Shown here one piece after another: positions 1 to 64,000 of a stretch of 64,000 bases of DNA. The position numbers and the translations under genes were made by a program. Under the pieces are notes generated by a model that ran no database searches, was not told the origin of the DNA, and worked only from the letters and a program-made list of their open reading frames with translations. Source of the stretch: an uncultured Bacteroidales bacterium. Its GTDB lineage: Bacteria > Bacteroidota > Bacteroidia > Bacteroidales > F082. The stretch spans positions 115,906 to 179,905 of the forward strand of contig ONKQ01000014.1 of the NCBI GenBank assembly GCA_900318465.1, in the 5' to 3' direction. Every line of letters starts with the position of its first letter. Position 1 is the stretch's first letter.

Positions 1-460
1 AACGCACCAATGGTGCCACCTCACGTGTGATGCGAGCATCGAAAAGGCTGCCTGTTTCGGCGAGGCGCATCCAATCGGTTACGGCTTCTTCTGTTCTAAC
101 ATCGTCGTTCTCAACCATCTGCACAAAGCCAGCCTTGTAGTTGTCGAAAAAGGTCATCAAACCATCGGGCAGCCGTGAGGTAAAGTTGCTCTCGGTCGAA
201 TAGCCCAAGATGGGGCGCATACGGTCGTCGGCAGAGACGATGACGAAACCCTTCGGATACACCGAGAAGACATAGAAACAGGCTAACCCGTTGTCAGCAA
301 CGGCAGTATAAGCCAGCTCAGCTTCAACCGACTTCACCGCAGTGTTGGCATTCATAAACTTGACACCCAACGCTTTGGCCGTTTCCACATCAACGGGCTT
401 GGCTTGCAGCCATCCAGTGAAAGCTATGGCTGTAAGGAAAAAAATGATGAGCTTTTTCAT
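1..460 (-). CDS. C10 family cysteine peptidase, N-terminal part (runs off window)
   Basis: Only the first 153 or so codons are inside the window; the catalytic part lies beyond the left edge. The protein opens with a signal peptide (MKKLIIFFLTAIAFTGWLQA) followed by the Spi-type propeptide of streptopain-like peptidases, with the phrases PVDVETAKALG, GFVIVSADDR and PILGYSTES. These are nearly the same as in the complete paralogue just upstream (473-2437), so the two look like a tandem duplication 12 bases apart on one transcript. By family it should be a secreted thiol protease, exported and probably anchored through the type IX system; the sorting tail cannot be checked here. The start ATG is at 458-460. 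Confidence 0.85.
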   Translation of the reverse strand, partial: MKKLIIFFLTAIAFTGWLQAKPVDVETAKALGVKFMNANTAVKSVEAELAYTAVADNGLACFYVFSVYPKGFVIVSADDRMRPILGYSTESNFTSRLPDGLMTFFDNYKAGFVQMVENDDVRTEEAVTDWMRLAETGSLFDARITREVAPLVR

Positions 461-472
461 GCCTTGGAGCTT

Positions 473-2437
473 TTACTGCTTCATGACTTTCTCAAAACAG
501 ACTTGGCCATCGGTGCTTTCAATACGGACGAAATACACACCCGTCTCCAATGCCGACAAGTCGACAATCTGTTCCTTCGAAGTCATCACCTGTTGACCTA
601 AGGCGTTATAGACTTCAACCTGAGCCACTTCCACACCCTCAATCACGATTTGAGAACGAGTGGGATTGGGATAAACCGAAACGGTTTCCTGCTCATTTTC
701 AGTCACATCGTCGGAGCAGTCGACATACACGCTGCACAACTCCCCTATCATGACGAAAGGCTCGGAGGAATAAAGATGACGTCCGTCCCAGTCATAAATC
801 TCGAATGAAGTCTCATGCGAACTACCATAGCCATAGGCCCAATGTACCGTAACCTCATCAAACATCGGCACATCCACCTTGACCGTAGCATCGTAGCCTT
901 CGGTCAGGCCAAGTCTTGTAATGGCGTTGCCACGTGAGTCGACGACGGAAAGCGATGGATAAGTCCAGCCATCGCCCACCGAGTCATGCAGATGGAAATT
1001 GAGCGTGCAAGTCGGGCCGTTCATGACGGTATCTTTCGCCACACGCCCTTGATATTCACTCGAAAAGGCAAAAATGCTGTAGTGGCTGATTCCAGGCGCA
1101 TCGTTGTCATCAAAGCTGAATTGAATACCAGCCGGGACGTTATATTCCGTGTGAACCACCTCGTTGTTGCGCATAAAGACGATACTATCCGTCATTTCAA
1201 TATCCCACTCGCCCATGTTCATCGAAGGAGAAGTCAAAGTGATTCGGTTAGTGCCTTCGGCCACCGGCACCACCTGCACATCGGTCAGACCCTCAGGGCA
1301 GAAACAATATGGATAATAGTCGGGAGTGATACCGAAAATGGCGGCATGGCCTTCAGGGAATGAATAATTTGAGAGATAGAACGCATTGACCGCATAATAG
1401 CCATTGTCAAAACCTTGCCAGCCCCAGTTGAAATGGAACATGTCGTTCATGTCGTAGCCATCGCAAACAAAGGCATGTCCACCATCGTTGCCCGAAGCAC
1501 TGTAATAGAGCGGCATGTTTTCATCAAGGTTCTCTCGAAGCATTTCGTTCCATTCGGAGTCGACATACCCATCACGATAATGGATGACCATCGAAGGGTC
1601 ATAAAGGAAAAACTGCGACAAGGCATCAGGCACACGATGTGTGAAGGCACCACTTCCATCAGGGCTATAACCCATCTCAACACTGACGCCAGCATGGTAT
1701 TGCAACTGTGCCACCGCATCGATTTCCTCATCGGTTGAAGTCCAATCCAAGAAATCAGGCATCAACTCATAACGGTAATGGGCATCCTCAAACGAAGCGC
1801 CAATCTGTCCGTAAGGCCAAAGCTCGTAGATGTAAGCGCCTCTGCCAGTATGGGGCCATTGCCAGTAGTACATGATTTGCGACATGGCCGTAGCCACACA
1901 ACCAGCATAAACATGGCCATCAGGACCTTCCTCGTCCACAGGACAACGGCGGTTGTAAAGTGCCGACTGGTTCCATGTGCAAGTAAGCAATTGCGGCAGT
2001 TCGCGGGTGATTCTCTCATTGTTGATTCTGCCCGTTGCGGCAAGGCGTTCCCAATCTCTGACAGCCTCATCTGGACGCGGGTCGCCACTGGCAAAAAGGT
2101 CGGTGAAACCTGCGCGATAATTGCGGAAGAAGCTCTCCAATCCTTCAGGGATTTCATCGCTAAATGCGCTTTCTGTGGAGTAGCCCAATACGGGTTTGGC
2201 ACGGTCGTCAGCGCTGACGATGACAAAGCCCTTGGGTTGCATCCTGAAGACATAGAAACACGCCTGCCCGTCATCCGTGAAAGCGGTATAGGCCAAGTCA
2301 GCCTGAGCAGACTTGACAGCAGTGCTCGTATTCATAAACTTGATGCCCAACGACTTGGCCGTCTCGACATCCACGGGGTTGGCTTGCAAGCCCACAAAAG
2401 CAAGCGCAAGCAACATGGTAATGAAAGTTTTTTTCAT
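473..2437 (-). CDS. Secreted C10 (streptopain-like) cysteine peptidase with type IX sorting tail
   Basis: This is a complete 654-residue secreted protease. I placed the start at 2437, where a signal peptide begins (MKKTFITMLLALAFVGLQA); the open frame extends 62 codons further upstream but into the neighbouring gene. Residues about 20-150 are the inhibitory propeptide. The catalytic domain follows, with nucleophile Cys180 in YAGCVATAMSQIM, catalytic His321 in GGHAFVCDGY, and the FHFNWGW motif at 334-340. The last 70 residues (VSVYPNPTRSQIVIEG, ending in FEKVMKQ) form a Por secretion-system tail, so export by the type IX system is expected. It lies 19 bases after a zinc-ribbon gene and is followed by a truncated paralogue. 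The substrate is unknown; C10 members include SpeB and interpain. Confidence 0.92.
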   Translation of the reverse strand: MKKTFITMLLALAFVGLQANPVDVETAKSLGIKFMNTSTAVKSAQADLAYTAFTDDGQACFYVFRMQPKGFVIVSADDRAKPVLGYSTESAFSDEIPEGLESFFRNYRAGFTDLFASGDPRPDEAVRDWERLAATGRINNERITRELPQLLTCTWNQSALYNRRCPVDEEGPDGHVYAGCVATAMSQIMYYWQWPHTGRGAYIYELWPYGQIGASFEDAHYRYELMPDFLDWTSTDEEIDAVAQLQYHAGVSVEMGYSPDGSGAFTHRVPDALSQFFLYDPSMVIHYRDGYVDSEWNEMLRENLDENMPLYYSASGNDGGHAFVCDGYDMNDMFHFNWGWQGFDNGYYAVNAFYLSNYSFPEGHAAIFGITPDYYPYCFCPEGLTDVQVVPVAEGTNRITLTSPSMNMGEWDIEMTDSIVFMRNNEVVHTEYNVPAGIQFSFDDNDAPGISHYSIFAFSSEYQGRVAKDTVMNGPTCTLNFHLHDSVGDGWTYPSLSVVDSRGNAITRLGLTEGYDATVKVDVPMFDEVTVHWAYGYGSSHETSFEIYDWDGRHLYSSEPFVMIGELCSVYVDCSDDVTENEQETVSVYPNPTRSQIVIEGVEVAQVEVYNALGQQVMTSKEQIVDLSALETGVYFVRIESTDGQVCFEKVMKQ

Positions 2438-2456
2438 GGTATTATGAATTAAATGA

Positions 2457-2825
2457 TTATACTTCAGCGTTTTGCACCAAAACGAAATGCTCCGAATCGT
2501 TTTCCTTGGGCACATAGCCTTGGTCGTAAACGAAACGGTAAACGGCACCCGCCTTGGTAGTGTAGACATGCGTAAAATACTTGAAATCAAAGCCTTTGTC
2601 AACCATCTGCTGACGGCTGACAAAACTCTTTCCCTTCGTATTCAGTTCTTCCAAAATCGTGTGGTTGCGAGCCAAGATGCCATTGATTTTCCGCACCACA
2701 TTGATTTGCTTGTGGGTCTTTTCGTAGTTATAGCTGTTGCGGCACGAGTCGCAGCAGAATTTCTTGTCTATGCGACCATAAATCGGCTCACCGCAGTATA
2801 GGCATTTTCTTTTTTGTTCTTCCAT
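2457..2825 (-). CDS. Small zinc-ribbon protein of unknown role
   Basis: A 122-residue protein with an N-terminal treble-clef or zinc-ribbon knuckle: CLYCG at residues 8-12 and FCCDSC at 23-28, giving four candidate zinc ligands. The rest is basic and helical (NVVRKINGILARNH), then a beta-rich tail (FTHVYTTKAGAVYRFVYDQGY). Proteins of this build are widespread in Bacteroidota and have no settled function; nucleic acid binding is only a guess from the zinc knuckle and positive charge. It is the first gene of a short minus-strand run leading into the two C10 peptidases, with 19 bases to the next start. No signal peptide is visible, so it is cytoplasmic. Confidence 0.75.
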   Translation of the reverse strand: MEEQKRKCLYCGEPIYGRIDKKFCCDSCRNSYNYEKTHKQINVVRKINGILARNHTILEELNTKGKSFVSRQQMVDKGFDFKYFTHVYTTKAGAVYRFVYDQGYVPKENDSEHFVLVQNAEV

Positions 2826-2951
2826 ACTCTTATTTGTTTATGTTCTGGTTACCACCGCACTGCGCTCCGCTTGTACGGTGTTAATAGCACTTCGTGCGTC
2901 TGACCTCTTCGAGGTCTTATGTCCCTCTGTCCCGTGTCCCATAGTCTCGTG

Positions 2952-3599
2952 TCATTTAGTGAATACATAGCGCAAAATGTTCGCGCCCATTTTCAGGGCT
3001 TTTTCGCGGGTTTCCTGCGAGTCGTGATGCACGCGCTGGTCTTCCCAACCGTCGCCGAGGTCACATTCGTAGGTAAAGATGCACACAATGCGGCCTTCGT
3101 AAATCAAGGCAAAGAGTTGGGGCGGCTTGTTGTCGTGTTCGTGGATTTTCGGCAGGCCATTCGGGAACGAGTAAGGCTTCGTGAAAATCTCATGCGAATA
3201 GGGTAATTCCACAAAATCCAACTCAGGAAACACCTTTTTCATCTGAGGCTCAATGTATTGGCGTATGCCGTAGTTGTCGTCAATGTGGAGGAAACCGCCT
3301 GCCAGCATGTAGTTTCGGAGGTTTTGTGCCTCAGCTGCATCGAAAACAACATTGCCGTGACCCGTCATATAGACGTAAGGATAGTTGAACAAATCCGGAC
3401 TCGACGGTTCCACGGTCGGTACATTCGGGTTGATGTCGGTGCCAATCTCTTGGTTGCAGAAACGCACCAAATTGGGCAGCGAGGTCGGATTGCCGTACCA
3501 GTCGCCGCCGCCGCGATATTTCAGCAAGGCGATGTTGAGTTGCTGAGCAGAGGCAACGAAGGAAAACGACAGCAATATGATTATCAGCAGTTTCTTCAT
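2952..3599 (-). CDS. DUF4159 domain-containing exported protein
   Basis: The 215-residue product starts with a clear signal peptide (MKKLLIIILLSFSFVASAQQ). The mature part matches the DUF4159 family: ALLKYRGGGDWYGNPTSL, then YVYMTGHGNVVF, then LRNYMLAGGFLHIDDNYG, an arrangement like class I glutamine-amidotransferase folds in which a prominent Gly-rich loop precedes an acidic patch. Family members are found across Bacteroidota and have no proven reaction. The ATG overlaps the stop of rsmE by four bases (ATGA), so the two are translationally coupled. A conserved cluster GYxxGDGWED-like (CDLGDGWEDQRVH) occurs near residue 180. Periplasmic location is inferred from the signal peptide. Confidence 0.8.
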   Translation of the reverse strand: MKKLLIIILLSFSFVASAQQLNIALLKYRGGGDWYGNPTSLPNLVRFCNQEIGTDINPNVPTVEPSSPDLFNYPYVYMTGHGNVVFDAAEAQNLRNYMLAGGFLHIDDNYGIRQYIEPQMKKVFPELDFVELPYSHEIFTKPYSFPNGLPKIHEHDNKPPQLFALIYEGRIVCIFTYECDLGDGWEDQRVHHDSQETREKALKMGANILRYVFTK

Positions 3600-4303
3600 T
3601 TCATCTGATTAATGAGTTGAATCGTATGGCAAGCCACGAGAGCCGCCGTTTCGGTACGCAAACGTGCCTCACCAAGGCTGCACGGCACGAAGCCGTTTTC
3701 CTTGGCCAAGGCCACTTCCTCTGGACTGAAATCGCCTTCCGGTCCGATGAGCACCAAGGCGTTTTCACCTTTATTATATAGGTCGCAGAGGCAGTCTTTC
3801 ACATCATCGTCAATCCACGCGATGAACTTTTGGCCCTCAAATGGTTGCTTCACTAATTTCTCAAAAGGCACCAAATCCTCCACCTTTGGCAGCCTTGACT
3901 TGATGCTCTGCTTCATCGCCGCAACCATCACCTTCTGGAAACGCTCTACATTTGCGGCGCGACGCTCAGAATGGTACGAGGTGAACAATCTCACGCGGTC
4001 GATACCAATTTCCGTGGCCTTTTCCAAAAACCACTCCATCCGCTCGTTGAGTTTGGTCGGCGCGATGGCGATTTCGAGCTTGAAGTTCCAATGGTCATAC
4101 CCTTTGCGCTGGTTGCTTAAATTGACTGTGGCTCGTTTGGGCAGGGCCTCCACTAACTCAGCATCAAAGAGAAAGCCTTCACCATTAGTGACGCAAAAGC
4201 GTTCACCCTCGGTCATGCGCAGCACCTTGACGCAGTGCTTCGACTCGTCTTCGGGCAAAGTCGTCAGGCCTTCAGTGGCGTTGGGTATGTAGAAAACGTT
4301 CAA
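3596..4303 (-). CDS. rsmE: 16S rRNA m3U1498 methyltransferase RsmE
   Basis: RsmE methylates N3 of U1498 in 16S rRNA within the assembled small subunit, using S-adenosylmethionine. The 235-residue protein has the expected length. An N-terminal PUA-like domain (HCVKVLRMTEGERFCVTNG) is followed by a SPOUT knot domain carrying LVLIGPEGDFSPEE and LGEARLRTETAAL, the signature cofactor-binding loops. LEIAIAPTKLNERMEWFLEKA is the family's middle motif. It is the upstream partner of the DUF4159 gene, overlapping it by four bases. The 85 bases between it and argS are AT-rich with short repeats of the type AAGATTTAA and show no clear terminator. Confidence 0.95.
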   Translation of the reverse strand: MNVFYIPNATEGLTTLPEDESKHCVKVLRMTEGERFCVTNGEGFLFDAELVEALPKRATVNLSNQRKGYDHWNFKLEIAIAPTKLNERMEWFLEKATEIGIDRVRLFTSYHSERRAANVERFQKVMVAAMKQSIKSRLPKVEDLVPFEKLVKQPFEGQKFIAWIDDDVKDCLCDLYNKGENALVLIGPEGDFSPEEVALAKENGFVPCSLGEARLRTETAALVACHTIQLINQMK

Positions 4304-4388
4304 GGATTCAAAGATTTAAGATTTAAAATTTAAGATTTAAAGATTCGGAGGCTTACGCAATTTTGAATATTGAATTTTAAATTTTGAA

Positions 4389-6200
4389 TTACATCCTATT
4401 TGGCATTCCAATTCCCAGCAATTCCGAAGCATTCCTCAGCAAGGCGGCAACCATGTCACAGACCTGCAAGCGGAACATGCGACGGTCGGCGTCGGGTTCT
4501 TTGAGGATGCTGCATTCTTGGTAGAATTGGTTGAATTCCTTGGCGAGATCGAAGATGAAGTTGGCAACCATCGCGGGGCTGCGGTTCTCGGCAGCTTGGT
4601 TCAATACCATCGGCCAACCGTACATCATCACAATGATTTCCTTTTCCTTGGGCTGCAAATCGTTGACTTTCACCTCACTTTCGAGCTTGATGCCTTGTTC
4701 CTCGGCCTTGCGCAAAACGGAACAGATACGGGCATGAGTGTATTGCACAAACGGACCAGTGTTGCCGTTAAAGTCGATGGACTCAGCGGGATTGAAGAGC
4801 ATGGTCTTCTTCGGGTCGACCTTGAGGATGAAATACTTCAAGGCGCCGAGTCCGATGGTATGATAAAGTTTGTCGGCTTCCTCGGGCGAGAGGTCTTTGG
4901 CCTTGCCAAGTTCGTCGGAAACAGCCTTGGCCGTGGCCACCATCTCATCCATGAGGTCGTCGGCATCGACCACCGTTCCCTCGCGTGATTTCATCTTGCC
5001 GTTTGGCAATTCAACCATACCATAAGACAGGTGCTCAATATCGTTGCCCCACTCGCGACCCAAGCGCACCAACACACGCTTCAGCACATCAAAGTGGTAA
5101 ATCTGCTCGTTTCCAACAACATAAATCAGTTTTTCAGGGTCATATTCATTAACGCGGAGTTGGGCAGTGCCAAGGTCTTGGGTCATGTAAACCGATGTGC
5201 CGTCGCGGCGGAGCAGGAGTTTTTCGTCCAAGCCCTCATCGCGGAGGTCGCACCACACGGAGTTATCGTCGCGGCGGTAGAGCACGCCTTTTTCAAGGCC
5301 TTCCTGCACCAATGCCTTACCCAAAAGATAGGTCTGCGATTCGTAGTAAATCTTCTCGAAAGCCACGCCCATGCGCTTGTAGGTCACATCGAAGCCGTCA
5401 TACACCCATTGGTTCATCGTTTCCCAAAGGTGACGCACCTCGGGGTCGTTGGCTTCCCATTTCACTAACATCTCACGGGCTTCCTTCATCAGTGTGGATT
5501 CGGCCTCGGCCTTGGACTTGGCCTCTTCCTTGGCTTTCTCGTCCAAAGTGTCAAAGTCAGCGGGCAGCAAAGTTTTCAACTCCTCTTTATATTTCTTGTC
5601 GAACAGCACATAGAAGTCGCCGATGAGGTGGTCGCCCTTCTTTCCCGTCGATTCGGGTGTGCAGCCGTTGCCCCATTTCAGCCAAGCCAACATACTCTTG
5701 CAGATATGTATTCCTCTGTCGTTCACGAGGTTGACGCGCACCACCTTCTTGCCATTGGCCTTCATAATTTCCGATACGCTCCAGCCGAGCAGGTTGTTGC
5801 GGATATGACCCAAATGTAAGGGTTTGTTCGTGTTGGGTGAAGAATACTCGATGACCACGTTCTTGCCCGAAACGGGTTTGCGGCCAAAGTTGCGGTTCTC
5901 ATGGTTTTCCTTGAAGAAATCCATCCAAAACTTGTCGGAAATCAACAAGTTAAGAAATCCTTTCACCACATTGAACTTGGCAATCATGTCCGATTCCTTG
6001 ATCATTTCGGCACCCATTTCGTTGGCCAATTGCTCAGGGTTGCGGCCTGCCAATTTCCCGAAGGGGAATACTACTATGGTCATGTCGCCCTCAAATTCAG
6101 GGCGCGTCTTTTGGAAATTCACCTGCTGCACAGGCGGTTCTTGTCCGTATAAAGTTTTGAATGACTTTATGAATAACTGTCTTAATACTTGTTCTAACAT
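4389..6200 (-). CDS. argS: Arginyl-tRNA synthetase
   Basis: This class I aminoacyl-tRNA synthetase charges tRNA-Arg with arginine. At 603 residues it is full length. The N-terminal Add-1 domain (residues about 1-110) recognises the D-loop. The catalytic Rossmann fold has the HIGH-type motif NKPLHLGHIRN near residue 125-140 and a KMSK-type loop GKMKSREGTVVDADDLM near 405. The C-terminal DALR anticodon-binding domain ends GIGMPNRM. A Bacteroidota -7 element (TACTTTTG on the minus strand, 6223-6230) lies about 25 bases before the ATG. Nothing unusual was seen in the frame. Confidence 0.97.
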   Translation of the reverse strand: MLEQVLRQLFIKSFKTLYGQEPPVQQVNFQKTRPEFEGDMTIVVFPFGKLAGRNPEQLANEMGAEMIKESDMIAKFNVVKGFLNLLISDKFWMDFFKENHENRNFGRKPVSGKNVVIEYSSPNTNKPLHLGHIRNNLLGWSVSEIMKANGKKVVRVNLVNDRGIHICKSMLAWLKWGNGCTPESTGKKGDHLIGDFYVLFDKKYKEELKTLLPADFDTLDEKAKEEAKSKAEAESTLMKEAREMLVKWEANDPEVRHLWETMNQWVYDGFDVTYKRMGVAFEKIYYESQTYLLGKALVQEGLEKGVLYRRDDNSVWCDLRDEGLDEKLLLRRDGTSVYMTQDLGTAQLRVNEYDPEKLIYVVGNEQIYHFDVLKRVLVRLGREWGNDIEHLSYGMVELPNGKMKSREGTVVDADDLMDEMVATAKAVSDELGKAKDLSPEEADKLYHTIGLGALKYFILKVDPKKTMLFNPAESIDFNGNTGPFVQYTHARICSVLRKAEEQGIKLESEVKVNDLQPKEKEIIVMMYGWPMVLNQAAENRSPAMVANFIFDLAKEFNQFYQECSILKEPDADRRMFRLQVCDMVAALLRNASELLGIGMPNRM

Positions 6201-6222
6201 TGTCTTAACGATTATTTTGGCA

Positions 6223-6230
6223 CAAAAGTA
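6223..6230 (-). promoter_or_regulatory. Probable -7 element of the argS promoter
   Basis: On the minus strand this reads TACTTTTG, which fits the Bacteroidota sigma-ABfr -7 consensus TAnnTTTG. It is about 23 bases upstream of the argS start. A good -33 TTTG is not visible, so the assignment rests on one box and position. Confidence 0.5.
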
Positions 6231-6268
6231 GGAAAAAAACGGGATTTACTGACTAATCCAGAAAATTT

Positions 6269-6586
6269 TCAATCCACCATCAGTTTTGACGGAATGAAAC
6301 GGTCAATAATTACGAAATTTCCATCAACGTGAAACACAACAGTCCACTTGTGGTTCATAATTGAGAACGTTTTGGCCAAAGGATGAATTCTTCTCGCCGT
6401 TGCATAACGACTAAACTGGTAAATATCAGCGGTGTAAGAAAGCGAAGCCAACTTTCCTAATATTCGATTAACATAATTGTGTCCGCTTTCAATACGATAC
6501 AAAGAGGCTATGTAGCGAGCCATCCCATCCAAATCGGCAGTTGCCTCATTGCTTACTATCACCGTGTAATTCCGCATAACAGGCAT
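6269..6586 (-). CDS. RelE/ParE-type toxin
   Basis: A 105-residue protein with the RelE/ParE superfamily pattern: YTVIVSNEATADLDGMARYI at the start (helix after strand 1), RRIHPLAKTFSIMN in the middle, and a final strand pair WTVVFHVDGNFVIIDRFIPS. Members either cleave mRNA on the ribosome or poison gyrase; the sequence does not say which. The first gene of the pair (6546-6779) overlaps it by about 41 bases, or 32 if translation starts at the second Met (6577), the usual arrangement of a toxin-antitoxin operon. The pair is divergent from a second toxin-antitoxin pair 117 bases away. Confidence 0.75.
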   Translation of the reverse strand: MPVMRNYTVIVSNEATADLDGMARYIASLYRIESGHNYVNRILGKLASLSYTADIYQFSRYATARRIHPLAKTFSIMNHKWTVVFHVDGNFVIIDRFIPSKLMVD

Positions 6587-6779
6587 CCAATTTCTGATGG
6601 AACAATTCGCCGAAACGCTCCAACGACATATAACCGGCTGGAATGTCTATAGAGGAGCCATGCGGCATTGACATTGTTTGTCGGGTTTCACCGTATGCAA
6701 CAAGAGGTTCCGAGGCCATTGAGGAGGCAGTTTCTTCTTGGGTATCAAATTCTTTCATTGCCTTTGATTTTGATGGCAA
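6546..6779 (-). CDS. Small antitoxin-like protein paired with the RelE/ParE toxin
   Basis: A 77-residue acidic protein lying directly upstream of, and overlapping, the toxin gene 6269-6586. I do not recognise a DNA-binding fold in it with confidence; the N-terminal half is polar and rich in Ser and Glu (FDTQEETASSMASEP), and the C-terminal half (LERFGELFHQKLDACYAEL) is predicted helical, which would suit a toxin-wrapping tail. The antitoxin role is inferred from size, order and overlap alone. The ATG at 6779 faces the second toxin-antitoxin pair. Confidence 0.6.
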   Translation of the reverse strand: MPSKSKAMKEFDTQEETASSMASEPLVAYGETRQTMSMPHGSSIDIPAGYMSLERFGELFHQKLDACYAELHGDSKQ

Positions 6780-6852
6780 AATTACAAAACTTCATGGAAA
6801 AACCTTTGTATTTTTTCATTTTTCGTATAGGCAACAGAAACAATCCAGGTTT

Positions 6853-6874
6853 TTGTATTACTTTTGCAATACAA
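6853..6874 (+). promoter_or_regulatory. Palindromic operator over the -7 box of the second toxin-antitoxin pair
   Basis: A perfect inverted repeat with arms TTGTATT and AATACAA and an 8-base spacer. The spacer contains most of a TAnnTTTG-type -7 element (TACTTTTG, 6859-6866), 31 bases before the antitoxin start. Ribbon-helix-helix antitoxins usually repress their own promoter through such sites; that use here is inferred. Confidence 0.6.
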
Positions 6875-6896
6875 TTAACAACAATAATAAGTTACT

Positions 6897-7151
6897 ATGG
6901 AAACGACAATACGAAGAAAACAAACCTCTTTTCGCCTGAGAACAGACTTGTTAGAGGAAATGAAGAATGCCGCCAAAAAAGAAAACAGAACCCTCAACAA
7001 CTACTTGGAGAGCCTACTGTTGAACTACTTCTATAGCGAGCCTAACGAGGTCACCAAAGCCGCAATTGAAGAGGCAATGTCTGGACACAACAGAAACAAG
7101 GTCTACACCAATATCGATGAAATGTTTGATGATATTCTAAACGAAGAATGA
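6897..7151 (+). CDS. Ribbon-helix-helix antitoxin
   Basis: The 84-residue protein begins METTIRRKQTSFRLRTDLLE, a typical ribbon-helix-helix DNA-binding strand and helix (RKQTSFRLRTDLLEEMKNAAK, then RTLNNYLESLLLNYF). The C-terminal 35 residues are acidic (IDEMFDDILNEE) and would cover the toxin. It is translationally coupled to the toxin gene by a four-base ATGA overlap at 7148-7151. Autoregulation through the palindrome at 6853-6874 is likely. It is distinct from the other antitoxin-like protein 117 bases away on the opposite strand. Confidence 0.8.
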   Translation: METTIRRKQTSFRLRTDLLEEMKNAAKKENRTLNNYLESLLLNYFYSEPNEVTKAAIEEAMSGHNRNKVYTNIDEMFDDILNEE

Positions 7152-7429
7152 AGACACTGCAACCCACCACGCAATACCGAAAGGATTTGATGCGATATAG
7201 GCATCACCCAAAAAAACTGGCCGACCTGAAATCTTTTCTGACTCTTCTGCAAAATGAGCAACCCATCCCTGCCGAATATCTGCCTCATCCGCTTCATGGC
7301 AACTACAAAGGCTGCATCGAATGTCATATTCAGGGTGATTTCCTTTTGATTTGGTTTGACCCAAAGAGTGACATCATTGAGTTGGTCAGATTAGGCTCAC
7401 ATTCAGAATTGTTTGGGCAAAGGAAATAG
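7148..7429 (+). CDS. YafQ-type mRNA interferase toxin
   Basis: A 93-residue RelE-superfamily toxin of the YafQ/addiction-module subfamily. Supporting phrases are YRKDLMRYRHHPKKLADLKSF (first helices), IPAEYLPHPLHGNYKGCIECH (the conserved LxGnykGxrEcHi region) and DFLLIWFDPKSDIIELVRLGSHSELF, where the terminal His and Phe correspond to catalytic positions in YafQ. Family knowledge says such toxins cut ribosome-bound mRNA. It overlaps the ribbon-helix-helix antitoxin gene by four bases. The sequence to its right leads into the pyrB promoter. Confidence 0.85.
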   Translation: MKTLQPTTQYRKDLMRYRHHPKKLADLKSFLTLLQNEQPIPAEYLPHPLHGNYKGCIECHIQGDFLLIWFDPKSDIIELVRLGSHSELFGQRK

Positions 7430-7448
7430 AAAAAAATTTCATCTTTAT

Positions 7449-7479
7449 TGCGCAAAAACAAAAACTTTACTATTTTTGC
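7449..7479 (+). promoter_or_regulatory. Promoter of the pyrB operon
   Basis: TTG at 7449-7451, a 20-base spacer, and TATTTTTG at 7472-7479, matching the Bacteroidota TTTG/TAnnTTTG promoter. Transcription should start near 7486, leaving an untranslated leader of about 150 bases before pyrB. That leader is unusually long and structured. Confidence 0.7.
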
Positions 7480-7573
7480 AGTCCGATGAAGTACCTAAAC
7501 AAGCCATCGGAAAAGATTGAAACTTGGGAATCAACTTGTTCCCTCACCGTGAGTTTTCCTTTTTTATCATATT

Positions 7574-7603
7574 GGCGGTCACTTGGTTGGCCGCCTTTTC
7601 TTT
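7574..7603 (+). terminator. Terminator-like hairpin in the pyrB leader (possible attenuator)
   Basis: The arms GGCGGTCA and TGGCCGCC pair over 8 positions with one G-U, around a 6-base loop, and are followed at once by TTTTCTTT. It sits between the promoter (7449-7479) and the pyrB start (7635), so if it works as a terminator it would decide how much pyrB is transcribed. A weaker hairpin-plus-T-tract (CTCACCGTGAG then TTTTCC) precedes it near 7544, and GGGAA/TTCCC can pair just before that. Attenuation control is inferred, not shown. Confidence 0.55.
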
Positions 7604-7634
7604 GCCATTATCAACAAATTAAATCCATAAGCCT

Positions 7635-8555
7635 ATGTCAATTTCACTGAAAAACCGTAGCCTGATTTCCATCAGCGACTACACGCCTGAAGAAATCTGC
7701 CACGTCCTCGACATCGCCGAGGACTTCGAGAAAAACCCGCACCAGAACCTGCTGAATGGGCGCATCATCGCCTCGCTGTTCTTCGAGCCTTCAACACGCA
7801 CCCGCTTGAGTTTCGAGACGGCCATCCAGCTTTTGGGCGGCAATGTCATCGGATTCAGCAGCACGGCAGGAACGAGCATCCAGAAAGGCGAATCCCTGGC
7901 AGACACCATCACGATGGTGGCCAGCTATGCCGACCTCATTGTCATGCGCAACCCCATCGAAGGCTCGGCGCGTTTTGCCTCCGAAGTGTCGAAAGTGCCG
8001 GTCATCAACGCGGGCGACGGTGCCAACCAACACCCCACCCAGTGTATGCTCGACCTCTACAGCATCCGCAAGACACAGGGAACACTTGAAAATCTAGAGA
8101 TTACCCTCGTCGGCGACCTGAAATACGGCCGCACCGTCCATAGCCTCGTGGAGGCCATGTGCAACTTCAACGCGAAGTTCAACCTCGTGTCGCCCGTCGA
8201 ACTGAAACTGCCGAGTGTCGTCAAGCAGCACATCAAGGACCGCAACCTCGAATACCACCAGTACACCGAATTAGAGGACGCCATCCCCCACTCCGACATC
8301 ATCTATATGACCCGCATCCAGCGCGAGCGCTTCCCCGACCCAGAGGAATACGAGAAGGTGAAGAATTCGTATGTACTACGCAACGCCATGCTGGAGAACT
8401 CCAAGCCAAACTGCCGCGTGCTGCACCCGCTGCCGCGCGTCAACGAAATCCATGTGGATGTGGACGCCAACCCGAAGGCATACTACTTCCAACAGGCACA
8501 AAACGGCGTCTACGCTCGTCAAGCCTTAATCGCATCGATATTAGGTCTTAAGTAA
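7635..8555 (+). CDS. pyrB: Aspartate carbamoyltransferase catalytic subunit
   Basis: PyrB joins carbamoyl phosphate and aspartate to give carbamoyl aspartate, the committed step of pyrimidine synthesis. The 306-residue protein is full length. The carbamoyl phosphate loop [13 protein letters not shown] is near residues 50-62, [12 protein letters not shown] near 135, the 80s loop [16 protein letters not shown] near 75-90, and the 240s loop HPLPRVNEI near 266. The separate regulatory subunit gene pyrI follows after one intervening gene, so the enzyme should be the allosteric class B dodecamer. The upstream leader suggests transcriptional control. Confidence 0.97.
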
Positions 8556-8593
8556 TTCAAAAATTCAAAATTCAAAATTTAATATTCAAGATT

Positions 8594-9004
8594 ATGGCGA
8601 GTTACAAGAGGTTTGAAGATTTACCATTATGGCAAGAAGCTCGTGATTTCTCCAAGAAGGTGTTTTGGGCTTCCAAAGAAAGTGAGTTTTCAAAAGAGTT
8701 TCGGCTATGTTCACAAATCCGCGCCTCGTCAGGCTCGATTATGGACAATATAGCCGAAGGTTTTGAAAGAAATGGGAATGGTGAGTTCAAACAGTTTTTA
8801 TATATCGCCAAAGGTTCTTGTGGTGAATCACGAAGCCAACTTTACCGTGCATTTGACTACGGCTTTTTGGCAGAAGAACAATTTGAAGCATTAAAGTCAC
8901 AATCAGAAGAAATCTCTAAATCGATAAGCAGTTTCATCGATTATTTGCAAAGCTCTGAAATAAAAGGAGCCAAATTCAAACCCCAAGACAACGTAAATAA
9001 TTGA
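8594..9004 (+). CDS. Four-helix-bundle protein (S23 / intervening-sequence type)
   Basis: A 136-residue protein of the four helix bundle family, first named from 23S rRNA intervening sequences. The signature phrases are RFEDLPLWQEARDFSKKVF, SGSIMDNIAEGFERNGNGEF and FLYIAKGSCGESRSQLYRA. The biochemical role of the family is unknown. It sits between pyrB and pyrI, which are usually adjacent, and is bracketed by AT-rich spacers built from short AATTCAAAA and AAATCTTTAAA repeats (8556-8593 and 9005-9044), suggesting it was inserted into the operon. It keeps the operon's direction, so it is probably co-transcribed. Confidence 0.88.
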   Translation: MASYKRFEDLPLWQEARDFSKKVFWASKESEFSKEFRLCSQIRASSGSIMDNIAEGFERNGNGEFKQFLYIAKGSCGESRSQLYRAFDYGFLAEEQFEALKSQSEEISKSISSFIDYLQSSEIKGAKFKPQDNVNN

Positions 9005-9044
9005 ATTTTAAATCTTTAAATCTTAAATCTTTAAATTCAAAATT

Positions 9045-9512
9045 ATGGAAAAAAGAAAAGAATTGACCGTTTCAGCCATTGAGAATGGCACCGTCATCGA
9101 CCATATCCCCGCCGACAAGGTGTTCCAAGTCGTCAAGATTCTGGGCTTGGAGAAAGTCAGCAACCCCGTGTATTTCGGCACCAACGTGGAAAGCAAGAAA
9201 TACGGCACCAAGGGCTTCATCAAAGTGTCCAACAAGTACTTCGAACTTGAGGATGTGAACAAGATTGCCTTGGTTGCGCCCACCGCTTCCATCATCGAAA
9301 TCAAGGACTTCGAGGTCATCAAGAAGCAGACTGTCAGCATTCCCGAGCGCATTGAGCACATCGTGAAGTGCTTCAACCCGAACTGCGTCACCAACAAAGA
9401 ACACGACGTGCCGACCAAGTTCACCGTCATCAAAGACGCGCAAGGCAACATCAAACTGCATTGCCACTACTGCGAGAAGAACACCACGCAAGACAAACTG
9501 GAATTCATCTGA
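9045..9512 (+). CDS. pyrI: Aspartate carbamoyltransferase regulatory subunit
   Basis: PyrI binds the effectors CTP, UTP and ATP and transmits their effect to PyrB. The 155-residue length matches the family. The N-terminal allosteric domain begins KRKELTVSAIENGTVIDHIP, the usual nucleotide-site strand. The C-terminal zinc domain has Cys pairs in CFNPNCVTN and CHYCEKN, the four ligands that hold the contact surface to PyrB. The stop codon is followed two bases later by the lemA start, so the two are tightly linked. Confidence 0.96.
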   Translation: MEKRKELTVSAIENGTVIDHIPADKVFQVVKILGLEKVSNPVYFGTNVESKKYGTKGFIKVSNKYFELEDVNKIALVAPTASIIEIKDFEVIKKQTVSIPERIEHIVKCFNPNCVTNKEHDVPTKFTVIKDAQGNIKLHCHYCEKNTTQDKLEFI

Positions 9513-9514
9513 TT

Positions 9515-10093
9515 ATGAGGAGAGCAAAGATTATCATTACCGTCATTTTGGGTGTCATCCTCATCTGGGGCATCAGCACCTACAATGGCCTTGTGAAGAA
9601 GCAGGAAGCCATGACAAAGGCTTGGGGGCAGGTAGAGAATGTTTACCAGCGTCGCGCCGACCTTGTGCCGAACCTCGTCGCTCTGGTGAAGAACTACGCT
9701 GAATATGAGCAAAGCACCATCCTCGCTGTCACGGAAGCCCGAGCCAGAGCCTCTTCAGCTTCTGTCAACACTGAAGATTTCGACCCCATCGCGTTCGCCA
9801 GCTACGAATCCGCGCAGAAGGAGTTGGGCAACTCCCTGAACCGCCTCATCGTCAGCATAGAAAACTACCCTGACCTGAAGGCCAGCGACAACTACCTCAG
9901 CTTGCAAGCACAATTAGCCGGCTGCGAGAACCGTATCCTTACCGAGCGCGAGCGTTTCAACGAAACGGCCAAAGACTACAACCAAGCCATCCGACGTTTC
10001 CCGCACAATTTGATTGCCAAGATGTTCGGCTTCGAAAAACGTCCTTATTTCGAGGCTGATGCTGGGGCTGAAAAGGCACCAGGGACGTTCTGA
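9515..10093 (+). CDS. lemA: LemA family membrane protein
   Basis: A 192-residue LemA protein. A single N-terminal membrane anchor (IIITVILGVILIWGISTYN) is followed by the conserved YNGLVKKQEAMTKAWGQVEN and YQRRADLVPNLVALVKNYA region, then long helices. I took the start at 9515; the open frame before it overlaps pyrI in another phase. LemA proteins have a membrane-anchored helical bundle and no agreed function. Here it ends the pyr operon. A strong terminator (10114-10151) lies just after the stop and was the landing site of the insertion sequence. Confidence 0.9.
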   Translation: MRRAKIIITVILGVILIWGISTYNGLVKKQEAMTKAWGQVENVYQRRADLVPNLVALVKNYAEYEQSTILAVTEARARASSASVNTEDFDPIAFASYESAQKELGNSLNRLIVSIENYPDLKASDNYLSLQAQLAGCENRILTERERFNETAKDYNQAIRRFPHNLIAKMFGFEKRPYFEADAGAEKAPGTF

Positions 10094-10152
10094 AAACCAT
10101 ACACATAAAGCAGAATCGGGCGGAATCCCAATGGGTTTCGCCCGATTTTTTC
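10081..10152 (+). repeat. Left copy of the 71-72 bp target duplication around the insertion sequence
   Basis: This block, beginning AGGGACGTTCTGAAAACC and ending CGCCCGATTTTTTC, is repeated exactly at 11889-11960. The two copies touch the two ends of the IS1634-type element, so they are read as its target-site duplication. The left copy includes the stop region of lemA and the operon terminator. One base at the IS junction is ambiguous (C shared by repeat and IS). Confidence 0.85.
10114..10151 (+). terminator. Rho-independent terminator of the pyrB-lemA operon
   Basis: AATCGGGCG and CGCCCGATT form the core of a long stem, extended inward by GAA/TTT-type and CCC/GGG pairs, followed by TTTTTT. 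It follows the lemA stop by about 20 bases. An identical copy is present at 11922-11959 because of the IS target duplication. Confidence 0.85.
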
Positions 10153-10216
10153 CTGACTTTGACACCTACTAAAAGTTAAAATTATAACTTGTTTACAATC
10201 TGCTGGTTATAATTTT

Positions 10217-10240
10217 TGCGACCCCTGGTTTGGGGGTCGC
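10217..10240 (+). promoter_or_regulatory. Hairpin upstream of the transposase start
   Basis: GCGACCCC and GGGGTCGC pair perfectly around a short loop, 28 bases before the transposase ATG. A possible -7 box TAGTTTTG (10257-10264) overlaps the region just before the start. A hairpin here could limit translation of read-through transcripts entering from the pyr operon; that role is a guess. Confidence 0.4.
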
Positions 10241-10268
10241 AAGGCAAAAAAAGCCGTAGTTTTGCGTC

Positions 10269-11849
10269 ATGTTTGTGAAGAAGAAGCCCAATCGGTCAGG
10301 CACCACGACAGTGGTTGTAGCCGAAAAAGAGAAAGGAGCCACCAGGTATCTAAAGACGATAGGGACGAGTTCCAGTCCGATTGATATTGCCGAGTATGTT
10401 CGAGAGGCAGAACGCTATATCGAAGAGGAAAACAAGAAGATATGCCCCGAGCTGGACTTCGAAGGAGCCAGGGAGCGGGCAGCGGAGGCCGAGCTGAAGG
10501 CGACCGAGGAGTTCCTCTCGCGCATCGAGAACGTGATCCACGACGCGCCCAAGCGGATACTTGACAGGGTGTTCGACGCGGTGGGGTTCCATGCCGTTGG
10601 CGACGACATCTTCCGCAGCCTGGTGATAGCGCGCCTGTCGTTCCCGTCGAGCAAGCGGGCGACGGTGGAATACCTGAAGTCGTGCTTCGACGAGGACTAC
10701 GACCTACACAAGATATACCGCTACCTCGACAGCCTAAACGACACGAAGCGGGAGGAGATACAAGCCATCAGCGTGCGCCATACGATGGAGGTATACGGCG
10801 GGAAGATAGGGGTGCTGTTCTACGACGTGACCACGCTTTACTTCGAGACGGACAAGCCGGACAAGCTGCGCAAGCCCGGCTTCTCGAAGGACGGGAAGCA
10901 CTCCAGCCCGCAGATCGTGCTCGGGCTGCTGGTGAGCGGCGACGGATGCCCGCTGGCCTACGCCATCCACGAGGGGTCGAAGTACGAGGGGCACACGATG
11001 CTGCCCGTGGTGACGGCCTTCGTGGGGAAGTACCGTCTGGAGGACTTCGTGGTGGTGGCCGACTCGGGGATGATGAGCGAGGCCAACCTATCGGACCTGG
11101 AGGCGAGGGGCTACAAGTACATCGTCGGCGCGAGGATAAGGAACATGCCCGAGGACATCAGGGAATGGATCCTGTCGCAGGAGAAGCGTCAGGACGTCGT
11201 CAGGGAGCTGGTCCTGGACAAGGACAGGCACAAGAGGCTGCTGGTCGGCTATTCGGAGGAGCGCGCTGCCTTGGACGCGAAGAACAGGGAGAAGGGTGTG
11301 AAGAAGCTGAGGGCGAAGTACGCCACGGGTACCGTCACGAAGTCGAAGATAACGCAGCGGGGCTACAACAGGTTCCTGAAAGTGACGGGGGGAGACAAGA
11401 TAATGGTCGCGGTTGACGAGGACATGGTGGGGGCCGACGCGAAGTGGGACGGGCTGAAGGGCTACGTCAGCAACGCCACGCTGACACCCTCGGCGATTGT
11501 CGAAGCCTACCACCAGCTCTACAACGTGGAGCAGTCGTTCAGGATCTCAAAGTCCAAGCTGGAGATACGCCCGATGTTCCACTTCAACGAAGACAGGATT
11601 AAGGCCCACATCAGCATCTGCTTTGTCGCCCTGAAGGTCTATCGGGAGCTGGACAGGATGCTGAAGAACAACAAGATGAAGCTCAGTGTGGACACCGTGC
11701 TGAACATTGCCAAAACCATCCCGACCATCAGTGTGAAAATGGCCGAAAGCACCTTGACGAAGACCCTGTTCCTCACCAAACGGCAGGAGCAAATCAAGCC
11801 CTTGTTCGAGGAAAAATTCTGGGGGTCGCAAAACTCTCCTGAAAATTAG
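10269..11849 (+). CDS. IS1634-family DDE transposase
   Basis: A 526-residue transposase. The N-terminus (MFVKKKPNRSGTTTVVVAEK) is typical of IS1634 enzymes. Catalytic-domain landmarks are VLFYDVTTLYFET with the first Asp near residue 182, VVVADSGMMSEANL with the second Asp near residue 263, and VEAYHQLYNVEQSFRISK carrying the YREK-like signature with the catalytic Glu near residue 422. It cuts and pastes the element flanked by its 14-base ends. The stop codon lies close to the right subterminal repeat, so coding and end sequences overlap. GC content and codon use are higher than in the accessory genes nearby. Confidence 0.93.
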   Translation: MFVKKKPNRSGTTTVVVAEKEKGATRYLKTIGTSSSPIDIAEYVREAERYIEEENKKICPELDFEGARERAAEAELKATEEFLSRIENVIHDAPKRILDRVFDAVGFHAVGDDIFRSLVIARLSFPSSKRATVEYLKSCFDEDYDLHKIYRYLDSLNDTKREEIQAISVRHTMEVYGGKIGVLFYDVTTLYFETDKPDKLRKPGFSKDGKHSSPQIVLGLLVSGDGCPLAYAIHEGSKYEGHTMLPVVTAFVGKYRLEDFVVVADSGMMSEANLSDLEARGYKYIVGARIRNMPEDIREWILSQEKRQDVVRELVLDKDRHKRLLVGYSEERAALDAKNREKGVKKLRAKYATGTVTKSKITQRGYNRFLKVTGGDKIMVAVDEDMVGADAKWDGLKGYVSNATLTPSAIVEAYHQLYNVEQSFRISKSKLEIRPMFHFNEDRIKAHISICFVALKVYRELDRMLKNNKMKLSVDTVLNIAKTIPTISVKMAESTLTKTLFLTKRQEQIKPLFEEKFWGSQNSPEN

Positions 11850-11888
11850 TGAGTTATAAAATTCTTCTCAAAAAGTGTCAAAGTCAGG

Positions 11889-11960
11889 AGGGACGTTCTG
11901 AAAACCATACACATAAAGCAGAATCGGGCGGAATCCCAATGGGTTTCGCCCGATTTTTTC
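11889..11960 (+). repeat. Right copy of the IS target duplication
   Basis: Identical to 10081-10152 over 72 bases. It repeats the lemA tail and the pyr operon terminator (terminator copy at 11922-11959), so the IS is now walled by terminators on both sides in the plus direction. Confidence 0.85.
11922..11959 (+). terminator. Duplicated copy of the pyr operon terminator
   Basis: Same stem (AATCGGGCG / CGCCCGATT) and T tract as at 10114-10151, created by the target duplication. It would stop transcription leaving the transposase gene before it meets the converging AbiE operon. Confidence 0.75.
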
Positions 11961-12006
11961 ACATCGTTATTGATATCAATAACCCCTTGGCTGATATGCT
12001 TGACCG

Positions 12007-13017
12007 TCATTCTCTCTCCCTAAACCTCCTCTCCAACTCCTTCATGCTCACCATCAGATCCACAAAAGTCGGCTTATCACCGTAAATCATCGCGCCAGTC
12101 ATGATCTCATAGTCGTTACGCCAGTTCTCACGGCATCCTTCCGGTGGGACAAGCTGGATGCGGTCCCGCACATCAGGCGTGTAGTCAATGCCCTGCATGC
12201 TGGTCAACGTGGAACGGTGATGGCTGATAATCTCCCACAGGGCATCATCTTTGATGGCTCGCTCAGCAACGCCCCTTTGCATCATCATGTGAAGATCGTA
12301 TATGTGGCGCGAGCGTCGATGCGCCTCCACCGTGTTGCTGACCGAAAACAGCTCATGGAGCAGGAACGCCTTCTCCAAGAAAGTCTTTTCGGCCACCGCC
12401 GTCCTGACCAATGTGTCTGATATCATGGTCGAGACAGCAGGGAATGTGTTGTCAATCATGCTGCTGATTCTCCGTTCCTCCGCTGGCTCAAGCAAAGAAC
12501 GTGATCCTGCTTCAATCTTGACAACCGGCTCGATATAGCTCAGCTTATCATCGAAAACCGATTGGTACCGTACAAACAAGATTCGTGGCTCAGGATAAGT
12601 CGATTCCCCTTCACCGTCAGGTTGTGCCTCTATCGTGCAGCGGTCTTTGAGTGGAGTGTTGTTGACAGCCTCTTGCAGCTGATGGCAAAGCTCTTCTCTG
12701 ACAAAGACCGACGACGCTTTGCGTAGCTTCTTCACTCCCTTCTTCGTCAAATCGCCTTCGAGGTCGAACTGTCTTCTGTCGATGGCCAAGTCTATGTCTT
12801 CAGAAAAACGGTTAATCAGCTCCCACACTTTGCTGAGCGAGGTACCTCCTTTGAAAACCAGGTTACCAGCACAAGGCATACCGAACATGACTTGGAGCAT
12901 GGCCGTCACCCACAAGTCCTTTTCCACGGCTTGCACGGGCAACGACAAACGTATGGCCGTTTGTTCCATGATGAGCCGCTGCTCGGCAACAGCCAAGTCG
13001 AAATAGTTATTCTTCAT
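12007..13017 (-). CDS. abiEii: AbiEii/AbiGii-type nucleotidyltransferase toxin
   Basis: The toxin half of a type IV toxin-antitoxin system that gives abortive infection in lactococci. The 336-residue protein has the family nucleotidyltransferase core: FKGGTSLSKVWEL near residue 60 followed by FSEDIDLAIDRR, where the two Asp are the metal ligands. A C-terminal helical region (YDLHMMMQRGVAERAIKD) completes the fold. Work on the family shows nucleotide transfer, with tRNA 3' ends as targets in some homologues; the target here is unknown. The start overlaps the end of the antitoxin gene by 11 bases. Confidence 0.9.
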   Translation of the reverse strand: MKNNYFDLAVAEQRLIMEQTAIRLSLPVQAVEKDLWVTAMLQVMFGMPCAGNLVFKGGTSLSKVWELINRFSEDIDLAIDRRQFDLEGDLTKKGVKKLRKASSVFVREELCHQLQEAVNNTPLKDRCTIEAQPDGEGESTYPEPRILFVRYQSVFDDKLSYIEPVVKIEAGSRSLLEPAEERRISSMIDNTFPAVSTMISDTLVRTAVAEKTFLEKAFLLHELFSVSNTVEAHRRSRHIYDLHMMMQRGVAERAIKDDALWEIISHHRSTLTSMQGIDYTPDVRDRIQLVPPEGCRENWRNDYEIMTGAMIYGDKPTFVDLMVSMKELERRFRERE

Positions 13018-13621
13018 AGAGCGATTTGATGATTGACGACACCCAAGCGGGCATCAGTTTGTAATCCTGTTTCACGCCCTGACTCTTGTCTTTCGCCAGC
13101 AGGTCTTTGGTATGGGCAAGGATCTCATCGGTGACGTTGTCCTTTCCCAGACTTTTGAAGGCGAAAGTGAGCAACATGGCCAGCTGCGAGTTGAAGGCCA
13201 GATTTTTGGGTGCAGTGTGCTTAAACTCGATGGTGGCCCCGTTGTATAGCATAAGCTTACGATTGGAGCCATCCGTCAAGTATTGTATGTTCATGGGTAT
13301 TTGTGTGGAAAAGCCCAGCCTGTTGAGCGCATAAAGGCCAGTCGGCACGATACGCGCCTTGTCACGCTTGGCAACACCTTCGGCGATGGCCTCCAACGTG
13401 GGGTACAGCACACCCAAACCCAGTTTCTTGTCGATTTTGGGATAATAGTAGATGCCTCGGCTGATGCGCAGGATTGTTCCTTCTTTAGCCATCCTCTCCA
13501 AGACTTTATTCACCGTTTTCTGCTCTCCAAAACGCACAAAATCCGAAGAGAAAACCAGTTTACCCCTTCCGCATTTTTTAATACATTCAAGTATCTTACT
13601 CTCAATATGTTGACCACTCAT
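13007..13621 (-). CDS. abiEi: AbiEi-type antitoxin (DUF6088 group)
   Basis: The upstream partner of abiEii. I chose the start MSGQHIESKILECIKKCG at 13621, because the longer frame (to 13651) would begin inside the promoter. Residues about 1-80 form a winged helix (ERMAKEGTILRISRGIYYYP) that binds DNA; the C-terminal domain (GLYALNRLGFSTQIPMNIQY, then NGATIEFKHTAPKNL) is the AbiEi antitoxin region. In the family the antitoxin neutralises the toxin without lasting contact and represses its own promoter. A matching palindrome lies over the promoter at 13633-13667. Confidence 0.87.
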   Translation of the reverse strand: MSGQHIESKILECIKKCGRGKLVFSSDFVRFGEQKTVNKVLERMAKEGTILRISRGIYYYPKIDKKLGLGVLYPTLEAIAEGVAKRDKARIVPTGLYALNRLGFSTQIPMNIQYLTDGSNRKLMLYNGATIEFKHTAPKNLAFNSQLAMLLTFAFKSLGKDNVTDEILAHTKDLLAKDKSQGVKQDYKLMPAWVSSIIKSLYEE

Positions 13622-13632
13622 TACACATACAA

Positions 13633-13667
13633 TTTTGTCGCAAAAATACACAATTTTTACGACAAAA
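13633..13667 (-). promoter_or_regulatory. Long palindromic operator over the abiE promoter
   Basis: Two 15-base arms, TTTTGTCGcAAAAAT and ATTTTTaCGACAAAA, pair with a single mismatch around a 5-base centre. The minus-strand -7 box TATTTTTG (13641-13648 on the plus strand as CAAAAATA) lies inside it, about 20 bases before the antitoxin start. AbiEi antitoxins are known to bind inverted repeats in their own promoters; the same control is inferred here. Confidence 0.7.
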
Positions 13668-13757
13668 TATCAAAATCGGAACTTTTTTGGTAGCATGGAA
13701 TTCATACCCAACCCCTTTTGCATATCATTGCACCTAATCCCCACCTATGCCAACCAT

Positions 13758-13896
13758 TTACTTCTTAATCCTATACTTCCTGTTTTTATACTCACCCTCC
13801 ACCTCAAGGATGCCTTCGCCCACGAGTTGTTTGAGGTAGTCGCGGGTTCTTGAGGGTTTGAGTCCGATGGCTTTCGAAATGGTTTTTGAATCTGAA
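13758..13896 (-). pseudogene. 3' end of a split winged-helix gene
   Basis: Reading on the minus strand, the frame gives DSKTISKAIGLKPSRTRDYL, then KQLVGEGILEVEGEYKNRKY and the end RIKK, a winged-helix C-terminus like those that finish AlbA/Schlafen-type ATP-binding proteins. Its missing upstream part is found 1.6 kb away at 15470-15603, which ends in the same 30 bases. The gene was therefore split by the ATPase cassette at 13897-15469. No start codon of its own is convincing. Confidence 0.6.
13867..13896 (+). repeat. Left copy of a 30 bp direct repeat bracketing the ATPase cassette
   Basis: The 30 bases starting ATGGCTTTCGAAATGG and ending TTTGAATCTGAA recur exactly at 15470-15499. They code for SDSKTISKA on the minus strand in both places. 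Between them lie 1,573 bases with the AAA ATPase gene. Confidence 0.85.
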
Positions 13897-13997
13897 TGCA
13901 TCTGGCTATAGGCATTTTTATCTTCTGGCGTAGCCACAGACAATCCGCACCTTCGTCAACTGGCATTGGAAACCTCTACAACAAGGTAACTAATCTT

Positions 13998-15215
13998 TCA
14001 AACACCCGATAGGCACAACAAACACTCCGTCTTCACGGCGGTAGGCATACATTCCCACGCCCACCACGCAAGATTTATCAATGATGCTGCACCTTCATTG
14101 ATGAGGTCGTCGCCACCCAGCTTTATCTCAACCAGGCCGTAACGGCCATCCCTCAAATGCACAACTGCGTCACATTCCAGCCCGTTCTTGTCCCTGAAGT
14201 GATACACCTTGCCATTAAGAGCCTCGGCATAGGCTCGGAGGTCTCGCACGGCCAACGTCTCAAACATCAAACCAAAGGTGTTCAAATCATTCACCAAATC
14301 ACGTGGGCCTATGCCCAATGCAGCCGTGGCAATCGAGGGGTCGGTATAATACCGCGTGTCGCTCGTCCGTATCGCCGTCTTGCTCCTCAAATTCGGATTC
14401 CATGCCTCGCTGTCCTCAACCACAAAAATCTCTTTCAATGCTTTGATGTACGATGCGATGGTGTCTTCCGACAAAGCGTCCGACTCATTCGCAATCAAGT
14501 CTGCCCTGATGGTGCCGCATGATGCTTGGCTACCTTGGTTTCGCGCCAGTGAGCGCAACAGGCGGTGTACCCTAACAGGGTCGCGATCCACACCGTCCAC
14601 CTTCGAGATATCACGTTTCTCAACCGCCTCCACGTAGTCAAACGCCTGGTCTAAAGCTATCTCGTTTTCCATATCCACCGCCAATGGCCATCCTCCGCGG
14701 CAGGTCAAGAATGCAAGCTGTTCAATGGACATGTCGTTGACAGCTCCAATCTGTTCGGGCGTCTCGAACAATTCAGCCAGCGACACCTCGCCAGTCGATT
14801 CTTGCGACTCCCAAAGGCTCATGGGGCGCATCCTCAGCCACCCAATGCGTCCTGTTCCCGAATGAACCACCTTACTCATGTCGGCAGGAACGGCTGAGCC
14901 AGTCAGAATAAACTGACCCAGCGGGCCATGGTCTGATTCAAAACGAATGCTGTCCCACAACTGAGGGGCAATTTGCCATTCATCGATAAGCCGGGGAAAC
15001 TCACCTTTCAACAGCAGCTTCGGGTTCAGCGATGCCATTTTGATGTTCTGGTCAACCATACCAGTTTCCGTCATATACTTCACACTCTTGGCAATCTGCT
15101 CCGCCGTAGTAGTCTTTCCACACCATTTGGCACCCTCGATAAGCACAGCCCCTTTGCCTGCCAACTTACGCTCTAACAGCCTGTCAGCTATCCTTTTTTT
15201 ATAGGTCTTATCCAT
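13998..15215 (-). CDS. AAA ATPase with DUF4143 C-terminal domain
   Basis: A 405-residue ATP-binding protein of the AAA_14/DUF4143 type. Walker A is GAKWCGKT at residues 28-35; the Walker B-like strand is RLIDEWQ near residue 75-80; FILTGSAVPA near 103 is the sensor region. The C-terminal half ends with GLECDAVVHL and YGLVEIKLGG, a PD-(D/E)XK-like nuclease pattern found in DUF4143. Function in the family is unproven; they are common, mobile and often single genes. This one lies between 30-base direct repeats inside an older gene and has 23-base tandem repeats upstream of its promoter. A -7 box TATCTTTG (minus strand, 15240-15247) precedes the start. Confidence 0.88.
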   Translation of the reverse strand: MDKTYKKRIADRLLERKLAGKGAVLIEGAKWCGKTTTAEQIAKSVKYMTETGMVDQNIKMASLNPKLLLKGEFPRLIDEWQIAPQLWDSIRFESDHGPLGQFILTGSAVPADMSKVVHSGTGRIGWLRMRPMSLWESQESTGEVSLAELFETPEQIGAVNDMSIEQLAFLTCRGGWPLAVDMENEIALDQAFDYVEAVEKRDISKVDGVDRDPVRVHRLLRSLARNQGSQASCGTIRADLIANESDALSEDTIASYIKALKEIFVVEDSEAWNPNLRSKTAIRTSDTRYYTDPSIATAALGIGPRDLVNDLNTFGLMFETLAVRDLRAYAEALNGKVYHFRDKNGLECDAVVHLRDGRYGLVEIKLGGDDLINEGAASLINLAWWAWECMPTAVKTECLLCLSGV

Positions 15216-15239
15216 ATTTTTTGTTTGAATTGCGTTGCA

Positions 15240-15247
15240 AAGATATG
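15240..15247 (-). promoter_or_regulatory. -7 element of the DUF4143 ATPase promoter
   Basis: TATCTTTG on the minus strand, 25 bases before the ATG. The position where a -33 box should lie falls at the first unit of the tandem array starting at 15263, so the repeats could occupy the promoter. Confidence 0.5.
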
Positions 15248-15262
15248 GATTTTCTTTTTGCG

Positions 15263-15377
15263 TTCACCCATTTGACCAAAATTCATTCACCCATTTGGCC
15301 AAAAATCATTCACCAATTTGGCTAAAAATCATTCACCCATTTGGCTAAAAATCATCCACCCGTTTGGCCCAATACCT
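15263..15377 (+). repeat. Five tandem 23 bp units upstream of the DUF4143 ATPase
   Basis: The unit begins TTCACCCATTTGGC and ends AAAAATCA, with copies at 15263-15285, 15286-15308, 15309-15331, 15332-15354 and a diverged one at 15355-15377. Units differ at one to four positions, without intervening spacers, so this is not a CRISPR array. The 23-base period is close to two helical turns. A regulator-binding iteron array is the simplest reading. Confidence 0.75.
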
Positions 15378-15469
15378 TTCGCCCAAAGAGGTCGCACCTT
15401 AACCCGATTCAAGTTTTGCAAGCCCATTTTTTTTGCCCCTTGTGGCGTTGAAGATGGCAATAAGCTACA

Positions 15470-15499
15470 ATGGCTTTCGAAATGGTTTTTGAATCTGAA
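15470..15499 (+). repeat. Right copy of the 30 bp direct repeat
   Basis: Identical to 13867-13896. It marks the right end of the inserted ATPase cassette. Confidence 0.85.
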
Positions 15500-15603
15500 A
15501 TCCCGTTATCGGCGATAAAATCGATGATTTGTCGCCGATTTTCTTCATTTCGATTTCGATTTTCTGTTTTTATTGTCATTTTATCGGATTCCTCTTCGTT
15601 CAT
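15470..15603 (-). pseudogene. Middle part of the split winged-helix gene
   Basis: On the minus strand the frame runs MNEEESDKMTIKTENRN, RNEENRRQIIDFIADNG and ISDSKTISKAI before going out of homology. It joins logically to the fragment 13758-13896 at the shared 30 bases. Together they would make a continuous winged-helix C-terminus. No further upstream part of the gene is recognisable before the next promoter. Confidence 0.5.
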
Positions 15604-15822
15604 TGAGGCTATCAGTTCGAAGGCCGCCCGAAGAACTATTCCGTAGCGAAAGACATCATGTGGAATTCGCCCTACGTGAAATTTATGAACACAAAAGTAC
15701 AAATGTCTGCTAACAATCACCCCAAGCAACTACTGACCGCACGACACTCATACATTTTTTGTACGGGAATCTTTATCTCCTACTATTCTATTTTTATTCC
15801 TATTTTTATCGACAAATTTCTT

Positions 15823-15830
15823 TATCTTTG
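15823..15830 (+). promoter_or_regulatory. -7 element of the restriction/SIR2-HerA operon
   Basis: TATCTTTG, 25 bases before the start at 15856, fits the TAnnTTTG consensus. The -33 position is T-rich without a clear TTG. It is the only good promoter candidate seen for the four-gene run to 23863. Confidence 0.55.
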
Positions 15831-15855
15831 CACTTTCAGAGTATAAGCATCACAG

Positions 15856-16902
15856 ATGCCCCAAATTGCCACCGACATATTAGAAAACGACATCCTTCGG
15901 CGTTGGCCAGAGGTGCTTAGAGCATTGCTCAAAGACCATACAACCAACCGTAATATATTCTGGGCTACAGATATGTATGAGAAGAAGTATGGCGAGTCGT
16001 ATTCTTTTCATCATCCCATTACGGTCGATCAAATTACTGGAGTCAATGGCAATGTCATTCGTCCAAGGTCAGTTAAATCGGAGGAGGAACAGCGTTTTCG
16101 CATTCGCGACAAAGCGGAGGTGTTTACGCCTTCATGGATTTGCAACGCCCAAAACAACCTTGTTGATGACGCTTGGTTTGGGAGAAAAAACGTTTTCAAC
16201 ACACTCAACGTGCAAACACATGAATGGATTCCGACAGAAGGAAAGATAGGGTTTCCAGAATCCAAGTCATGGCAAGAGTATGTTTGTAGCAACTGCCTTG
16301 AAATTACCTGTGGTGAAGCCCCGTATCTTGTAAGTCGATATGACACCACTACTGGCATCCCCATCAAGGAACTCAAAATGCGTGTTGGAAGGCTCGACCG
16401 CAAACTTCGTGTCGTCGGTGAGAATGTCAAAACCATGAGAGATTGGTATTATTGGGCCTTCAATGCCATCAAATCCACCTACGGTTACGAGTGGCAAGGC
16501 GACAGTCTTTTGCTTGCACGAGAGGCCATACTCTACACCTTCATAGATTATTATAAAGAATTTGCCATCCAACACAAGATTAAAACTATCGTTCCGTTCC
16601 GTTCCTATTTGTATCATGCGGCAAAGATTATCTCTTGGAATCTATTTCAAATGGACGGCCTTAAGATGGTATTGCCCATGACGTGTTATGACACACACAT
16701 TAAAGCCATACATCAAACCAATCTGTTTGAGAAGGTGAACACCAAAGACAAAATCATTCCATGCCCTGGCTGCAAAAAAAACAATGTCCATTTGCACAAC
16801 GGCATTAAGGTTCTTGTGGCCGATTGGGATAAAACACAATGGAGCATGACAGAAAAGCCTATAGAGATTGTTGAATTCCATACACTTGTTAAAACGCCAT
16901 GA
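15856..16902 (+). CDS. Methylase-like restriction subunit M
   Basis: A 348-residue protein of the group usually labelled restriction endonuclease subunit M. Residues 86-100 (DKAEVFTPSWICNAQNN) hold the FTP signature seen at the start of adenine-N6 methylase folds, and WQGDSLLLAREAILYTFIDYY is a conserved later helix. In place of the catalytic (N/D)PPY motif the nearest match is GEAPY at 153-157, so its own catalysis is doubtful. A late CPGCKKNN pair could bind zinc. It overlaps the giant helicase-methyltransferase gene by four bases (ATGA), so the two proteins probably form one complex. What it adds to that complex is unknown. Confidence 0.75.
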   Translation: MPQIATDILENDILRRWPEVLRALLKDHTTNRNIFWATDMYEKKYGESYSFHHPITVDQITGVNGNVIRPRSVKSEEEQRFRIRDKAEVFTPSWICNAQNNLVDDAWFGRKNVFNTLNVQTHEWIPTEGKIGFPESKSWQEYVCSNCLEITCGEAPYLVSRYDTTTGIPIKELKMRVGRLDRKLRVVGENVKTMRDWYYWAFNAIKSTYGYEWQGDSLLLAREAILYTFIDYYKEFAIQHKIKTIVPFRSYLYHAAKIISWNLFQMDGLKMVLPMTCYDTHIKAIHQTNLFEKVNTKDKIIPCPGCKKNNVHLHNGIKVLVADWDKTQWSMTEKPIEIVEFHTLVKTP

Positions 16903-19900
16903 CAGCATTCAACACAGATATACTTGACAACCTGATTGTCGGACGCATAGAGCCTCACATCTATGCTTTCACAACCAACACTGTCCCCAATTATCTCAAA
17001 GTGGGCGACACTTATCGACCTGTCAATGTCCGTTTGGACGAATGGAGAGATTATTTCCCAAATCTCGAGCATGAAAGTGATTGGGAATGGTTGGCCAAGA
17101 CTGAAAGCGGCAAGTATTTCCGCGATTTCGCCATCCATTATTATTTGGAAGTCTTCAAGCGTTACCACCGCCTACAACCCACCGACTTTGATAGTCTTCC
17201 GTATTATTCACGTGAGTTTTTTGAAAATGCCACACCGAAAGACATTGATGAGGCAATCAAGGACATTGAACAATACGCCATCCAAGCCGATGGTTCTCGA
17301 CAATATCAGTTCTATTCCGAAGAACGCTTGCCCGAGGAAACACATTTTGCCCGAGTTGATAATTATGATCCACGTCCCAATCAGGAAAATACCATCCAGC
17401 GTTTTGTCGCTGCTCTAAAAAGAAGGCGTAAGAATCTTCTGATGTATGCCGTGATGCGTTTCGGTAAATCGTTCACATCCATGTGCTGTGCTACTGAAAT
17501 GGACGCCAAGGTCGTGCTGGTAGTTTCAGCGAAGGCCGATGTGAAAAACGAATGGAAGAAAACGGTTGAAAGCCATGTCCGTTTTGCTGACTATTGTTTC
17601 CTTTGTAGCGACAATCTTAGAGAGGACAAAGCAATTTCCAAGAAACTCGAAGAAGGAAAACGAGTTGTCGTTTTCCTGACCCTGCAAGATTTAATGGGTG
17701 ATGACATCAAAAAGAAACACAAGGATTTGTTTCGCCAAAGAATTGATTTGCTGATAGTAGATGAAACTCATTTTGGCGCACGGGCTGAAGAATACGGGAA
17801 AGTGTTGCGCAATGTAAACAACCTTAAACCTGAACAGATTAGCAAAGAGCAAGAAAAATCGGGAGAAAGCACTTTCGACGACTTGGAAAAAGGTCTTGAA
17901 AGAATTAAAGCTCTAAAAGTTGACACTACTTTGCATCTTTCAGGTACTCCATATCGGATCCTTATGGGCAGTGAGTTCAAGAAAGAAGACATTGTAGCGT
18001 TCTATCAGTTTACCGACATCATTGACGATAAAGAGAAATGGGACAGAGAACATCCAGAGGATAACGAATGGAACAATCCATACTATGGTTTTCCGCAGAT
18101 GATTCGTTTCGCTTTCAACCCTAGCGAATCGGCGCGAAGACTGATAGAGCAACTCAAAAATGATGGCAAAACTACACAACTTAATGAGTTGTTCCGCCCA
18201 CAGTCCATTTCCAAAGATACTACATCCGAAAAGAAACACCGCTTGTTTGTGCACGAAAAAGAAGTGCTTGACCTTTTGCGGGTCATTGATGGTAGTGCTG
18301 AAGACGAGAATCTGTTGGGCTTCCTTGATTACGACAAACTCAAAGAAGGCAAGATCTGCCGCCATATCGTCATGGTTTTGCCTTTCTGTGCGTCGTGTGA
18401 TGCGATGGAAAAACTGATTGGCGACCACAAAGATGAGTTCAAGAATCTGGATGAATATACTTTGGTCAATATCGCAGGCCACGAAAGCAATTTTGACACC
18501 ACAGAGGAAATCAAACATCACATCAAGCAACTGGAAAGCGAAGGCAAGAAAACCATTACGCTTACCGTCAACCGAATGCTTACTGGCAGCACGGTGCGTG
18601 AATGGGACACTATGATATTCTTGAAAGATGTGTCGTCGCCTCAGGAATATGACCAAGCCATTTTCCGCCTTCAGAACCAATATGTCACCACATACAAAGA
18701 TGAAAGCGGGAATACAATCAAGTACAACATGAAGCCGCAAACATTGCTCGTTGACTTCGACCCCAACCGCATGTTTTTCATGCAGGAGCAAAAATCGAAG
18801 ATTTACAATGTCAACACCAATGAGCGCGGCAATGATGAATTGGAAACACGTCTCAAACGCGAGCTTGAAATTTCACCCATTATCGTCATCAATAAAGGCA
18901 AAATTGCCCAGGTTACGCCCACCAACATCATGGATGCTGTGCGTGACTATTCCGCCAACCGCACCGTGATGGATGAAGCGACAGCAGTTCCCACTGATTT
19001 CAAGTTGCTTGAAGACCCCAACATGTTGGACATCATCAAAAGCCTTGACCCCATTGACAACAAAAAAGGCATCAACATCAAGCCAAATGAAGGTCCCGGT
19101 AATGACTACGACAACTCGGATGACGACGATGAAAAGGGTGCATCAGGTGGTGACAAGCCAGCGAAAGGCTCCTCCAAGAATGATGAAGACAATGACGACC
19201 GGCTTGACAAACGTCTGGCCACTTTCTTTGCGCAAATTCTTTTCTACGCCTTGCTTACTGACGATAGTGTAAAATCGTTGAATGAAGTAATTCAATCCTC
19301 TAAACGTAACAAGAACAACAAGCGTATCATGCGCAATGTTGGATTGGAAACCGACCAACTCAAATACTTGCAGAAACACATCAATCCATTTGTGTTGAGC
19401 GATTTGGACTACAAAATCAACAACATTAATGACTTATTGAGCGACACGACCCACGAACCACTTGTAAGAGTAGAACGTGCACTAAAAAAGTTTGGTCGTC
19501 TATCGACATCTGAAATCGTAACGCCTGCTAAAGTGGCCGAAGACATGGTTGCTTTATTGCCAAAAGAAAACATAAATAAAAAGACGCGTTTTCTCGATAT
19601 TGCATCCAAGCAGGGTGAATTTGCTTGTGCCCTGTATAAACGCTTCGGGCCAGCCATCAAAGAAAACATTTATGCTTTGCCAACATCATCACTCACATAC
19701 GAGTTCACCAATAAAGTTTTCAAATTGCTTGACATACCAGCCAAGAATATCATTGCTGATTTCAACACATACGATCTCATTGGTGAAGACAAAGAAACTC
19801 ACATCCAAACACTAAAGAAAATGAAATTCAATGTAATATTAGGGAATCCTCCATATCAAGATAACAGATCATCTGAAAATAGCACGAACACAAATGCTGC

Positions 19901-20870
19901 ATTTGCTTCTGCAATTTATCCATCCCTCATTGATGTAACAGTTGAGATCAAGCCTAAATATATTTCCTTAATTACTCCAAGTAGATGGATGACAAAAACA
20001 GGTCAAGGTATTTCGGACGAGTGGGTTGATGGCTACATTAATGGCAACCACTTTATTACCGTCTGTGATTTCACGGATGCATCAAATTGTTTTGACAATA
20101 GTAGTATTGAAATCAAAGGAGGAGTAAATTATTTTCTGTATAGCGATTATTATACTGGAAAATGTCATTACACTCTCAATACAAACGGGGTAATCTCTAC
20201 TAGAGAGGAAGAACTCAATGCTAACGGTCTTGGAATTGTTATTAGAGACATTAGAGCTACTTCAATATTCAAAAAAATAATCGACGTTGAAGGAATGTAT
20301 ATGAATGAAACTAATTTCTCGGAATTGGTCAGCCCTCAACACTTTTTTGATAAAGATGGTTTACTTGGCTCTAGATGGAATGGTTTCGCAGTTGAAAAAG
20401 ATGATAGACATCAGATAAAATATTATTGCAACAAGAAGCTTAGCGCATTAGGTTATGGTTGGATACACGAGGATGACATACCAAAAAACAAGGCCTCACT
20501 ACCGTTGCACAAAATTTTTATTCCCGAAGCAGGAGGTTCTGGAACAGATTCAATGGTTCTAGGTAGACCATTCTATGGAGAGCCTGGCAGTATTTGCTCT
20601 CAAACATATTTATGCATTGGGTATGATGCAGAAAATCATCATTTTACCAAGTCTGAATGTGAAAATATCATAAGTTATATAAAAACAAGGTTTTTCCGTT
20701 ATTTAGTTTCTGTCAAAAAGCGAACTCAGCACACCTCATCATCAGTTTATCAATTTGTGCCACTCCAAGATTTCAGGAAGCCTTGGACAGATGCAGAGTT
20801 ATATGCAAAATACAATCTTTCAGATGAAGAGGTGGCGTTTATTGAGTCAAAGATTAATCCGATGGAATGA
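16899..20870 (+). CDS. Helicase and Eco57I-type adenine methyltransferase fusion (restriction enzyme)
   Basis: A 1,323-residue multidomain restriction protein. Residues 1-90 resemble a GIY-YIG nuclease (HIYAF, then YLKVGD, then VNVRLDEWR). An SF2 helicase follows: FGKS near 188-191, VDETHFGAR near 287, LSGTPYR near 349, and RMLTGSTVREWDT as motif V. An acidic linker (DYDNSDDDDEKG) leads to an N6-adenine methylase with FTP-like EIVTPAKVAEDM, motif I FLDIASKQGEF and motif IV ILGNPPYQDN (983-986). The rest is a target recognition domain. Such proteins both modify and cut DNA at one site. The last third is plainly more AT-rich than the first, as if its recognition end was exchanged. Confidence 0.85.
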   Translation: MTAFNTDILDNLIVGRIEPHIYAFTTNTVPNYLKVGDTYRPVNVRLDEWRDYFPNLEHESDWEWLAKTESGKYFRDFAIHYYLEVFKRYHRLQPTDFDSLPYYSREFFENATPKDIDEAIKDIEQYAIQADGSRQYQFYSEERLPEETHFARVDNYDPRPNQENTIQRFVAALKRRRKNLLMYAVMRFGKSFTSMCCATEMDAKVVLVVSAKADVKNEWKKTVESHVRFADYCFLCSDNLREDKAISKKLEEGKRVVVFLTLQDLMGDDIKKKHKDLFRQRIDLLIVDETHFGARAEEYGKVLRNVNNLKPEQISKEQEKSGESTFDDLEKGLERIKALKVDTTLHLSGTPYRILMGSEFKKEDIVAFYQFTDIIDDKEKWDREHPEDNEWNNPYYGFPQMIRFAFNPSESARRLIEQLKNDGKTTQLNELFRPQSISKDTTSEKKHRLFVHEKEVLDLLRVIDGSAEDENLLGFLDYDKLKEGKICRHIVMVLPFCASCDAMEKLIGDHKDEFKNLDEYTLVNIAGHESNFDTTEEIKHHIKQLESEGKKTITLTVNRMLTGSTVREWDTMIFLKDVSSPQEYDQAIFRLQNQYVTTYKDESGNTIKYNMKPQTLLVDFDPNRMFFMQEQKSKIYNVNTNERGNDELETRLKRELEISPIIVINKGKIAQVTPTNIMDAVRDYSANRTVMDEATAVPTDFKLLEDPNMLDIIKSLDPIDNKKGINIKPNEGPGNDYDNSDDDDEKGASGGDKPAKGSSKNDEDNDDRLDKRLATFFAQILFYALLTDDSVKSLNEVIQSSKRNKNNKRIMRNVGLETDQLKYLQKHINPFVLSDLDYKINNINDLLSDTTHEPLVRVERALKKFGRLSTSEIVTPAKVAEDMVALLPKENINKKTRFLDIASKQGEFACALYKRFGPAIKENIYALPTSSLTYEFTNKVFKLLDIPAKNIIADFNTYDLIGEDKETHIQTLKKMKFNVILGNPPYQDNRSSENSTNTNAAFASAIYPSLIDVTVEIKPKYISLITPSRWMTKTGQGISDEWVDGYINGNHFITVCDFTDASNCFDNSSIEIKGGVNYFLYSDYYTGKCHYTLNTNGVISTREEELNANGLGIVIRDIRATSIFKKIIDVEGMYMNETNFSELVSPQHFFDKDGLLGSRWNGFAVEKDDRHQIKYYCNKKLSALGYGWIHEDDIPKNKASLPLHKIFIPEAGGSGTDSMVLGRPFYGEPGSICSQTYLCIGYDAENHHFTKSECENIISYIKTRFFRYLVSVKKRTQHTSSSVYQFVPLQDFRKPWTDAELYAKYNLSDEEVAFIESKINPME

Positions 20871-20910
20871 AATGAGTCTTGTTTAATCAATATTACTTAG
20901 TAACTTTTAT

Positions 20911-22155
20911 ATGGAAAAGATTTTTTTATATAAGACTACGACAAAGTCAATCGCATACGATGATGATTTCTGGTACATCAATGACAAACCACAACAAAAA
21001 AATGACGGTGAAGGAACATCAGAAATCAAATCAAAGGCAATGGAAGAAGCCTATCGGCAAGCTTCGTTAGATATTATCCGTTATTCTAGTCATTTTAAAA
21101 ATGTAGCTGTGTTAACAGCAGCAGGGACTTCCATGGAAAACGGGGATTATGGAGGAAAAACAAGAACAGAGTTATGGAATAGTTACAAAACAGAAATTGA
21201 TGCAATATCAAACATATTAACAAAAAACGATGGCTTCTTAAAAGAAAAATGTCTTTCCATTATTGCAGATGAGAATATTGAAGACTTTCTTTCTTTTACT
21301 ATTCTATACGAAAAACTGAATGGAGAATTAAAGGATGAGAATGGAGATTCTTTAAAGGAAAAGCTTGAGAAAAAGATTGCAGATGCATGTCGATTGCCTT
21401 TGGACGTTAATAACAAGCATCATCAAGAGTTTATACGAAAACTAACTGCACGCAAACCTGATTCACCTCGTATACAACTATATACAACAAATTATGATAC
21501 GCTATTTGAGCAAGCAGCGCAAAGGCTAAATTATACCATAATAGATGGGTTTTCATTTTCGTATCCCAGGGTATTCAACGGTGTAAATTTTGATTACGAT
21601 ATTGTTTTTAGAGAGAGAACTCGAGTAACGCAAGAAGAAAGCTTTATTCCAAATGTAATTCAACTATTCAAACTTCACGGAAGCATTGATTGGGAAAACA
21701 ATGATGGAAAAATCTATCAGAAAGAGTATACTGATCATCCTTGCATTATTTATCCTGCAAATGAGAAATATGAAAGTAGTTATGAACAACCGTATTTTGA
21801 AATGATGGCACATTTACAAAGTACACTTAGAAAAGAAGGTACTTTGTTGATTGTTGTTGGTTTTGGTTTTCAAGATAAACATATTCAAAATGTTATCAAA
21901 GAAGCTGCTCTTCAAAATCAAAACTTTCATTTGTTTATTGTATGCTATGGAAAAAAGGAAATTGAAAAAAATGCAAATAAAGTAATTGTGGATAGTGGAA
22001 TCACTCATAAATTAGTCCCCGAGTATGTTTCTGAAAATGGGTCAGTAATGCCTAATGTGACAGTGTTGTTTTCAAAGTTTAAAGCATTTGCGGAACATTA
22101 TCCTAACAACAACTCTTATGATACTGAAAATTTAAGTAATAATGAAACCGTTTAA
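20911..22155 (+). CDS. SIR2 family NADase-type effector
   Basis: A 414-residue SIR2-fold protein. Its NAD-binding landmarks are VLTAAGTSMENGD near residues 67-78, YTTNYDTLFEQAA near 192 and LFKLHGSIDWEN near 252; VVGFGFQDKHI sits near residue 315. In bacterial defence such proteins degrade NAD+ once infection is sensed and stop growth. The next gene, a HerA-type ATPase, overlaps by 14 bases, the arrangement of the two-gene SIR2-HerA (Nezha) system, where the two assemble into a large complex. The 40-base gap to the preceding helicase gene has no terminator, so it may share that operon. Low GC content distinguishes this and the next gene. Confidence 0.88.
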   Translation: MEKIFLYKTTTKSIAYDDDFWYINDKPQQKNDGEGTSEIKSKAMEEAYRQASLDIIRYSSHFKNVAVLTAAGTSMENGDYGGKTRTELWNSYKTEIDAISNILTKNDGFLKEKCLSIIADENIEDFLSFTILYEKLNGELKDENGDSLKEKLEKKIADACRLPLDVNNKHHQEFIRKLTARKPDSPRIQLYTTNYDTLFEQAAQRLNYTIIDGFSFSYPRVFNGVNFDYDIVFRERTRVTQEESFIPNVIQLFKLHGSIDWENNDGKIYQKEYTDHPCIIYPANEKYESSYEQPYFEMMAHLQSTLRKEGTLLIVVGFGFQDKHIQNVIKEAALQNQNFHLFIVCYGKKEIEKNANKVIVDSGITHKLVPEYVSENGSVMPNVTVLFSKFKAFAEHYPNNNSYDTENLSNNETV

Positions 22156-23863
22156 TCATAATAGATTTATTGGATATATATGTGAAGTAACTCCACAATA
22201 TGTTCGAATGCAGATTCCTTCAGCAAAACTAATCCATACTTTTTATCTTAATGGGGAGATTTTTCTTGGTGGATCCGTAGGTAGTTTCGTGGTTATAGAA
22301 GGTGTTGAATTTGGCTTTCTTGGTAGGGTTTTTGAACTGAATCTACCGCAAGGTGAGCGTTTAGAAATAACTGATAAAAACATAAATGAAGAAGAATCCC
22401 AATTTCACCCTATAGCAAAAGTCGAATTATTAGCACTATTCGATATTTATCATCCTGAAACTATTGTTAAAACAGTTTCCCGTTATCCTACCGTTGGGGC
22501 GAAAGTGTATTCCTGTTCTGACGAACAGATGGGATTATATATATCAAATTTTGGTGTTAAAGAAGAAGATAAGAATGTGCCGTTTGCCCCATTAGGCAGG
22601 TTGACATCAAATAATGCATCTTGTAACATTTCATTAAACTCTTTATTCGGTCGTCATTGTGCTGTATTGGGGACAACAGGAGGAGGAAAGAGTTGGACAG
22701 TAGCAAAACTTCTTGAATTGGTGGCAACAACTACAACAAATAAATGTATCCTTGTTGATGCGACTGGCGAATACAATTCAATAAGCAATGATATGGATAG
22801 TATTCAAATTGGAACTGGCGAGTATGTTTTCGACTATAAAAATCTTTCCATTGATGAATTGTATTATTTATTACATCCTTCATCAAAAACTCAAGTTCCG
22901 AAGTTAATGGATGCCATCAGATCGCTAAAAATGATAATGATTGATGAGCAAGAAGAACTTAAACAGTACTATGTTCAAGATGCAAATGGAACATACCTAA
23001 AAGAAAACTTGTATAAAGCAGGGAAACGAAAGAGAGACTTCCATGTTTTCTATTATAAACATGTCATGGAAATAGAAGATAAGTTTTGTAGATTTGATTT
23101 TATGCATCTTGCTCAACAGATTACAAATGAGTGCAATTGGGATACGGACAAGGCTGACGCTTCTTCATGGGGGCAAAGAAATGATACGGATGTTTCAAAT
23201 TGTATAAGTCTTATTTCTCGAATAAACAATGTCATGTCTACATCCGAATATAATAAAATATTTGGCTTTAGAACAGAAACTATACCAGGTGCAAAAGACA
23301 TAAAAAAAGGAATACAGGACTTCTTAAATAGCGAGAAAAGCATTTTGCGATTGGATTTTTCACAAGTGAGTTTTGACTACCAAGTTAGAGAAATATTGGT
23401 TAATGCTATAGGGAATTTTTTGTTATCAGAATCTAGGGAAGGTAAATACAAAGAACATCCTACTATCGTGTTTATTGATGAAGCACACCAATTCCTAAAC
23501 AAAAGTATTTCAGATGAATATTTCTCTGCAAAACCATTGGATGCCTTTGAACAAATTTCAAAAGAAGGCCGAAAATATGGTTTATTTTTATGTATTGCGA
23601 CACAAATGCCTCGTGATATTCCATTAGGAACATTAAGTCAAATGGGTACTTTTATCGTTCATAGATTAATAAACGACCAAGATAAAAAAGCAGTGGAGAA
23701 TGCTGCGTCTGCAGCGAATAGAAATAGTTTAGCATTTTTACCAATACTAGGAGAAGGAGAAGCTCTTTTAGTAGGTGTTGATTTTCCAATGCCCTTGACA
23801 GTAAAAATCGATGTGCCTCACAATAAACCAGATTCTAAAACACCAAAACTAAACAAACGATAA
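22142..23863 (+). CDS. herA: HerA-like DUF87 ATPase partner of SIR2
   Basis: A 573-residue hexameric translocase-type ATPase. An N-terminal HAS-barrel-like region (YVRMQIPSAKLIHTFYLNGE) precedes Walker A GTTGGGKSWTVAKL near 176-184, Walker B TIVFIDEAHQFL near 440, and the sensor LFLCIATQMPRDIP with QMGTFIVHRL near 500. In SIR2-HerA systems it forms the ring on which SIR2 is mounted and is needed for defence; it may also act with DNA ends. It overlaps the SIR2 gene by 14 bases. A hairpin with T tract after a truncated RhuM remnant (24091-24114) is the likely operon end. Confidence 0.88.
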   Translation: MKPFNHNRFIGYICEVTPQYVRMQIPSAKLIHTFYLNGEIFLGGSVGSFVVIEGVEFGFLGRVFELNLPQGERLEITDKNINEEESQFHPIAKVELLALFDIYHPETIVKTVSRYPTVGAKVYSCSDEQMGLYISNFGVKEEDKNVPFAPLGRLTSNNASCNISLNSLFGRHCAVLGTTGGGKSWTVAKLLELVATTTTNKCILVDATGEYNSISNDMDSIQIGTGEYVFDYKNLSIDELYYLLHPSSKTQVPKLMDAIRSLKMIMIDEQEELKQYYVQDANGTYLKENLYKAGKRKRDFHVFYYKHVMEIEDKFCRFDFMHLAQQITNECNWDTDKADASSWGQRNDTDVSNCISLISRINNVMSTSEYNKIFGFRTETIPGAKDIKKGIQDFLNSEKSILRLDFSQVSFDYQVREILVNAIGNFLLSESREGKYKEHPTIVFIDEAHQFLNKSISDEYFSAKPLDAFEQISKEGRKYGLFLCIATQMPRDIPLGTLSQMGTFIVHRLINDQDKKAVENAASAANRNSLAFLPILGEGEALLVGVDFPMPLTVKIDVPHNKPDSKTPKLNKR

Positions 23864-23901
23864 TGTTTTGATTGAATTAGAATAATCAAAACTTGTTATT
23901 T

Positions 23902-24114
23902 ATGAAATCCCAAACAACAGAAAACAATAACCTCGAAATCATCAAAAAGCAAGATTTCCTGATCTATCAGGACGACAATGGTGTTAGCCAAGTGAATGTC
24001 AGATTTGAAGGAGATGATGTTTGGCTCACCGCCGAACAATTGACCGAATTGTTTGATGCGTCGCAGCAAAACATTAAGTTCAAACCCACCCCGATATGCA
24101 ATGTCGGGTTTTGA
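23902..24114 (+). pseudogene. Truncated RhuM-family gene remnant
   Basis: The 70-codon frame starts MKSQTTENNNLEIIKKQDFL and contains VRFEGDDVWLTAEQLTELFD, the start of the virulence RhuM family, whose members are over 300 residues. Here homology stops at ASQQNI and the frame ends 12 codons later within a terminator hairpin. It is therefore a 5' fragment left after a deletion. RhuM genes are frequent passengers of restriction loci. Confidence 0.75.
24091..24114 (+). terminator. Hairpin terminator after the SIR2-HerA operon
   Basis: CCGATAT and ATGTCGG pair (one G-U) around GCA, extended by AAAC/GTTT, followed by GTTTTGA. It lies where the RhuM remnant ends and just before the converging hydrolase gene, so it may serve both strands. 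The T tract is short. Confidence 0.5.
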
Positions 24115-24130
24115 TAATTGATAATCAATC

Positions 24131-24946
24131 TTATATATCAGAAGAAACTGGCCTTTTCTTCCCAAACAACCACCCAAACAACCCACGAGTAGAAAACGCC
24201 TCATCCCAACACTCATGACCTAATTCGGGATAAGTGACGAGGACAGCCTCCTCGTTGGCAGTTTCCCTCAAAGCGTCATACATTTGTATGCTCCGAGAGG
24301 GCATCACTATCTCGTCAAGCAATCCATGAAAGATATAGACAGGAATGTCTTTCATGGCATGGGCGAAAGTAGGGTCTCCCCCACCGCAGATGGGAACGGC
24401 TGCCGCAAACTTTTCGGGCCAACGCTGCAAGGCATCCCAAACGCCAAAGCCACCCATCGAAATGCCGCAAATGTAAACCCGCGTCGAGTCAACAGAACCA
24501 CTATCGACGAGGCTGTCAAGCACGGCCATCACGCTTCGTAGTTCGGCGGTAGGCTCGCTTTCCATCGTGTGCTCAGACAGACTCCAATCGGTATTCACCC
24601 AACGTCTTTCGTCAGGGCATTGCGGAACCATCAACAAGAAAGGATAACGGCCTGTCACTGTGTCGTTAAGGAAGAATCGGACGCAATGCTTCAACTGCAT
24701 ACGATTGTCGTTACCGCGTTCACCTGCACCGTGCAGAAAGATGACCAAAGGCAAGGCTTCAGTCATTGTATCGGCTTTCACCGAGCGATAGAGCCGATAA
24801 GGAAACGTATCGTTGCCTTCGATATGAAGATGGGCTTCAAACAGGCTTGCATCAGGCAGTTGCTCCATCGGAAGTGTATCGTTTTCCTGAGCCGAAAGAA
24901 GATTGCCAAACACCAAAGCCAACGCTAAAAGGAGGATTTGTTTCAT
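24131..24946 (-). CDS. Exported alpha/beta hydrolase (esterase-like)
   Basis: I set the start at 24946 (MKQILLLALALVFGNLLSAQ), a clear signal peptide; an upstream ATG at 24970 would add eight residues before it. The mature enzyme has the alpha/beta hydrolase core: FLHGAGERGNDNR at the oxyanion loop, nucleophile Ser in VYICGISMGGFGVWDAL, acid Asp in FHGLLDEIVMPS and His in YPELGHECWDEAF. It resembles the PHB-depolymerase/feruloyl esterase-like group of secreted carboxyl esterases. The substrate cannot be told from the sequence. It is likely periplasmic, alone in its unit, converging with the SIR2-HerA operon. Confidence 0.85.
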   Translation of the reverse strand: MKQILLLALALVFGNLLSAQENDTLPMEQLPDASLFEAHLHIEGNDTFPYRLYRSVKADTMTEALPLVIFLHGAGERGNDNRMQLKHCVRFFLNDTVTGRYPFLLMVPQCPDERRWVNTDWSLSEHTMESEPTAELRSVMAVLDSLVDSGSVDSTRVYICGISMGGFGVWDALQRWPEKFAAAVPICGGGDPTFAHAMKDIPVYIFHGLLDEIVMPSRSIQMYDALRETANEEAVLVTYPELGHECWDEAFSTRGLFGWLFGKKRPVSSDI

Positions 24947-24971
24947 CGCATTACAAATGCTTATAAGCATG

Positions 24972-25090
24972 TGTTCAAAATTAAACTACAATATCTTTTG
25001 ACTTCGGGACTTCGGGACACGGGACTTCGGGTATTTGTTTGACTCGCAGTCTCAGAGTCTCGCAGTCTATTATGTAAATTATATTTGCTC
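24972..25090 (+). repeat. Dispersed intergenic repeat (TTCGGGAC element), copy 1
   Basis: The block opens TTCAAAATTAAACTACAATA, continues with several TTCGGGAC and GGGACTTCG units and CGCAGTCT units, and ends CTCATCTACTTATT. The same order of parts is found at 53146-53280. Both copies lie directly downstream of minus-strand genes. Shorter pieces occur at 25480-25560 and 2930-2960. Confidence 0.7.
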
Positions 25091-25102
25091 ATCTACTTAT
25101 TC

Positions 25103-25130
25103 AAAAAAGGGCGGATTAGGAAACCCGCCC
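25103..25130 (-). terminator. Terminator after the DUF3467 gene
   Basis: On the minus strand GGGCGG and CCGCCC pair around a 10-base loop and are followed by TTTTTT. It begins 26 bases after the stop of the DUF3467 gene at 25157. Confidence 0.8.
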
Positions 25131-25156
25131 AAACAACAAATCAACTTTGACAATAC

Positions 25157-25462
25157 TCAAGCCTGTGCCGTAGGAGCACCCAACGAGAACGGAGCAACGC
25201 CGCCGCCGTCCTTGATGGTGCCAAACTGCTGCTCATACTTGGCAATATTGTCAGCCAAAGCCTTGTACAAACGCTTGGCATTCAGCGGGTTCATTATCAC
25301 ACGAGAACGAACTTTCGCTTTAGGTGTGCCCGGCATCATCTGTGCAAAGTCGACGATAAACTCATTCGGCGAATGGGTGATGATGGCCAAATTGGAGTAC
25401 TTGCCCTCGGCAATCTCGTCGCTGATTTCGATATTCAACTGGTTTTTCTGATTGTTTTCCAT
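25157..25462 (-). CDS. DUF3467 domain-containing protein
   Basis: A 101-residue conserved protein of the DUF3467 family. The typical order is visible: LNIEISDEIAEGKYSNLAII, then PNEFIVDFAQMMPGTPKAKV, then SRVIMNPLNAKRLYKALADN. The function is unknown. Its place just after rpoC is common in Bacteroidota, but here rpoC has its own strong terminator (25585-25618), so separate expression is likely. No signal peptide or membrane segment is present. The conserved pattern VDFAQ.MPG is the strongest family marker. Confidence 0.88.
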   Translation of the reverse strand: MENNQKNQLNIEISDEIAEGKYSNLAIITHSPNEFIVDFAQMMPGTPKAKVRSRVIMNPLNAKRLYKALADNIAKYEQQFGTIKDGGGVAPFSLGAPTAQA

Positions 25463-25584
25463 GATGTTTTATTTTTATGGAGGCGAGACTACCAGACTGC
25501 GAGACGTGAGGTATTAAGCCAGTCCCATGTCCCGAAGTCCCGTGTCTCGTGTCATATCATAATGCAAATATTATACAGTTACTT

Positions 25585-25618
25585 AAAAAAGCGGGGACAA
25601 CCTTTCGGCCATCCCCGC
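25585..25618 (-). terminator. Terminator of the rpoBC operon
   Basis: On the minus strand GCGGGGA and TCCCCGC (with further GG/CC pairs inward, GAAA tip) make a long stem followed by TTTTTT. It starts 9 bases after the rpoC stop. Confidence 0.9.
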
Positions 25619-25626
25619 ACATTCAT

Positions 25627-29940
<4,314 letters not shown>

Positions 29941-29972
29941 ATTCTATGCATTTACTGTCGTTATACAATACA

Positions 29973-32900
29973 TCAGTTCAAGACTTTGCCTTTCTTGTCC
30001 TTGAAAGTAATCTCCAAGCCCAAGCCACGAAGCTCGTGAATCAACACGTTGAAGGATTCGGGGATGCTCGGGATTGGCATATTGTCGCCCTTGACGATGG
30101 CCTCGTATGCCTTGGCACGTCCGTTCACGTCGTCCGACTTCACCGTCAGGATTTCCTGAAGCACGTTGCTGGCACCGAAGGCTTCAAGGGCCCAGACTTC
30201 CATTTCACCGAAACGCTGGCCACCGAACTGGGCTTTACCGCCAAGAGGCTGCTGCGTGATGAGGGAGTAAGGTCCGATGGAACGGGCATGCATCTTGTCG
30301 TCGACCATGTGGTGCAACTTCAGCATGTAGATGTAACCCACGGTGGCAGGCTGGTCGAAAGGCTCGCCGGTCTCGCCGTCGTAGAGTTGCATACGTCCGT
30401 TGGCAGGCAGGCCCGCCTTTTCCATGTATGCGTTGATTTCTTCAAGTGTGGCACCGTCGAAAATCGGGGTGGCGAACTTCAGTCCGAGTTCATGTCCGGC
30501 CCAGCCGAGCACGGTCTCGTAAATCTGACCGAGGTTCATACGCGAAGGCACGCCCAAGGGGTTCAACACGATGTCGACCGGAGTACCGTCGGCCAAGAAC
30601 GGCATGTCCTCGGCACGGACAATTCTCGAAACGATACCCTTGTTGCCGTGACGACCGGCCATCTTGTCACCAATCATCAGCTTGCGCTTCTTGGCCACAT
30701 AGACTTTGGCCATCTGAACGATGCCGTTGGGCAACTCGTCGCCGACGCTGGCCACATACTTCTCGCGGTTGTAGCGGCCTTCGATTTCCTTGTGCTTCAC
30801 GGTGTAGTTGTCGATGATGGCACCAATCATCTTATTGACCTTGTCGTCAGTCGTCCACTTGTTGGGATTGACGGTCATATAATCAATATCCATCAAAGCC
30901 TTGACGGTGAACTTCGCCTTCTTGGGAATCAACGGTTCCTTGAAGTTGTTGTTGACACCCGACGACACGCGGCCATTGAGCAGCGTCATCAGCTTTTCAA
31001 CCAGCAATTCCTTCAAGGCGTTCAGTTCCTTGTTGCAGGCGGCATCGATCTTTGCGATGTCTTCCTTGTCCTTGGCGCGGGCCTTGCGGTCCTTTTGCAG
31101 ACGAGAGAAGAGGCGCTTGCCGATGACCACACCCTTCATCGAAGGACCAGCCTTCAACGAGGCGTTCTTCACATCGCCGGCCTTGTCGCCGAAGATGGCG
31201 CGGAGCAGCTTCTCTTCAGGTGTCGGGTCGGTCTCACCTTTCGGGGTAATCTTACCCACAAGGATGTCGCCTTCCTTCACCTCGGCACCCACGCGGATGA
31301 TACCGTGCTCGTCCAAGTCCTTGGTGGCATCGGCACTCACATTCGGGATGTCGTTGGTCAGCTCTTCCAAGCCACGCTTCGTGTCGCGCACCTCAAGGGT
31401 GAATTCCTCAATATGTACAGAGGTGAACAGGTCTTCCTTCACGATGCGCTCCGAAATCACGATGGCGTCCTCATAGTTGTAACCCTTCCAAGGCATGAAG
31501 GCCACTTTCAAGTTGCGGCCCAATGCAAGGTCACCGTTCTGGGTGGCATAGCCTTCGGTCATAATCATGCCTTTGGTCACATGGTCGCCCTTGCGGACAA
31601 TAGGCTTGATGTTGATGCTCGTGTTCTGGTTGGTACGCGTGTATTTCGTAAGGTTATAGGTCTTCACGTCGTCTTCGAAGCTCACAAGGCGCTGCTCGTC
31701 AGTGCGGTCGTAACGGACGACGATCTTCTTCGAATCAACGAAGATGACCTCACCCTCGCCCTCGGCGGTGATGAGAATACGCGAGTCGCGAGCCACCGAG
31801 CGCTCAATGCCTGTTCCCACAATGGGACTTTCGGGATTCATCAGCGGCACGGCTTGACGCATCATGTTCGAGCCCATCAAGGCACGGTTGGCGTCGTCGT
31901 GCTCCAAGAACGGAATCAATGAAGCGGCGATAGAAGCGATTTGGTTGGGGCCAACATCCATCAGCTGAATCTCTTCAGGCGTAACGATAGGATAGTCAGC
32001 TACATAACGAGCTTTGATATTTTGGTCGATGAAACGGCCATCCTTGTCGACAGGCGTGGTGGCCTGTGCGATAATCTTGTCTTCTTCCAATTCGGCTGTG
32101 AGGTATATGGGCTTCTTGCGGAAATCCACCACACCGTCATGCACCTCACGATAAGGAGTCTCGATGAAACCGAGGTCGTTGATTTTGGCGAACACGCAAA
32201 GAGACGAAATCAGACCGATGTTGGGGCCTTCAGGTGTCTCAATGGTGCAAAGGCGGCCATAGTGGGTATAGTGCACGTCACGCACCTCGAATCCGGCACG
32301 GTCGCGCGACAGACCGCCAGGACCCAGAGCGGAGATACGACGCTTGTGCGTGATTTCCGACAGCGGGTTGGTTTGGTCCATGAACTGCGACAATTGATTG
32401 GTGCCGAAGAATGAGTTGATGACCGACGACAACGTCTTGGCGTTGATCAAGTCGATGGGCGTAAACACCTCATTGTCACGCACATTCATACGTTCACGAA
32501 TGGTACGGGCCATACGAGCCAGACCCACGCCGAACTGTGCGGCAAGTTGCTCGCCCACAGTGCGGATACGACGGTTGCTCAAGTGGTCGATATCGTCGAT
32601 TTCGGCCTTGCTGCTCAGCAGTTCAACCAAATACTTGATAATGGCGATGATGTCTTCCTTGGTCAGAACCTTCACATCATCAGGGATGGTGAGGCCGAGC
32701 TTGCGGTTGATACGGTAGCGGCCCACCAGTCCGAGGTCATATCTCTTGTCGGAGAAGAACAGCTTGTCGATGATGCCACGGGCCGTTTCCTCATCGGGCG
32801 GCTCGGCGTTGCGCAGTTGGCGATAGATATATTCGACAGCTTCTTTTTCCGAGTTACAGGTGTCTTTCTCTAAGGTCTTGAAGATGACGGAGTAGTCCGA

Positions 32901-33818
32901 AACGCGGTCGTTCTCGTCGCGTGTCTCCTCGGGGTGCAGCAGCACGGTCTTCACGCCGCTGTCGACGATGCGCTGGATATGGTCGTCTTCCAGCACTGTG
33001 TCGCGTTCGAGGATGATTTCGTTACGCTCGATGGAGACCAACTCGCCAGTGTCCTCGTTGACGAAGTCCTCAAGGTAAGTGTGCACCACGCGGGCGGCCA
33101 ATTTACGGCCCAGCACACGCTTCAGTCCTGCCTTCGAAACCTTCACCTCTTCGGCGAGGTTGAAGATGTCGAGGATGTCCTTGTCGCTCTCATAGCCGAT
33201 GGCGCGCAGCAAGGTTGTGATGGGCAACTTCTTCTTACGGTCGATGTAGGCGTACATCACATTGTTGATGTCGGTCGAGAACTCCATCCATGCGCCCTTG
33301 TAAGGGATGATACGGGCGGAGTAAAGCATCGTACCGTTGGAGTGTTGGCTCTGTCCGAAAAACACGCCAGGCGAGCGGTGCAGTTGCGAAACCACCACGC
33401 GCTCGGCGCCGTTGATGACGAAGGTGCCTTGGGGCGTCATGTAGGGGATCATGCCTAAATAGACGTCTTGGACAACTGTTTCAAAATCTTCATGTTCCTC
33501 GTCGTTGCACGACAGCTTCAGTTTGGCTTTCAGAGGAACGCTATAGGTGAGTCCACGCTCGATGCATTCCGCGATGCTGTAGCGCGGTGCGTCGATGTAA
33601 TAGTCGAGGAACTCTAAAGTAAAATTGCCCCTTGCATCGGTGATGGGGAAGTTTTCGGCGAAAACCTTGTACAGTCCTTCGTTTTTCCTGTTGTCGGGAT
33701 TGGTTTCCAATTGGAAGAAATCCTGGAAAGACTGGAGCTGGATGTCAAGGAAATCAGGGTAGTCGAAAGGCTTCTTGATGGACGCGAAGCTGATTCTTTC
33801 AGTTGATTTTGTAGCCAA
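29973..33818 (-). CDS. rpoB: DNA-directed RNA polymerase beta subunit
   Basis: The 1,281-residue beta subunit, full length. The rifampicin pocket is visible as [20 protein letters not shown] followed by [20 protein letters not shown], with all usual sensitive residues (Gln, Asp, His replaced by Lys at THKRR as in wild types, Ser). [20 protein letters not shown] and [20 protein letters not shown] are the C-terminal conserved blocks. It lies downstream of rplL, separated by 153 bases that hold a strong hairpin. No anomaly was seen. Confidence 0.98.
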
Positions 33819-33903
33819 AGTAGTTGTTTTTTTAAGTGATGAATTGGGAAAGACGAACTAAAGGGAAAAGGGTGCTTTCGCTATAAGCGAAAAATCGACA
33901 CCA

Positions 33904-33939
33904 AACCTCAGACCCGAATTTCCACCCGGATCTGAGGTT
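33904..33939 (-). promoter_or_regulatory. Hairpin between rplL and rpoB
   Basis: AACCTCAGA and TCTGAGGTT are perfect 9-base arms, extended inward by CC/GG pairs. No T tract follows on the minus strand, so it is not a classic terminator. In E. coli the rplL-rpoB gap holds an attenuator and an RNase III site that reduce rpoB relative to rplL; the same use is possible here. Confidence 0.5.
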
Positions 33940-33971
33940 ATAATGCCGTTGTTGACGGATACGAATCCTAT

Positions 33972-34349
33972 TTATTTCACTTCGACCTCTGCACCGGCCT
34001 CTTCGAGTTGGGCTTTCAGTGCATTGGCTTCGTCTTTGCTCACGCCTTCCTTGATGGGTTTCGGAGCTGCGTCGACGAGTTCCTTAGCTTCCTTCAGGCC
34101 AAGGCTCGTGAGTTCCTTCACCAGCTTCACGACGGCGAGCTTCTGGGCACCGGCGCTCTTCAGGATGACATCGAAAGAAGTCTTTTCTTCAGCAGCGGCA
34201 GCAGCGCCACCGGCAGCAGGAGCAGCAACTGCGACAGCAGCGGCTGCGGGTTCGATACCGTATTCTTCCTTCAGGATGTTAGCGAGTTCGTTCACTTCCT
34301 TCACGGTAAGATTGACTAATTGTTCAGCAAAAGCTTTAAGATCTGCCAT
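33972..34349 (-). CDS. rplL: Ribosomal protein L7/L12
   Basis: The 125-residue stalk protein that recruits translation GTPases. The N-terminal dimer domain ([20 protein letters not shown]) is joined by an Ala-rich hinge ([20 protein letters not shown]) to the C-terminal domain ([20 protein letters not shown], then [20 protein letters not shown]). The length and order are normal. It follows rplJ by 68 bases. Confidence 0.97.
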
Positions 34350-34417
34350 TTTACTTTTATTTTTTAATTGTTAATACTTGCTTTGTTTTTCCGAATGAAT
34401 CTCACATTCAATATTTC

Positions 34418-34939
34418 TTATTCTGGTCTTTCCGACAGGGTTTCGAGCACTCCGCTCAGCTTGTGGCCACCCGATTGCAGTGCGCTGATGACGTTCTTCA
34501 TCGGCGATTGCAGCAAGGCGATGACGTCGGCAATGAGGTCGTTCTTCGACTTGATGTTGCACAAGGTGTCGACCATGTCGTCGCCAATGTAGCAGCATTC
34601 CTCAATGTAGGCGCCCTTCAGGATGGGACGGTCATTGGTCTTGCGGAAGTTTTTGATCAGTTTGGCGGGAGCGTTGCCGGTCTCGCAAAACATCACGGCA
34701 GTTTGTCCTTTCAGAACGTCATAGAGACCTTCGTAGTCCTTTTCCATGCGTTCCATAGCCTTCTGGAAGAGGGCGTTCTTGACAACAACCAATTTCACAC
34801 CACTGTTGAAGCATTGCCTTCTCAGCTGACTGGTCTTCTCGGCGTTGAGGTCGGAAATGTCGGTCAGATAGAAATTCGGGCAAGCCTGCAGCTGGCCAAG
34901 CATGGAGTCGATGAGGACTTGTTTATCTTCTTTTCTCAT
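34418..34939 (-). CDS. rplJ: Ribosomal protein L10
   Basis: The 173-residue base of the L7/L12 stalk. The N-terminal rRNA-binding domain starts MRKEDKQVLIDSMLGQLQAC and includes LRRQCFNSGVKLVVVKNALF; the C-terminal helix that binds L12 dimers ends VISALQSGGHKLSGVLETL. In many bacteria the L10-L12 complex represses its own mRNA; no clear leader structure was identified. It lies 20 bases after rplA. Confidence 0.96.
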   Translation of the reverse strand: MRKEDKQVLIDSMLGQLQACPNFYLTDISDLNAEKTSQLRRQCFNSGVKLVVVKNALFQKAMERMEKDYEGLYDVLKGQTAVMFCETGNAPAKLIKNFRKTNDRPILKGAYIEECCYIGDDMVDTLCNIKSKNDLIADVIALLQSPMKNVISALQSGGHKLSGVLETLSERPE

Positions 34940-34959
34940 ATCAACAAATTCCTTTCAAT

Positions 34960-35655
34960 TTAGTTTGACACTGATTTGACATCGACTTGCACACCCGGGC
35001 TCATCGTGCTGGAGATATATACACTCTTCATGTACGTACCTTTGGCAGCGGCTGGTTTCAACTTGATAACGGTTTGGATCAGTTCCTTAGCGTTATCCAC
35101 AATCTTTTCGGGAGAGAAGCTGACCTTGGCGACTCCGCAGTTGATGATGCCGTACTTGTCGACCTTGAAGTCGATCTTACCGGCCTTCACCTCTTGCACA
35201 GCTTTACCAACCTCCATCGTCACAGTGCCCGTCTTGGGGTTCGGCATCAATCCACGGGGACCGAGGATACGACCGAGCGCACCAACTTTAGGCATGATAT
35301 TGGGCGTGGTAATCACAACGTCGATATCGGTCCAACCGTCCTTGATCTTTTGGATGTACTCATCCAGACCGACGTAATCAGCGCCTGCATCCAAAGCCTC
35401 TTGTGCCTTGTCGGGGTTGCAGAGAACCAAGACACGCACCACCTTACCTGTTCCGTGAGGCAACGTCACCGAGCCGCGCACCATTTGGTTGGCCTTGCGG
35501 GGGTCGACGCCCAAACGGATGTTCAGGTCGACTGAAGCATCGAATTTGGTGTAGGTGATCTGTTTTACGATATCAACCGCTTCGCTTAAGGAGTAGATCT
35601 TGCTTTTGTCGAACTTAGCCAAAGCTTCTTTCCTCTGTTTGGATACTTTTGACAT
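34960..35655 (-). CDS. rplA: Ribosomal protein L1
   Basis: The 231-residue L1 stalk protein that helps release deacylated tRNA from the E site. Conserved blocks are [35 protein letters not shown], and [15 protein letters not shown]. Full length and normal. It lies between rplK and rplJ in the standard order; 40 bases separate it from rplK. Confidence 0.97.
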
Positions 35656-35695
35656 TTAACTTACTTTTTGTTTGTTCTACAAATGCATTGAAGAC

Positions 35696-36142
35696 TTAGT
35701 CTTTCTTTAAAGGTGATTCGCCTGTAACCTTCACTCCCATGCTTCTGGCCGTACCAGCGACCATCGACATGGCTGACTCAATGGTGAAGCAATTCATGTC
35801 CTTCATCTTGTTGGTGGCGATTTCTCTCACTTGGTCCCAAGTCAACGAACCGACTTTCGTACGGTTGGGTTCTTTGGATCCGCCTTTGATCTTCGCAGCC
35901 TCGATGATGGAGACCGCCACGGGCGAAGCCTTCACGATGAAATCGAAAGACTTGTCCTTATACACAGTGATGATGACGGGCAACACCTTGCCAGCCTGAT
36001 CCTGCGTACGGGCATTGAACTGCTTGCAGAATTCCATGATGTTCACACCCTTCGAACCCAAAGCAGGGCCGACGGGCGGAGCGGGATTCGCGGCTCCTCC
36101 TTTAATCTGCAGTTTGATTAATCCGCTTACTTCTTTTGCCAT
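35696..36142 (-). CDS. rplK: Ribosomal protein L11
   Basis: The 148-residue L11 protein of the GTPase-associated centre, needed for the stringent response to sense idle ribosomes. [20 protein letters not shown] at the start and [12 protein letters not shown] at the end are diagnostic, with the proline-rich hinge intact. It follows nusG by 47 bases. Confidence 0.97.
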
Positions 36143-36189
36143 TTTTGCTTTTCCTTTAATAATTAGGCAACAATTTTAACTCACATCCA

Positions 36190-36738
36190 TTAACTCTCCA
36201 ACTTGACTTGGAAGAAGCTCAACTCCAATGGGGTCTTGCGGCCAAATATCTTCACGGAAACCTTCAGCTTCTTCTTCTCCTCATTCACCTCTTCGATGAT
36301 GCCGTTGAAGGTGCTGAAAGGACCATCATTGACCACGACCGACTGACCCACCATGAACGTGACATCGCTGGCGGCCCCCATGCTTTGCAGCTCATCCACC
36401 TTTCCGAGGATGCGCTGAACCTCAAGCGGGCGCAACGGGTCGGGCTCACCTTTGGTGCCCAAGAAACCAATCACGTTAGGTGTGTTCTTGATCACATGAA
36501 CGACCTCACCAACCAAGACAGCCTCCACAAGCAGATAACCTGGCAAGTAGTTGCGCTCTTTGCTCACCTTCTTGCCATTCTTCACCTCGTAGTACTTCTC
36601 GGTTGGGATCAACACGGTGGAAATGAGATCCTGCAGATTCAGCCTCTTGATTTCGGACTCAAGGTATTCCTTTACCTTTTTCTCCTTACCCGTAATGGCC
36701 TTCACTACATACCATTTCTTTTCGTTTGACTCGCTCAT
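36190..36738 (-). CDS. nusG: Transcription termination/antitermination factor NusG
   Basis: A 182-residue NusG that links RNA polymerase to Rho or the ribosome. The N-terminal NGN domain starts [20 protein letters not shown] and contains KNYLPGY-like [12 protein letters not shown]; the C-terminal KOW domain has [20 protein letters not shown]. The length is usual for Bacteroidota. It sits between secE and rplK, the standard context. Confidence 0.96.
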
Positions 36739-36796
36739 CTCTTCCTGTCAGTTTAACAAGTTACTAAATGCTCATCAAGATTCAATACACATACAA

Positions 36797-36985
36797 TCAG
36801 AAGAGTCTGTAAAACGCCTCCAAAAGATGTTGGAAAGAAAAGTCCATCAAGAACACCACCAAGGCGATGATCAGGGAAGCAATGGACACAACGATAACGC
36901 TACTTCTGAGTTCGCTCCAGGTAGGCCATGTGACCTTTTCCTTGAGTTCTGTGTAGCACTCTTTAATGTAGTTTACTATTTTCAT
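36797..36985 (-). CDS. secE: Preprotein translocase subunit SecE
   Basis: The 62-residue short form of SecE, which clamps SecY in the inner membrane. A cytoplasmic amphipathic helix (IKECYTELKEKVTWPTWSEL) with the conserved TWPT turn is followed by one membrane helix (SSVIVVSIASLIIALVVFLM). It follows tRNA-Trp and precedes nusG, the normal arrangement. Confidence 0.94.
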   Translation of the reverse strand: MKIVNYIKECYTELKEKVTWPTWSELRSSVIVVSIASLIIALVVFLMDFSFQHLLEAFYRLF

Positions 36986-37010
36986 CTTACTATTGAACCT
37001 TTATAAAAAG

Positions 37011-37083
37011 CACGGGCGGAAAGGCTCGAACTCTCGACACTCGGTTTTGGAGACCGATGCTCTACCAACTGAGCTACGCCCGT
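37011..37083 (-). tRNA. trnW: tRNA-Trp (CCA)
   Basis: Minus-strand cloverleaf of 73 bases: acceptor ACGGGCG/CGCCCGT, D arm TAGCTCAGTTGGTAGAGC, anticodon loop CTCCAAA with CCA, T arm AGAGTTCGAGCC. It sits between tuf and secE as in many Bacteroidota. The CCA end is not encoded. Confidence 0.95.
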
Positions 37084-37102
37084 AGGATAAGGGTGGGTGT
37101 TC

Positions 37103-38228
37103 GGTACGGCCACCTTCACGGATAGCGAAGCGGAGACCCTTGTCCATGGCGATGTCAGCAATCAACTTAACGTCGATGGTGACGTGGTCGCCAGGCATGA
37201 CCATCTCCATACCATCAGGCAGGGTGATTTCACCAGTCACGTCGGTAGTTCTGAAGTAGAACTGAGGACGATACTTGTTACGGAACGGGGTGTGACGGCC
37301 ACCTTCTTCCTTGCTCAGGACGTAAACCTGACCCTTGAAGTGGTGGTAAGGCTTCACCGAACCGGGCTTGGCAATAACCATACCACGGCGGATTTCGTCC
37401 TTATCGATACCACGGAGCAGCAGACCTGCGTTATCGCCAGCTTCACCTTCGTCCAAAATCTTGCGGAACATTTCCACACCGGTAACGACTGACTTCAGTT
37501 TCTCGGCACCCATACCAAGGATTTCGACGGGATCACCAACGTGGATGACGCCAGTCTCGATACGACCGGTAGCAACGGTACCACGGCCAGTGATGGAGAA
37601 CACGTCCTCGATAGGCATCAGGAACGGTTTGCCAAGTGTCGCAAGCGTCCATCAGTTGGTCGATGGCGGGGGTCCACTTCGGGTCATCATTCAGGGCACC
37701 CAGAGCGGAGCCACGGATGATAGGTGTATTGTCGGCGTCGAATTCGTACTTGCCAAGGAGGTCACGGACTTCCATCTCAACCAATTCGAGCAACTCCTCA
37801 TCGTCAACAAGGTCGCACTTGTTCAGGAACACCACGAGGCGCGGCACACCAACCTGACGGGCGAGCAAGATGTGCTCACGGGTTTGAGGCATGGGACCGT
37901 CGGTGGCGGCAACAACGATGATAGCACCGTCCATCTGAGCAGCACCAGTAACCATGTTCTTCACATAGTCAGCGTGGCCAGGGCAGTCGACGTGAGCGTA
38001 GTGACGCTTCTCGGTCTGATACTCAACGTGAGCGGTATTGATGGTGATACCTCTCTCCTTCTCTTCCGGAGCGGAGTCGATGGAGTCGAAGCTCTTGACC
38101 TCTGACAAACCCTTCTTTGCAAGGTGCAGGGTAATAGCAGCGGTCAAAGTGGTCTTGCCGTGGTCAACGTGGCCGATAGTACCAATGTTGACGTGCGGTT
38201 TAGTTCTTTCGAATTTTTCTTTTGCCAT
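37103..38228 (-). pseudogene. tuf: Elongation factor Tu gene with two deletions
   Basis: EF-Tu brings aminoacyl-tRNA to the ribosome. Codons 1-199 are intact: GHVDHGKTT (G1), DCPGHADYV (G3) and NKCDLVD (G4) are all visible. At 37631 the frame breaks: after DACDTW a single C stands where nine residues (family: about IPLPPRxVD) are expected, so 26 bases seem to be missing. In the new frame [19 protein letters not shown] onward continues for 176 codons to REGGRT, where the last 11 or so codons and stop are also absent, the frame running on into tRNA-Trp. Adding the missing parts back gives about 395 residues, the normal length. As this is the canonical and often only tuf locus, an assembly error is a serious alternative. 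Confidence 0.85.
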
Positions 38229-38272
38229 TTTGTTTCTATTTAAGGTTATGAACTCTTATCCACAAAAAATCG

Positions 38273-38344
38273 AGCCGATGGGGAGAATTGAACTCCCGAC
38301 CCCTTCCTTACCAAGGAAGTGCTCTACCGCTGAGCTACATCGGC
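38273..38344 (-). tRNA. trnT: tRNA-Thr (GGT)
   Basis: 72 bases on the minus strand with acceptor GCCGATG/CATCGGC, D arm TAGCTCAGCGGTAGAGC, anticodon loop TTGGTAA (GGT), and T arm GGGAGTTCAATTCTCCC. Located just before tuf. Confidence 0.95.
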
Positions 38345-38358
38345 TTGTCAATCATCTG

Positions 38359-38431
38359 AGCGGAAGACGGGGCTCGAACCCGCCACCTAAAGCTTGGAAG
38401 GCTTTCGCTCTGCCAAATGAGCTACTTCCGC
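38359..38431 (-). tRNA. trnG: tRNA-Gly (TCC)
   Basis: 73 bases on the minus strand: acceptor GCGGAAG/CTTCCGC, D arm TAGCTCATTTGGCAGAGC, anticodon loop CTTCCAA (TCC), T arm GCGGGTTCGAGCCCCGT. Second in the cluster upstream of tuf. Confidence 0.95.
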
Positions 38432-38439
38432 TTGACTTG

Positions 38440-38521
38440 TGGGGGAGGGTGGACTCGAACCACCGAACGGATTCCCGGACAGATTTACAGTCTGTTGCAA
38501 TTGCCACTATGCGACTCCCCC
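38440..38521 (-). tRNA. trnY: tRNA-Tyr (GTA)
   Basis: 82 bases on the minus strand, with the long variable arm expected of tRNA-Tyr. Acceptor GGGGGAG/CTCCCCC, anticodon loop CTGTAAA (GTA), T arm CGGTGGTTCGAGTCCACC. Confidence 0.95.
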
Positions 38522-38531
38522 GTCTTAACTG

Positions 38532-38604
38532 AGCCGGTAGACGGACTCGAACCGCCGACAGGCTGATTACAAATCAGCTACTCTACCAACTGAGTTATAC
38601 CGGC
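38532..38604 (-). tRNA. trnT: tRNA-Thr (TGT)
   Basis: 73 bases on the minus strand: acceptor GCCGGTA/TACCGGC, D arm TAACTCAGTTGGTAGAGT, anticodon loop TTTGTAA (TGT), T arm GGCGGTTCGAGTCCGTC. It is the first tRNA after the promoter at 38663-38692. Confidence 0.95.
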
Positions 38605-38662
38605 ATGATGTGAAAGAACGATTTGCTTTGTTTTGCCGTCCTTTTCTTTCCGAAAAGGTGTG

Positions 38663-38692
38663 CAAAAATAGACCTTTTTCCTGAATTGACAA
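38663..38692 (-). promoter_or_regulatory. Promoter of the tRNA-tuf-secE-nusG-ribosomal operon
   Basis: On the minus strand TTG (38690-38692), 19 bases, then TATTTTTG (38663-38670). It fits the Bacteroidota consensus and lies 59 bases before the first tRNA. It is the only good promoter seen for the long minus-strand series that follows. Confidence 0.75.
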
Positions 38693-38780
38693 TGCGTTTT
38701 CTCCTTTTTTTTCGAAAAAATTCATGAAAAATTTCTTATTTTATTGTAAATCAACATAATAACAAATAAAAAATTTATCC

Positions 38781-38817
38781 AAAAAAGAAGCCAACCCCGT
38801 GTCTTGGGGCTGGCTTT
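38781..38817 (-). terminator. Terminator after the hibernation factor gene
   Basis: Minus strand AAGCCAGCCCC and GGGGTTGGCTT pair (one G-U) around a short loop, followed by CTTTTTT. It starts about 40 bases after the stop at 38857. Confidence 0.85.
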
Positions 38818-38856
38818 GTTCAATTAATAGGGTTGAAATGGTTCATCGGCAAAGGC

Positions 38857-39153
38857 TCACTTGGCGGTTTTGCCCTTGTATTTCTCGAGTTGCTTCTTCA
38901 GAGCGTCGATGCAGGCGTCGACGGATTCCTCGAACGACTTGCTTTGTTTGCTGGCGTAAAGGTCGTCGCCGCGAAGGACGAGACGGATGTCTGCAATCTT
39001 GTTCTCGGGGGTGTCGGTGTTGTCGAGTTTCAGGGTAACCTCTGCGCTGATTACTTCGCTGTACTTGGCGCAAAGCTTTTCCACTTTCTGCGTGATGAAG
39101 TCTTCAAGTTTTTGGTCAGCCTTGAAGTGAACTGAATTGATCAAAACTTTCAT
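38857..39153 (-). CDS. hpf: Ribosome hibernation-promoting factor (HPF/RaiA, short form)
   Basis: A 98-residue protein of the HPF/YfiA family that blocks the decoding centre of idle ribosomes. I began it at 39153 (MKVLINSVHFKADQKLEDFI) because the eight residues before it are not conserved. VTLKLDNTDTPENKIADIRL and the terminal helix (FEESVDACIDALKKQLEKYK) fit the beta-alpha-beta fold. It lies 20 bases after the Xer recombinase gene and ends in a strong terminator. Confidence 0.92.
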   Translation of the reverse strand: MKVLINSVHFKADQKLEDFITQKVEKLCAKYSEVISAEVTLKLDNTDTPENKIADIRLVLRGDDLYASKQSKSFEESVDACIDALKKQLEKYKGKTAK

Positions 39154-39173
39154 AATAAACTCCTTTCTTTTAA

Positions 39174-40049
39174 TCACCCTTTCGGGTGGGCTTGTTTATG
39201 GATTTTCTTTAGTTGTTCGATTGTGGTATGGGCATAGACCTGCGTGGTGGCAAGGTCTTCGTGACCCAAGAGTTTTTGGATGGCGACGAGGCTCGCACCT
39301 TCGTCAAGCAAATGGGTGGCGAAAGTGTGACGCAACACATGTGGACTTTTCTGCTTTAACGTGGTGACACCCTCCAGCATGTGATGCACCTTATTATATA
39401 CGAAATAGGGCGACATCACCTCTCCCCTGTCGTTGAGAAGCAGACGGTCGGCATGGCTCGCAAATGCAGCCTCGCGCACGGTTTGATATTGCTCAATCAA
39501 GCGTATCATCTGATGTGATAACGGCACAAGCCGATCTTTATTGCGCTTGCCGTGAACTTTCAGCAAAAGTCCGGCACGGTCGACGTCACTGTCAACCAAT
39601 CCGCGCAACTCTGCCTGACGCATCCCCGTCTGATAAAGCAGCTCAAAGAGCAGCCTGTCGCGATGGGTGGCAAAGCCGTCGTCATCGGCAAACGATACCT
39701 TATTAATATCAGACTCCGTGACGAACTTAGGCAACACCTTATCCTGCCTGAGCGACTTGATTCCGGTCATGGGTGTTTTCTCAATAAGGTTTTCGCGCAA
39801 ACAATATTTATAAAAGGTGCGCAAGGTGGTCAGCTTGCGGTTGATGCTGCGGTTCGACAAGTTTTTCGCCTTGAGATGGACAAGATACGACTTCACCATC
39901 ACAGTGCTGACTTCGGTCAAGTCGGTGGTCTCGTAGTTATCTCTCATATACTCAATGAATTGCTGCATATCGCTTTGGTAGGCATCGACGGTGAGCATTG
40001 AGAAACGCTTCTCGGCTTTGAGGTATAATATGAACTTATCGACGAGCAT
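39174..40049 (-). CDS. xerC: Tyrosine recombinase of the XerC/XerD family
   Basis: A 291-residue recombinase. The N-terminal SAM-like core-binding domain (FILYLKAEKRFSMLTVDAYQ) is followed by the catalytic domain with Arg in TGMRQAELRGL, Lys in HGKRNKDRLVPLS, HxxR in HVLRHTFATHLLDEG, His in LLGHEDLATTQ, and the nucleophile Tyr in VYAHTT. Such enzymes resolve chromosome dimers at dif; it could equally be an accessory recombinase of the same size. Whether it is XerC or XerD cannot be decided from sequence alone. It is followed by the hpf gene. Confidence 0.9.
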   Translation of the reverse strand: MLVDKFILYLKAEKRFSMLTVDAYQSDMQQFIEYMRDNYETTDLTEVSTVMVKSYLVHLKAKNLSNRSINRKLTTLRTFYKYCLRENLIEKTPMTGIKSLRQDKVLPKFVTESDINKVSFADDDGFATHRDRLLFELLYQTGMRQAELRGLVDSDVDRAGLLLKVHGKRNKDRLVPLSHQMIRLIEQYQTVREAAFASHADRLLLNDRGEVMSPYFVYNKVHHMLEGVTTLKQKSPHVLRHTFATHLLDEGASLVAIQKLLGHEDLATTQVYAHTTIEQLKKIHKQAHPKG

Positions 40050-40133
40050 ATAAAAACTTCGCTGTAAAATTAGGGAAAATTCCCATTCACAGCGAAGTTT
40101 CGTCCAAAAAAATTATTTTTCCCTTGGGGCGAA

Positions 40134-40331
40134 TTACATATTCTCTTCAGCCTGACGGAGTTTTTGCACGTAGATGGCTTTCATCAGTTGTGCACGCTTG
40201 ATGACTGACGGCTTGGTGAATTGTTGGCGTGCGCGCAATTCTTTCACGACGCCGGTCTTTTCATACTTTCTCTTGTAGCGCTTCAAAGCTCTGTCGATGC
40301 TTTCGCCTTCTTTTACAGGAATAATAATCAT
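40134..40331 (-). CDS. rpsU: Ribosomal protein S21
   Basis: A 65-residue basic protein that starts MIIIPVKEGESIDRALKRYK and has the family's RKYEKTGVVKELRARQQF. In Bacteroidota S21 sits near the 16S rRNA 3' end and helps hide the anti-Shine-Dalgarno. It stands alone, 84 bases before the Xer recombinase gene. Confidence 0.95.
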   Translation of the reverse strand: MIIIPVKEGESIDRALKRYKRKYEKTGVVKELRARQQFTKPSVIKRAQLMKAIYVQKLRQAEENM

Positions 40332-40454
40332 TTTAAAACACTTCCTTCTTTTTAATGGTTGATAATTAGGTTGATTTGAGGGCGCAAAAGTACAACTTTT
40401 TCTTTTACGTTGACAATTCCTTGAAAAATAATTTTCCCCTACCCTACTTTTACC

Positions 40455-41423
40455 TTATTTCAACTGGTCGATAATCTGTTCGATGCCGATTCCTTCGGCT
40501 TCGGCGGTGTAGTTGCGGATGATACGATGGCGCAAAATAGGCACGGCGACGCGCTGCACGTCCTCAATGTCAGGCGAATACTTACCCTCCAAAAGTGCAT
40601 TGGCCTTGGCACCGATGATAAGGTATTGAGAGGCACGAGGACCCGCACCCCAGCTCAGGTAACGATTGGCCCAATCATGCGCCTTGGTCGTATTCGGACG
40701 GGTTTTGGCTACCAAGTTGACGGCGTATTCGTACACGTTGTCGGGCACTGGCACACGACGCACCAACTGTTGGAAATAGACAATCTCCTCAGGCGAGAGC
40801 ACAGCCTTCACTTCAATCTCCTTCCCTATCGTGGTGTTCTTCACGATGTCGATTTCCTCTTCATACGAAGGATAGTCGAGCATGAGGTTGAACATGAAAC
40901 GGTCCAACTGGGCCTCAGGCAAGGGATAAGTGCCTTCCTGCTCGATAGGATTTTGTGTGGCAAGGACGAAAAACGGCTCCTGCAATTTGTAGGTCTTGCC
41001 CGAAACGGTGACGCTCTTCTCCTGCATGGCCTCAAGCAAGGCGGCTTGCGTCTTGGGCGGTGTGCGGTTGATTTCGTCGGCAAGGATGATGTTGGCGAAC
41101 ACGGGGCCTTTGATGAACTTGAACTGCCGCGACTCGTCAAGAATCTCCGTGCCAACGATGTCGGAGGGCATCAGGTCGGGAGTGAATTGGATACGGCTGA
41201 AAGTCAAGCCCAAAGCCTTTCCTATCGTATTGACCAACAAAGTTTTGGCCAACCCAGGGACACCCACCAAAAGCACGTGGCCTTGGCAGAAAATGGAGAG
41301 GATGGTATCGTGGATAATGTCCTGCTGTCCCACGATGACCTTGGCGGTCTCGCGGCGCAGGGCTTCATATTTCTCGACCAATGCCTTGGCACCGTCGACG
41401 TCGGAATTATACAGGTTTGTCAT
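40455..41423 (-). CDS. MoxR-family AAA+ ATPase
   Basis: A 322-residue MoxR ATPase, a chaperone-like AAA+ protein. Walker A is GVPGLAKTLL, Walker B IILADEINRTPPKTQAALLE, and ATQNPIEQEGTYPLPEAQLD holds sensor 1 and the arginine-finger region. The last third is the lid domain. MoxR proteins usually precede DUF58 and von Willebrand A genes; here the neighbours upstream are three periplasmic foldases instead, and it overlaps the last of them by four bases (ATGA). Substrate unknown. Confidence 0.92.
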   Translation of the reverse strand: MTNLYNSDVDGAKALVEKYEALRRETAKVIVGQQDIIHDTILSIFCQGHVLLVGVPGLAKTLLVNTIGKALGLTFSRIQFTPDLMPSDIVGTEILDESRQFKFIKGPVFANIILADEINRTPPKTQAALLEAMQEKSVTVSGKTYKLQEPFFVLATQNPIEQEGTYPLPEAQLDRFMFNLMLDYPSYEEEIDIVKNTTIGKEIEVKAVLSPEEIVYFQQLVRRVPVPDNVYEYAVNLVAKTRPNTTKAHDWANRYLSWGAGPRASQYLIIGAKANALLEGKYSPDIEDVQRVAVPILRHRIIRNYTAEAEGIGIEQIIDQLK

Positions 41424-42799
41424 TGTTCAAGGTTCCAATCGTAGTAAAAGTTGCAATTGTCGAAGTTTTCATCGATGCGGATGTAGGCTTTCTTGGCCTT
41501 CTCTTCCACCCACTTCCCGATGGCTTCTTGTTTCTTCTTATTAAGAGCCCAGTTTTGGATAAGACTGTAGTCGTCCTTGAGGTTGGCGCGGTGAGCCGCT
41601 ATCTTCTTTTTCACCACCACAAGGCGGAAGGCGTCCTTCTTCTCATTGGTGGTCATCGGCACGGGGTCGCTCACCTCGTCGATGCCTAAACGACTGATGA
41701 CGAAAGGCAGGTTCTTGAACTCGGGAAAGTCCTCGCTCAAGCTCTGCATATCTTTCAAACTCAAACGTTTGCCACTGGTCATAGGATGGGTCAGGTAGCC
41801 TCCGTTTTGTTTCGTGTCGTCGTCGCTGAACTTGAGGCAGGCTTCCTCAAAGGTCATATCACCGTTGCGGATGAGGCCAGCCACCGAGTCCAAATGATTT
41901 TGCGCCTCCTCCAAGGCCTCGACAGGCACTTTGGCGGTGAGCAGGATGTGTCGGCAGTTGACGGCCTGATCGCGGCGTTCAATCAGTTGGATGATATGGA
42001 AGCCAAATTCGGTCTCCACCACATCGGAAATCTCGCCATCATGCAAGTTGAAAGCCACATTCTCAAACTCGGTAGCCCAAACGCCCTTGCCCGTTAAACC
42101 GAGTTCGCCGCCCATACGGGCCGAGCCTGGGTCTTCGGAATAGAGCACGGCCATCGTCGAAAAACTGCTTTCGCCGTCAAGGATGCGCTTGCGGATTTGA
42201 TACAGGCGGTCTTTCACTTGCAGCTTCTCGTCGAGGCTGACGGGCGGACGCTTCACAATCTGAGCAATCTCATATTCCTCGTCAACCATCGGAATGCTGT
42301 CGGCAGGGATGCTGCGGAAAAAAGTCTTCACTTCCTTTGGGGTGACGACGATGCCTTCCATGATGCTCGTTTGCACACGCCGTTGCAGCAGGTCATCTTT
42401 CATTGAGCGCCGTACTTCGTCCTTGATTTCGGAGATGGTCTTGTTGAAATACTCCTCAAGTTTCTCCTGCGAGCCCATGCGAGCGATAAAGTAACGCATA
42501 CGCTCGTTCATCTCGGCCTCCACTTGGTCGTCGGTCACGGTGATGCTATCCATTTCAGCTTGGTTGAGCATGAGTTTTTGAAGCAGCAGGTCTTCAAGAA
42601 TCTGGCAACGGATGGCCTGCCCTGAACCCGACAAGCCATTGAGCCTGTACTGCATATACTGGTTCTCGATTTCCGATTGCAGGATGATGTTTTGTCCCAC
42701 CACGGCCACCACCTTGTCGACCACCTGCGGCTGACGGTTTTGAGCCATCACCGAAAGGGTCAGAAGGGTCAATGCTGCGATGATTAGGTTTCGTTTCAT
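41420..42799 (-). CDS. surA: SurA-like periplasmic peptidylprolyl isomerase
   Basis: A 459-residue exported foldase. Signal peptide MKRNLIIAALTLLTLSVMAQ, then the SurA N-terminal chaperone domain (VDKVVAVVGQNIILQSEIEN), then two parvulin (PpiC) domains: YEIAQIVKRPPVSLDEKLQV with GGELGLTGKGVWATEFENVA and FGFHIIQLIERRDQ, and CRHILLTAKVPVEALEEAQN. It should help outer membrane proteins fold. It is third in a run of three related genes that ends in a MoxR gene overlapping its stop by four bases. Confidence 0.92.
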   Translation of the reverse strand: MKRNLIIAALTLLTLSVMAQNRQPQVVDKVVAVVGQNIILQSEIENQYMQYRLNGLSGSGQAIRCQILEDLLLQKLMLNQAEMDSITVTDDQVEAEMNERMRYFIARMGSQEKLEEYFNKTISEIKDEVRRSMKDDLLQRRVQTSIMEGIVVTPKEVKTFFRSIPADSIPMVDEEYEIAQIVKRPPVSLDEKLQVKDRLYQIRKRILDGESSFSTMAVLYSEDPGSARMGGELGLTGKGVWATEFENVAFNLHDGEISDVVETEFGFHIIQLIERRDQAVNCRHILLTAKVPVEALEEAQNHLDSVAGLIRNGDMTFEEACLKFSDDDTKQNGGYLTHPMTSGKRLSLKDMQSLSEDFPEFKNLPFVISRLGIDEVSDPVPMTTNEKKDAFRLVVVKKKIAAHRANLKDDYSLIQNWALNKKKQEAIGKWVEEKAKKAYIRIDENFDNCNFYYDWNLEQ

Positions 42800-42852
42800 A
42801 TTTTCAACATTTCAATTTCAAGATTTCAGATTTACGAGTCACATTCAAACCT

Positions 42853-43734
42853 CTAATCCACCTTCTCCATTATCGTTGTTCCGACATATTTCGCGAAGGC
42901 GTGTTCGCGTCTGGCTTTTGCGTAGGTTGCGGCTTTCATTCGTTCAATGAGTTGCTGCTTGCGCTGGGTCAGGATGACGCTGCGGATGTTGTCGCGCACA
43001 AGGACGAGGGGCGAGATGCTTTTCTCAAGCAGATATTCCTCGAAACGCACCATGTAAGTGTATTCGTCGGACTCAAGTGTCACGAATCGGTTGCGCTTGA
43101 GTAAGATTTCAGGGTTGAGGATTTCCATCGGGATGATGCGGGTCAGGTCGTCGAGGCGCATCCAGCTGTCCACGTCGAGGTAGCTTTTTTCGGCGCAATT
43201 GGCCGAGAGTGCATCAAGGTTTTGGAGCAGCAGTGTGTCGGGGTCGCTCATCAGCTCGTGAAAAGCCTTCTTTTCGTCGCAGTCTTCCTTCAAAACGACG
43301 TAGACCGCCCTGACCATCGTGTTGCGCAACTGGAAGTCCTCCTTGTTTTCTTCGTAGTAGGCAGAGATTTCGTCCTCGCTGACCACAGTATCCAATTTCT
43401 GGTTGATGAGTTGGGTTTCGTAGGCATACATGACGAGCGAATTGCGGTATTCCTCCATCTGCTTCTTGAGGTCGAGCTGTTCCTTGCTCAGATTGGTCTC
43501 TGCCTGATGCAGCAGCACCTGACGCTCAATCCAAGAGTCGATGAAAGAGTTGATGCGTTGCAGGCTGTCCATGATGGAGGCATGTTCAGGCACGATGCCT
43601 TTCAAGTCAGACTCATAGAGATACTTGCCGTAGCACTCGGCCACGACAACCTCCTTCGCCTTCTGCTGAAAGAAATCGCAACCCGCCAAAAACAGCAGGA
43701 AAGACAAGCCCGCAAACAACCGCAGTTGCCTCAT
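42853..43734 (-). CDS. Lipoprotein with SurA/PpiC-like architecture
   Basis: A 293-residue lipoprotein. I chose the start at 43734 (MRQLRLFAGLSFLLFLAGCD), where a lipobox LAGC follows a signal peptide and the ATG overlaps the preceding stop by four bases; the longer frame is out of place. The mature part is mainly helical, with LQRINSFIDSWIERQVLLHQ resembling the SurA N-terminal domain, but I do not see a convincing parvulin active site. Middle gene of three, so it probably works with the two isomerases on outer membrane protein folding. Confidence 0.82.
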   Translation of the reverse strand: MRQLRLFAGLSFLLFLAGCDFFQQKAKEVVVAECYGKYLYESDLKGIVPEHASIMDSLQRINSFIDSWIERQVLLHQAETNLSKEQLDLKKQMEEYRNSLVMYAYETQLINQKLDTVVSEDEISAYYEENKEDFQLRNTMVRAVYVVLKEDCDEKKAFHELMSDPDTLLLQNLDALSANCAEKSYLDVDSWMRLDDLTRIIPMEILNPEILLKRNRFVTLESDEYTYMVRFEEYLLEKSISPLVLVRDNIRSVILTQRKQQLIERMKAATYAKARREHAFAKYVGTTIMEKVD

Positions 43735-45752
43735 TGATAGAGTTTTCTGACTTTTTCCAACACTTTCTCGTCCACCTTGACGGGATATTTCTCTTTCAGC
43801 GTCTTCACCCAATTCTCTTCCAACTCCACTTGATAGTCAGAAGTGACGAGGCCACGGGCTTCCTTCAAGGTCTTCGGCTCGGGTTTGCGCAACTCGCGGA
43901 TAAAGACGAGCGTCGTTGTTTCGTCGACGGTGGAGGGAATCTCGTTGCTCACGCCCACCTTCCACTCGGTTTGGTCAACAAACTGGTTGTCGCCGTGCTG
44001 ATAGTAGCCTTGGCGGACGTAAACATAGTTAATGGTATCACGTTGGATGACACTGCGAAGGCTATCGAGCGGTGTACCGGCATCGATGAGGGCCTTCACC
44101 TTGGGCAGTGACTCTTGTCGTGTCACCGTCACGACGGTGGCTTTGGCGCGATCGTCCCACATGTACTTTTCGGCATGACGCTCATGATAGGCCTGCAAAC
44201 CAACCGTGTCTTTCACGGCCTTGCTCCAAACCTCGCGGTCCATCAAGTCGAAGAGGAGGATGCCATCGCGATATTCCTGCACCAGAGCGGCAAACTCAGG
44301 ATATTTCTCCTCAAGATGTGCGTCAGCATAGTCCATCGTCTTTTGGTTGGAGAAGGTCTCATAAAGCTGATAGGCGTATGTGGCTGGTGTCACATATTTC
44401 TGTAGGGTCATGTTTTCCTTGATATAGCTCACAAACTCGCTCACCTTGGTCTCTTCGCCATTGATGCTGAAGAGCGTAGCGTTCATGTTGGCTTTTGGGG
44501 AAGGCTCGTAGGCTTTGTTGAGGATGGTGCTGTCGACGGTGCCCATAAACTCCTCAATGTTCTTGTCGTTAGCCTTGAAATTGTATTCCTTACGGATTTG
44601 TTTCAGCACCACCTCTTCCGACTTCTTTGAACGCATGTCCTTTTCGATGCGCTCGGCCAAGCCCTTGGATTCCTTCTCGAAGGTGCCGACACCCGACTTG
44701 CTCAAGAGCTTGATGATATGATAGCCATAGCTGGTACGCACGGGTTTGGCAATCTCATTGACTTCAAGCGACTTGCAGACCTCGATGAACTGCGGCACGA
44801 TGCGGCTCACAGTGAAAGCACTCAAGGCACCGTTGCGGGCCAGAGTGCCACGGTCGTCGGTGTAGTTCTTGACGGCTTCGTTCCAGTTGGCACCATTCTG
44901 AGCCATCAGCTCGGCATAAATGTTGTCGGCCTTTTTCTTGGTGGCAGCCACATCCTCTTCGGGCGCGTCGAATGGCAGCTGGAGGAAGATATGTGCGGCC
45001 TGAATGGAACCCATAGCATCGGTGACGCTGACCACCTTAATAATATGATATCCGAAATCGCTGCGCACGGGCATCGAAATCTCACCTTCCTTGGTGTTGT
45101 AGGCTCCCGTCTCGAAAGGATACACCATGTCGAACACAGTGAAATAGCCAAGGTCGCCACGATTGCCAGGACGGGCGGGGCTTTGCTCAGTGGCTTGCAT
45201 GTCTCTGGCCGAGGGGTCGTCGGAGTAGTGCACTGCGAGGTCACCGAAGTCGGCACCTTTGGCGAGGGCTTTCTTGCGGATGTCCATTGCCTTGTTGTAA
45301 GCCTTCAGCGTATCAGACGGCAAGGCACTCTTGTCGCAACGGATGAGGATATGCGAGGCGCGAATATCCTTCAGCTTGCGTTGATAGGCCTCTTCTATCA
45401 GCTCGTCGGTGATGTCGTCGCTGCTCATGAAAGGTTTGGCGAGTTGCTTGCGGTAGCCGGCCAGCTCCTTTTGGAACTTGGCGTTGGTGTCCAATTGCAA
45501 GGCCTCGGCCTCCATCACCTTCATGCGGAAAGTGGAGAAGAGGTCGATGTACTCGTCAACTGACTTTTTCTCAATCACATCGCCTTTGAGGTTGTTTTTG
45601 GCGTACACGTCAGTAAATTCCTTGACGGTAATGTCCTTGCCGCCAATGGTCATCAGCACCTGATTGTCGAGTTTCGACTGGGCATTGGCAAAAACTGTAG
45701 GCATCAGTAATGATGCTAACAGAAACATTTTCAAAAAGTTGACTTTTCTCAT
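43731..45752 (-). CDS. Periplasmic peptidylprolyl isomerase with tandem parvulin domains
   Basis: About 673 residues from the chosen start at 45752 (MRKVNFLKMFLLASLLMPTV), which begins a signal peptide. An N-terminal SurA-type domain (LMTIGGKDITVKEFTDVYAK) is followed by parvulin domain one (IRASHILIRCDKSALPSDT, GDLGYFTVFDMVYPFETGAY, VRSDFGYHIIKVVS) and a second parvulin (QAAHIFLQLPFDAPEEDVAA, RTSYGYHIIKLLSKSGVG). The C-terminal third is helical without known motifs. The first gene of the foldase operon. Confidence 0.9.
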   Translation of the reverse strand: MRKVNFLKMFLLASLLMPTVFANAQSKLDNQVLMTIGGKDITVKEFTDVYAKNNLKGDVIEKKSVDEYIDLFSTFRMKVMEAEALQLDTNAKFQKELAGYRKQLAKPFMSSDDITDELIEEAYQRKLKDIRASHILIRCDKSALPSDTLKAYNKAMDIRKKALAKGADFGDLAVHYSDDPSARDMQATEQSPARPGNRGDLGYFTVFDMVYPFETGAYNTKEGEISMPVRSDFGYHIIKVVSVTDAMGSIQAAHIFLQLPFDAPEEDVAATKKKADNIYAELMAQNGANWNEAVKNYTDDRGTLARNGALSAFTVSRIVPQFIEVCKSLEVNEIAKPVRTSYGYHIIKLLSKSGVGTFEKESKGLAERIEKDMRSKKSEEVVLKQIRKEYNFKANDKNIEEFMGTVDSTILNKAYEPSPKANMNATLFSINGEETKVSEFVSYIKENMTLQKYVTPATYAYQLYETFSNQKTMDYADAHLEEKYPEFAALVQEYRDGILLFDLMDREVWSKAVKDTVGLQAYHERHAEKYMWDDRAKATVVTVTRQESLPKVKALIDAGTPLDSLRSVIQRDTINYVYVRQGYYQHGDNQFVDQTEWKVGVSNEIPSTVDETTTLVFIRELRKPEPKTLKEARGLVTSDYQVELEENWVKTLKEKYPVKVDEKVLEKVRKLYQ

Positions 45753-45888
45753 TGTTGATATTTTTACTATTTGTTCTTTCAAAGATGTCGTGAAACGGGC
45801 GGTAAAATTACACAAAAACCGCCAAACTTCACCCAACATTTTTTTATAACGATGAAATTTGGCGGATAGTATATCTCGCGAGCGAGAA

Positions 45889-46299
45889 TCAAGACTTCAA
45901 GGCTCCTTCCACTTGGAGGCCGTCTTCAAGCACTCGGAAGTCGTTCACGGTGATTGCGTCGAACACCGACTTCACTTCCTCGATTGTGCCTAAATGAACC
46001 AGGAAACGGTTGTTGTCTTGCTTCTCCAACAAGCCTTCCGGAATCTTGTTTTTCAAGAGGTTGAGGGCAGTGTTGACGAGGGTCTCGATGCCCTTCCCGC
46101 CTGAGATTTGCACCAACAAGTCGCTGCCTCTCAATTCCTCGACAATCAAGTCGACGGAGAGGTCTTTCTTGATGATGCCCAGATTGAGCGGATAGGTGAC
46201 ATGGATGGTTTTCTCGTCGACGCTGGCGAAAGAGATGTTTTGGCCAGCCTTGTCTAACAGAATTTCCGATAATTCGGGGAATGAGATGGATGCTTTCAT
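45889..46299 (-). CDS. Uncharacterised protein, shares a domain pattern with two genes near 53-54 kb
   Basis: A 136-residue soluble protein that I do not recognise. It begins MKASISFPELSEILLDKAGQ and ends FRVLEDGLQVEGALKS. Between them NRFLVHLGTIEEVKSVFDAI lines up with RLTVHLDKVEALTSVLELL of the gene at 53291 and RFTIHLKDIEGLETVLDLL of the gene at 53777. All three start with a short strand-turn-helix (xISFPEL / NIAYPEL / QIAYSEI). The three are thus a paralogous family with unknown role. No signal peptide. It stands alone, downstream of a GxxExxY gene. Confidence 0.65.
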   Translation of the reverse strand: MKASISFPELSEILLDKAGQNISFASVDEKTIHVTYPLNLGIIKKDLSVDLIVEELRGSDLLVQISGGKGIETLVNTALNLLKNKIPEGLLEKQDNNRFLVHLGTIEEVKSVFDAITVNDFRVLEDGLQVEGALKS

Positions 46300-46345
46300 T
46301 GGAATTGAATTATTGTTGTTTTATAATTGATTGTTACATGAATTA

Positions 46346-46843
46346 TCATGAATGTATCACGAATTTTTCATTAATTTCATTCTCTGTATCTTCCTCGTCC
46401 CAAATGGGAGATTCGGAATATAGCAGATTCATGTCTTTGTCGAGAAGGACGCATTCATTCGTTTCTTCAACATAGGCATAGCGCTCGCCTTGAAGACTGG
46501 ATTGCCCAAAATTGATAAGCAATCCGACAGGCTTTTTTGTCAATCTCAAATAATTGAACAACTGTGCACGATGAGCGGGTATGATTTCCTTGACGGACTT
46601 GAGTTCAACAATGATATCGCCAACCACCAAATCCATTTTGTAGTACTTTTCCATCTTATGACCCTTGTAATAACATGGAAGAAGTTTTTCCGACTCACAG
46701 AAGATGTCTTTTTCAAGCAGTTCCAAATAAAGTGCCTCATTATACAAAGGTTCCAACAATCCCCAATTCAACTCACCATGAACCTCCATTGCAGCACCAA
46801 TTATCTGATACACAACGTTCTTGTATTTCTTGAAACTCAACAT
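46346..46843 (-). CDS. GxxExxY family protein (PD-(D/E)XK-like)
   Basis: A 165-residue member of the GxxExxY family. The naming motif appears as GLLEPLYNEAL, and MDLVVGDIIVELKSVKEI with the following helix gives the D...ExK pattern of a PD-(D/E)XK nuclease-like fold. Some homologues have a His-rich VHGELG(P/W)GLLE start, seen here as MEVHGELNWGLLEP. The function in this family is unknown. It is bounded on both sides by short dispersed repeats (AATTCATGAA and ATTCGTG elements). Confidence 0.85.
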   Translation of the reverse strand: MLSFKKYKNVVYQIIGAAMEVHGELNWGLLEPLYNEALYLELLEKDIFCESEKLLPCYYKGHKMEKYYKMDLVVGDIIVELKSVKEIIPAHRAQLFNYLRLTKKPVGLLINFGQSSLQGERYAYVEETNECVLLDKDMNLLYSESPIWDEEDTENEINEKFVIHS

Positions 46844-46912
46844 CGCCTAATACAAAAAACAAACAATTCATGAATAATTCATGGTTAATTCATGAAAATT
46901 CGTGTATAAAAA

Positions 46913-48566
<1,654 letters not shown>

Positions 48567-49997
48567 TTAACTTTCCTCGGTGTTTTCAACAAATAAGTTG
48601 TTTATTGTTAGCACTTTAGAAAAATCATCACTATGTTCACCTTGAGCCAATCCCTTGGTGGTTATGAGGACAGTCCGAATGGCTTTGGGAGTTTTGGTTT
48701 CAGACTGGAAGGTCTTGATTCGGTTTCCTAACTTTAGGCTCTCTTCAGCATCCTGGCTGTATTCATAGCGGGAGTATTTCATCTCGCAAATATCAATAAC
48801 GCCGTCGGCGCGGTCTATTATCATGTCAATCTGCGCCCCCGGGGTGGACTTGCGGCTACGCCAAGAATAATAAGAGGTGAGGATGGTGTCCAAGCGCAGG
48901 GATTGTATGATTTCCCAAATATGATACATACATAGGCGTTCAAAAGCCAGTCCATACCAGTTGTTTTGGCCTGGTGTGTTGAGGGTGTGCCTCCAATAAG
49001 CGCGGTCGGTGATGGTTTCGGAGGCGCAGAAAGTCTGGTAGAAGATGGTGAAGAAATCAATCAATCTGTAGATGCCGGAGTTTTTTTTGCCTCCGTCACT
49101 ATGGTGGATGATGAGGTCGCAATAAACCAAATCCTTGAGCATCTTGGTCAATTCCTCGCCCGAAGACATTTTCATGGCAGTGGCAATCTCTCCCCTTGTC
49201 ATCCCTTCCTTGCTCTTTGAAAGCAAGCGGATGATGTCCATGTATCGTTCAGGGGTTTTGAACAGTGAGGTGTACAAGCGTCGGAACTCGTTCTTGAATT
49301 CCGCATTGGTGGAGAAGAACAGCATATCGATGTTCTCGGCCGCACTCTTGGCCGGGTCGAGCAGGGAGAAATAGTAGGGCACGCCGCCCAATGCTAAATA
49401 AAGCTGAAGGATGGTCATCCTGTCCCACCTGTAGTGTTTGGCCTTGAAGTACATCTCGGACTGATAAAGGTTGAAGGGGCGCAGATGCATTTCGTGTGTG
49501 GTTCGCTTGTGCAATCCGCCCCGATTTTCGATGACGTTGCGAATCATCCACGAGGTGGCGCTTCCGCAGATGACCAAAAACACGTTGTCGTGCCACGAAG
49601 CGATGTTGTTCCAAAACCTACCTAATTCTTTGACGAAACCGGAATACTCGAAGTCGAAGCAAGAGATTTCGTCGATGAAAACCACACAACGTTTCTTGCG
49701 CTTGTTTTTCTCAATAATGGTTCCCAAAGCCTCAAAAGCCTGTTTCCAATTCTTTGGTTCGGGACCATCGTAGCCATATTTGGTCAGGGCCGACAAGAAG
49801 GCGTCCCTTTGGTCTTCACGGTTTCCTTCCAACACGCCGCTGACAAAAAAGTCGAACTTGTCCTTGAAGAAATAACGAATAAGGGATGTTTTGCCAACGC
49901 GGCGCCTTCCATACAACGCGACGAATTCGCACTTTGCGCTTTGGTTGTAGGCCGACAGCTTCGCCAGTTCCGTATCGCGTCCAATAATCTTATCCAT
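48567..49997 (-). CDS. AAA ATPase with C-terminal DUF234 domain
   Basis: A 476-residue STAND-like ATPase. Walker A is YGRRRVGKTSLIRYFF at residues 29-44, Walker B CVVFIDEISCFD near 104, and ATSWMIRNVIE is a sensor region. A winged helix lies near residue 285 (GMTRGEIATAMKMSSGEELT). The C-terminal end (AQIDMIIDRADGVIDICEMK) has a PD-(D/E)XK nuclease-like pattern typical of DUF234. These proteins are abundant and mobile in Bacteroidales; their role is unknown. A palindrome with 18-base arms covers the region upstream of its -7 box TACCTTTG (minus strand 50016-50023). Confidence 0.88.
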   Translation of the reverse strand: MDKIIGRDTELAKLSAYNQSAKCEFVALYGRRRVGKTSLIRYFFKDKFDFFVSGVLEGNREDQRDAFLSALTKYGYDGPEPKNWKQAFEALGTIIEKNKRKKRCVVFIDEISCFDFEYSGFVKELGRFWNNIASWHDNVFLVICGSATSWMIRNVIENRGGLHKRTTHEMHLRPFNLYQSEMYFKAKHYRWDRMTILQLYLALGGVPYYFSLLDPAKSAAENIDMLFFSTNAEFKNEFRRLYTSLFKTPERYMDIIRLLSKSKEGMTRGEIATAMKMSSGEELTKMLKDLVYCDLIIHHSDGGKKNSGIYRLIDFFTIFYQTFCASETITDRAYWRHTLNTPGQNNWYGLAFERLCMYHIWEIIQSLRLDTILTSYYSWRSRKSTPGAQIDMIIDRADGVIDICEMKYSRYEYSQDAEESLKLGNRIKTFQSETKTPKAIRTVLITTKGLAQGEHSDDFSKVLTINNLFVENTEES

Positions 49998-50015
49998 AGC
50001 GTTCTAATGTTTTTG

Positions 50016-50023
50016 CAAAGGTA
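50016..50023 (-). promoter_or_regulatory. -7 element of the DUF234 ATPase promoter
   Basis: TACCTTTG on the minus strand, 19-26 bases before the ATG at 49997. The palindrome 50036-50084 begins 13 bases upstream of it and fills the -33 region. Confidence 0.55.
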
Positions 50024-50035
50024 GTGTTTTTCTTG

Positions 50036-50084
50036 AAATGTTCCGCCAAACTTGCCAAAAAAAGCAAAGTTTGGCGGAACATTT
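50036..50084 (-). promoter_or_regulatory. Large palindrome upstream of the DUF234 ATPase
   Basis: The arms AAATGTTCCGCCAAACTT and AAGTTTGGCGGAACATTT are perfect over 18 bases around a 13-base spacer. The position at about -20 to -70 from the transcription start suggests an operator for a dimeric regulator. A smaller relative of it follows the gene. Confidence 0.65.
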
Positions 50085-50346
50085 GTTTCTTTTGTCTGAC
50101 AAATCGATGTTTGGCAAACGCTATTTTTCACTATAATTCACTACATTCCATTGCCGTTTGGCGGGAAGCCGCTATTTTTGCGGAAAATAACAGGCAATGG
50201 ATCATCTGAAGAAAAAATACCGACAAACTGAGCATTGGTCTGAAAAATGACTATTTTTGCAAATGAGTTTTACGAAGGAAGATAGGACTTGGATTATGCC
50301 ATATTAACTACTGGTTTAAGTGTATTTGCAACAAAATTGAATCTGT
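50085..50346. other. Intergenic stretch before the AbiH-FGE gene
   Basis: It contains a -7 box TATTTTTG at 50252-50259 about 87 bases before the start at 50347 and a piece (TTCACTATAATTCACTACATTCC) of a motif also found near 53085 and 60500. No gene recognised. Confidence 0.5.
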
Positions 50347-51030
50347 ATGGAGAAACCGAACAAACGTAATCGAATTATCATTATCGGTAATGGCTTTGAT
50401 TTGGCTCATGGATTAAGAACTAGTTATCGGAACTTTATTGATTGGCTTTGGGATAAGAAAGTCGAAGAAATCAATGAGGTGAAGAAGAAGATTGAGTCTA
50501 ATAGTCGAATAGTTGATAAAGACAATATGTTTATTGTTGATGTGGGAGAACGGAATGAGTTTAATAGTGCTGATGAGTTGAAAAGATGGATCACATACAA
50601 GAATGGCTTGTTGGACACATTGGAGAAGAAAAGGAGTAAACTAAAAGATCCAAAATGGTCGGATATTGAGGACGTGTACTACGATTGTTTGTTGAAGTGT
50701 AATGACCATTTTGGTATTGAAAAAGAAGAAAAGAATTACGAGGAATTGTCAATCATTAAACTCAATCGTGAATTTCGGGTGTTGAGGGCTAAACTTCTTG
50801 AATACTTGCAGTTCATTTATTATGATTCGGCAGATAAAGACAGACCAGAGTTTATCAAATTGACACATAGAATGAAAAAAATCTTCGAAGCCCAAGACCA
50901 TAATGGTAATGAGATTGAGAAGACTGTTTTCATTAGTTTTAATTATACACCTACTTTGGAATCAAATGGATATTCAGATTCAAGTGAAACAAAAAAAAGG
51001 AAACGCCGAAATCATTTATATACATGGTAA
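50347..51030 (+). CDS. AbiH-type abortive infection protein, upstream frame
   Basis: A 227-residue open frame carrying the AbiH start: IIIIGNGFDLAHGLRTSYRN is the family's N-terminal Rossmann-like signature, and TVFISFNYTPTLE near residue 196 is the second conserved strand. AbiH proteins give abortive infection in lactococci by an unknown mechanism. The frame is lost just after SDSSETKK, at a run of eight A (50991-50998), giving a short nonsense tail ending LYTW. The expected next motif, YIHGNLQDKDSIIFGYGDE, is read one base later in the second frame that runs to 52237. If the run had seven A, one protein of about 630 residues would result. Confidence 0.8.
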   Translation: MEKPNKRNRIIIIGNGFDLAHGLRTSYRNFIDWLWDKKVEEINEVKKKIESNSRIVDKDNMFIVDVGERNEFNSADELKRWITYKNGLLDTLEKKRSKLKDPKWSDIEDVYYDCLLKCNDHFGIEKEEKNYEELSIIKLNREFRVLRAKLLEYLQFIYYDSADKDRPEFIKLTHRMKKIFEAQDHNGNEIEKTVFISFNYTPTLESNGYSDSSETKKRKRRNHLYTW

Positions 51031-52237
51031 TCTACAAGATAAAGATTCGATAATATTTGGGTATGGTGATGAGTTGGATTCCAATTCTTTGAATATCCAA
51101 GAAAACAAAGACAATACATTTTTGGAATTCAACAAAGCGGTGCTTTATGCGAGAAGTGGTGAATATCAAAGGATTGTCCCCTACATTTATGGTAACAATG
51201 ATTATGAGGTCTATATCTTAGGGCATTCGTGTGCCAATAGTGATAGAGCCTTACTGAATGAGATATTTGATAATGAACATTGCAAACTAATCAAATACTA
51301 TTATTATTCTGGTTCTCCTGGAATAGAGGTGAATTTCAAAGAACAAATTAGCAATTTATATCGTATTTTTGGCAACAATCATCGTGGTTTCAGAGCAATT
51401 TTTTGCCCCTTGCATAAATCGGAAAGAATCCCTCAAATTGGTGATATAGAAAACTTTATTGTTGATGAGGAGACCTCTGCTTCAACAAATACTGTCATTG
51501 AAATATTGGGGGTTCAGTTTGTAAAAGTTAAAGGCGGATGCCTTGATGATGGAACAAAAGTAGAGGATTTTTGGATAGGAAAGTATCCTGTTACTGAACT
51601 TCAATGGAAGAATATTATTGGTGAAAATGTTGACGATGAAAAAGGAGACGATTTCCCTGTAGTCAGGATTAAATACGGTGAGTGTTTGAAATTTGTTGGT
51701 GAATTAGCCTCTCAATCAGGCAGAGCAGTTTCATTGCCGACGGAGGAACAATGGATGTTCGCTGCTCGTGGTGGGAATAATAGCAAGAACTATATATATG
51801 CTGGCAGTAATAATATTGATGAAGTTGGTTGGTATAAAGGAAATAGCGAAGGGCATCTTCATCCTGTCGGGAAAAAGAAACCAAACGAGTTAGGCATTTA
51901 TGATATGAGTGGAAATGTTTGGGAATACACAAAAACAGTTACTCGGTCTTCTATTAATAAAAACGGAATTAATCTGATAAAACTCGAAGAACTGGAGGAA
52001 ATCACAGAAAAAAAGACAAATGAAGTCGTTTATGCAAAAGATGTTCTCAGTGGTAAAATGCATAGGATGAATTTTGAAGAAGCAGTAATTAAAACATTTA
52101 AAAGTCGCTTTTTGTCAAATGTAGTATGCGGTGGAGGATACCTTAGTAAAAATTCACATTGTCGTACTAATAGTAAAAAAGTTATTGAAAGACCAGCCGT
52201 TCATGTTGGATTCCGTGTGGTGATAAACCAAGAATGA
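50990..52237 (+). CDS. AbiH C-terminus fused to a formylglycine-generating-enzyme-like domain, downstream frame
   Basis: This frame continues the protein above after an A8 run. Read from about 50990, it holds the rest of AbiH (IIYIHGNLQDKDSIIFGYGD; VYILGHSCANSDRALLNEIF), and from about residue 170 an FGE/SUMF1 domain: VKVKGGCLDDGTKVEDFWIG, GKYPVTELQWKNIIG, RAVSLPTEEQWMFAARGG, LGIYDMSGNVWEYT and the end HVGFRVVINQE. The fold is a C-type-lectin-like shell, used in FGE as an enzyme and in other proteins to bind ligands. As an AbiH add-on it may sense or modify something. An alternative ATG at 50903 lies in the overlap but would give a meaningless first 28 residues. Confidence 0.8.
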   Translation, partial: QKKGNAEIIYIHGNLQDKDSIIFGYGDELDSNSLNIQENKDNTFLEFNKAVLYARSGEYQRIVPYIYGNNDYEVYILGHSCANSDRALLNEIFDNEHCKLIKYYYYSGSPGIEVNFKEQISNLYRIFGNNHRGFRAIFCPLHKSERIPQIGDIENFIVDEETSASTNTVIEILGVQFVKVKGGCLDDGTKVEDFWIGKYPVTELQWKNIIGENVDDEKGDDFPVVRIKYGECLKFVGELASQSGRAVSLPTEEQWMFAARGGNNSKNYIYAGSNNIDEVGWYKGNSEGHLHPVGKKKPNELGIYDMSGNVWEYTKTVTRSSINKNGINLIKLEELEEITEKKTNEVVYAKDVLSGKMHRMNFEEAVIKTFKSRFLSNVVCGGGYLSKNSHCRTNSKKVIERPAVHVGFRVVINQE

Positions 52238-52650
52238 CTATGGTGTTTGGCCACATTTATATTCTATACTGATATTGAAATGGTTATAATGCTTTTTTTG
52301 GGGGGGGAGTATGTGTTTTTTAATGACGGAAATGGATGATGTCAACTGTTTTAGAGCTATGTTTCATTGTGACTTGACGCAACTGCTATGACAACAAGGG
52401 TATGTCCAAAGCCTCGAAGACTACATCCGAAACGAGGTGAATAAGTTTTGCAGCGATGAGGAAATCAAGTTGCGGCGGTAAGTTTTTTCAACGCGAATGT
52501 ACATGAATTACTTACGGATTGTTCAGAAAGGAATTTTTGAAAAATTCGTGGCATATTCGGGGTAATTCGTGTTTTCTAAAAACAGACCTCTGCTGTTTTT
52601 CAGAAAATGTGTATTTTTGCAAGTGGAAATCATTGAAAGGAGAAAAGATT
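52238..52650. other. Intergenic stretch with repeats and a gene fragment
   Basis: It contains a T7-G8 run at 52293-52307, a degenerate gene copy at 52341-52481, AATTCGTG repeats at 52540-52580, and a -7 box TATTTTTG at 52611-52618 in front of the small gene at 52651. Confidence 0.6.
52341..52481 (+). pseudogene. Degenerate copy of the small gene at 52651
   Basis: The reading NCFRAMFHCDLTQLL, TGA, QQGYVQSLEDYIRNEV, NKFCSDEEIKLRR matches the C-terminal half of 52651-52919, including the TGA at the same place. It has no start codon or N-terminal half. Confidence 0.6.
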
Positions 52651-52821
52651 ATGGCAAAACCGATAGAAGCAACACCAGTGTTGGAAGGCTCGGATGCTCT
52701 CGCTTTCTTTGCTGAAATGGAAAAGAACGAGAAAGCGTCGGAAGAGGAAAGAATGCGCGTAAAGGCTGATGCCAACTTTTTTCGAGCTATGTTTCATTAT
52801 GATTTGACGCAACTGCTTTGA
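52651..52821 (+). CDS. Small antitoxin-like protein, ending early at an in-frame TGA
   Basis: 56 codons starting MAKPIEATPVLEGSDALAFF. The start resembles small Bacteroidales proteins of the MAKPIxATPxLxGxDA type that occur singly or before toxins. At 52819 a TGA interrupts the frame; in phase after it come QQANKKNVQTLEDYIRNKVH and KLCSDEEIKLRR with a stop at 52919, and that tail is found in five places in this window. So the original gene probably coded for about 89 residues. A promoter piece with TATTTTTG and a repeat that recurs near 61490 precede it. Function unknown. Confidence 0.55.
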   Translation: MAKPIEATPVLEGSDALAFFAEMEKNEKASEEERMRVKADANFFRAMFHYDLTQLL

Positions 52822-52954
52822 CAGCAGGCCAACAAGAAGAATGTCCAAACCCTCGAAGACTACATCCGAAACAAGGTGCATAAGCTATGCAGCGATGAGG
52901 AGATCAAGTTGCGGCGGTAAGGCTTTTTTCAACACGAATTTCCATTAATTATTC

Positions 52955-53060
52955 ACGAAATCGCAGATTGGCTAGCGCCGAATCGGAGATTTCAACGGAG
53001 TTAATTATCAGAAATGAATTTTTGAAAAATTCGTGGTAAATTCGTGGTAATTCGTGTAAA
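52955..53060 (+). repeat. Dispersed ATTCGTG/CACGAAT repeat, inverted copy of 61508-61630
   Basis: ATCGCAGATTGGCTAGCGCC, then GAATCGGAGATTTCAACGGA, then GTTAATTATCAGAAATGAAT, then TTTTGAAAAATTCGTGG is the reverse complement of 61545-61625 with almost no changes. The family continues at 58470-58720, 54240-54280 and 46860-46905. Confidence 0.7.
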
Positions 53061-53145
53061 AAACCTACTATCTTTTACTAAAATTCACTATATTCCATGG
53101 CGCATTGCTGGTGGTGCTATATTTTCGCGACCGTTAAGTAACTGT

Positions 53146-53280
53146 TCAAAATTAAACTGCAATATCTTTTGACTTCGGGACACGGGACTTCGAGACTTCG
53201 GGACAAGTAAATGCCTCATAGTCTCGCAGTCCCGAAGTCTCGCGTCCAATATGTAAACTAATTTCACTCATCTACTTAAT
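53146..53280 (+). repeat. Dispersed intergenic TTCGGGAC element, copy 2
   Basis: It begins TTCAAAATTAAACTGCAATA, like copy 1 at 24972, then has TTCGGGAC and CACGGGACTTCG units, a CTCGCAGTCCCGAAGTCT section, and ends CTCATCTACTTAATAC. It lies directly after the stop of the gene at 53291. Confidence 0.7.
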
Positions 53281-53290
53281 ACAATTAGTG

Positions 53291-53743
53291 TTACAGCAAT
53301 TCAGCGACAAGTGCAACATCCGACTCGCCGAAGGAAAGCCCCTTGACCTCAAGCAACTCAAGGACTGAAGTTAGCGCTTCAACTTTGTCGAGGTGAACCG
53401 TCAGCCTGTTGCGGTTCTCTTCGTCAATGGTCACCAAGCCTTTCATCTCAGCGTCACCGAGAATCTTCTCCAAAGTGCTTTCTTCATCCTTGCGTTGTTT
53501 GGTGAGAACTTTCTGTCCCCAGCGAGCAACACCCAAAAGCCCAGACAATTGGACATCGACCACAATGTCGTGTCCGGCAAGCTCCACCAAGCTCAGCTCG
53601 GCATCAGCCGCCAATATGGATTTCTTGATGTGAGCGTTGATGGTGTTTTCCTTCACATGCTCTATCTTGTCAATGGTGACGGTTCCATTCAATATTTTAT
53701 TGAGGAACGTCTTGAGTTCCGGATAAGCTATATTCAAGTTCAT
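53291..53743 (-). CDS. Uncharacterised protein next to the Ycf46-like ATPase (paralogue family member)
   Basis: A 150-residue soluble protein with no recognised family. It starts MNLNIAYPELKTFLNKILNG and ends KGLSFGESDVALVAELL. The C-terminal part RLTVHLDKVEALTSVLELLE is closely like the corresponding region of the genes at 53777 and 45889. The middle section (LSGLLGVARWGQKVLTKQRK) is an insertion the neighbours lack. It is the last gene of the six-gene region; 33 bases separate it from the paralogue before it, so they are co-transcribed. Confidence 0.65.
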   Translation of the reverse strand: MNLNIAYPELKTFLNKILNGTVTIDKIEHVKENTINAHIKKSILAADAELSLVELAGHDIVVDVQLSGLLGVARWGQKVLTKQRKDEESTLEKILGDAEMKGLVTIDEENRNRLTVHLDKVEALTSVLELLEVKGLSFGESDVALVAELL

Positions 53744-53776
53744 GGTTGTGCAAATTTACAGATTCGGGCCAACATT

Positions 53777-54112
53777 TTATTCCACCACATCGACCTCCAG
53801 ATTGAGACCTGATTCGCGGAAGTTGATTCCTTTGACTGTGAGCAAGTCCAACACCGTTTCCAGGCCCTCAATATCCTTCAAATGTATGGTGAAACGAGTG
53901 GCTTGTTCCGATGTGATCATCTTGCCTATCTCGAACCCGAGTTCAAAAGTGATGTTGTTGTCTTTGATTTCGGTTGCGCGCAAATCGGCAGTGATGCCCG
54001 ACAATGAAACACGAGCAGTGTTGTCGGCGCCCACACCCTCGACCTTGATGTCCATCTGGAATTTCTTGGAAATGAATTTCTCGATTTCCGAATAAGCTAT
54101 TTGTAAATTCAT
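53777..54112 (-). CDS. Uncharacterised protein, short paralogue
   Basis: A 111-residue protein, the shortest member of the three-gene family in this window. It begins MNLQIAYSEIEKFISKKFQM and has RFTIHLKDIEGLETVLDLLT in its second half. The protein looks like one alpha/beta domain alternating strands (ARVSLSGITADLRATEIKD; ITFELGFEIGKMI). It has its own -7 box TATTTTTG (minus strand 54201-54208), so this gene and the next may be expressed apart from the ATPase. Confidence 0.65.
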   Translation of the reverse strand: MNLQIAYSEIEKFISKKFQMDIKVEGVGADNTARVSLSGITADLRATEIKDNNITFELGFEIGKMITSEQATRFTIHLKDIEGLETVLDLLTVKGINFRESGLNLEVDVVE

Positions 54113-54200
54113 ATCACTCTGATATTTAATTGGTTTATTTTAGATTGATTCGACAGTTGTTTGGTACTTTTCCAAAATGGTCAAGCACCAAATGAATCTA

Positions 54201-54208
54201 CAAAAATA
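54201..54208 (-). promoter_or_regulatory. -7 element before the short paralogue gene
   Basis: TATTTTTG on the minus strand, 89-96 bases before the ATG at 54112. No clear -33 TTG. It lies in a 223-base gap that also carries fragments of the dispersed C-terminal repeat (54290-54335). Confidence 0.45.
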
Positions 54209-54335
54209 GAGTTTTTTCTTTGCGGATGAATTTATTCGTTTTTTTCATTTGTGAATAATTCATGGAAATTCGCGTTGGACACAAGACTTAACGACGCAAC
54301 TTGATTTCCTCATCACTGCAAAGCAAAACCAAGAT

Positions 54336-55901
54336 TCATTTCGTTTTCGTTATGCTTCCCGTAGTGGCATCTTTGAAACTGCTTTCCTCAAACACTTTCT
54401 TCATGTTGTCAATCTGTTTCTTGCACGACTTTGAAATGCTAATGGTTCGATTCGCGATTTCTTCAAGATTCTTTCTGAACACATTCTCCTGTACAGCCTT
54501 GTTTTCTTCCATCTCTTTCAAGAAGCACTCTTCCATCGCTTCATTGACAACCGCTTCAATATCAGCGCCATTGAAACCATTAGTACAATTAAGCAATGAA
54601 TCTGTCGGCTCAAGGTTCCCCTTGCCTTTTTTCTTAAAATGCACTTTGAAGATAGCCCTTCTTTCTTCTTTGGTCGGCAGATTGACACAAAAAATCTCAT
54701 CAAAGCGGCCTTTGCGCTTCAATTCGGGCGGCAGATTGTCGGCGTTGTTAGCCGTGGCAATTACATAAACGCTACTGGTTTTGTCTTGCATCCACGAAAG
54801 GAAATAGCCGAACATTCGCGTCATGATGTCATTGCCGCCTATGCCTGAAAACGCTTTTTCGATTTCGTCAATCCACAATACGCAAGGCGCAGCAGCCTCG
54901 GCAATCTGGATGGCGCGGCGCAAGTTCCCTTCGCTTTCGCCAACATACTTGCCCATCATGCTTCCCATGTCCATTTTCAGCAATGGCGTATTGAACAAAG
55001 CCGCAGAAGCCTTGGCGCACAATGATTTGCCGCAGCCTGGCATTCCAACAATGAAAACGCCTTTGGGCACAGCTACCTTTTTGCTCATGGCTTCGCCAAT
55101 GTTTTTGATGACCTTTTCTTTCTTCCGCAAATACGCTTTCAGTGCATCCATACCGCCAATGCTGTCGAGGCTGGCTGGGGTGTCAACCAATTCGAGCAAA
55201 CCTGATTTTCTGACCATTTGCTTCTTGTGCTGCAAAATCATGCTTTGGTCCTCGGCGGTCAGGGTGCCGTTGCTGCTCATGGCCATGTCCAACATGCGGT
55301 CAATCTCGAAGTAGGTCAGGCCTTTCAATGAAGGCATCAACATGTCCGTATCGCCTTCCTTGAAGTTTTCCTTGTATTCGTTGACTTCCACATGCCAGTC
55401 TATCAGTTCCTTGATTTCCTCATCGCTTGGGAAGGTGATGTCAAGATAAGAAGCGTATTTGTCAAGTTCTTGGGGCAGACGGATATAGGTGGACACGATG
55501 ATGACGGTCGTGCTGAATGAACGGTCGTAAAGCCTGCGTTGGGCAATCAGTTGAAGTTGGGTCTTGATTTTGGTTTTCACAGGGTCGAAATAGCCCGCGC
55601 CACCTGCTTGCTCGTTCACATAGTCTTGAACATCTTTAAGGACAAGGTATTTGTCGATGGGCTTGAAGAGTTCCTCTTTCACGTAAAAATCAAGGAATTG
55701 CTCAAGCGACACATCTTGTTTTGATTCCTTGGTCCTGAAATCGGTTTTGCCTGTCGCGGGATTCCACTCATACACATTCTTGAAGCCAACCACCTCCCCT
55801 ATAAGTGCGTCAACACGGGCAAAGTCGTGGTCTTGTATGCAGATGATAGGCGTGTTCACATCTATCATCTTCCTGAAGTTGGTGATAATGCTGCTGTTCA
55901 T
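54336..55901 (-). CDS. Ycf46-like AAA+ ATPase
   Basis: A 521-residue AAA+ protein of the Ycf46-like group. An N-terminal domain of about 240 residues (TPIICIQDHDFARVDALIGE; FSTTVIIVSTYIRLPQELDK) is of the degenerate-ATPase type seen in Ycf46. The AAA core has GVFIVGMPGCGKSLCAKASA (Walker A), VLWIDEIEKAFSGIG (Walker B), YVIATANNADNLPPEL (sensor 1) and RKGRFDEIFCVNLP (arginine finger region). NGFNGADIEAVVNEAMEE is the lid helix. Members form rings that remodel proteins; targets are unknown. It is the fourth gene of a unit that starts at 58378, 7 bases after the gene before it. Confidence 0.88.
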   Translation of the reverse strand: MNSSIITNFRKMIDVNTPIICIQDHDFARVDALIGEVVGFKNVYEWNPATGKTDFRTKESKQDVSLEQFLDFYVKEELFKPIDKYLVLKDVQDYVNEQAGGAGYFDPVKTKIKTQLQLIAQRRLYDRSFSTTVIIVSTYIRLPQELDKYASYLDITFPSDEEIKELIDWHVEVNEYKENFKEGDTDMLMPSLKGLTYFEIDRMLDMAMSSNGTLTAEDQSMILQHKKQMVRKSGLLELVDTPASLDSIGGMDALKAYLRKKEKVIKNIGEAMSKKVAVPKGVFIVGMPGCGKSLCAKASAALFNTPLLKMDMGSMMGKYVGESEGNLRRAIQIAEAAAPCVLWIDEIEKAFSGIGGNDIMTRMFGYFLSWMQDKTSSVYVIATANNADNLPPELKRKGRFDEIFCVNLPTKEERRAIFKVHFKKKGKGNLEPTDSLLNCTNGFNGADIEAVVNEAMEECFLKEMEENKAVQENVFRKNLEEIANRTISISKSCKKQIDNMKKVFEESSFKDATTGSITKTK

Positions 55902-55908
55902 CTTAATC

Positions 55909-57318
55909 CTAATTTAAAATGGAATACCTTTCGCCATGCGTTTCCAAAAAGAAAAACAACTGCTCCACAATCGAAGCATCATTCAAGTCGCATTTCAATC
56001 CCTTTTCCGAAGCAACAACTCCTTTTTGGCCGCTCTGTTTCAAGCCAAAGATGGGTTTATATGGAGAATCCTCTTCCAACTTCCCAACATATTTCTTGAA
56101 CAATTCGACACTGCCGAATTGTTGTTCAAACGAAAGCGCTCCTATTAGAAACACTACTGACTTGTATTCGGGGAAATTGCAAGTGGCAGTCGTGCCCATC
56201 AAAGTTTCCATCGAAATCCTGATAGCGTCCTGACTTCGCAGTTCGGTCTTTCTGCGAATAGGGTCACTTTCGGGTTGGTGTTCTTTCAAAATCTTTATCC
56301 CATACCTGCAAAGGCTGTAAAAATCATCCTCCTTTTCGATTTTGTCAAGGTCATGGGAAATCTTGTCCAAGTCTGAAACGGATATCCGATTATTGCCATC
56401 TCTGTAGCGGTCAAGGATTTGCGTTAGCTTCGGATAGCTATGCGTAATATCAAACCATTCCTTTTTGGCCTTTTCAAAACCGAGACTTGATGATTTTTCC
56501 AAACAGGCAATGGCTTTGTCTTTATCGCCGATTTTCTTATAAAGCGAATACATTAAAAAGAAACATTCCGCTTGCCGTTTGGTATCCAATTGGTTCTCAA
56601 AACGTTCAAAGAAGGCTATCCAATCCTTATCCGCTTTCGTTTCTCTTGCTGTTTTGTTTTCAAACAACGCCTTAACAAAGAAGAACTCGTCGGTTATCAA
56701 TAATTCATCAATGTACCCAACATTTTCCTTCACCAAACCATCAATCAATTCCCTTGACCTGGATTGGCTTTTTTCCATCTCCGCCAAATCATTGGTTTTC
56801 TCATACAATTGGGACAAAATGAGATGGTATTCCACTTCTTCCATGGCTTCAAGACGCATCTGTTTTGCCTTGAAGAAACTTATCCATTCCCCAACGCTTT
56901 TCAGTTCCCGACAGGAATCAAACCACGCTTTCGCCGTTTTGTAATCCATCTCCATCGAGTCCAAAACAAAGGAGAAAGCATGATGAAGGTTTTTTGTCAG
57001 GTTTTTGCCTTGATAGAATCTGAAGAGCGCATCGGCATCTTCAAAAGCATGTCCACCCAACTCATTCTCAAAGAGCAAGCTGCTGAATTTGACGCAATCC
57101 TTGGCAGAAGGCTTTTCAATCCGGGCAAATGCATCCACCTTTTCGGCCAATTCCTTTTCGTTCTGCTGCTTCAGCCAGCGCGACAGGCTTTTTCCCTTCA
57201 CTGCCTCCCAAAGGTCAGGCACCGAGAAATTCTGTTTCAGCGAGTCGAGCGAGAAATGCTCCTCCCCTCCCGACTTGATCCTGATTCTGACAGGTTTTGC
57301 TTTAGGTTCAAGTTTCAT
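55909..57318 (-). CDS. Uncharacterised helical protein of the Ycf46-like ATPase unit
   Basis: A 469-residue soluble protein I do not recognise. It is dominated by helices with TPR-like spacing, for example EVEYHLILSQLYEKTNDLAE and AECFFLMYSLYKKIGDKDKA with IACLEKSSSLGFEKAKKEWF. This suggests a repeat scaffold of helix pairs in the middle (residues about 165-320). The ends are not repeat-like: the first 60 residues (VRIRIKSGGEEHFSLDSLKQ) and the last 100 look like separate domains. It overlaps the preceding gene by four bases and is 7 bases from the ATPase gene. A scaffold or sensor feeding the ATPase is a guess. Confidence 0.65.
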   Translation of the reverse strand: MKLEPKAKPVRIRIKSGGEEHFSLDSLKQNFSVPDLWEAVKGKSLSRWLKQQNEKELAEKVDAFARIEKPSAKDCVKFSSLLFENELGGHAFEDADALFRFYQGKNLTKNLHHAFSFVLDSMEMDYKTAKAWFDSCRELKSVGEWISFFKAKQMRLEAMEEVEYHLILSQLYEKTNDLAEMEKSQSRSRELIDGLVKENVGYIDELLITDEFFFVKALFENKTARETKADKDWIAFFERFENQLDTKRQAECFFLMYSLYKKIGDKDKAIACLEKSSSLGFEKAKKEWFDITHSYPKLTQILDRYRDGNNRISVSDLDKISHDLDKIEKEDDFYSLCRYGIKILKEHQPESDPIRRKTELRSQDAIRISMETLMGTTATCNFPEYKSVVFLIGALSFEQQFGSVELFKKYVGKLEEDSPYKPIFGLKQSGQKGVVASEKGLKCDLNDASIVEQLFFFLETHGERYSILN

Positions 57319-58016
57319 AGGCCTCTGTTTTGTCCATAAACGGCATTCAACTGATAGTTCTTCGCCTTGGCTCTAAGTTCACGTGATTTGGCCAAAACGG
57401 GCCTTGCTGCTTCTTTTGCCATCCGCGACGCTTTTTCGATGCCCACGGGAATGGCTTCTTTTACTTTGGGCGCGACCAAAGTCAGCACATATTTGAGGAT
57501 GGGCTTTGAAAGTTGAATCGCCAAAGCCGCAGGTGGAAATGCAACGGAAAGCGCATCGGAAATCACATCGACAGTAGCTTCCACGTTGTCAATCACAGCA
57601 TTAGCAATGGCAATCGTCCGGACAGCCGCATGGTCGACCAACGCATCGACCATTTCTTCAGCGGGAATCTCGCCTTTTGCGGCCTTGTAAGCCACTTTTA
57701 CTTGGGTCAAACTGTTGTCGACAACGGAAGCGATGGCTTTAGGCGAACTATCAGGCATATCAAAAGGCAAAACGCCAGAATCCTTGGCCAAAGCAATACC
57801 CGCTGCAAATAGTTTCTTCAAGGCCGAATCTTTGTTGCCAACAAGCGGAGCATCAAGGAACTCTTGCACACAATTGAGGGGCGCGGATTCGCCCTCGCCA
57901 ACAACTGCATTACCATCAAGAAGCGCAGTTTCCAAAGAGACATACTGGGAAAGGTTGTTCTTCAGTTTGTCGCCAAAAGCCTGAAAATCTTCCGAGTAGA
58001 TGTATTCGTTCTCCAT
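57315..58016 (-). CDS. Uncharacterised protein with hydrophobic helices, second gene of the ATPase unit
   Basis: About 233 residues. Two in-frame starts compete: 58022, which forms an ATGA overlap with the preceding stop, and 58016, which has AAGGAGG seven bases before it; the second fits a ribosome binding site better. The N-terminal half is helical and acidic. Residues about 140-190 contain long low-polarity stretches (IAIANAVIDNVEATVDVISD; SVAFPPAALAIQLSKPILKY) that could insert in or lie on a membrane, then a basic tail (KASRMAKEAARPVLAKSREL). I know no family for it. A membrane-active effector is possible but unsupported beyond this composition. Confidence 0.6.
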   Translation of the reverse strand: MENEYIYSEDFQAFGDKLKNNLSQYVSLETALLDGNAVVGEGESAPLNCVQEFLDAPLVGNKDSALKKLFAAGIALAKDSGVLPFDMPDSSPKAIASVVDNSLTQVKVAYKAAKGEIPAEEMVDALVDHAAVRTIAIANAVIDNVEATVDVISDALSVAFPPAALAIQLSKPILKYVLTLVAPKVKEAIPVGIEKASRMAKEAARPVLAKSRELRAKAKNYQLNAVYGQNRGL

Positions 58017-58018
58017 AC

Positions 58019-58378
58019 TCATCCCTCCTTATTGGTTGGTTCGTCAACACCGATGCTTTGCAGAACGCCACGGTCGACAGCCTTGGCAATGCCTTCGGCA
58101 ATCGCGGCTTTTTCTTCGTCGGTTCTGCCTTCGGTGAGTTTTGCGGTCTCGGCCAGAATCCATTTCTTGGTGGTCTCGCCCTCTTCGTGTGCGGCTTCCA
58201 ACGACGATTTCTTTTCCTGCATCTCGTCAAGCAGGCCCAAAGAAGCCTTGATGCTATTCATGCAGTTTTCGCTCGCGCCCAATTCTTGAGCCACCTGTGC
58301 GACGATTTTCTCCACATCCATCTCAGGATGGGCTTCGTAGGCTTGCAGCAGTGCTGCCATTATTTCGTTGTAGGTCAT
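58019..58378 (-). CDS. Uncharacterised small helical protein, first gene of the ATPase unit
   Basis: A 119-residue acidic, helical protein of unknown family. It begins MTYNEIMAALLQAYEAHPEM and the rest is mostly Ala-, Glu- and Lys-rich helix (KKSSLEAAHEEGETTKKWIL; TDEEKAAIAEGIAKAVDRGV). It has no signal peptide. A -7 box TATTTTTG lies at 58437-58444 on the minus strand, about 60 bases upstream, so it begins the operon. Its last codons overlap the next gene. Confidence 0.6.
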   Translation of the reverse strand: MTYNEIMAALLQAYEAHPEMDVEKIVAQVAQELGASENCMNSIKASLGLLDEMQEKKSSLEAAHEEGETTKKWILAETAKLTEGRTDEEKAAIAEGIAKAVDRGVLQSIGVDEPTNKEG

Positions 58379-58436
58379 ATATTTAAATCGTTCTATTTCA
58401 TGGATAGTGCCAAAAAACTTTTCATTCCCCTCGCCA

Positions 58437-58444
58437 CAAAAATA
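58437..58444 (-). promoter_or_regulatory. -7 element of the Ycf46-like ATPase operon
   Basis: TATTTTTG on the minus strand, about 59-66 bases before the first gene. The region upstream is made of dispersed AATTCGTG repeats. No clear -33. Confidence 0.5.
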
Positions 58445-58461
58445 CGCATTTCTGGAAAAAC

Positions 58462-58720
58462 TGAATAGGATGGTTGAAATTCATTTAGTTAAAAACACAA
58501 ATTACCATGAATTGGCCATGAATTTTCAAAAATTCATTTCTGGAAATTCGTGAATCATTAGCTTCGCTGAATCTTCGATTTCATGGAAATTCGTGTTGAA
58601 AAAAAGTATTATAACACGAATTGCCAATAATTTGCCACGAATTTTTCAAAAATTCATTTCTGATAATTCATGAATCATTCATGGAAATTCGTGTTGAATA
58701 TAAGCCTTACCGCCGCAACT
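58462..58720. repeat. Cluster of dispersed CACGAATT/AATTCGTG repeats
   Basis: Two to three tandemly arranged copies of the block made of ACACGAATT, CCATGAATTTTCAAAAATTC, ATTTCTGRWAATTC, and CATGGAAATTCGTG, one with the CGCTGAATCTTCGATTTCATGG segment. Belongs to the family at 52955 and 61508. It makes up most of the 475-base gap 58379-58853. Confidence 0.65.
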
Positions 58721-58800
58721 TGATTTCCTCATCGCTGCAAAGCTTGAACACCTCGTTTCGGATGTAGTCTTCGAGGGCAAGCCTTCGCACCTCTACCGAT
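58706..58800 (-). pseudogene. Dispersed C-terminal gene fragment (EDYIRNEV type)
   Basis: On the minus strand LEDYIRNEVFKLCSDEEIKL and RR then stop; the same tail as at 52840-52919 and 60415-60480. No start or upstream part of the gene. Confidence 0.55.
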
Positions 58801-58853
58801 GCGCAACAGAATGTAGTAAAATATGTAATACTAAAGAAATAGGAGCATCAGTT

Positions 58854-60347
58854 TTATTCTGACAGAATAACCCAAAGGCCTTGTTTTCGTCCACCTTCAC
58901 GAGTCAATACGCCCATCTTTTTTAATTGAGCTAGATCTCTTTCGATAGTTCTGACATCAACCGTATCTTTTTCCGACATCTTTTCCGACATCTTTTCCGA
59001 CATCTTTTCCGACATGGCTTTGGCAGACAAAGATGGATCACATGCTACCATTTCCAAAATAATTCGCTGACGTTCAGTAAGTTCTTTCTGTCCACCTATT
59101 AAGCCTTTCTCACCCTCTTTGTGCCCTTTCTGCCCCTCATTCTGCTCATCTTTTACGCCATCCTCAGTTTCAATTTGTGCCTTTTTGAACACTATGCACA
59201 CAGTTCCATCCCCTAAATGGTAACAAGGAGCGGGCAGATTCTGCTCTCTGCACAAGTCCGTCATTCGCTTTACACCAGACCCCCATTTCTCCGAATAGGT
59301 GGTTTGGTAAAGCACTTGTGCAATCTTCAAATTGGTTGGATATGAATCGTGAGGCTCCATGATGCTCTCCTCGGTCAATCCCATTGGAAATCGACCAGGA
59401 TTCATTATCTCAATCCTGTCATCGTAGATGGCAAGGCTGACAGATGCTCTTGGGTCATCATATTGGCGATGGCAAAGGGCGTTTATCAAGGCTTCGCGCA
59501 AAGCTTCAGCCGGGATTTCCAAATGCTCCTCACGACGGAGACCTACAATCTTGCCGCTCAGACTCAAGTGGCGGAAGCAAAATGCCATTCCAGCATCGAG
59601 CAGATCAAAGAAGTTTCCCGTTTGCTGCTTGTTGTCAATGAAAACATTCTTGTCTATTCCATCGAAATAGGCCATACGCAAAAGCATTTGAGGAAAGTCA
59701 TCCGTGTTTTTGGCAAATAGCATCACGGATGCATTGGTGGGACAACCGCCTTTCAAAAGGTTGAACTTCCGAAGAAGTGACTCAACCGTATCACCTTCAG
59801 CTGATGCGTTGACCCTGCCTCCAGCAATGCCAAGACGAACAGCGTTACGGATGCGCTCTTCGTCCAAATCATCTATTGCAACACCTTCAGCTATTTGAGC
59901 GTCCCATGCGAATTTGCCAGGCTTGCTTTCGCGCAAACGCTCTTCAAACATTTCTCGCGGCATTATTTTGGTGGTGCTTTCCACCCGAATATAGGGACGG
60001 CCATGATAAGTGTAAGGCACCATCCCTCTAACCCAACCGTTAAAATGCATGGCGATGAGATGCTTGCCCTTCCCTTCAGGGACATCGATATATTCAACGG
60101 TAACATCGACGACAGGTTCAATTCCTACCAAAGCTTGCGCCAGTTCGCGGCGTGTGCTTTCTGTGACATCTTGTCCGACGAATTTGAGCGAAGTGGGCGC
60201 AATGCCGAAAACGAGCCAACCGCCTTCAGTGTTCAAGAAAGCGCATGCGGAATGCATACCATCTTTCAGTTCACCTGTTGTTTTCTTCAACTCAAGGTGC
60301 TTGGTTTCGTCATCTGAAATAATCCGTTTAATTTCCTCTACGGTCAT
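58854..60347 (-). CDS. AlbA/Schlafen-type ATP-binding protein with winged helix
   Basis: A 497-residue protein. I start it at 60347 (MTVEEIKRIISDDETKHLEL); the ORF to 60377 would add ten residues before the promoter side. Residues 10-110 are the AlbA_2/Schlafen domain (HLELKKTTGELKDGMHSACA, FLNTEGGWLVFGIA). A HATPase_c_4-type domain follows (LREALINALCHRQYDDPRAS, IEIMNPGRFPMGLTEESIM, EKWGSGVKRMTDLCRE). The end is a winged helix preceded by a linker with four exact MSEK repeats. Such proteins may be regulators or anti-phage effectors. The split gene at 13758/15470 was probably of the same class. Confidence 0.88.
   Translation of the reverse strand: MTVEEIKRIISDDETKHLELKKTTGELKDGMHSACAFLNTEGGWLVFGIAPTSLKFVGQDVTESTRRELAQALVGIEPVVDVTVEYIDVPEGKGKHLIAMHFNGWVRGMVPYTYHGRPYIRVESTTKIMPREMFEERLRESKPGKFAWDAQIAEGVAIDDLDEERIRNAVRLGIAGGRVNASAEGDTVESLLRKFNLLKGGCPTNASVMLFAKNTDDFPQMLLRMAYFDGIDKNVFIDNKQQTGNFFDLLDAGMAFCFRHLSLSGKIVGLRREEHLEIPAEALREALINALCHRQYDDPRASVSLAIYDDRIEIMNPGRFPMGLTEESIMEPHDSYPTNLKIAQVLYQTTYSEKWGSGVKRMTDLCREQNLPAPCYHLGDGTVCIVFKKAQIETEDGVKDEQNEGQKGHKEGEKGLIGGQKELTERQRIILEMVACDPSLSAKAMSEKMSEKMSEKMSEKDTVDVRTIERDLAQLKKMGVLTREGGRKQGLWVILSE
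58968..59015 (-). repeat. 12 bp microsatellite coding for MSEK repeats
   Basis: The unit TTTTCCGACATC is repeated four times in frame inside the gene 58854-60347. It adds four MSEK units to the linker before the winged helix. Copy number could vary without frameshift. Confidence 0.8.
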
Positions 60348-60410
60348 GGAAAAGTGTTTAATACTGCAAAAATACACATTTTCCGAAAAACAACAACGAT
60401 TTCAAAAATG

Positions 60411-60510
60411 CTTCAACTTGATTTCCTCATCGCTGCAAAGCTTGAACACCTCATTTCGAATGTAGTCTTCGAGGGTTAGCCTTCGCACCTTTGCCGATGC
60501 GCCATGGAAT
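60411..60510 (-). pseudogene. Dispersed C-terminal gene fragment, third full copy
   Basis: Minus strand reads RRLTLEDYIRNEVFKLCSDE and EIKLK near its end, followed by the start region of the gene 58854-60347. The upstream side holds GGCGCATCGG and TATATTCCACATTCC-like pieces shared with 58800 and 53090. Confidence 0.5.
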
Positions 60511-60544
60511 GTGGAATATAGTAAAGGGAACAAAAGGAATCCGA

Positions 60545-60769
60545 TTAAAAGGCTTTTGTTGGAAGTTTTTTCTTCAGCAACTCATAGACATACGACGGAC
60601 TTTGCGAAAACAAATCCCCTTCCTTGATTTGAAGCAGGTCATAGACATGCGAGGAATACACCGTTTCCAAAGCCTCGCTGATGCCCATCCCTTCGTCCTC
60701 AATTAGGAATGTGGTCAACTGGTCAACGATTCGATTCACCAAATAATCCTGTATTTGCTTCTCACTCAT
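60545..60769 (-). CDS. DUF3791-type small protein, distal
   Basis: A 74-residue protein, last of three overlapping genes. It has the DUF3791-like order: IQDYLVNRIVDQLTTFLIED, ISEALETVYSSHVYDLLQIK and SPSYVYELLKKKL. It overlaps the DUF3990 gene by four bases (ATGA). DUF3791 proteins are usual neighbours of DUF3990 proteins and may be antitoxins or carriers of the enzyme; no role is proven. Confidence 0.7.
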   Translation of the reverse strand: MSEKQIQDYLVNRIVDQLTTFLIEDEGMGISEALETVYSSHVYDLLQIKEGDLFSQSPSYVYELLKKKLPTKAF

Positions 60770-61236
60770 AACCTTTTCAATAGTTTGACAGCCCGTTCTG
60801 TACCGAAATAATACTGGTTGTTCAAATCCCTGTATTCCAACTCTTCAGCCAGTTCATCAATGGTCATCGTGCCTTCTTCATATCTGCCCAAGAGATAGGC
60901 CACCACGTCATTGGCTATCTGTCCAAACACAATGTCGTAATCATGCTGGAAATGCGTCTTTCTGTTGCGGTTGTTGAAAATGAACTCAGCCCATTCGCGG
61001 GTAGCCGACTGAAACATCATCACTTTCAATTCCGATGATTCAAGCCAAGTTTCATCAAATTCGTATTCTTGCACGACCGCCGAACCTCGGAAAAGAGAAG
61101 TTTTCTTGGAAGCCATCACTTCTGCCTGATGCCTGCTGTCAGTCAGATAAAAGCCCCTGCCGAAGTCTTTGTATGGCGACGACTTTGAAAGGTCGATGAC
61201 TTCGAAATCCATATTTGTGCCGTGGTAAAGAATCAT
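60766..61236 (-). CDS. DUF3990 protein (ADP-ribosyltransferase-like)
   Basis: A 156-residue protein starting MILYHGTNMDFEVIDLSKSS, with DFGRGFYLTDSRHQAEVMAS next: the H(G/x)T and G(R/x)GFY(L/l)T motifs are those of ADP-ribosyltransferase folds, and the family is DUF3990. FQHDYDIVFGQIANDVVAYL is a conserved C-terminal stretch. The reaction has not been shown. It lies between two DUF3791-type genes, overlapping both by four bases. The triplet looks like a toxin-antitoxin set, with this gene as the toxin. Confidence 0.78.
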   Translation of the reverse strand: MILYHGTNMDFEVIDLSKSSPYKDFGRGFYLTDSRHQAEVMASKKTSLFRGSAVVQEYEFDETWLESSELKVMMFQSATREWAEFIFNNRNRKTHFQHDYDIVFGQIANDVVAYLLGRYEEGTMTIDELAEELEYRDLNNQYYFGTERAVKLLKRL

Positions 61237-61445
61237 GCCAGATACCCTCCGTTGTTTTGGCAGCAGACGATGAGGTCATCCACCGCATCCTCAATGGACT
61301 GCAAATGCTCAATCTCGTAGAAATCCACAAGGAAAGCTATGCCCCTGAAACGCAACAGATACTTGAACGCTTCCTTGGTGGAGAGTTGAAACCGTCGTCC
61401 AAAGGCGCGGATGCAAGCGTTGGTGTATGGTATCTGGTACTTGCT
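61233..61445 (-). CDS. DUF3791-type small protein, proximal (start uncertain)
   Basis: The frame up to 61484 opens with MCIFAAATNPCPT, but those bases are the -7 box (TATTTTTG) and early leader, so translation cannot start there. The part from SKYQIPYTNACIRAFGRRFQ at about 61445 fits the DUF3791 pattern (KEAFKYLLRFRGIAFLVDFY, EIEHLQSIEDAVDDLIVCC). No ATG, GTG or TTG occurs in the frame just before it, so either a non-standard start is used or the start was mutated. It is coupled to the DUF3990 gene by a four-base overlap. Confidence 0.6.
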   Translation of the reverse strand, partial: SKYQIPYTNACIRAFGRRFQLSTKEAFKYLLRFRGIAFLVDFYEIEHLQSIEDAVDDLIVCCQNNGGYLA

Positions 61446-61507
61446 CGTCGGACAAGGATTTGTTGCAGCCGCAAAAATACACATTTCCCGAAAAACGGCA
61501 GAGGCTG

Positions 61508-61630
61508 GTTCTTAGAAAACACGAATTGCCACAAATTTGCCACAAATTTTTCAAAAATTCATTTCTGATAATTAACTCCGTTGAAATCTCCGATTCGGCG
61601 CTAGCCAATCTGCGATTTCATGAATCATTT
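61508..61630 (+). repeat. Dispersed CACGAATT repeat, inverted partner of 52955-53060
   Basis: It runs AACACGAATTGCCACAAATT, TCAAAAATTCATTTCTGATA, ATTAACTCCGTTGAAATCTC, CGATTCGGCGCTAGCCAATC and CATGAATC. The last 80 bases are the reverse complement of 52955-53035. The pair brackets the 8.5 kb that hold the Ycf46-like unit. Confidence 0.7.
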
Positions 61631-61702
61631 ATGGACATTCGTGTAAAAAAATCCCACTTTTCAAACACGAACCATATTCAAACCTAACAATCGATTCACG
61701 AC

Positions 61703-61732
61703 TTGTATATGTGCCTATTTTTTGTAATTTTG
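61703..61732 (+). promoter_or_regulatory. Promoter of the BspA-like surface protein
   Basis: TTG at 61703-61705, 19 bases, then TAATTTTG at 61725-61732, fitting the Bacteroidota consensus. It is followed by a leader of about 100 bases with a short GCGG/CCGC pairing near 61735-61755, before the start at 61835. Confidence 0.65.
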
Positions 61733-61834
61733 CCGCACGGGAAAAAACCGCTGCGTTGTCATAAATGACAATTGAAAGAAATGACAAAAACCAAGAATAT
61801 CAATATGTTACATTTTTATAATATTCAAACACAA

Positions 61835-64000
61835 ATGAAAAAAAACAAGTTTTTCTTTCTTCTCGTTGCCTTGTTGGTGATGGGAAAATTTTCATGGGCA
61901 CAAGACGGATGGCCCAAAACATGGAATAGTGGCGGCACAACTTGCACGCTTACTATGGACGACCACTATTTCTACGCCCTCACCGTCAGTGTAGGCGAAG
62001 GACAGGACGGCGTTATGGCAGATTACACTGAGACTGCCCCCGCACCGTGGCATGAGTATGTAACGGACATCCACACCCTTGTCATCGAAGAAGGTGTGAA
62101 GGAAATCGGAAAGTGGGCGTTCATCCAATTTAACATCAACAGCGTCACGCTGCCACAAAGTTTGCGGGTGATTAAGACAGATGCTTTCCGAAACAGCACT
62201 ATGAGTATCATCTACATTCCCAGCACCGTCACTTATATCGAGGCAGGGGCTTTCCATTACTGCGAACAATTGCATGACGTGTATTGCTATGCAAAGGCCG
62301 AAGACATCTTGTGGGGAGGTTCCAATTTGGACTTCATTACTGGAGAGGGCACCGGATCATATCCTTACCCTCGCACCACAAAGATGCACGTCTTGCCCAC
62401 CCGGCTTGCCGCATTTCAGAGCAAGTATGGCACCTCACTCAATGTCACTTTTACTGCTGAGAATATGGCCCCAACTGACAGCTGGACTGATCCGGGCAAC
62501 TATGCCGAGTCGTTCAGCAGCGCAGAGGGCAACACCATCAACATCCAAAACGAGGCGGAATTGGCCCGCTTGGCTTACCTGCTCAACAGCGGCGAACAAA
62601 GTTTCGACCAAGATGGTGTCATCAACCTGGCCGCCGACCTCGACCTCAGCGCACACTATTGGGTTCCGATAGGCGACGCGGCCCATCCTTTCGGGTCTAC
62701 CTTCAATGGTAACGGACACCAAATCACCGACGTCTATGTGAACCGCGGCGACCAAGCCTATAACGGACTGTTCGGCTATGCGGAAGGAAAGTACTGGGAC
62801 GAACATTATGGTGTCGGTCTTAATAAAGCTAAAATCAACGACCTTGTTTTGAAAAACAGCATCATCATAGGCGGCGACTTCACCGGAGGCATCGTGGGTC
62901 GAATGACTTATAGTTCCTTTCTGACCAATGTGGTTTGTCATGCTCAGGTGAGCGGAAGCGGAAATGCGGGTGGCCTTATCGGAGAAGTGCAAGATGCATC
63001 ATACGATCATTTGATAAGTGGATCTACTCCGTATCCACCAGAAATAAAGGACTGTTTGTACTTGGGCAACGCTGTCACTGGTAGTGATGGTTTTACAGGG
63101 TATATCATTGGAAACTATCTACTTAGATATGATGTTACACCACCTTGTGTCGGTGCGGAAGTCACAAATACCTATTTCTGCAACAACAATTTGCCCGATA
63201 TTAACCAAAAAGACGTGCGGGCCTATATTTTCAAGAAACAAGTTACGGTGTCGCCGAAGGTGAAAGTCGATTTCAGTGGCACGGGCGTAGCCTACAACGA
63301 TGTTTTCTATGCCCCTAACGGTGCGACGGTGAATTTCAACGTATATTGCGAAGACCTTTCAGAGGTAGTGAATGGAGTATTAGTAAATGGCACTTCGGTT
63401 GGCACTACTTCAGGCAGTTATTCCTACACTGTCGATGCCAGCACCGCTACTGAGTATATTATCAACGTAACGACTGAAAACATAGGTTTCACTGGCGAGG
63501 GCACTGCTGACAATCCTTACATCATCACCAACGAGGCGCAATGGAATACGATTGCCCGTGAAGTGGCGCAAGAACGGAATTTCAGTGGGCAATACCTCAA
63601 ACTCGGCGCCGACATCAGCGTTTCCACGATGGTGGGTACCAGCAATGATTACCATTTCAACAAGTTTTTTGCAGGCAACTTCAATGGCGACGGTCACACG
63701 CTGACTTTCAACTGTGGTACCGAAAGCGAGCCTTTCAATGAAGACTACTGCGCTCCCTTCCATAATGCCAAGAACGCGACCATCACCAACCTCACCGTGG
63801 TGGGCGACATCTACACCGCCAGAAGATACGCTGCCGGCTTTATCGCCGAAAGCGAGAACAATATAATACAAGACTGCCTCAGCAGCATCAACATCCATTC
63901 GACTTACGCAGGACAAGGCTGCCATGGCGGCTTTATGGGATACGTTGATTGTACACAGCAAACCAGCCAAATAATCGGCTGTGTTTTCAACGGCAGTTTG
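61835..64000 (+). CDS. BspA-type leucine-rich and GLUG-motif surface protein (runs off window)
   Basis: An open frame from ATG at 61835 to the window end (722 codons, no stop). It starts with a signal peptide (MKKNKFFFLLVALLVMGKFS). Residues about 80-150 form BspA-like leucine-rich repeats (VIEEGVKEIGKWAFIQFN, SVTLPQSLRVIKTDAF, IYIPSTVTYIEAGAF). Two regions of the type IxxxxELARLAYLLNSG and a long beta-rich part with GLUG-like units follow (FTGGIVGRMTYSS, GNAGGLIGEVQDAS, ARRYAAGFIAESENN). Such proteins are exported, often by the type IX system, and bind host or polysaccharide surfaces. The C-terminal end is not visible. Confidence 0.85.
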   Translation, partial: MKKNKFFFLLVALLVMGKFSWAQDGWPKTWNSGGTTCTLTMDDHYFYALTVSVGEGQDGVMADYTETAPAPWHEYVTDIHTLVIEEGVKEIGKWAFIQFNINSVTLPQSLRVIKTDAFRNSTMSIIYIPSTVTYIEAGAFHYCEQLHDVYCYAKAEDILWGGSNLDFITGEGTGSYPYPRTTKMHVLPTRLAAFQSKYGTSLNVTFTAENMAPTDSWTDPGNYAESFSSAEGNTINIQNEAELARLAYLLNSGEQSFDQDGVINLAADLDLSAHYWVPIGDAAHPFGSTFNGNGHQITDVYVNRGDQAYNGLFGYAEGKYWDEHYGVGLNKAKINDLVLKNSIIIGGDFTGGIVGRMTYSSFLTNVVCHAQVSGSGNAGGLIGEVQDASYDHLISGSTPYPPEIKDCLYLGNAVTGSDGFTGYIIGNYLLRYDVTPPCVGAEVTNTYFCNNNLPDINQKDVRAYIFKKQVTVSPKVKVDFSGTGVAYNDVFYAPNGATVNFNVYCEDLSEVVNGVLVNGTSVGTTSGSYSYTVDASTATEYIINVTTENIGFTGEGTADNPYIITNEAQWNTIAREVAQERNFSGQYLKLGADISVSTMVGTSNDYHFNKFFAGNFNGDGHTLTFNCGTESEPFNEDYCAPFHNAKNATITNLTVVGDIYTARRYAAGFIAESENNIIQDCLSSINIHSTYAGQGCHGGFMGYVDCTQQTSQIIGCVFNGSL

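Follow-up and report, generated by a model that had tools for sequence, protein, structure and literature searches.

We find that the four genes M, HelMT, SIR2 and HerA, which follow one another in a 64,000-nucleotide stretch of the genome of an uncultured Bacteroidales bacterium (hereafter the window), bring together two defence modules whose histories appear to be separate. This is probably best read as an autonomous, mobile SIR2-HerA cassette lodged in a replaceable slot behind the M-HelMT pair, with layered defences served by one promoter. The comparisons presented here suggest that the pairing of SIR2-HerA with restriction genes is real and recurrent, yet makes up no new dedicated four-part machine.

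The list of open reading frames places the four genes on one strand, as the initial annotation had it (Table 1). They are likely to form one operon, judging from the signals around them. The exact match to TANNTTTG, which we take to be the Bacteroidota -7 consensus, begins 33 nt upstream of the gene 1 ATG, with a poor best match (2/4) to the -33 element. Scanning of the + strand gave no terminator-like site between 19617 and 24090. This lack of an internal terminator, together with the -7 element before gene 1 and the hairpin at the 3' end, fits a single transcript. The shared transcript proposed earlier is favoured by the junction between genes 2 and 3, as a motif scan of 20300-20915 on the + strand also returned no perfect TANNTTTG. 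Two one-mismatch -7 elements lie on the same strand, at 20750 (with a weak -33) and at 20901, the latter so close to the start of gene 3 that a transcript begun from it would have its 5' end at or past the ATG. A scan for sigma-70-like promoters was at chance level (28 matches vs. 27.1 expected).

Table 1. Features of the island and of the four-gene run (15856-23863), in window coordinates
Feature	Position	Strand	Remarks
Island of about 14 kb	10094-24130		flanked by lemA and by an rpoC-adjacent esterase gene
Possible operon promoter, Bacteroidota-type -7 element TATCTTTG	15823-15830	+	exact TANNTTTG match
Gene 1, M	15856-16902	+	348 aa; overlaps gene 2 by 4 nt
Gene 2, HelMT	16899-20870	+	helicase/N6-adenine methylase chain
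Gene 2-gene 3 junction	20871-20910	+	40 nt, AT-rich; no terminator-like site or perfect Bacteroidota -7
Gene 3, SIR2	20911-22155	+	14-nt overlap with gene 4
Gene 4, HerA ATPase	22142-23863	+	
RhuM gene-start remnant, truncated	23902-24088	+	39 aa align with the L082 RhuM-family protein at 51% identity
Terminator-like hairpin with T run, after the operon	24090-24108	+	

Genes 1 and 2 are a conserved restriction pair, and match the PADLOC models MTase_II (gene 1; E 8e-109, 362 bits) and REase_MTase_IIG (gene 2; 1136 bits, best stretch residues 6-967). Gene 2 bears out the earlier call of a helicase-methyltransferase: Pfam recognizes an Eco57I methylase and a ResIII helicase, and the SF2 helicase motifs (RFGKS at 187, DETH at 288) share one chain with the N6-adenine methylase motif NPPY (residues 983-986). 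It is set apart from the type ISP enzymes of the LlaBIII/LlaGI kind in that the Type_ISP_C specificity domain is absent from it at E 0.1; the same model does match the ISP-like gene of locus L030. The whole gene 2 product found nothing among PDB sequences at E 0.01. At the N-terminus, 12 of 14 HelMT family members match the Pfam domain T5orf172 (E up to 1, best 5.6e-7), which belongs to the GIY-YIG superfamily; Pfam did not detect it in the window's own copy, and a fold model of the region was of too low quality for use (mean pLDDT 46). Going by the family, the HelMT N-terminus is probably a T5orf172 (GIY-YIG-like) nuclease, which would provide the restriction part with a nuclease. "Subunit M", the earlier name of gene 1, proves to be a label only, as the catalytic motif IV ([NSD]PP[YFW]) is found in none of the M-family proteins listed and NPPY sits in gene 2. 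The M family is well conserved (mean column identity 61% over 14 aligned sequences) and carries a methylase-like LEITCGEAP stretch, and gene 1 is probably a methylase-like, non-catalytic partner. It had no Pfam match at E 0.1; its structure model (mean pLDDT 60) gave no significant Foldseek match (BREX methylases came best, at E 0.7-0.9; the lowest E among the matches to BrxX and LlaGI methylases was 0.73), and the single match of the M profile to PDB sequences (E 0.46) is noise. Relatives of M were found in the order, in the phylum and, beyond these, in Bifidobacterium, Enterococcus and lactobacillus plasmids.

The hallmarks of SIR2-HerA (Nezha) systems are a 12:6 assembly and NAD+ depletion on infection, and HerA is a member of a DNA-translocating ATPase family. 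Gene 3 encodes a SIR2_2 domain (Pfam) and scores 234 bits against the PADLOC SIR2 model; gene 4 encodes DUF87 (E 9.6e-21) and HerA_C (Pfam) and scores 594 bits against PADLOC HerA. In gene 3, N194 (TTNYD) and H256 (KLHGS) align with the solved SIR2 chains 8yhx, 8j4u and 8w9l, and gene 4, which resembles solved HerA chains, has a Walker A motif (GTTGGGKS) at 177 and a Walker B motif within FIDEAH at 444. By these sequence features, genes 3 and 4 are a SIR2-HerA (Nezha) pair with its key residues intact. (Where gene 3 reads KLHGS, 8yhx reads KIHGS.) The pair is like SIR2-HerA (Nezha, GAO_19) in gene order, in the aligned SIR2 asparagine and histidine, in the HerA Walker motifs and in the gene overlap; it is unlike it in lying directly behind a restriction pair and in falling under the NCBIfam equivalog cut-offs (109 of 500 bits for SIR2_antiphage, 181 of 800 for HerA_antiphage), scores so far below these that genes 3 and 4 are not the equivalogs modelled there. 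Among characterized pairs, the V. cholerae SIR2 requires N168 and H227, according to the available part of that study (PMC11559045), cloned SIR2/HerA pairs of Streptococcus thermophilus protect, as the accessible text of another states (PMC11514479), and the biochemistry is summarized in a short review, likewise available in part (PMC12198126).

The initial annotation had held beforehand that the link would be chance if SIR2-HerA stood next to this restriction type only here; all four genes, however, recur in this order in Myroides indicus (L027), where the junction measures 41 nt as against 40 nt in the window. This is the one recurrence of the exact order outside the window, and came from a collection of named genomes that yielded 61 HerA loci. 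Among 295 genomes of the order, 15 carry M (E 1e-10), 3 carry this HerA (E 1e-30), and the two are found together only in the window's genome. Among 395 genomes of the phylum, M occurs in 7 (E 1e-30) and HerA in 7 (E 1e-60). G317 is the one genome there, other than that of the window, to carry both; they lie on separate contigs, each with other neighbours. Viral contigs gave three pattern matches for HerA, none of them a relative, and no match for M. In L041, a gene of 216 aa with weak similarity to M (E 8e-8) begins 280 nt downstream of SIR2-HerA, and a split HelMT-family pair comes next. The near-equal gaps in two distant loci, along with L041, may reflect a specific preference.

Two findings nevertheless speak against a dedicated system of these four families, inherited together: none of the trees (HerA, HelMT, M) joins the two loci as sisters, and SIR2-HerA stands behind not one of the remaining 18 tight M-HelMT pairs. 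The HerA tree joins the window to Parabacteroides acidifaciens L020 (support 97/79), its nearest HerA relative (78% identity), which adjoins RloB and an AAA protein instead, and L027 falls in another well-supported group; the HerA of G105, from the same order as the window, is also 78% identical to that of the window. The partner of L027 in the HelMT tree is L123 (98/96), a locus devoid of SIR2-HerA; the M tree places the window with L081 at moderate support (91/90) and groups L027 with L123 and L124. The strongly supported branches of the HelMT and M trees force two label changes. The simplest reading is that M-HelMT-SIR2-HerA was assembled independently, at least twice. An old single origin of the four-gene order with later losses would, as we read it, cost only about one step more on the HelMT tree alone, but would require many losses on the HerA tree.

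What the tight M-HelMT pairs share is a place that accepts many different genes: the slot after them is replaceable. There are 20 such pairs, namely the window, L027 and 18 others (L087-L089 being near copies), and in 13 of them a same-strand gene begins within 60 nt after HelMT, with none in the remaining 7. SIR2-HerA fills this slot in 2 of the 13 (window and L027), which differ in this from all other M-HelMT pairs, followed by other genes or none. At 8 of the 13 loci it holds eight other kinds of genes, one each and mostly defence candidates: a PRTase-CE, a RhuM (PDC-S05), a DUF3800 (PDC-M04A), a DUF3644 (PDC-S19), a PDC-S42-like protein, a GmrSD_N, a nucleotidyltransferase, and a SprT-like protein followed by a DUF7380 (PDC-S39-like) protein. 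L122 and L123 have a related small gene of unassigned kind there, and L087 a transposase piece. Behind the window's HerA lies the truncated start of a RhuM gene, whose match in L082 directly follows M-HelMT; Pfam does not call RhuM in so short a remnant, and its position fits gene turnover in the slot.

Seen from the other side, SIR2-HerA likewise changes partners. We examined 66 loci, recognized the pair in 62 and reduced these to 44 clusters (single linkage at 85% HerA identity). Neighbours were labelled with purpose-built profiles, whose seeds were in part checked with Pfam and in part BLAST cluster mates of checked ones, and a gene was counted as a direct flank if any cluster member had it on the same strand, no more than 300 nt away. 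A restriction gene directly flanks SIR2-HerA in 20/44 clusters, so that the association noted in the window recurs in 19/43 clusters once the window is set aside; the other 24 have no labelled restriction-modification (RM) gene directly beside the pair. The flanking genes are of type I (L021, L031, L036, L043, L045, L054, L057 and one lineage of nine near copies, with HsdR-like genes also in L114 and L115), type III (L032, L034, L103 and L028, the last a piece whose Pfam match is below the cut-off), IIG (L037), ISP-like (L030) or HelMT-family (L027, L041), and in L111 a 1657-aa helicase with a methylase motif. In L021, L043 and L054 the cassette is inserted between hsdS and hsdR. Even a single 85% HerA cluster shows differing neighbours, with a type III methylase piece in L028, GmrSD in L044 and none in L029. 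Among side observations, SIR2-HerA is broken in L103, BrxL adjoins it in L023 as GmrSD does in L044 (both outside the restriction-gene count), and in L035 a IIG gene lies farther upstream, past the distance limit. TraI- and TraD-like genes lie downstream in the nine-copy lineage, which is on that account probably an integrative element.

Comparison with control families places a bound on this association. KwaB (Kiwa, with KwaA counted within it) lies in restriction operons in 4/10 loci and HamA (Hachiman) in 1/11, as read by eye; against the 15/28 positive clusters from genome contigs this gives Fisher p 0.71 for KwaB and 0.014 for HamA, on small samples and with profiles seeded from SIR2-HerA loci, which may miss restriction genes near the controls. 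The association with restriction genes is therefore real and recurrent, but no peculiarity of SIR2-HerA. The interpretation offered by the initial annotation is thus supported in part: the pairing recurs, but a dedicated system of the four families has against it that the partners vary and that Kiwa is paired about as often. Several unlabelled neighbours at the control loci are large or have an NPPY-like motif.

Under the reading that we consider probable, HelMT would methylate host sites and, on unmethylated DNA, translocate and then cleave through its GIY-YIG-like domain, assisted by M, which might help to recognise the target or serve as a methylase-like partner with no catalysis of its own. 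SIR2 and HerA would assemble together, sense infection through their own trigger and, by hydrolysing NAD+, stop the cell. With both layers expressed from one promoter, a phage escaping restriction would meet abortive infection; the gain would lie in additive layering and joint inheritance, with no need for contact between the two halves. Such autonomy has been published for other SIR2-HerA pairs, and the distance of the window pair from the NCBIfam models counts against extending it here.

A guard model, in which the restriction complex silences SIR2-HerA in the manner of PrrC until an anti-restriction protein or failing restriction releases it, appears unlikely, despite the placement of the cassette between hsdS and hsdR and a studied precedent in PrrC with its type Ic enzyme; the part of the Makarova 2012 article that describes it also notes Sir2 domains linked to type I and III RM systems (PMC3506569). 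The restriction genes next to SIR2-HerA may be of the type I, type III, IIG, ISP-like or helicase-methylase kind, or may be lacking altogether, and with partners so varied a conserved contact surface is not expected. Moreover, the V. cholerae island that carries SIR2-herA also holds a type II RM system, and resistance was kept after deletion of the whole island except SIR2-herA, as the available sections of the report describe (PMC11559045).

Similarly unlikely is pure co-location, whereby defence genes gather in islands and a shared operon means joint expression and nothing more. The control with Kiwa speaks for it, as do the AbiE pair and the DUF4143 ATPase beside the four genes and a site that looks like a hotspot. 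The island also holds a transposase and the RhuM remnant. It is absent from the congeners L162 and L164, where only 62-65 nt separate the protein matches for lemA and the esterase, as against 14 kb in the window, indicating that the island entered as a block or in steps. At three of six congener loci other genes lie on the esterase side: five scanned in L163 (a type III methylase, a ResIII helicase, a DndD-like ATPase, a DUF87/DndH-like ATPase and a topoisomerase-repeat protein) and one each in L161 (GmrSD_N) and L160 (CHAT, BovA-like). L165 has an esterase match with neither rpoC nor lemA, and L161 ends before rpoC; the neighbours in L160 and L161 look alike by eye. Yet the common strand, the near-zero gaps and the hsdS-hsdR placement exceed loose clustering, and the lower frequency of HamA, allowing for its detection bias, points the same way.

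It is quite unlikely that the slot is a fixed one for interchangeable suicide modules gated by a common signal from the core, be it translocated or cut DNA or the loss of M-HelMT, with the window and Myroides as independent fillings. Most doubtful is a relay in which HelMT produces DNA ends or single strands that load HerA and thereby activate SIR2, killing after failed or excessive cutting: HerA is of a translocase family, HelMT combines a helicase with a probable nuclease domain, and each of the varied partners would leave cut or translocated DNA exposed, but 24 of the 43 clusters lack a labelled RM gene directly beside SIR2-HerA.

The coupling of immunity to suicide, including suicide once immunity fails, was proposed in 2012, in the part of that article available (PMC3506569), and "guilt by embedding", with DarTG2 inside a type I system, is already published, to go by the accessible text (PMC12988326, PMC12255303). 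The locus is like PrrC/PrrI, DarTG2 in the EPEC type I system and the PADLOC PDC candidates, as far as the covered parts of those sources describe them, in having toxin-like or abortive genes in or behind restriction genes; here, unlike there, the cassette is SIR2-HerA and the core M-HelMT. In the Streptococcus thermophilus CR3 island, too, SIR2/HerA lies between or downstream of R/M systems; that is an island arrangement for which defence by the cloned pair is demonstrated, and the M-HelMT family goes unnamed in the portion of the text covered (PMC11514479). Our literature search, which covered preprints and subscription journals thinly and did not query the family by name, found no paper describing an M-HelMT pair with SIR2-HerA behind it or the replaceable slot there.

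Bacterial immune genes have mostly been studied singly, whereas here an abortive module swaps restriction partners over short distances, which raises the question of whether restriction operons gate the suicide genes that they carry or simply express them. The window and Myroides loci, having the same order in distant lineages, would be good models for it. Through these exchanges the module stays AT-rich: in 7/7 loci measured, SIR2-HerA has a G+C of 0.29-0.40, with 0.31-0.53 in the adjoining core genes. In the window the values are 0.33/0.34 vs. 0.41-0.43 in the M-HelMT core, with a step from 0.41 (HelMT) to 0.33 (SIR2). There is no such step in L027 and L034, where the whole locus is AT-rich. 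It is steep in L021, where a HerA with a GC3 of 0.24 adjoins an HsdR with one of 0.71; the HsdS genes of L021 and L043 are likewise AT-rich.

The stretch bounded by lemA and by the esterase gene next to rpoC, compared between the window (10094-24130) and five congener loci (L160-L164), looks like a defence hotspot of the genus. In the window this gap is filled by the island carrying the restriction pair (a methylase-like gene and a helicase/N6-adenine methylase, HelMT) and the SIR2-HerA cassette, and in L162 and L164 it is empty. The gap of L163 holds a type III restriction-modification, DndD-like and DndH-like set, which has the appearance of a mixed type III/Dnd-like defence; the content of L160 and L161, judged by eye, resembles this set. 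The genes flanking the operon in the window are listed with these features in the table.

Features at the lemA-esterase site and at the HelMT end of related restriction loci
Feature	Location	Arrangement
AbiEi/AbiEii pair	window 12007-13651	beside the operon, opposite strand
DUF4143 ATPase (PADLOC candidate PDC-S01)	window 13998-15215	beside the operon, opposite strand
RhuM-like gene, start only (truncated)	window 23902-24088	immediately 3' of HerA
Type III methylase, ResIII helicase, DndD-like ATPase, DUF87/DndH-like ATPase, topoisomerase C-terminal-repeat protein	L163:4366-13860	all on one strand
~100-aa gene, no family assigned	L122:9805-10110	1-nt overlap with HelMT end
~100-aa gene, no family assigned	L123:8385-8687	1-nt overlap with HelMT end

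The small genes at the HelMT end in two other loci with the restriction pair share 55% identity over 98 aa, and may encode an additional subunit of the restriction enzyme.

Elsewhere, SIR2-HerA is found in fragments at three loci, standing after a type III res-mod pair in L103 and after hsd genes in L060; the fragments in these two and in L038 represent decay of the cassette in place. On two roseobacter plasmids (L117:6376-11257 and L116:331-3627) HerA is directly followed by a gene annotated as the antiviral reverse transcriptase Drt5, and in L117 SIR2 is closely preceded by a gene annotated as HsdR N-terminal.
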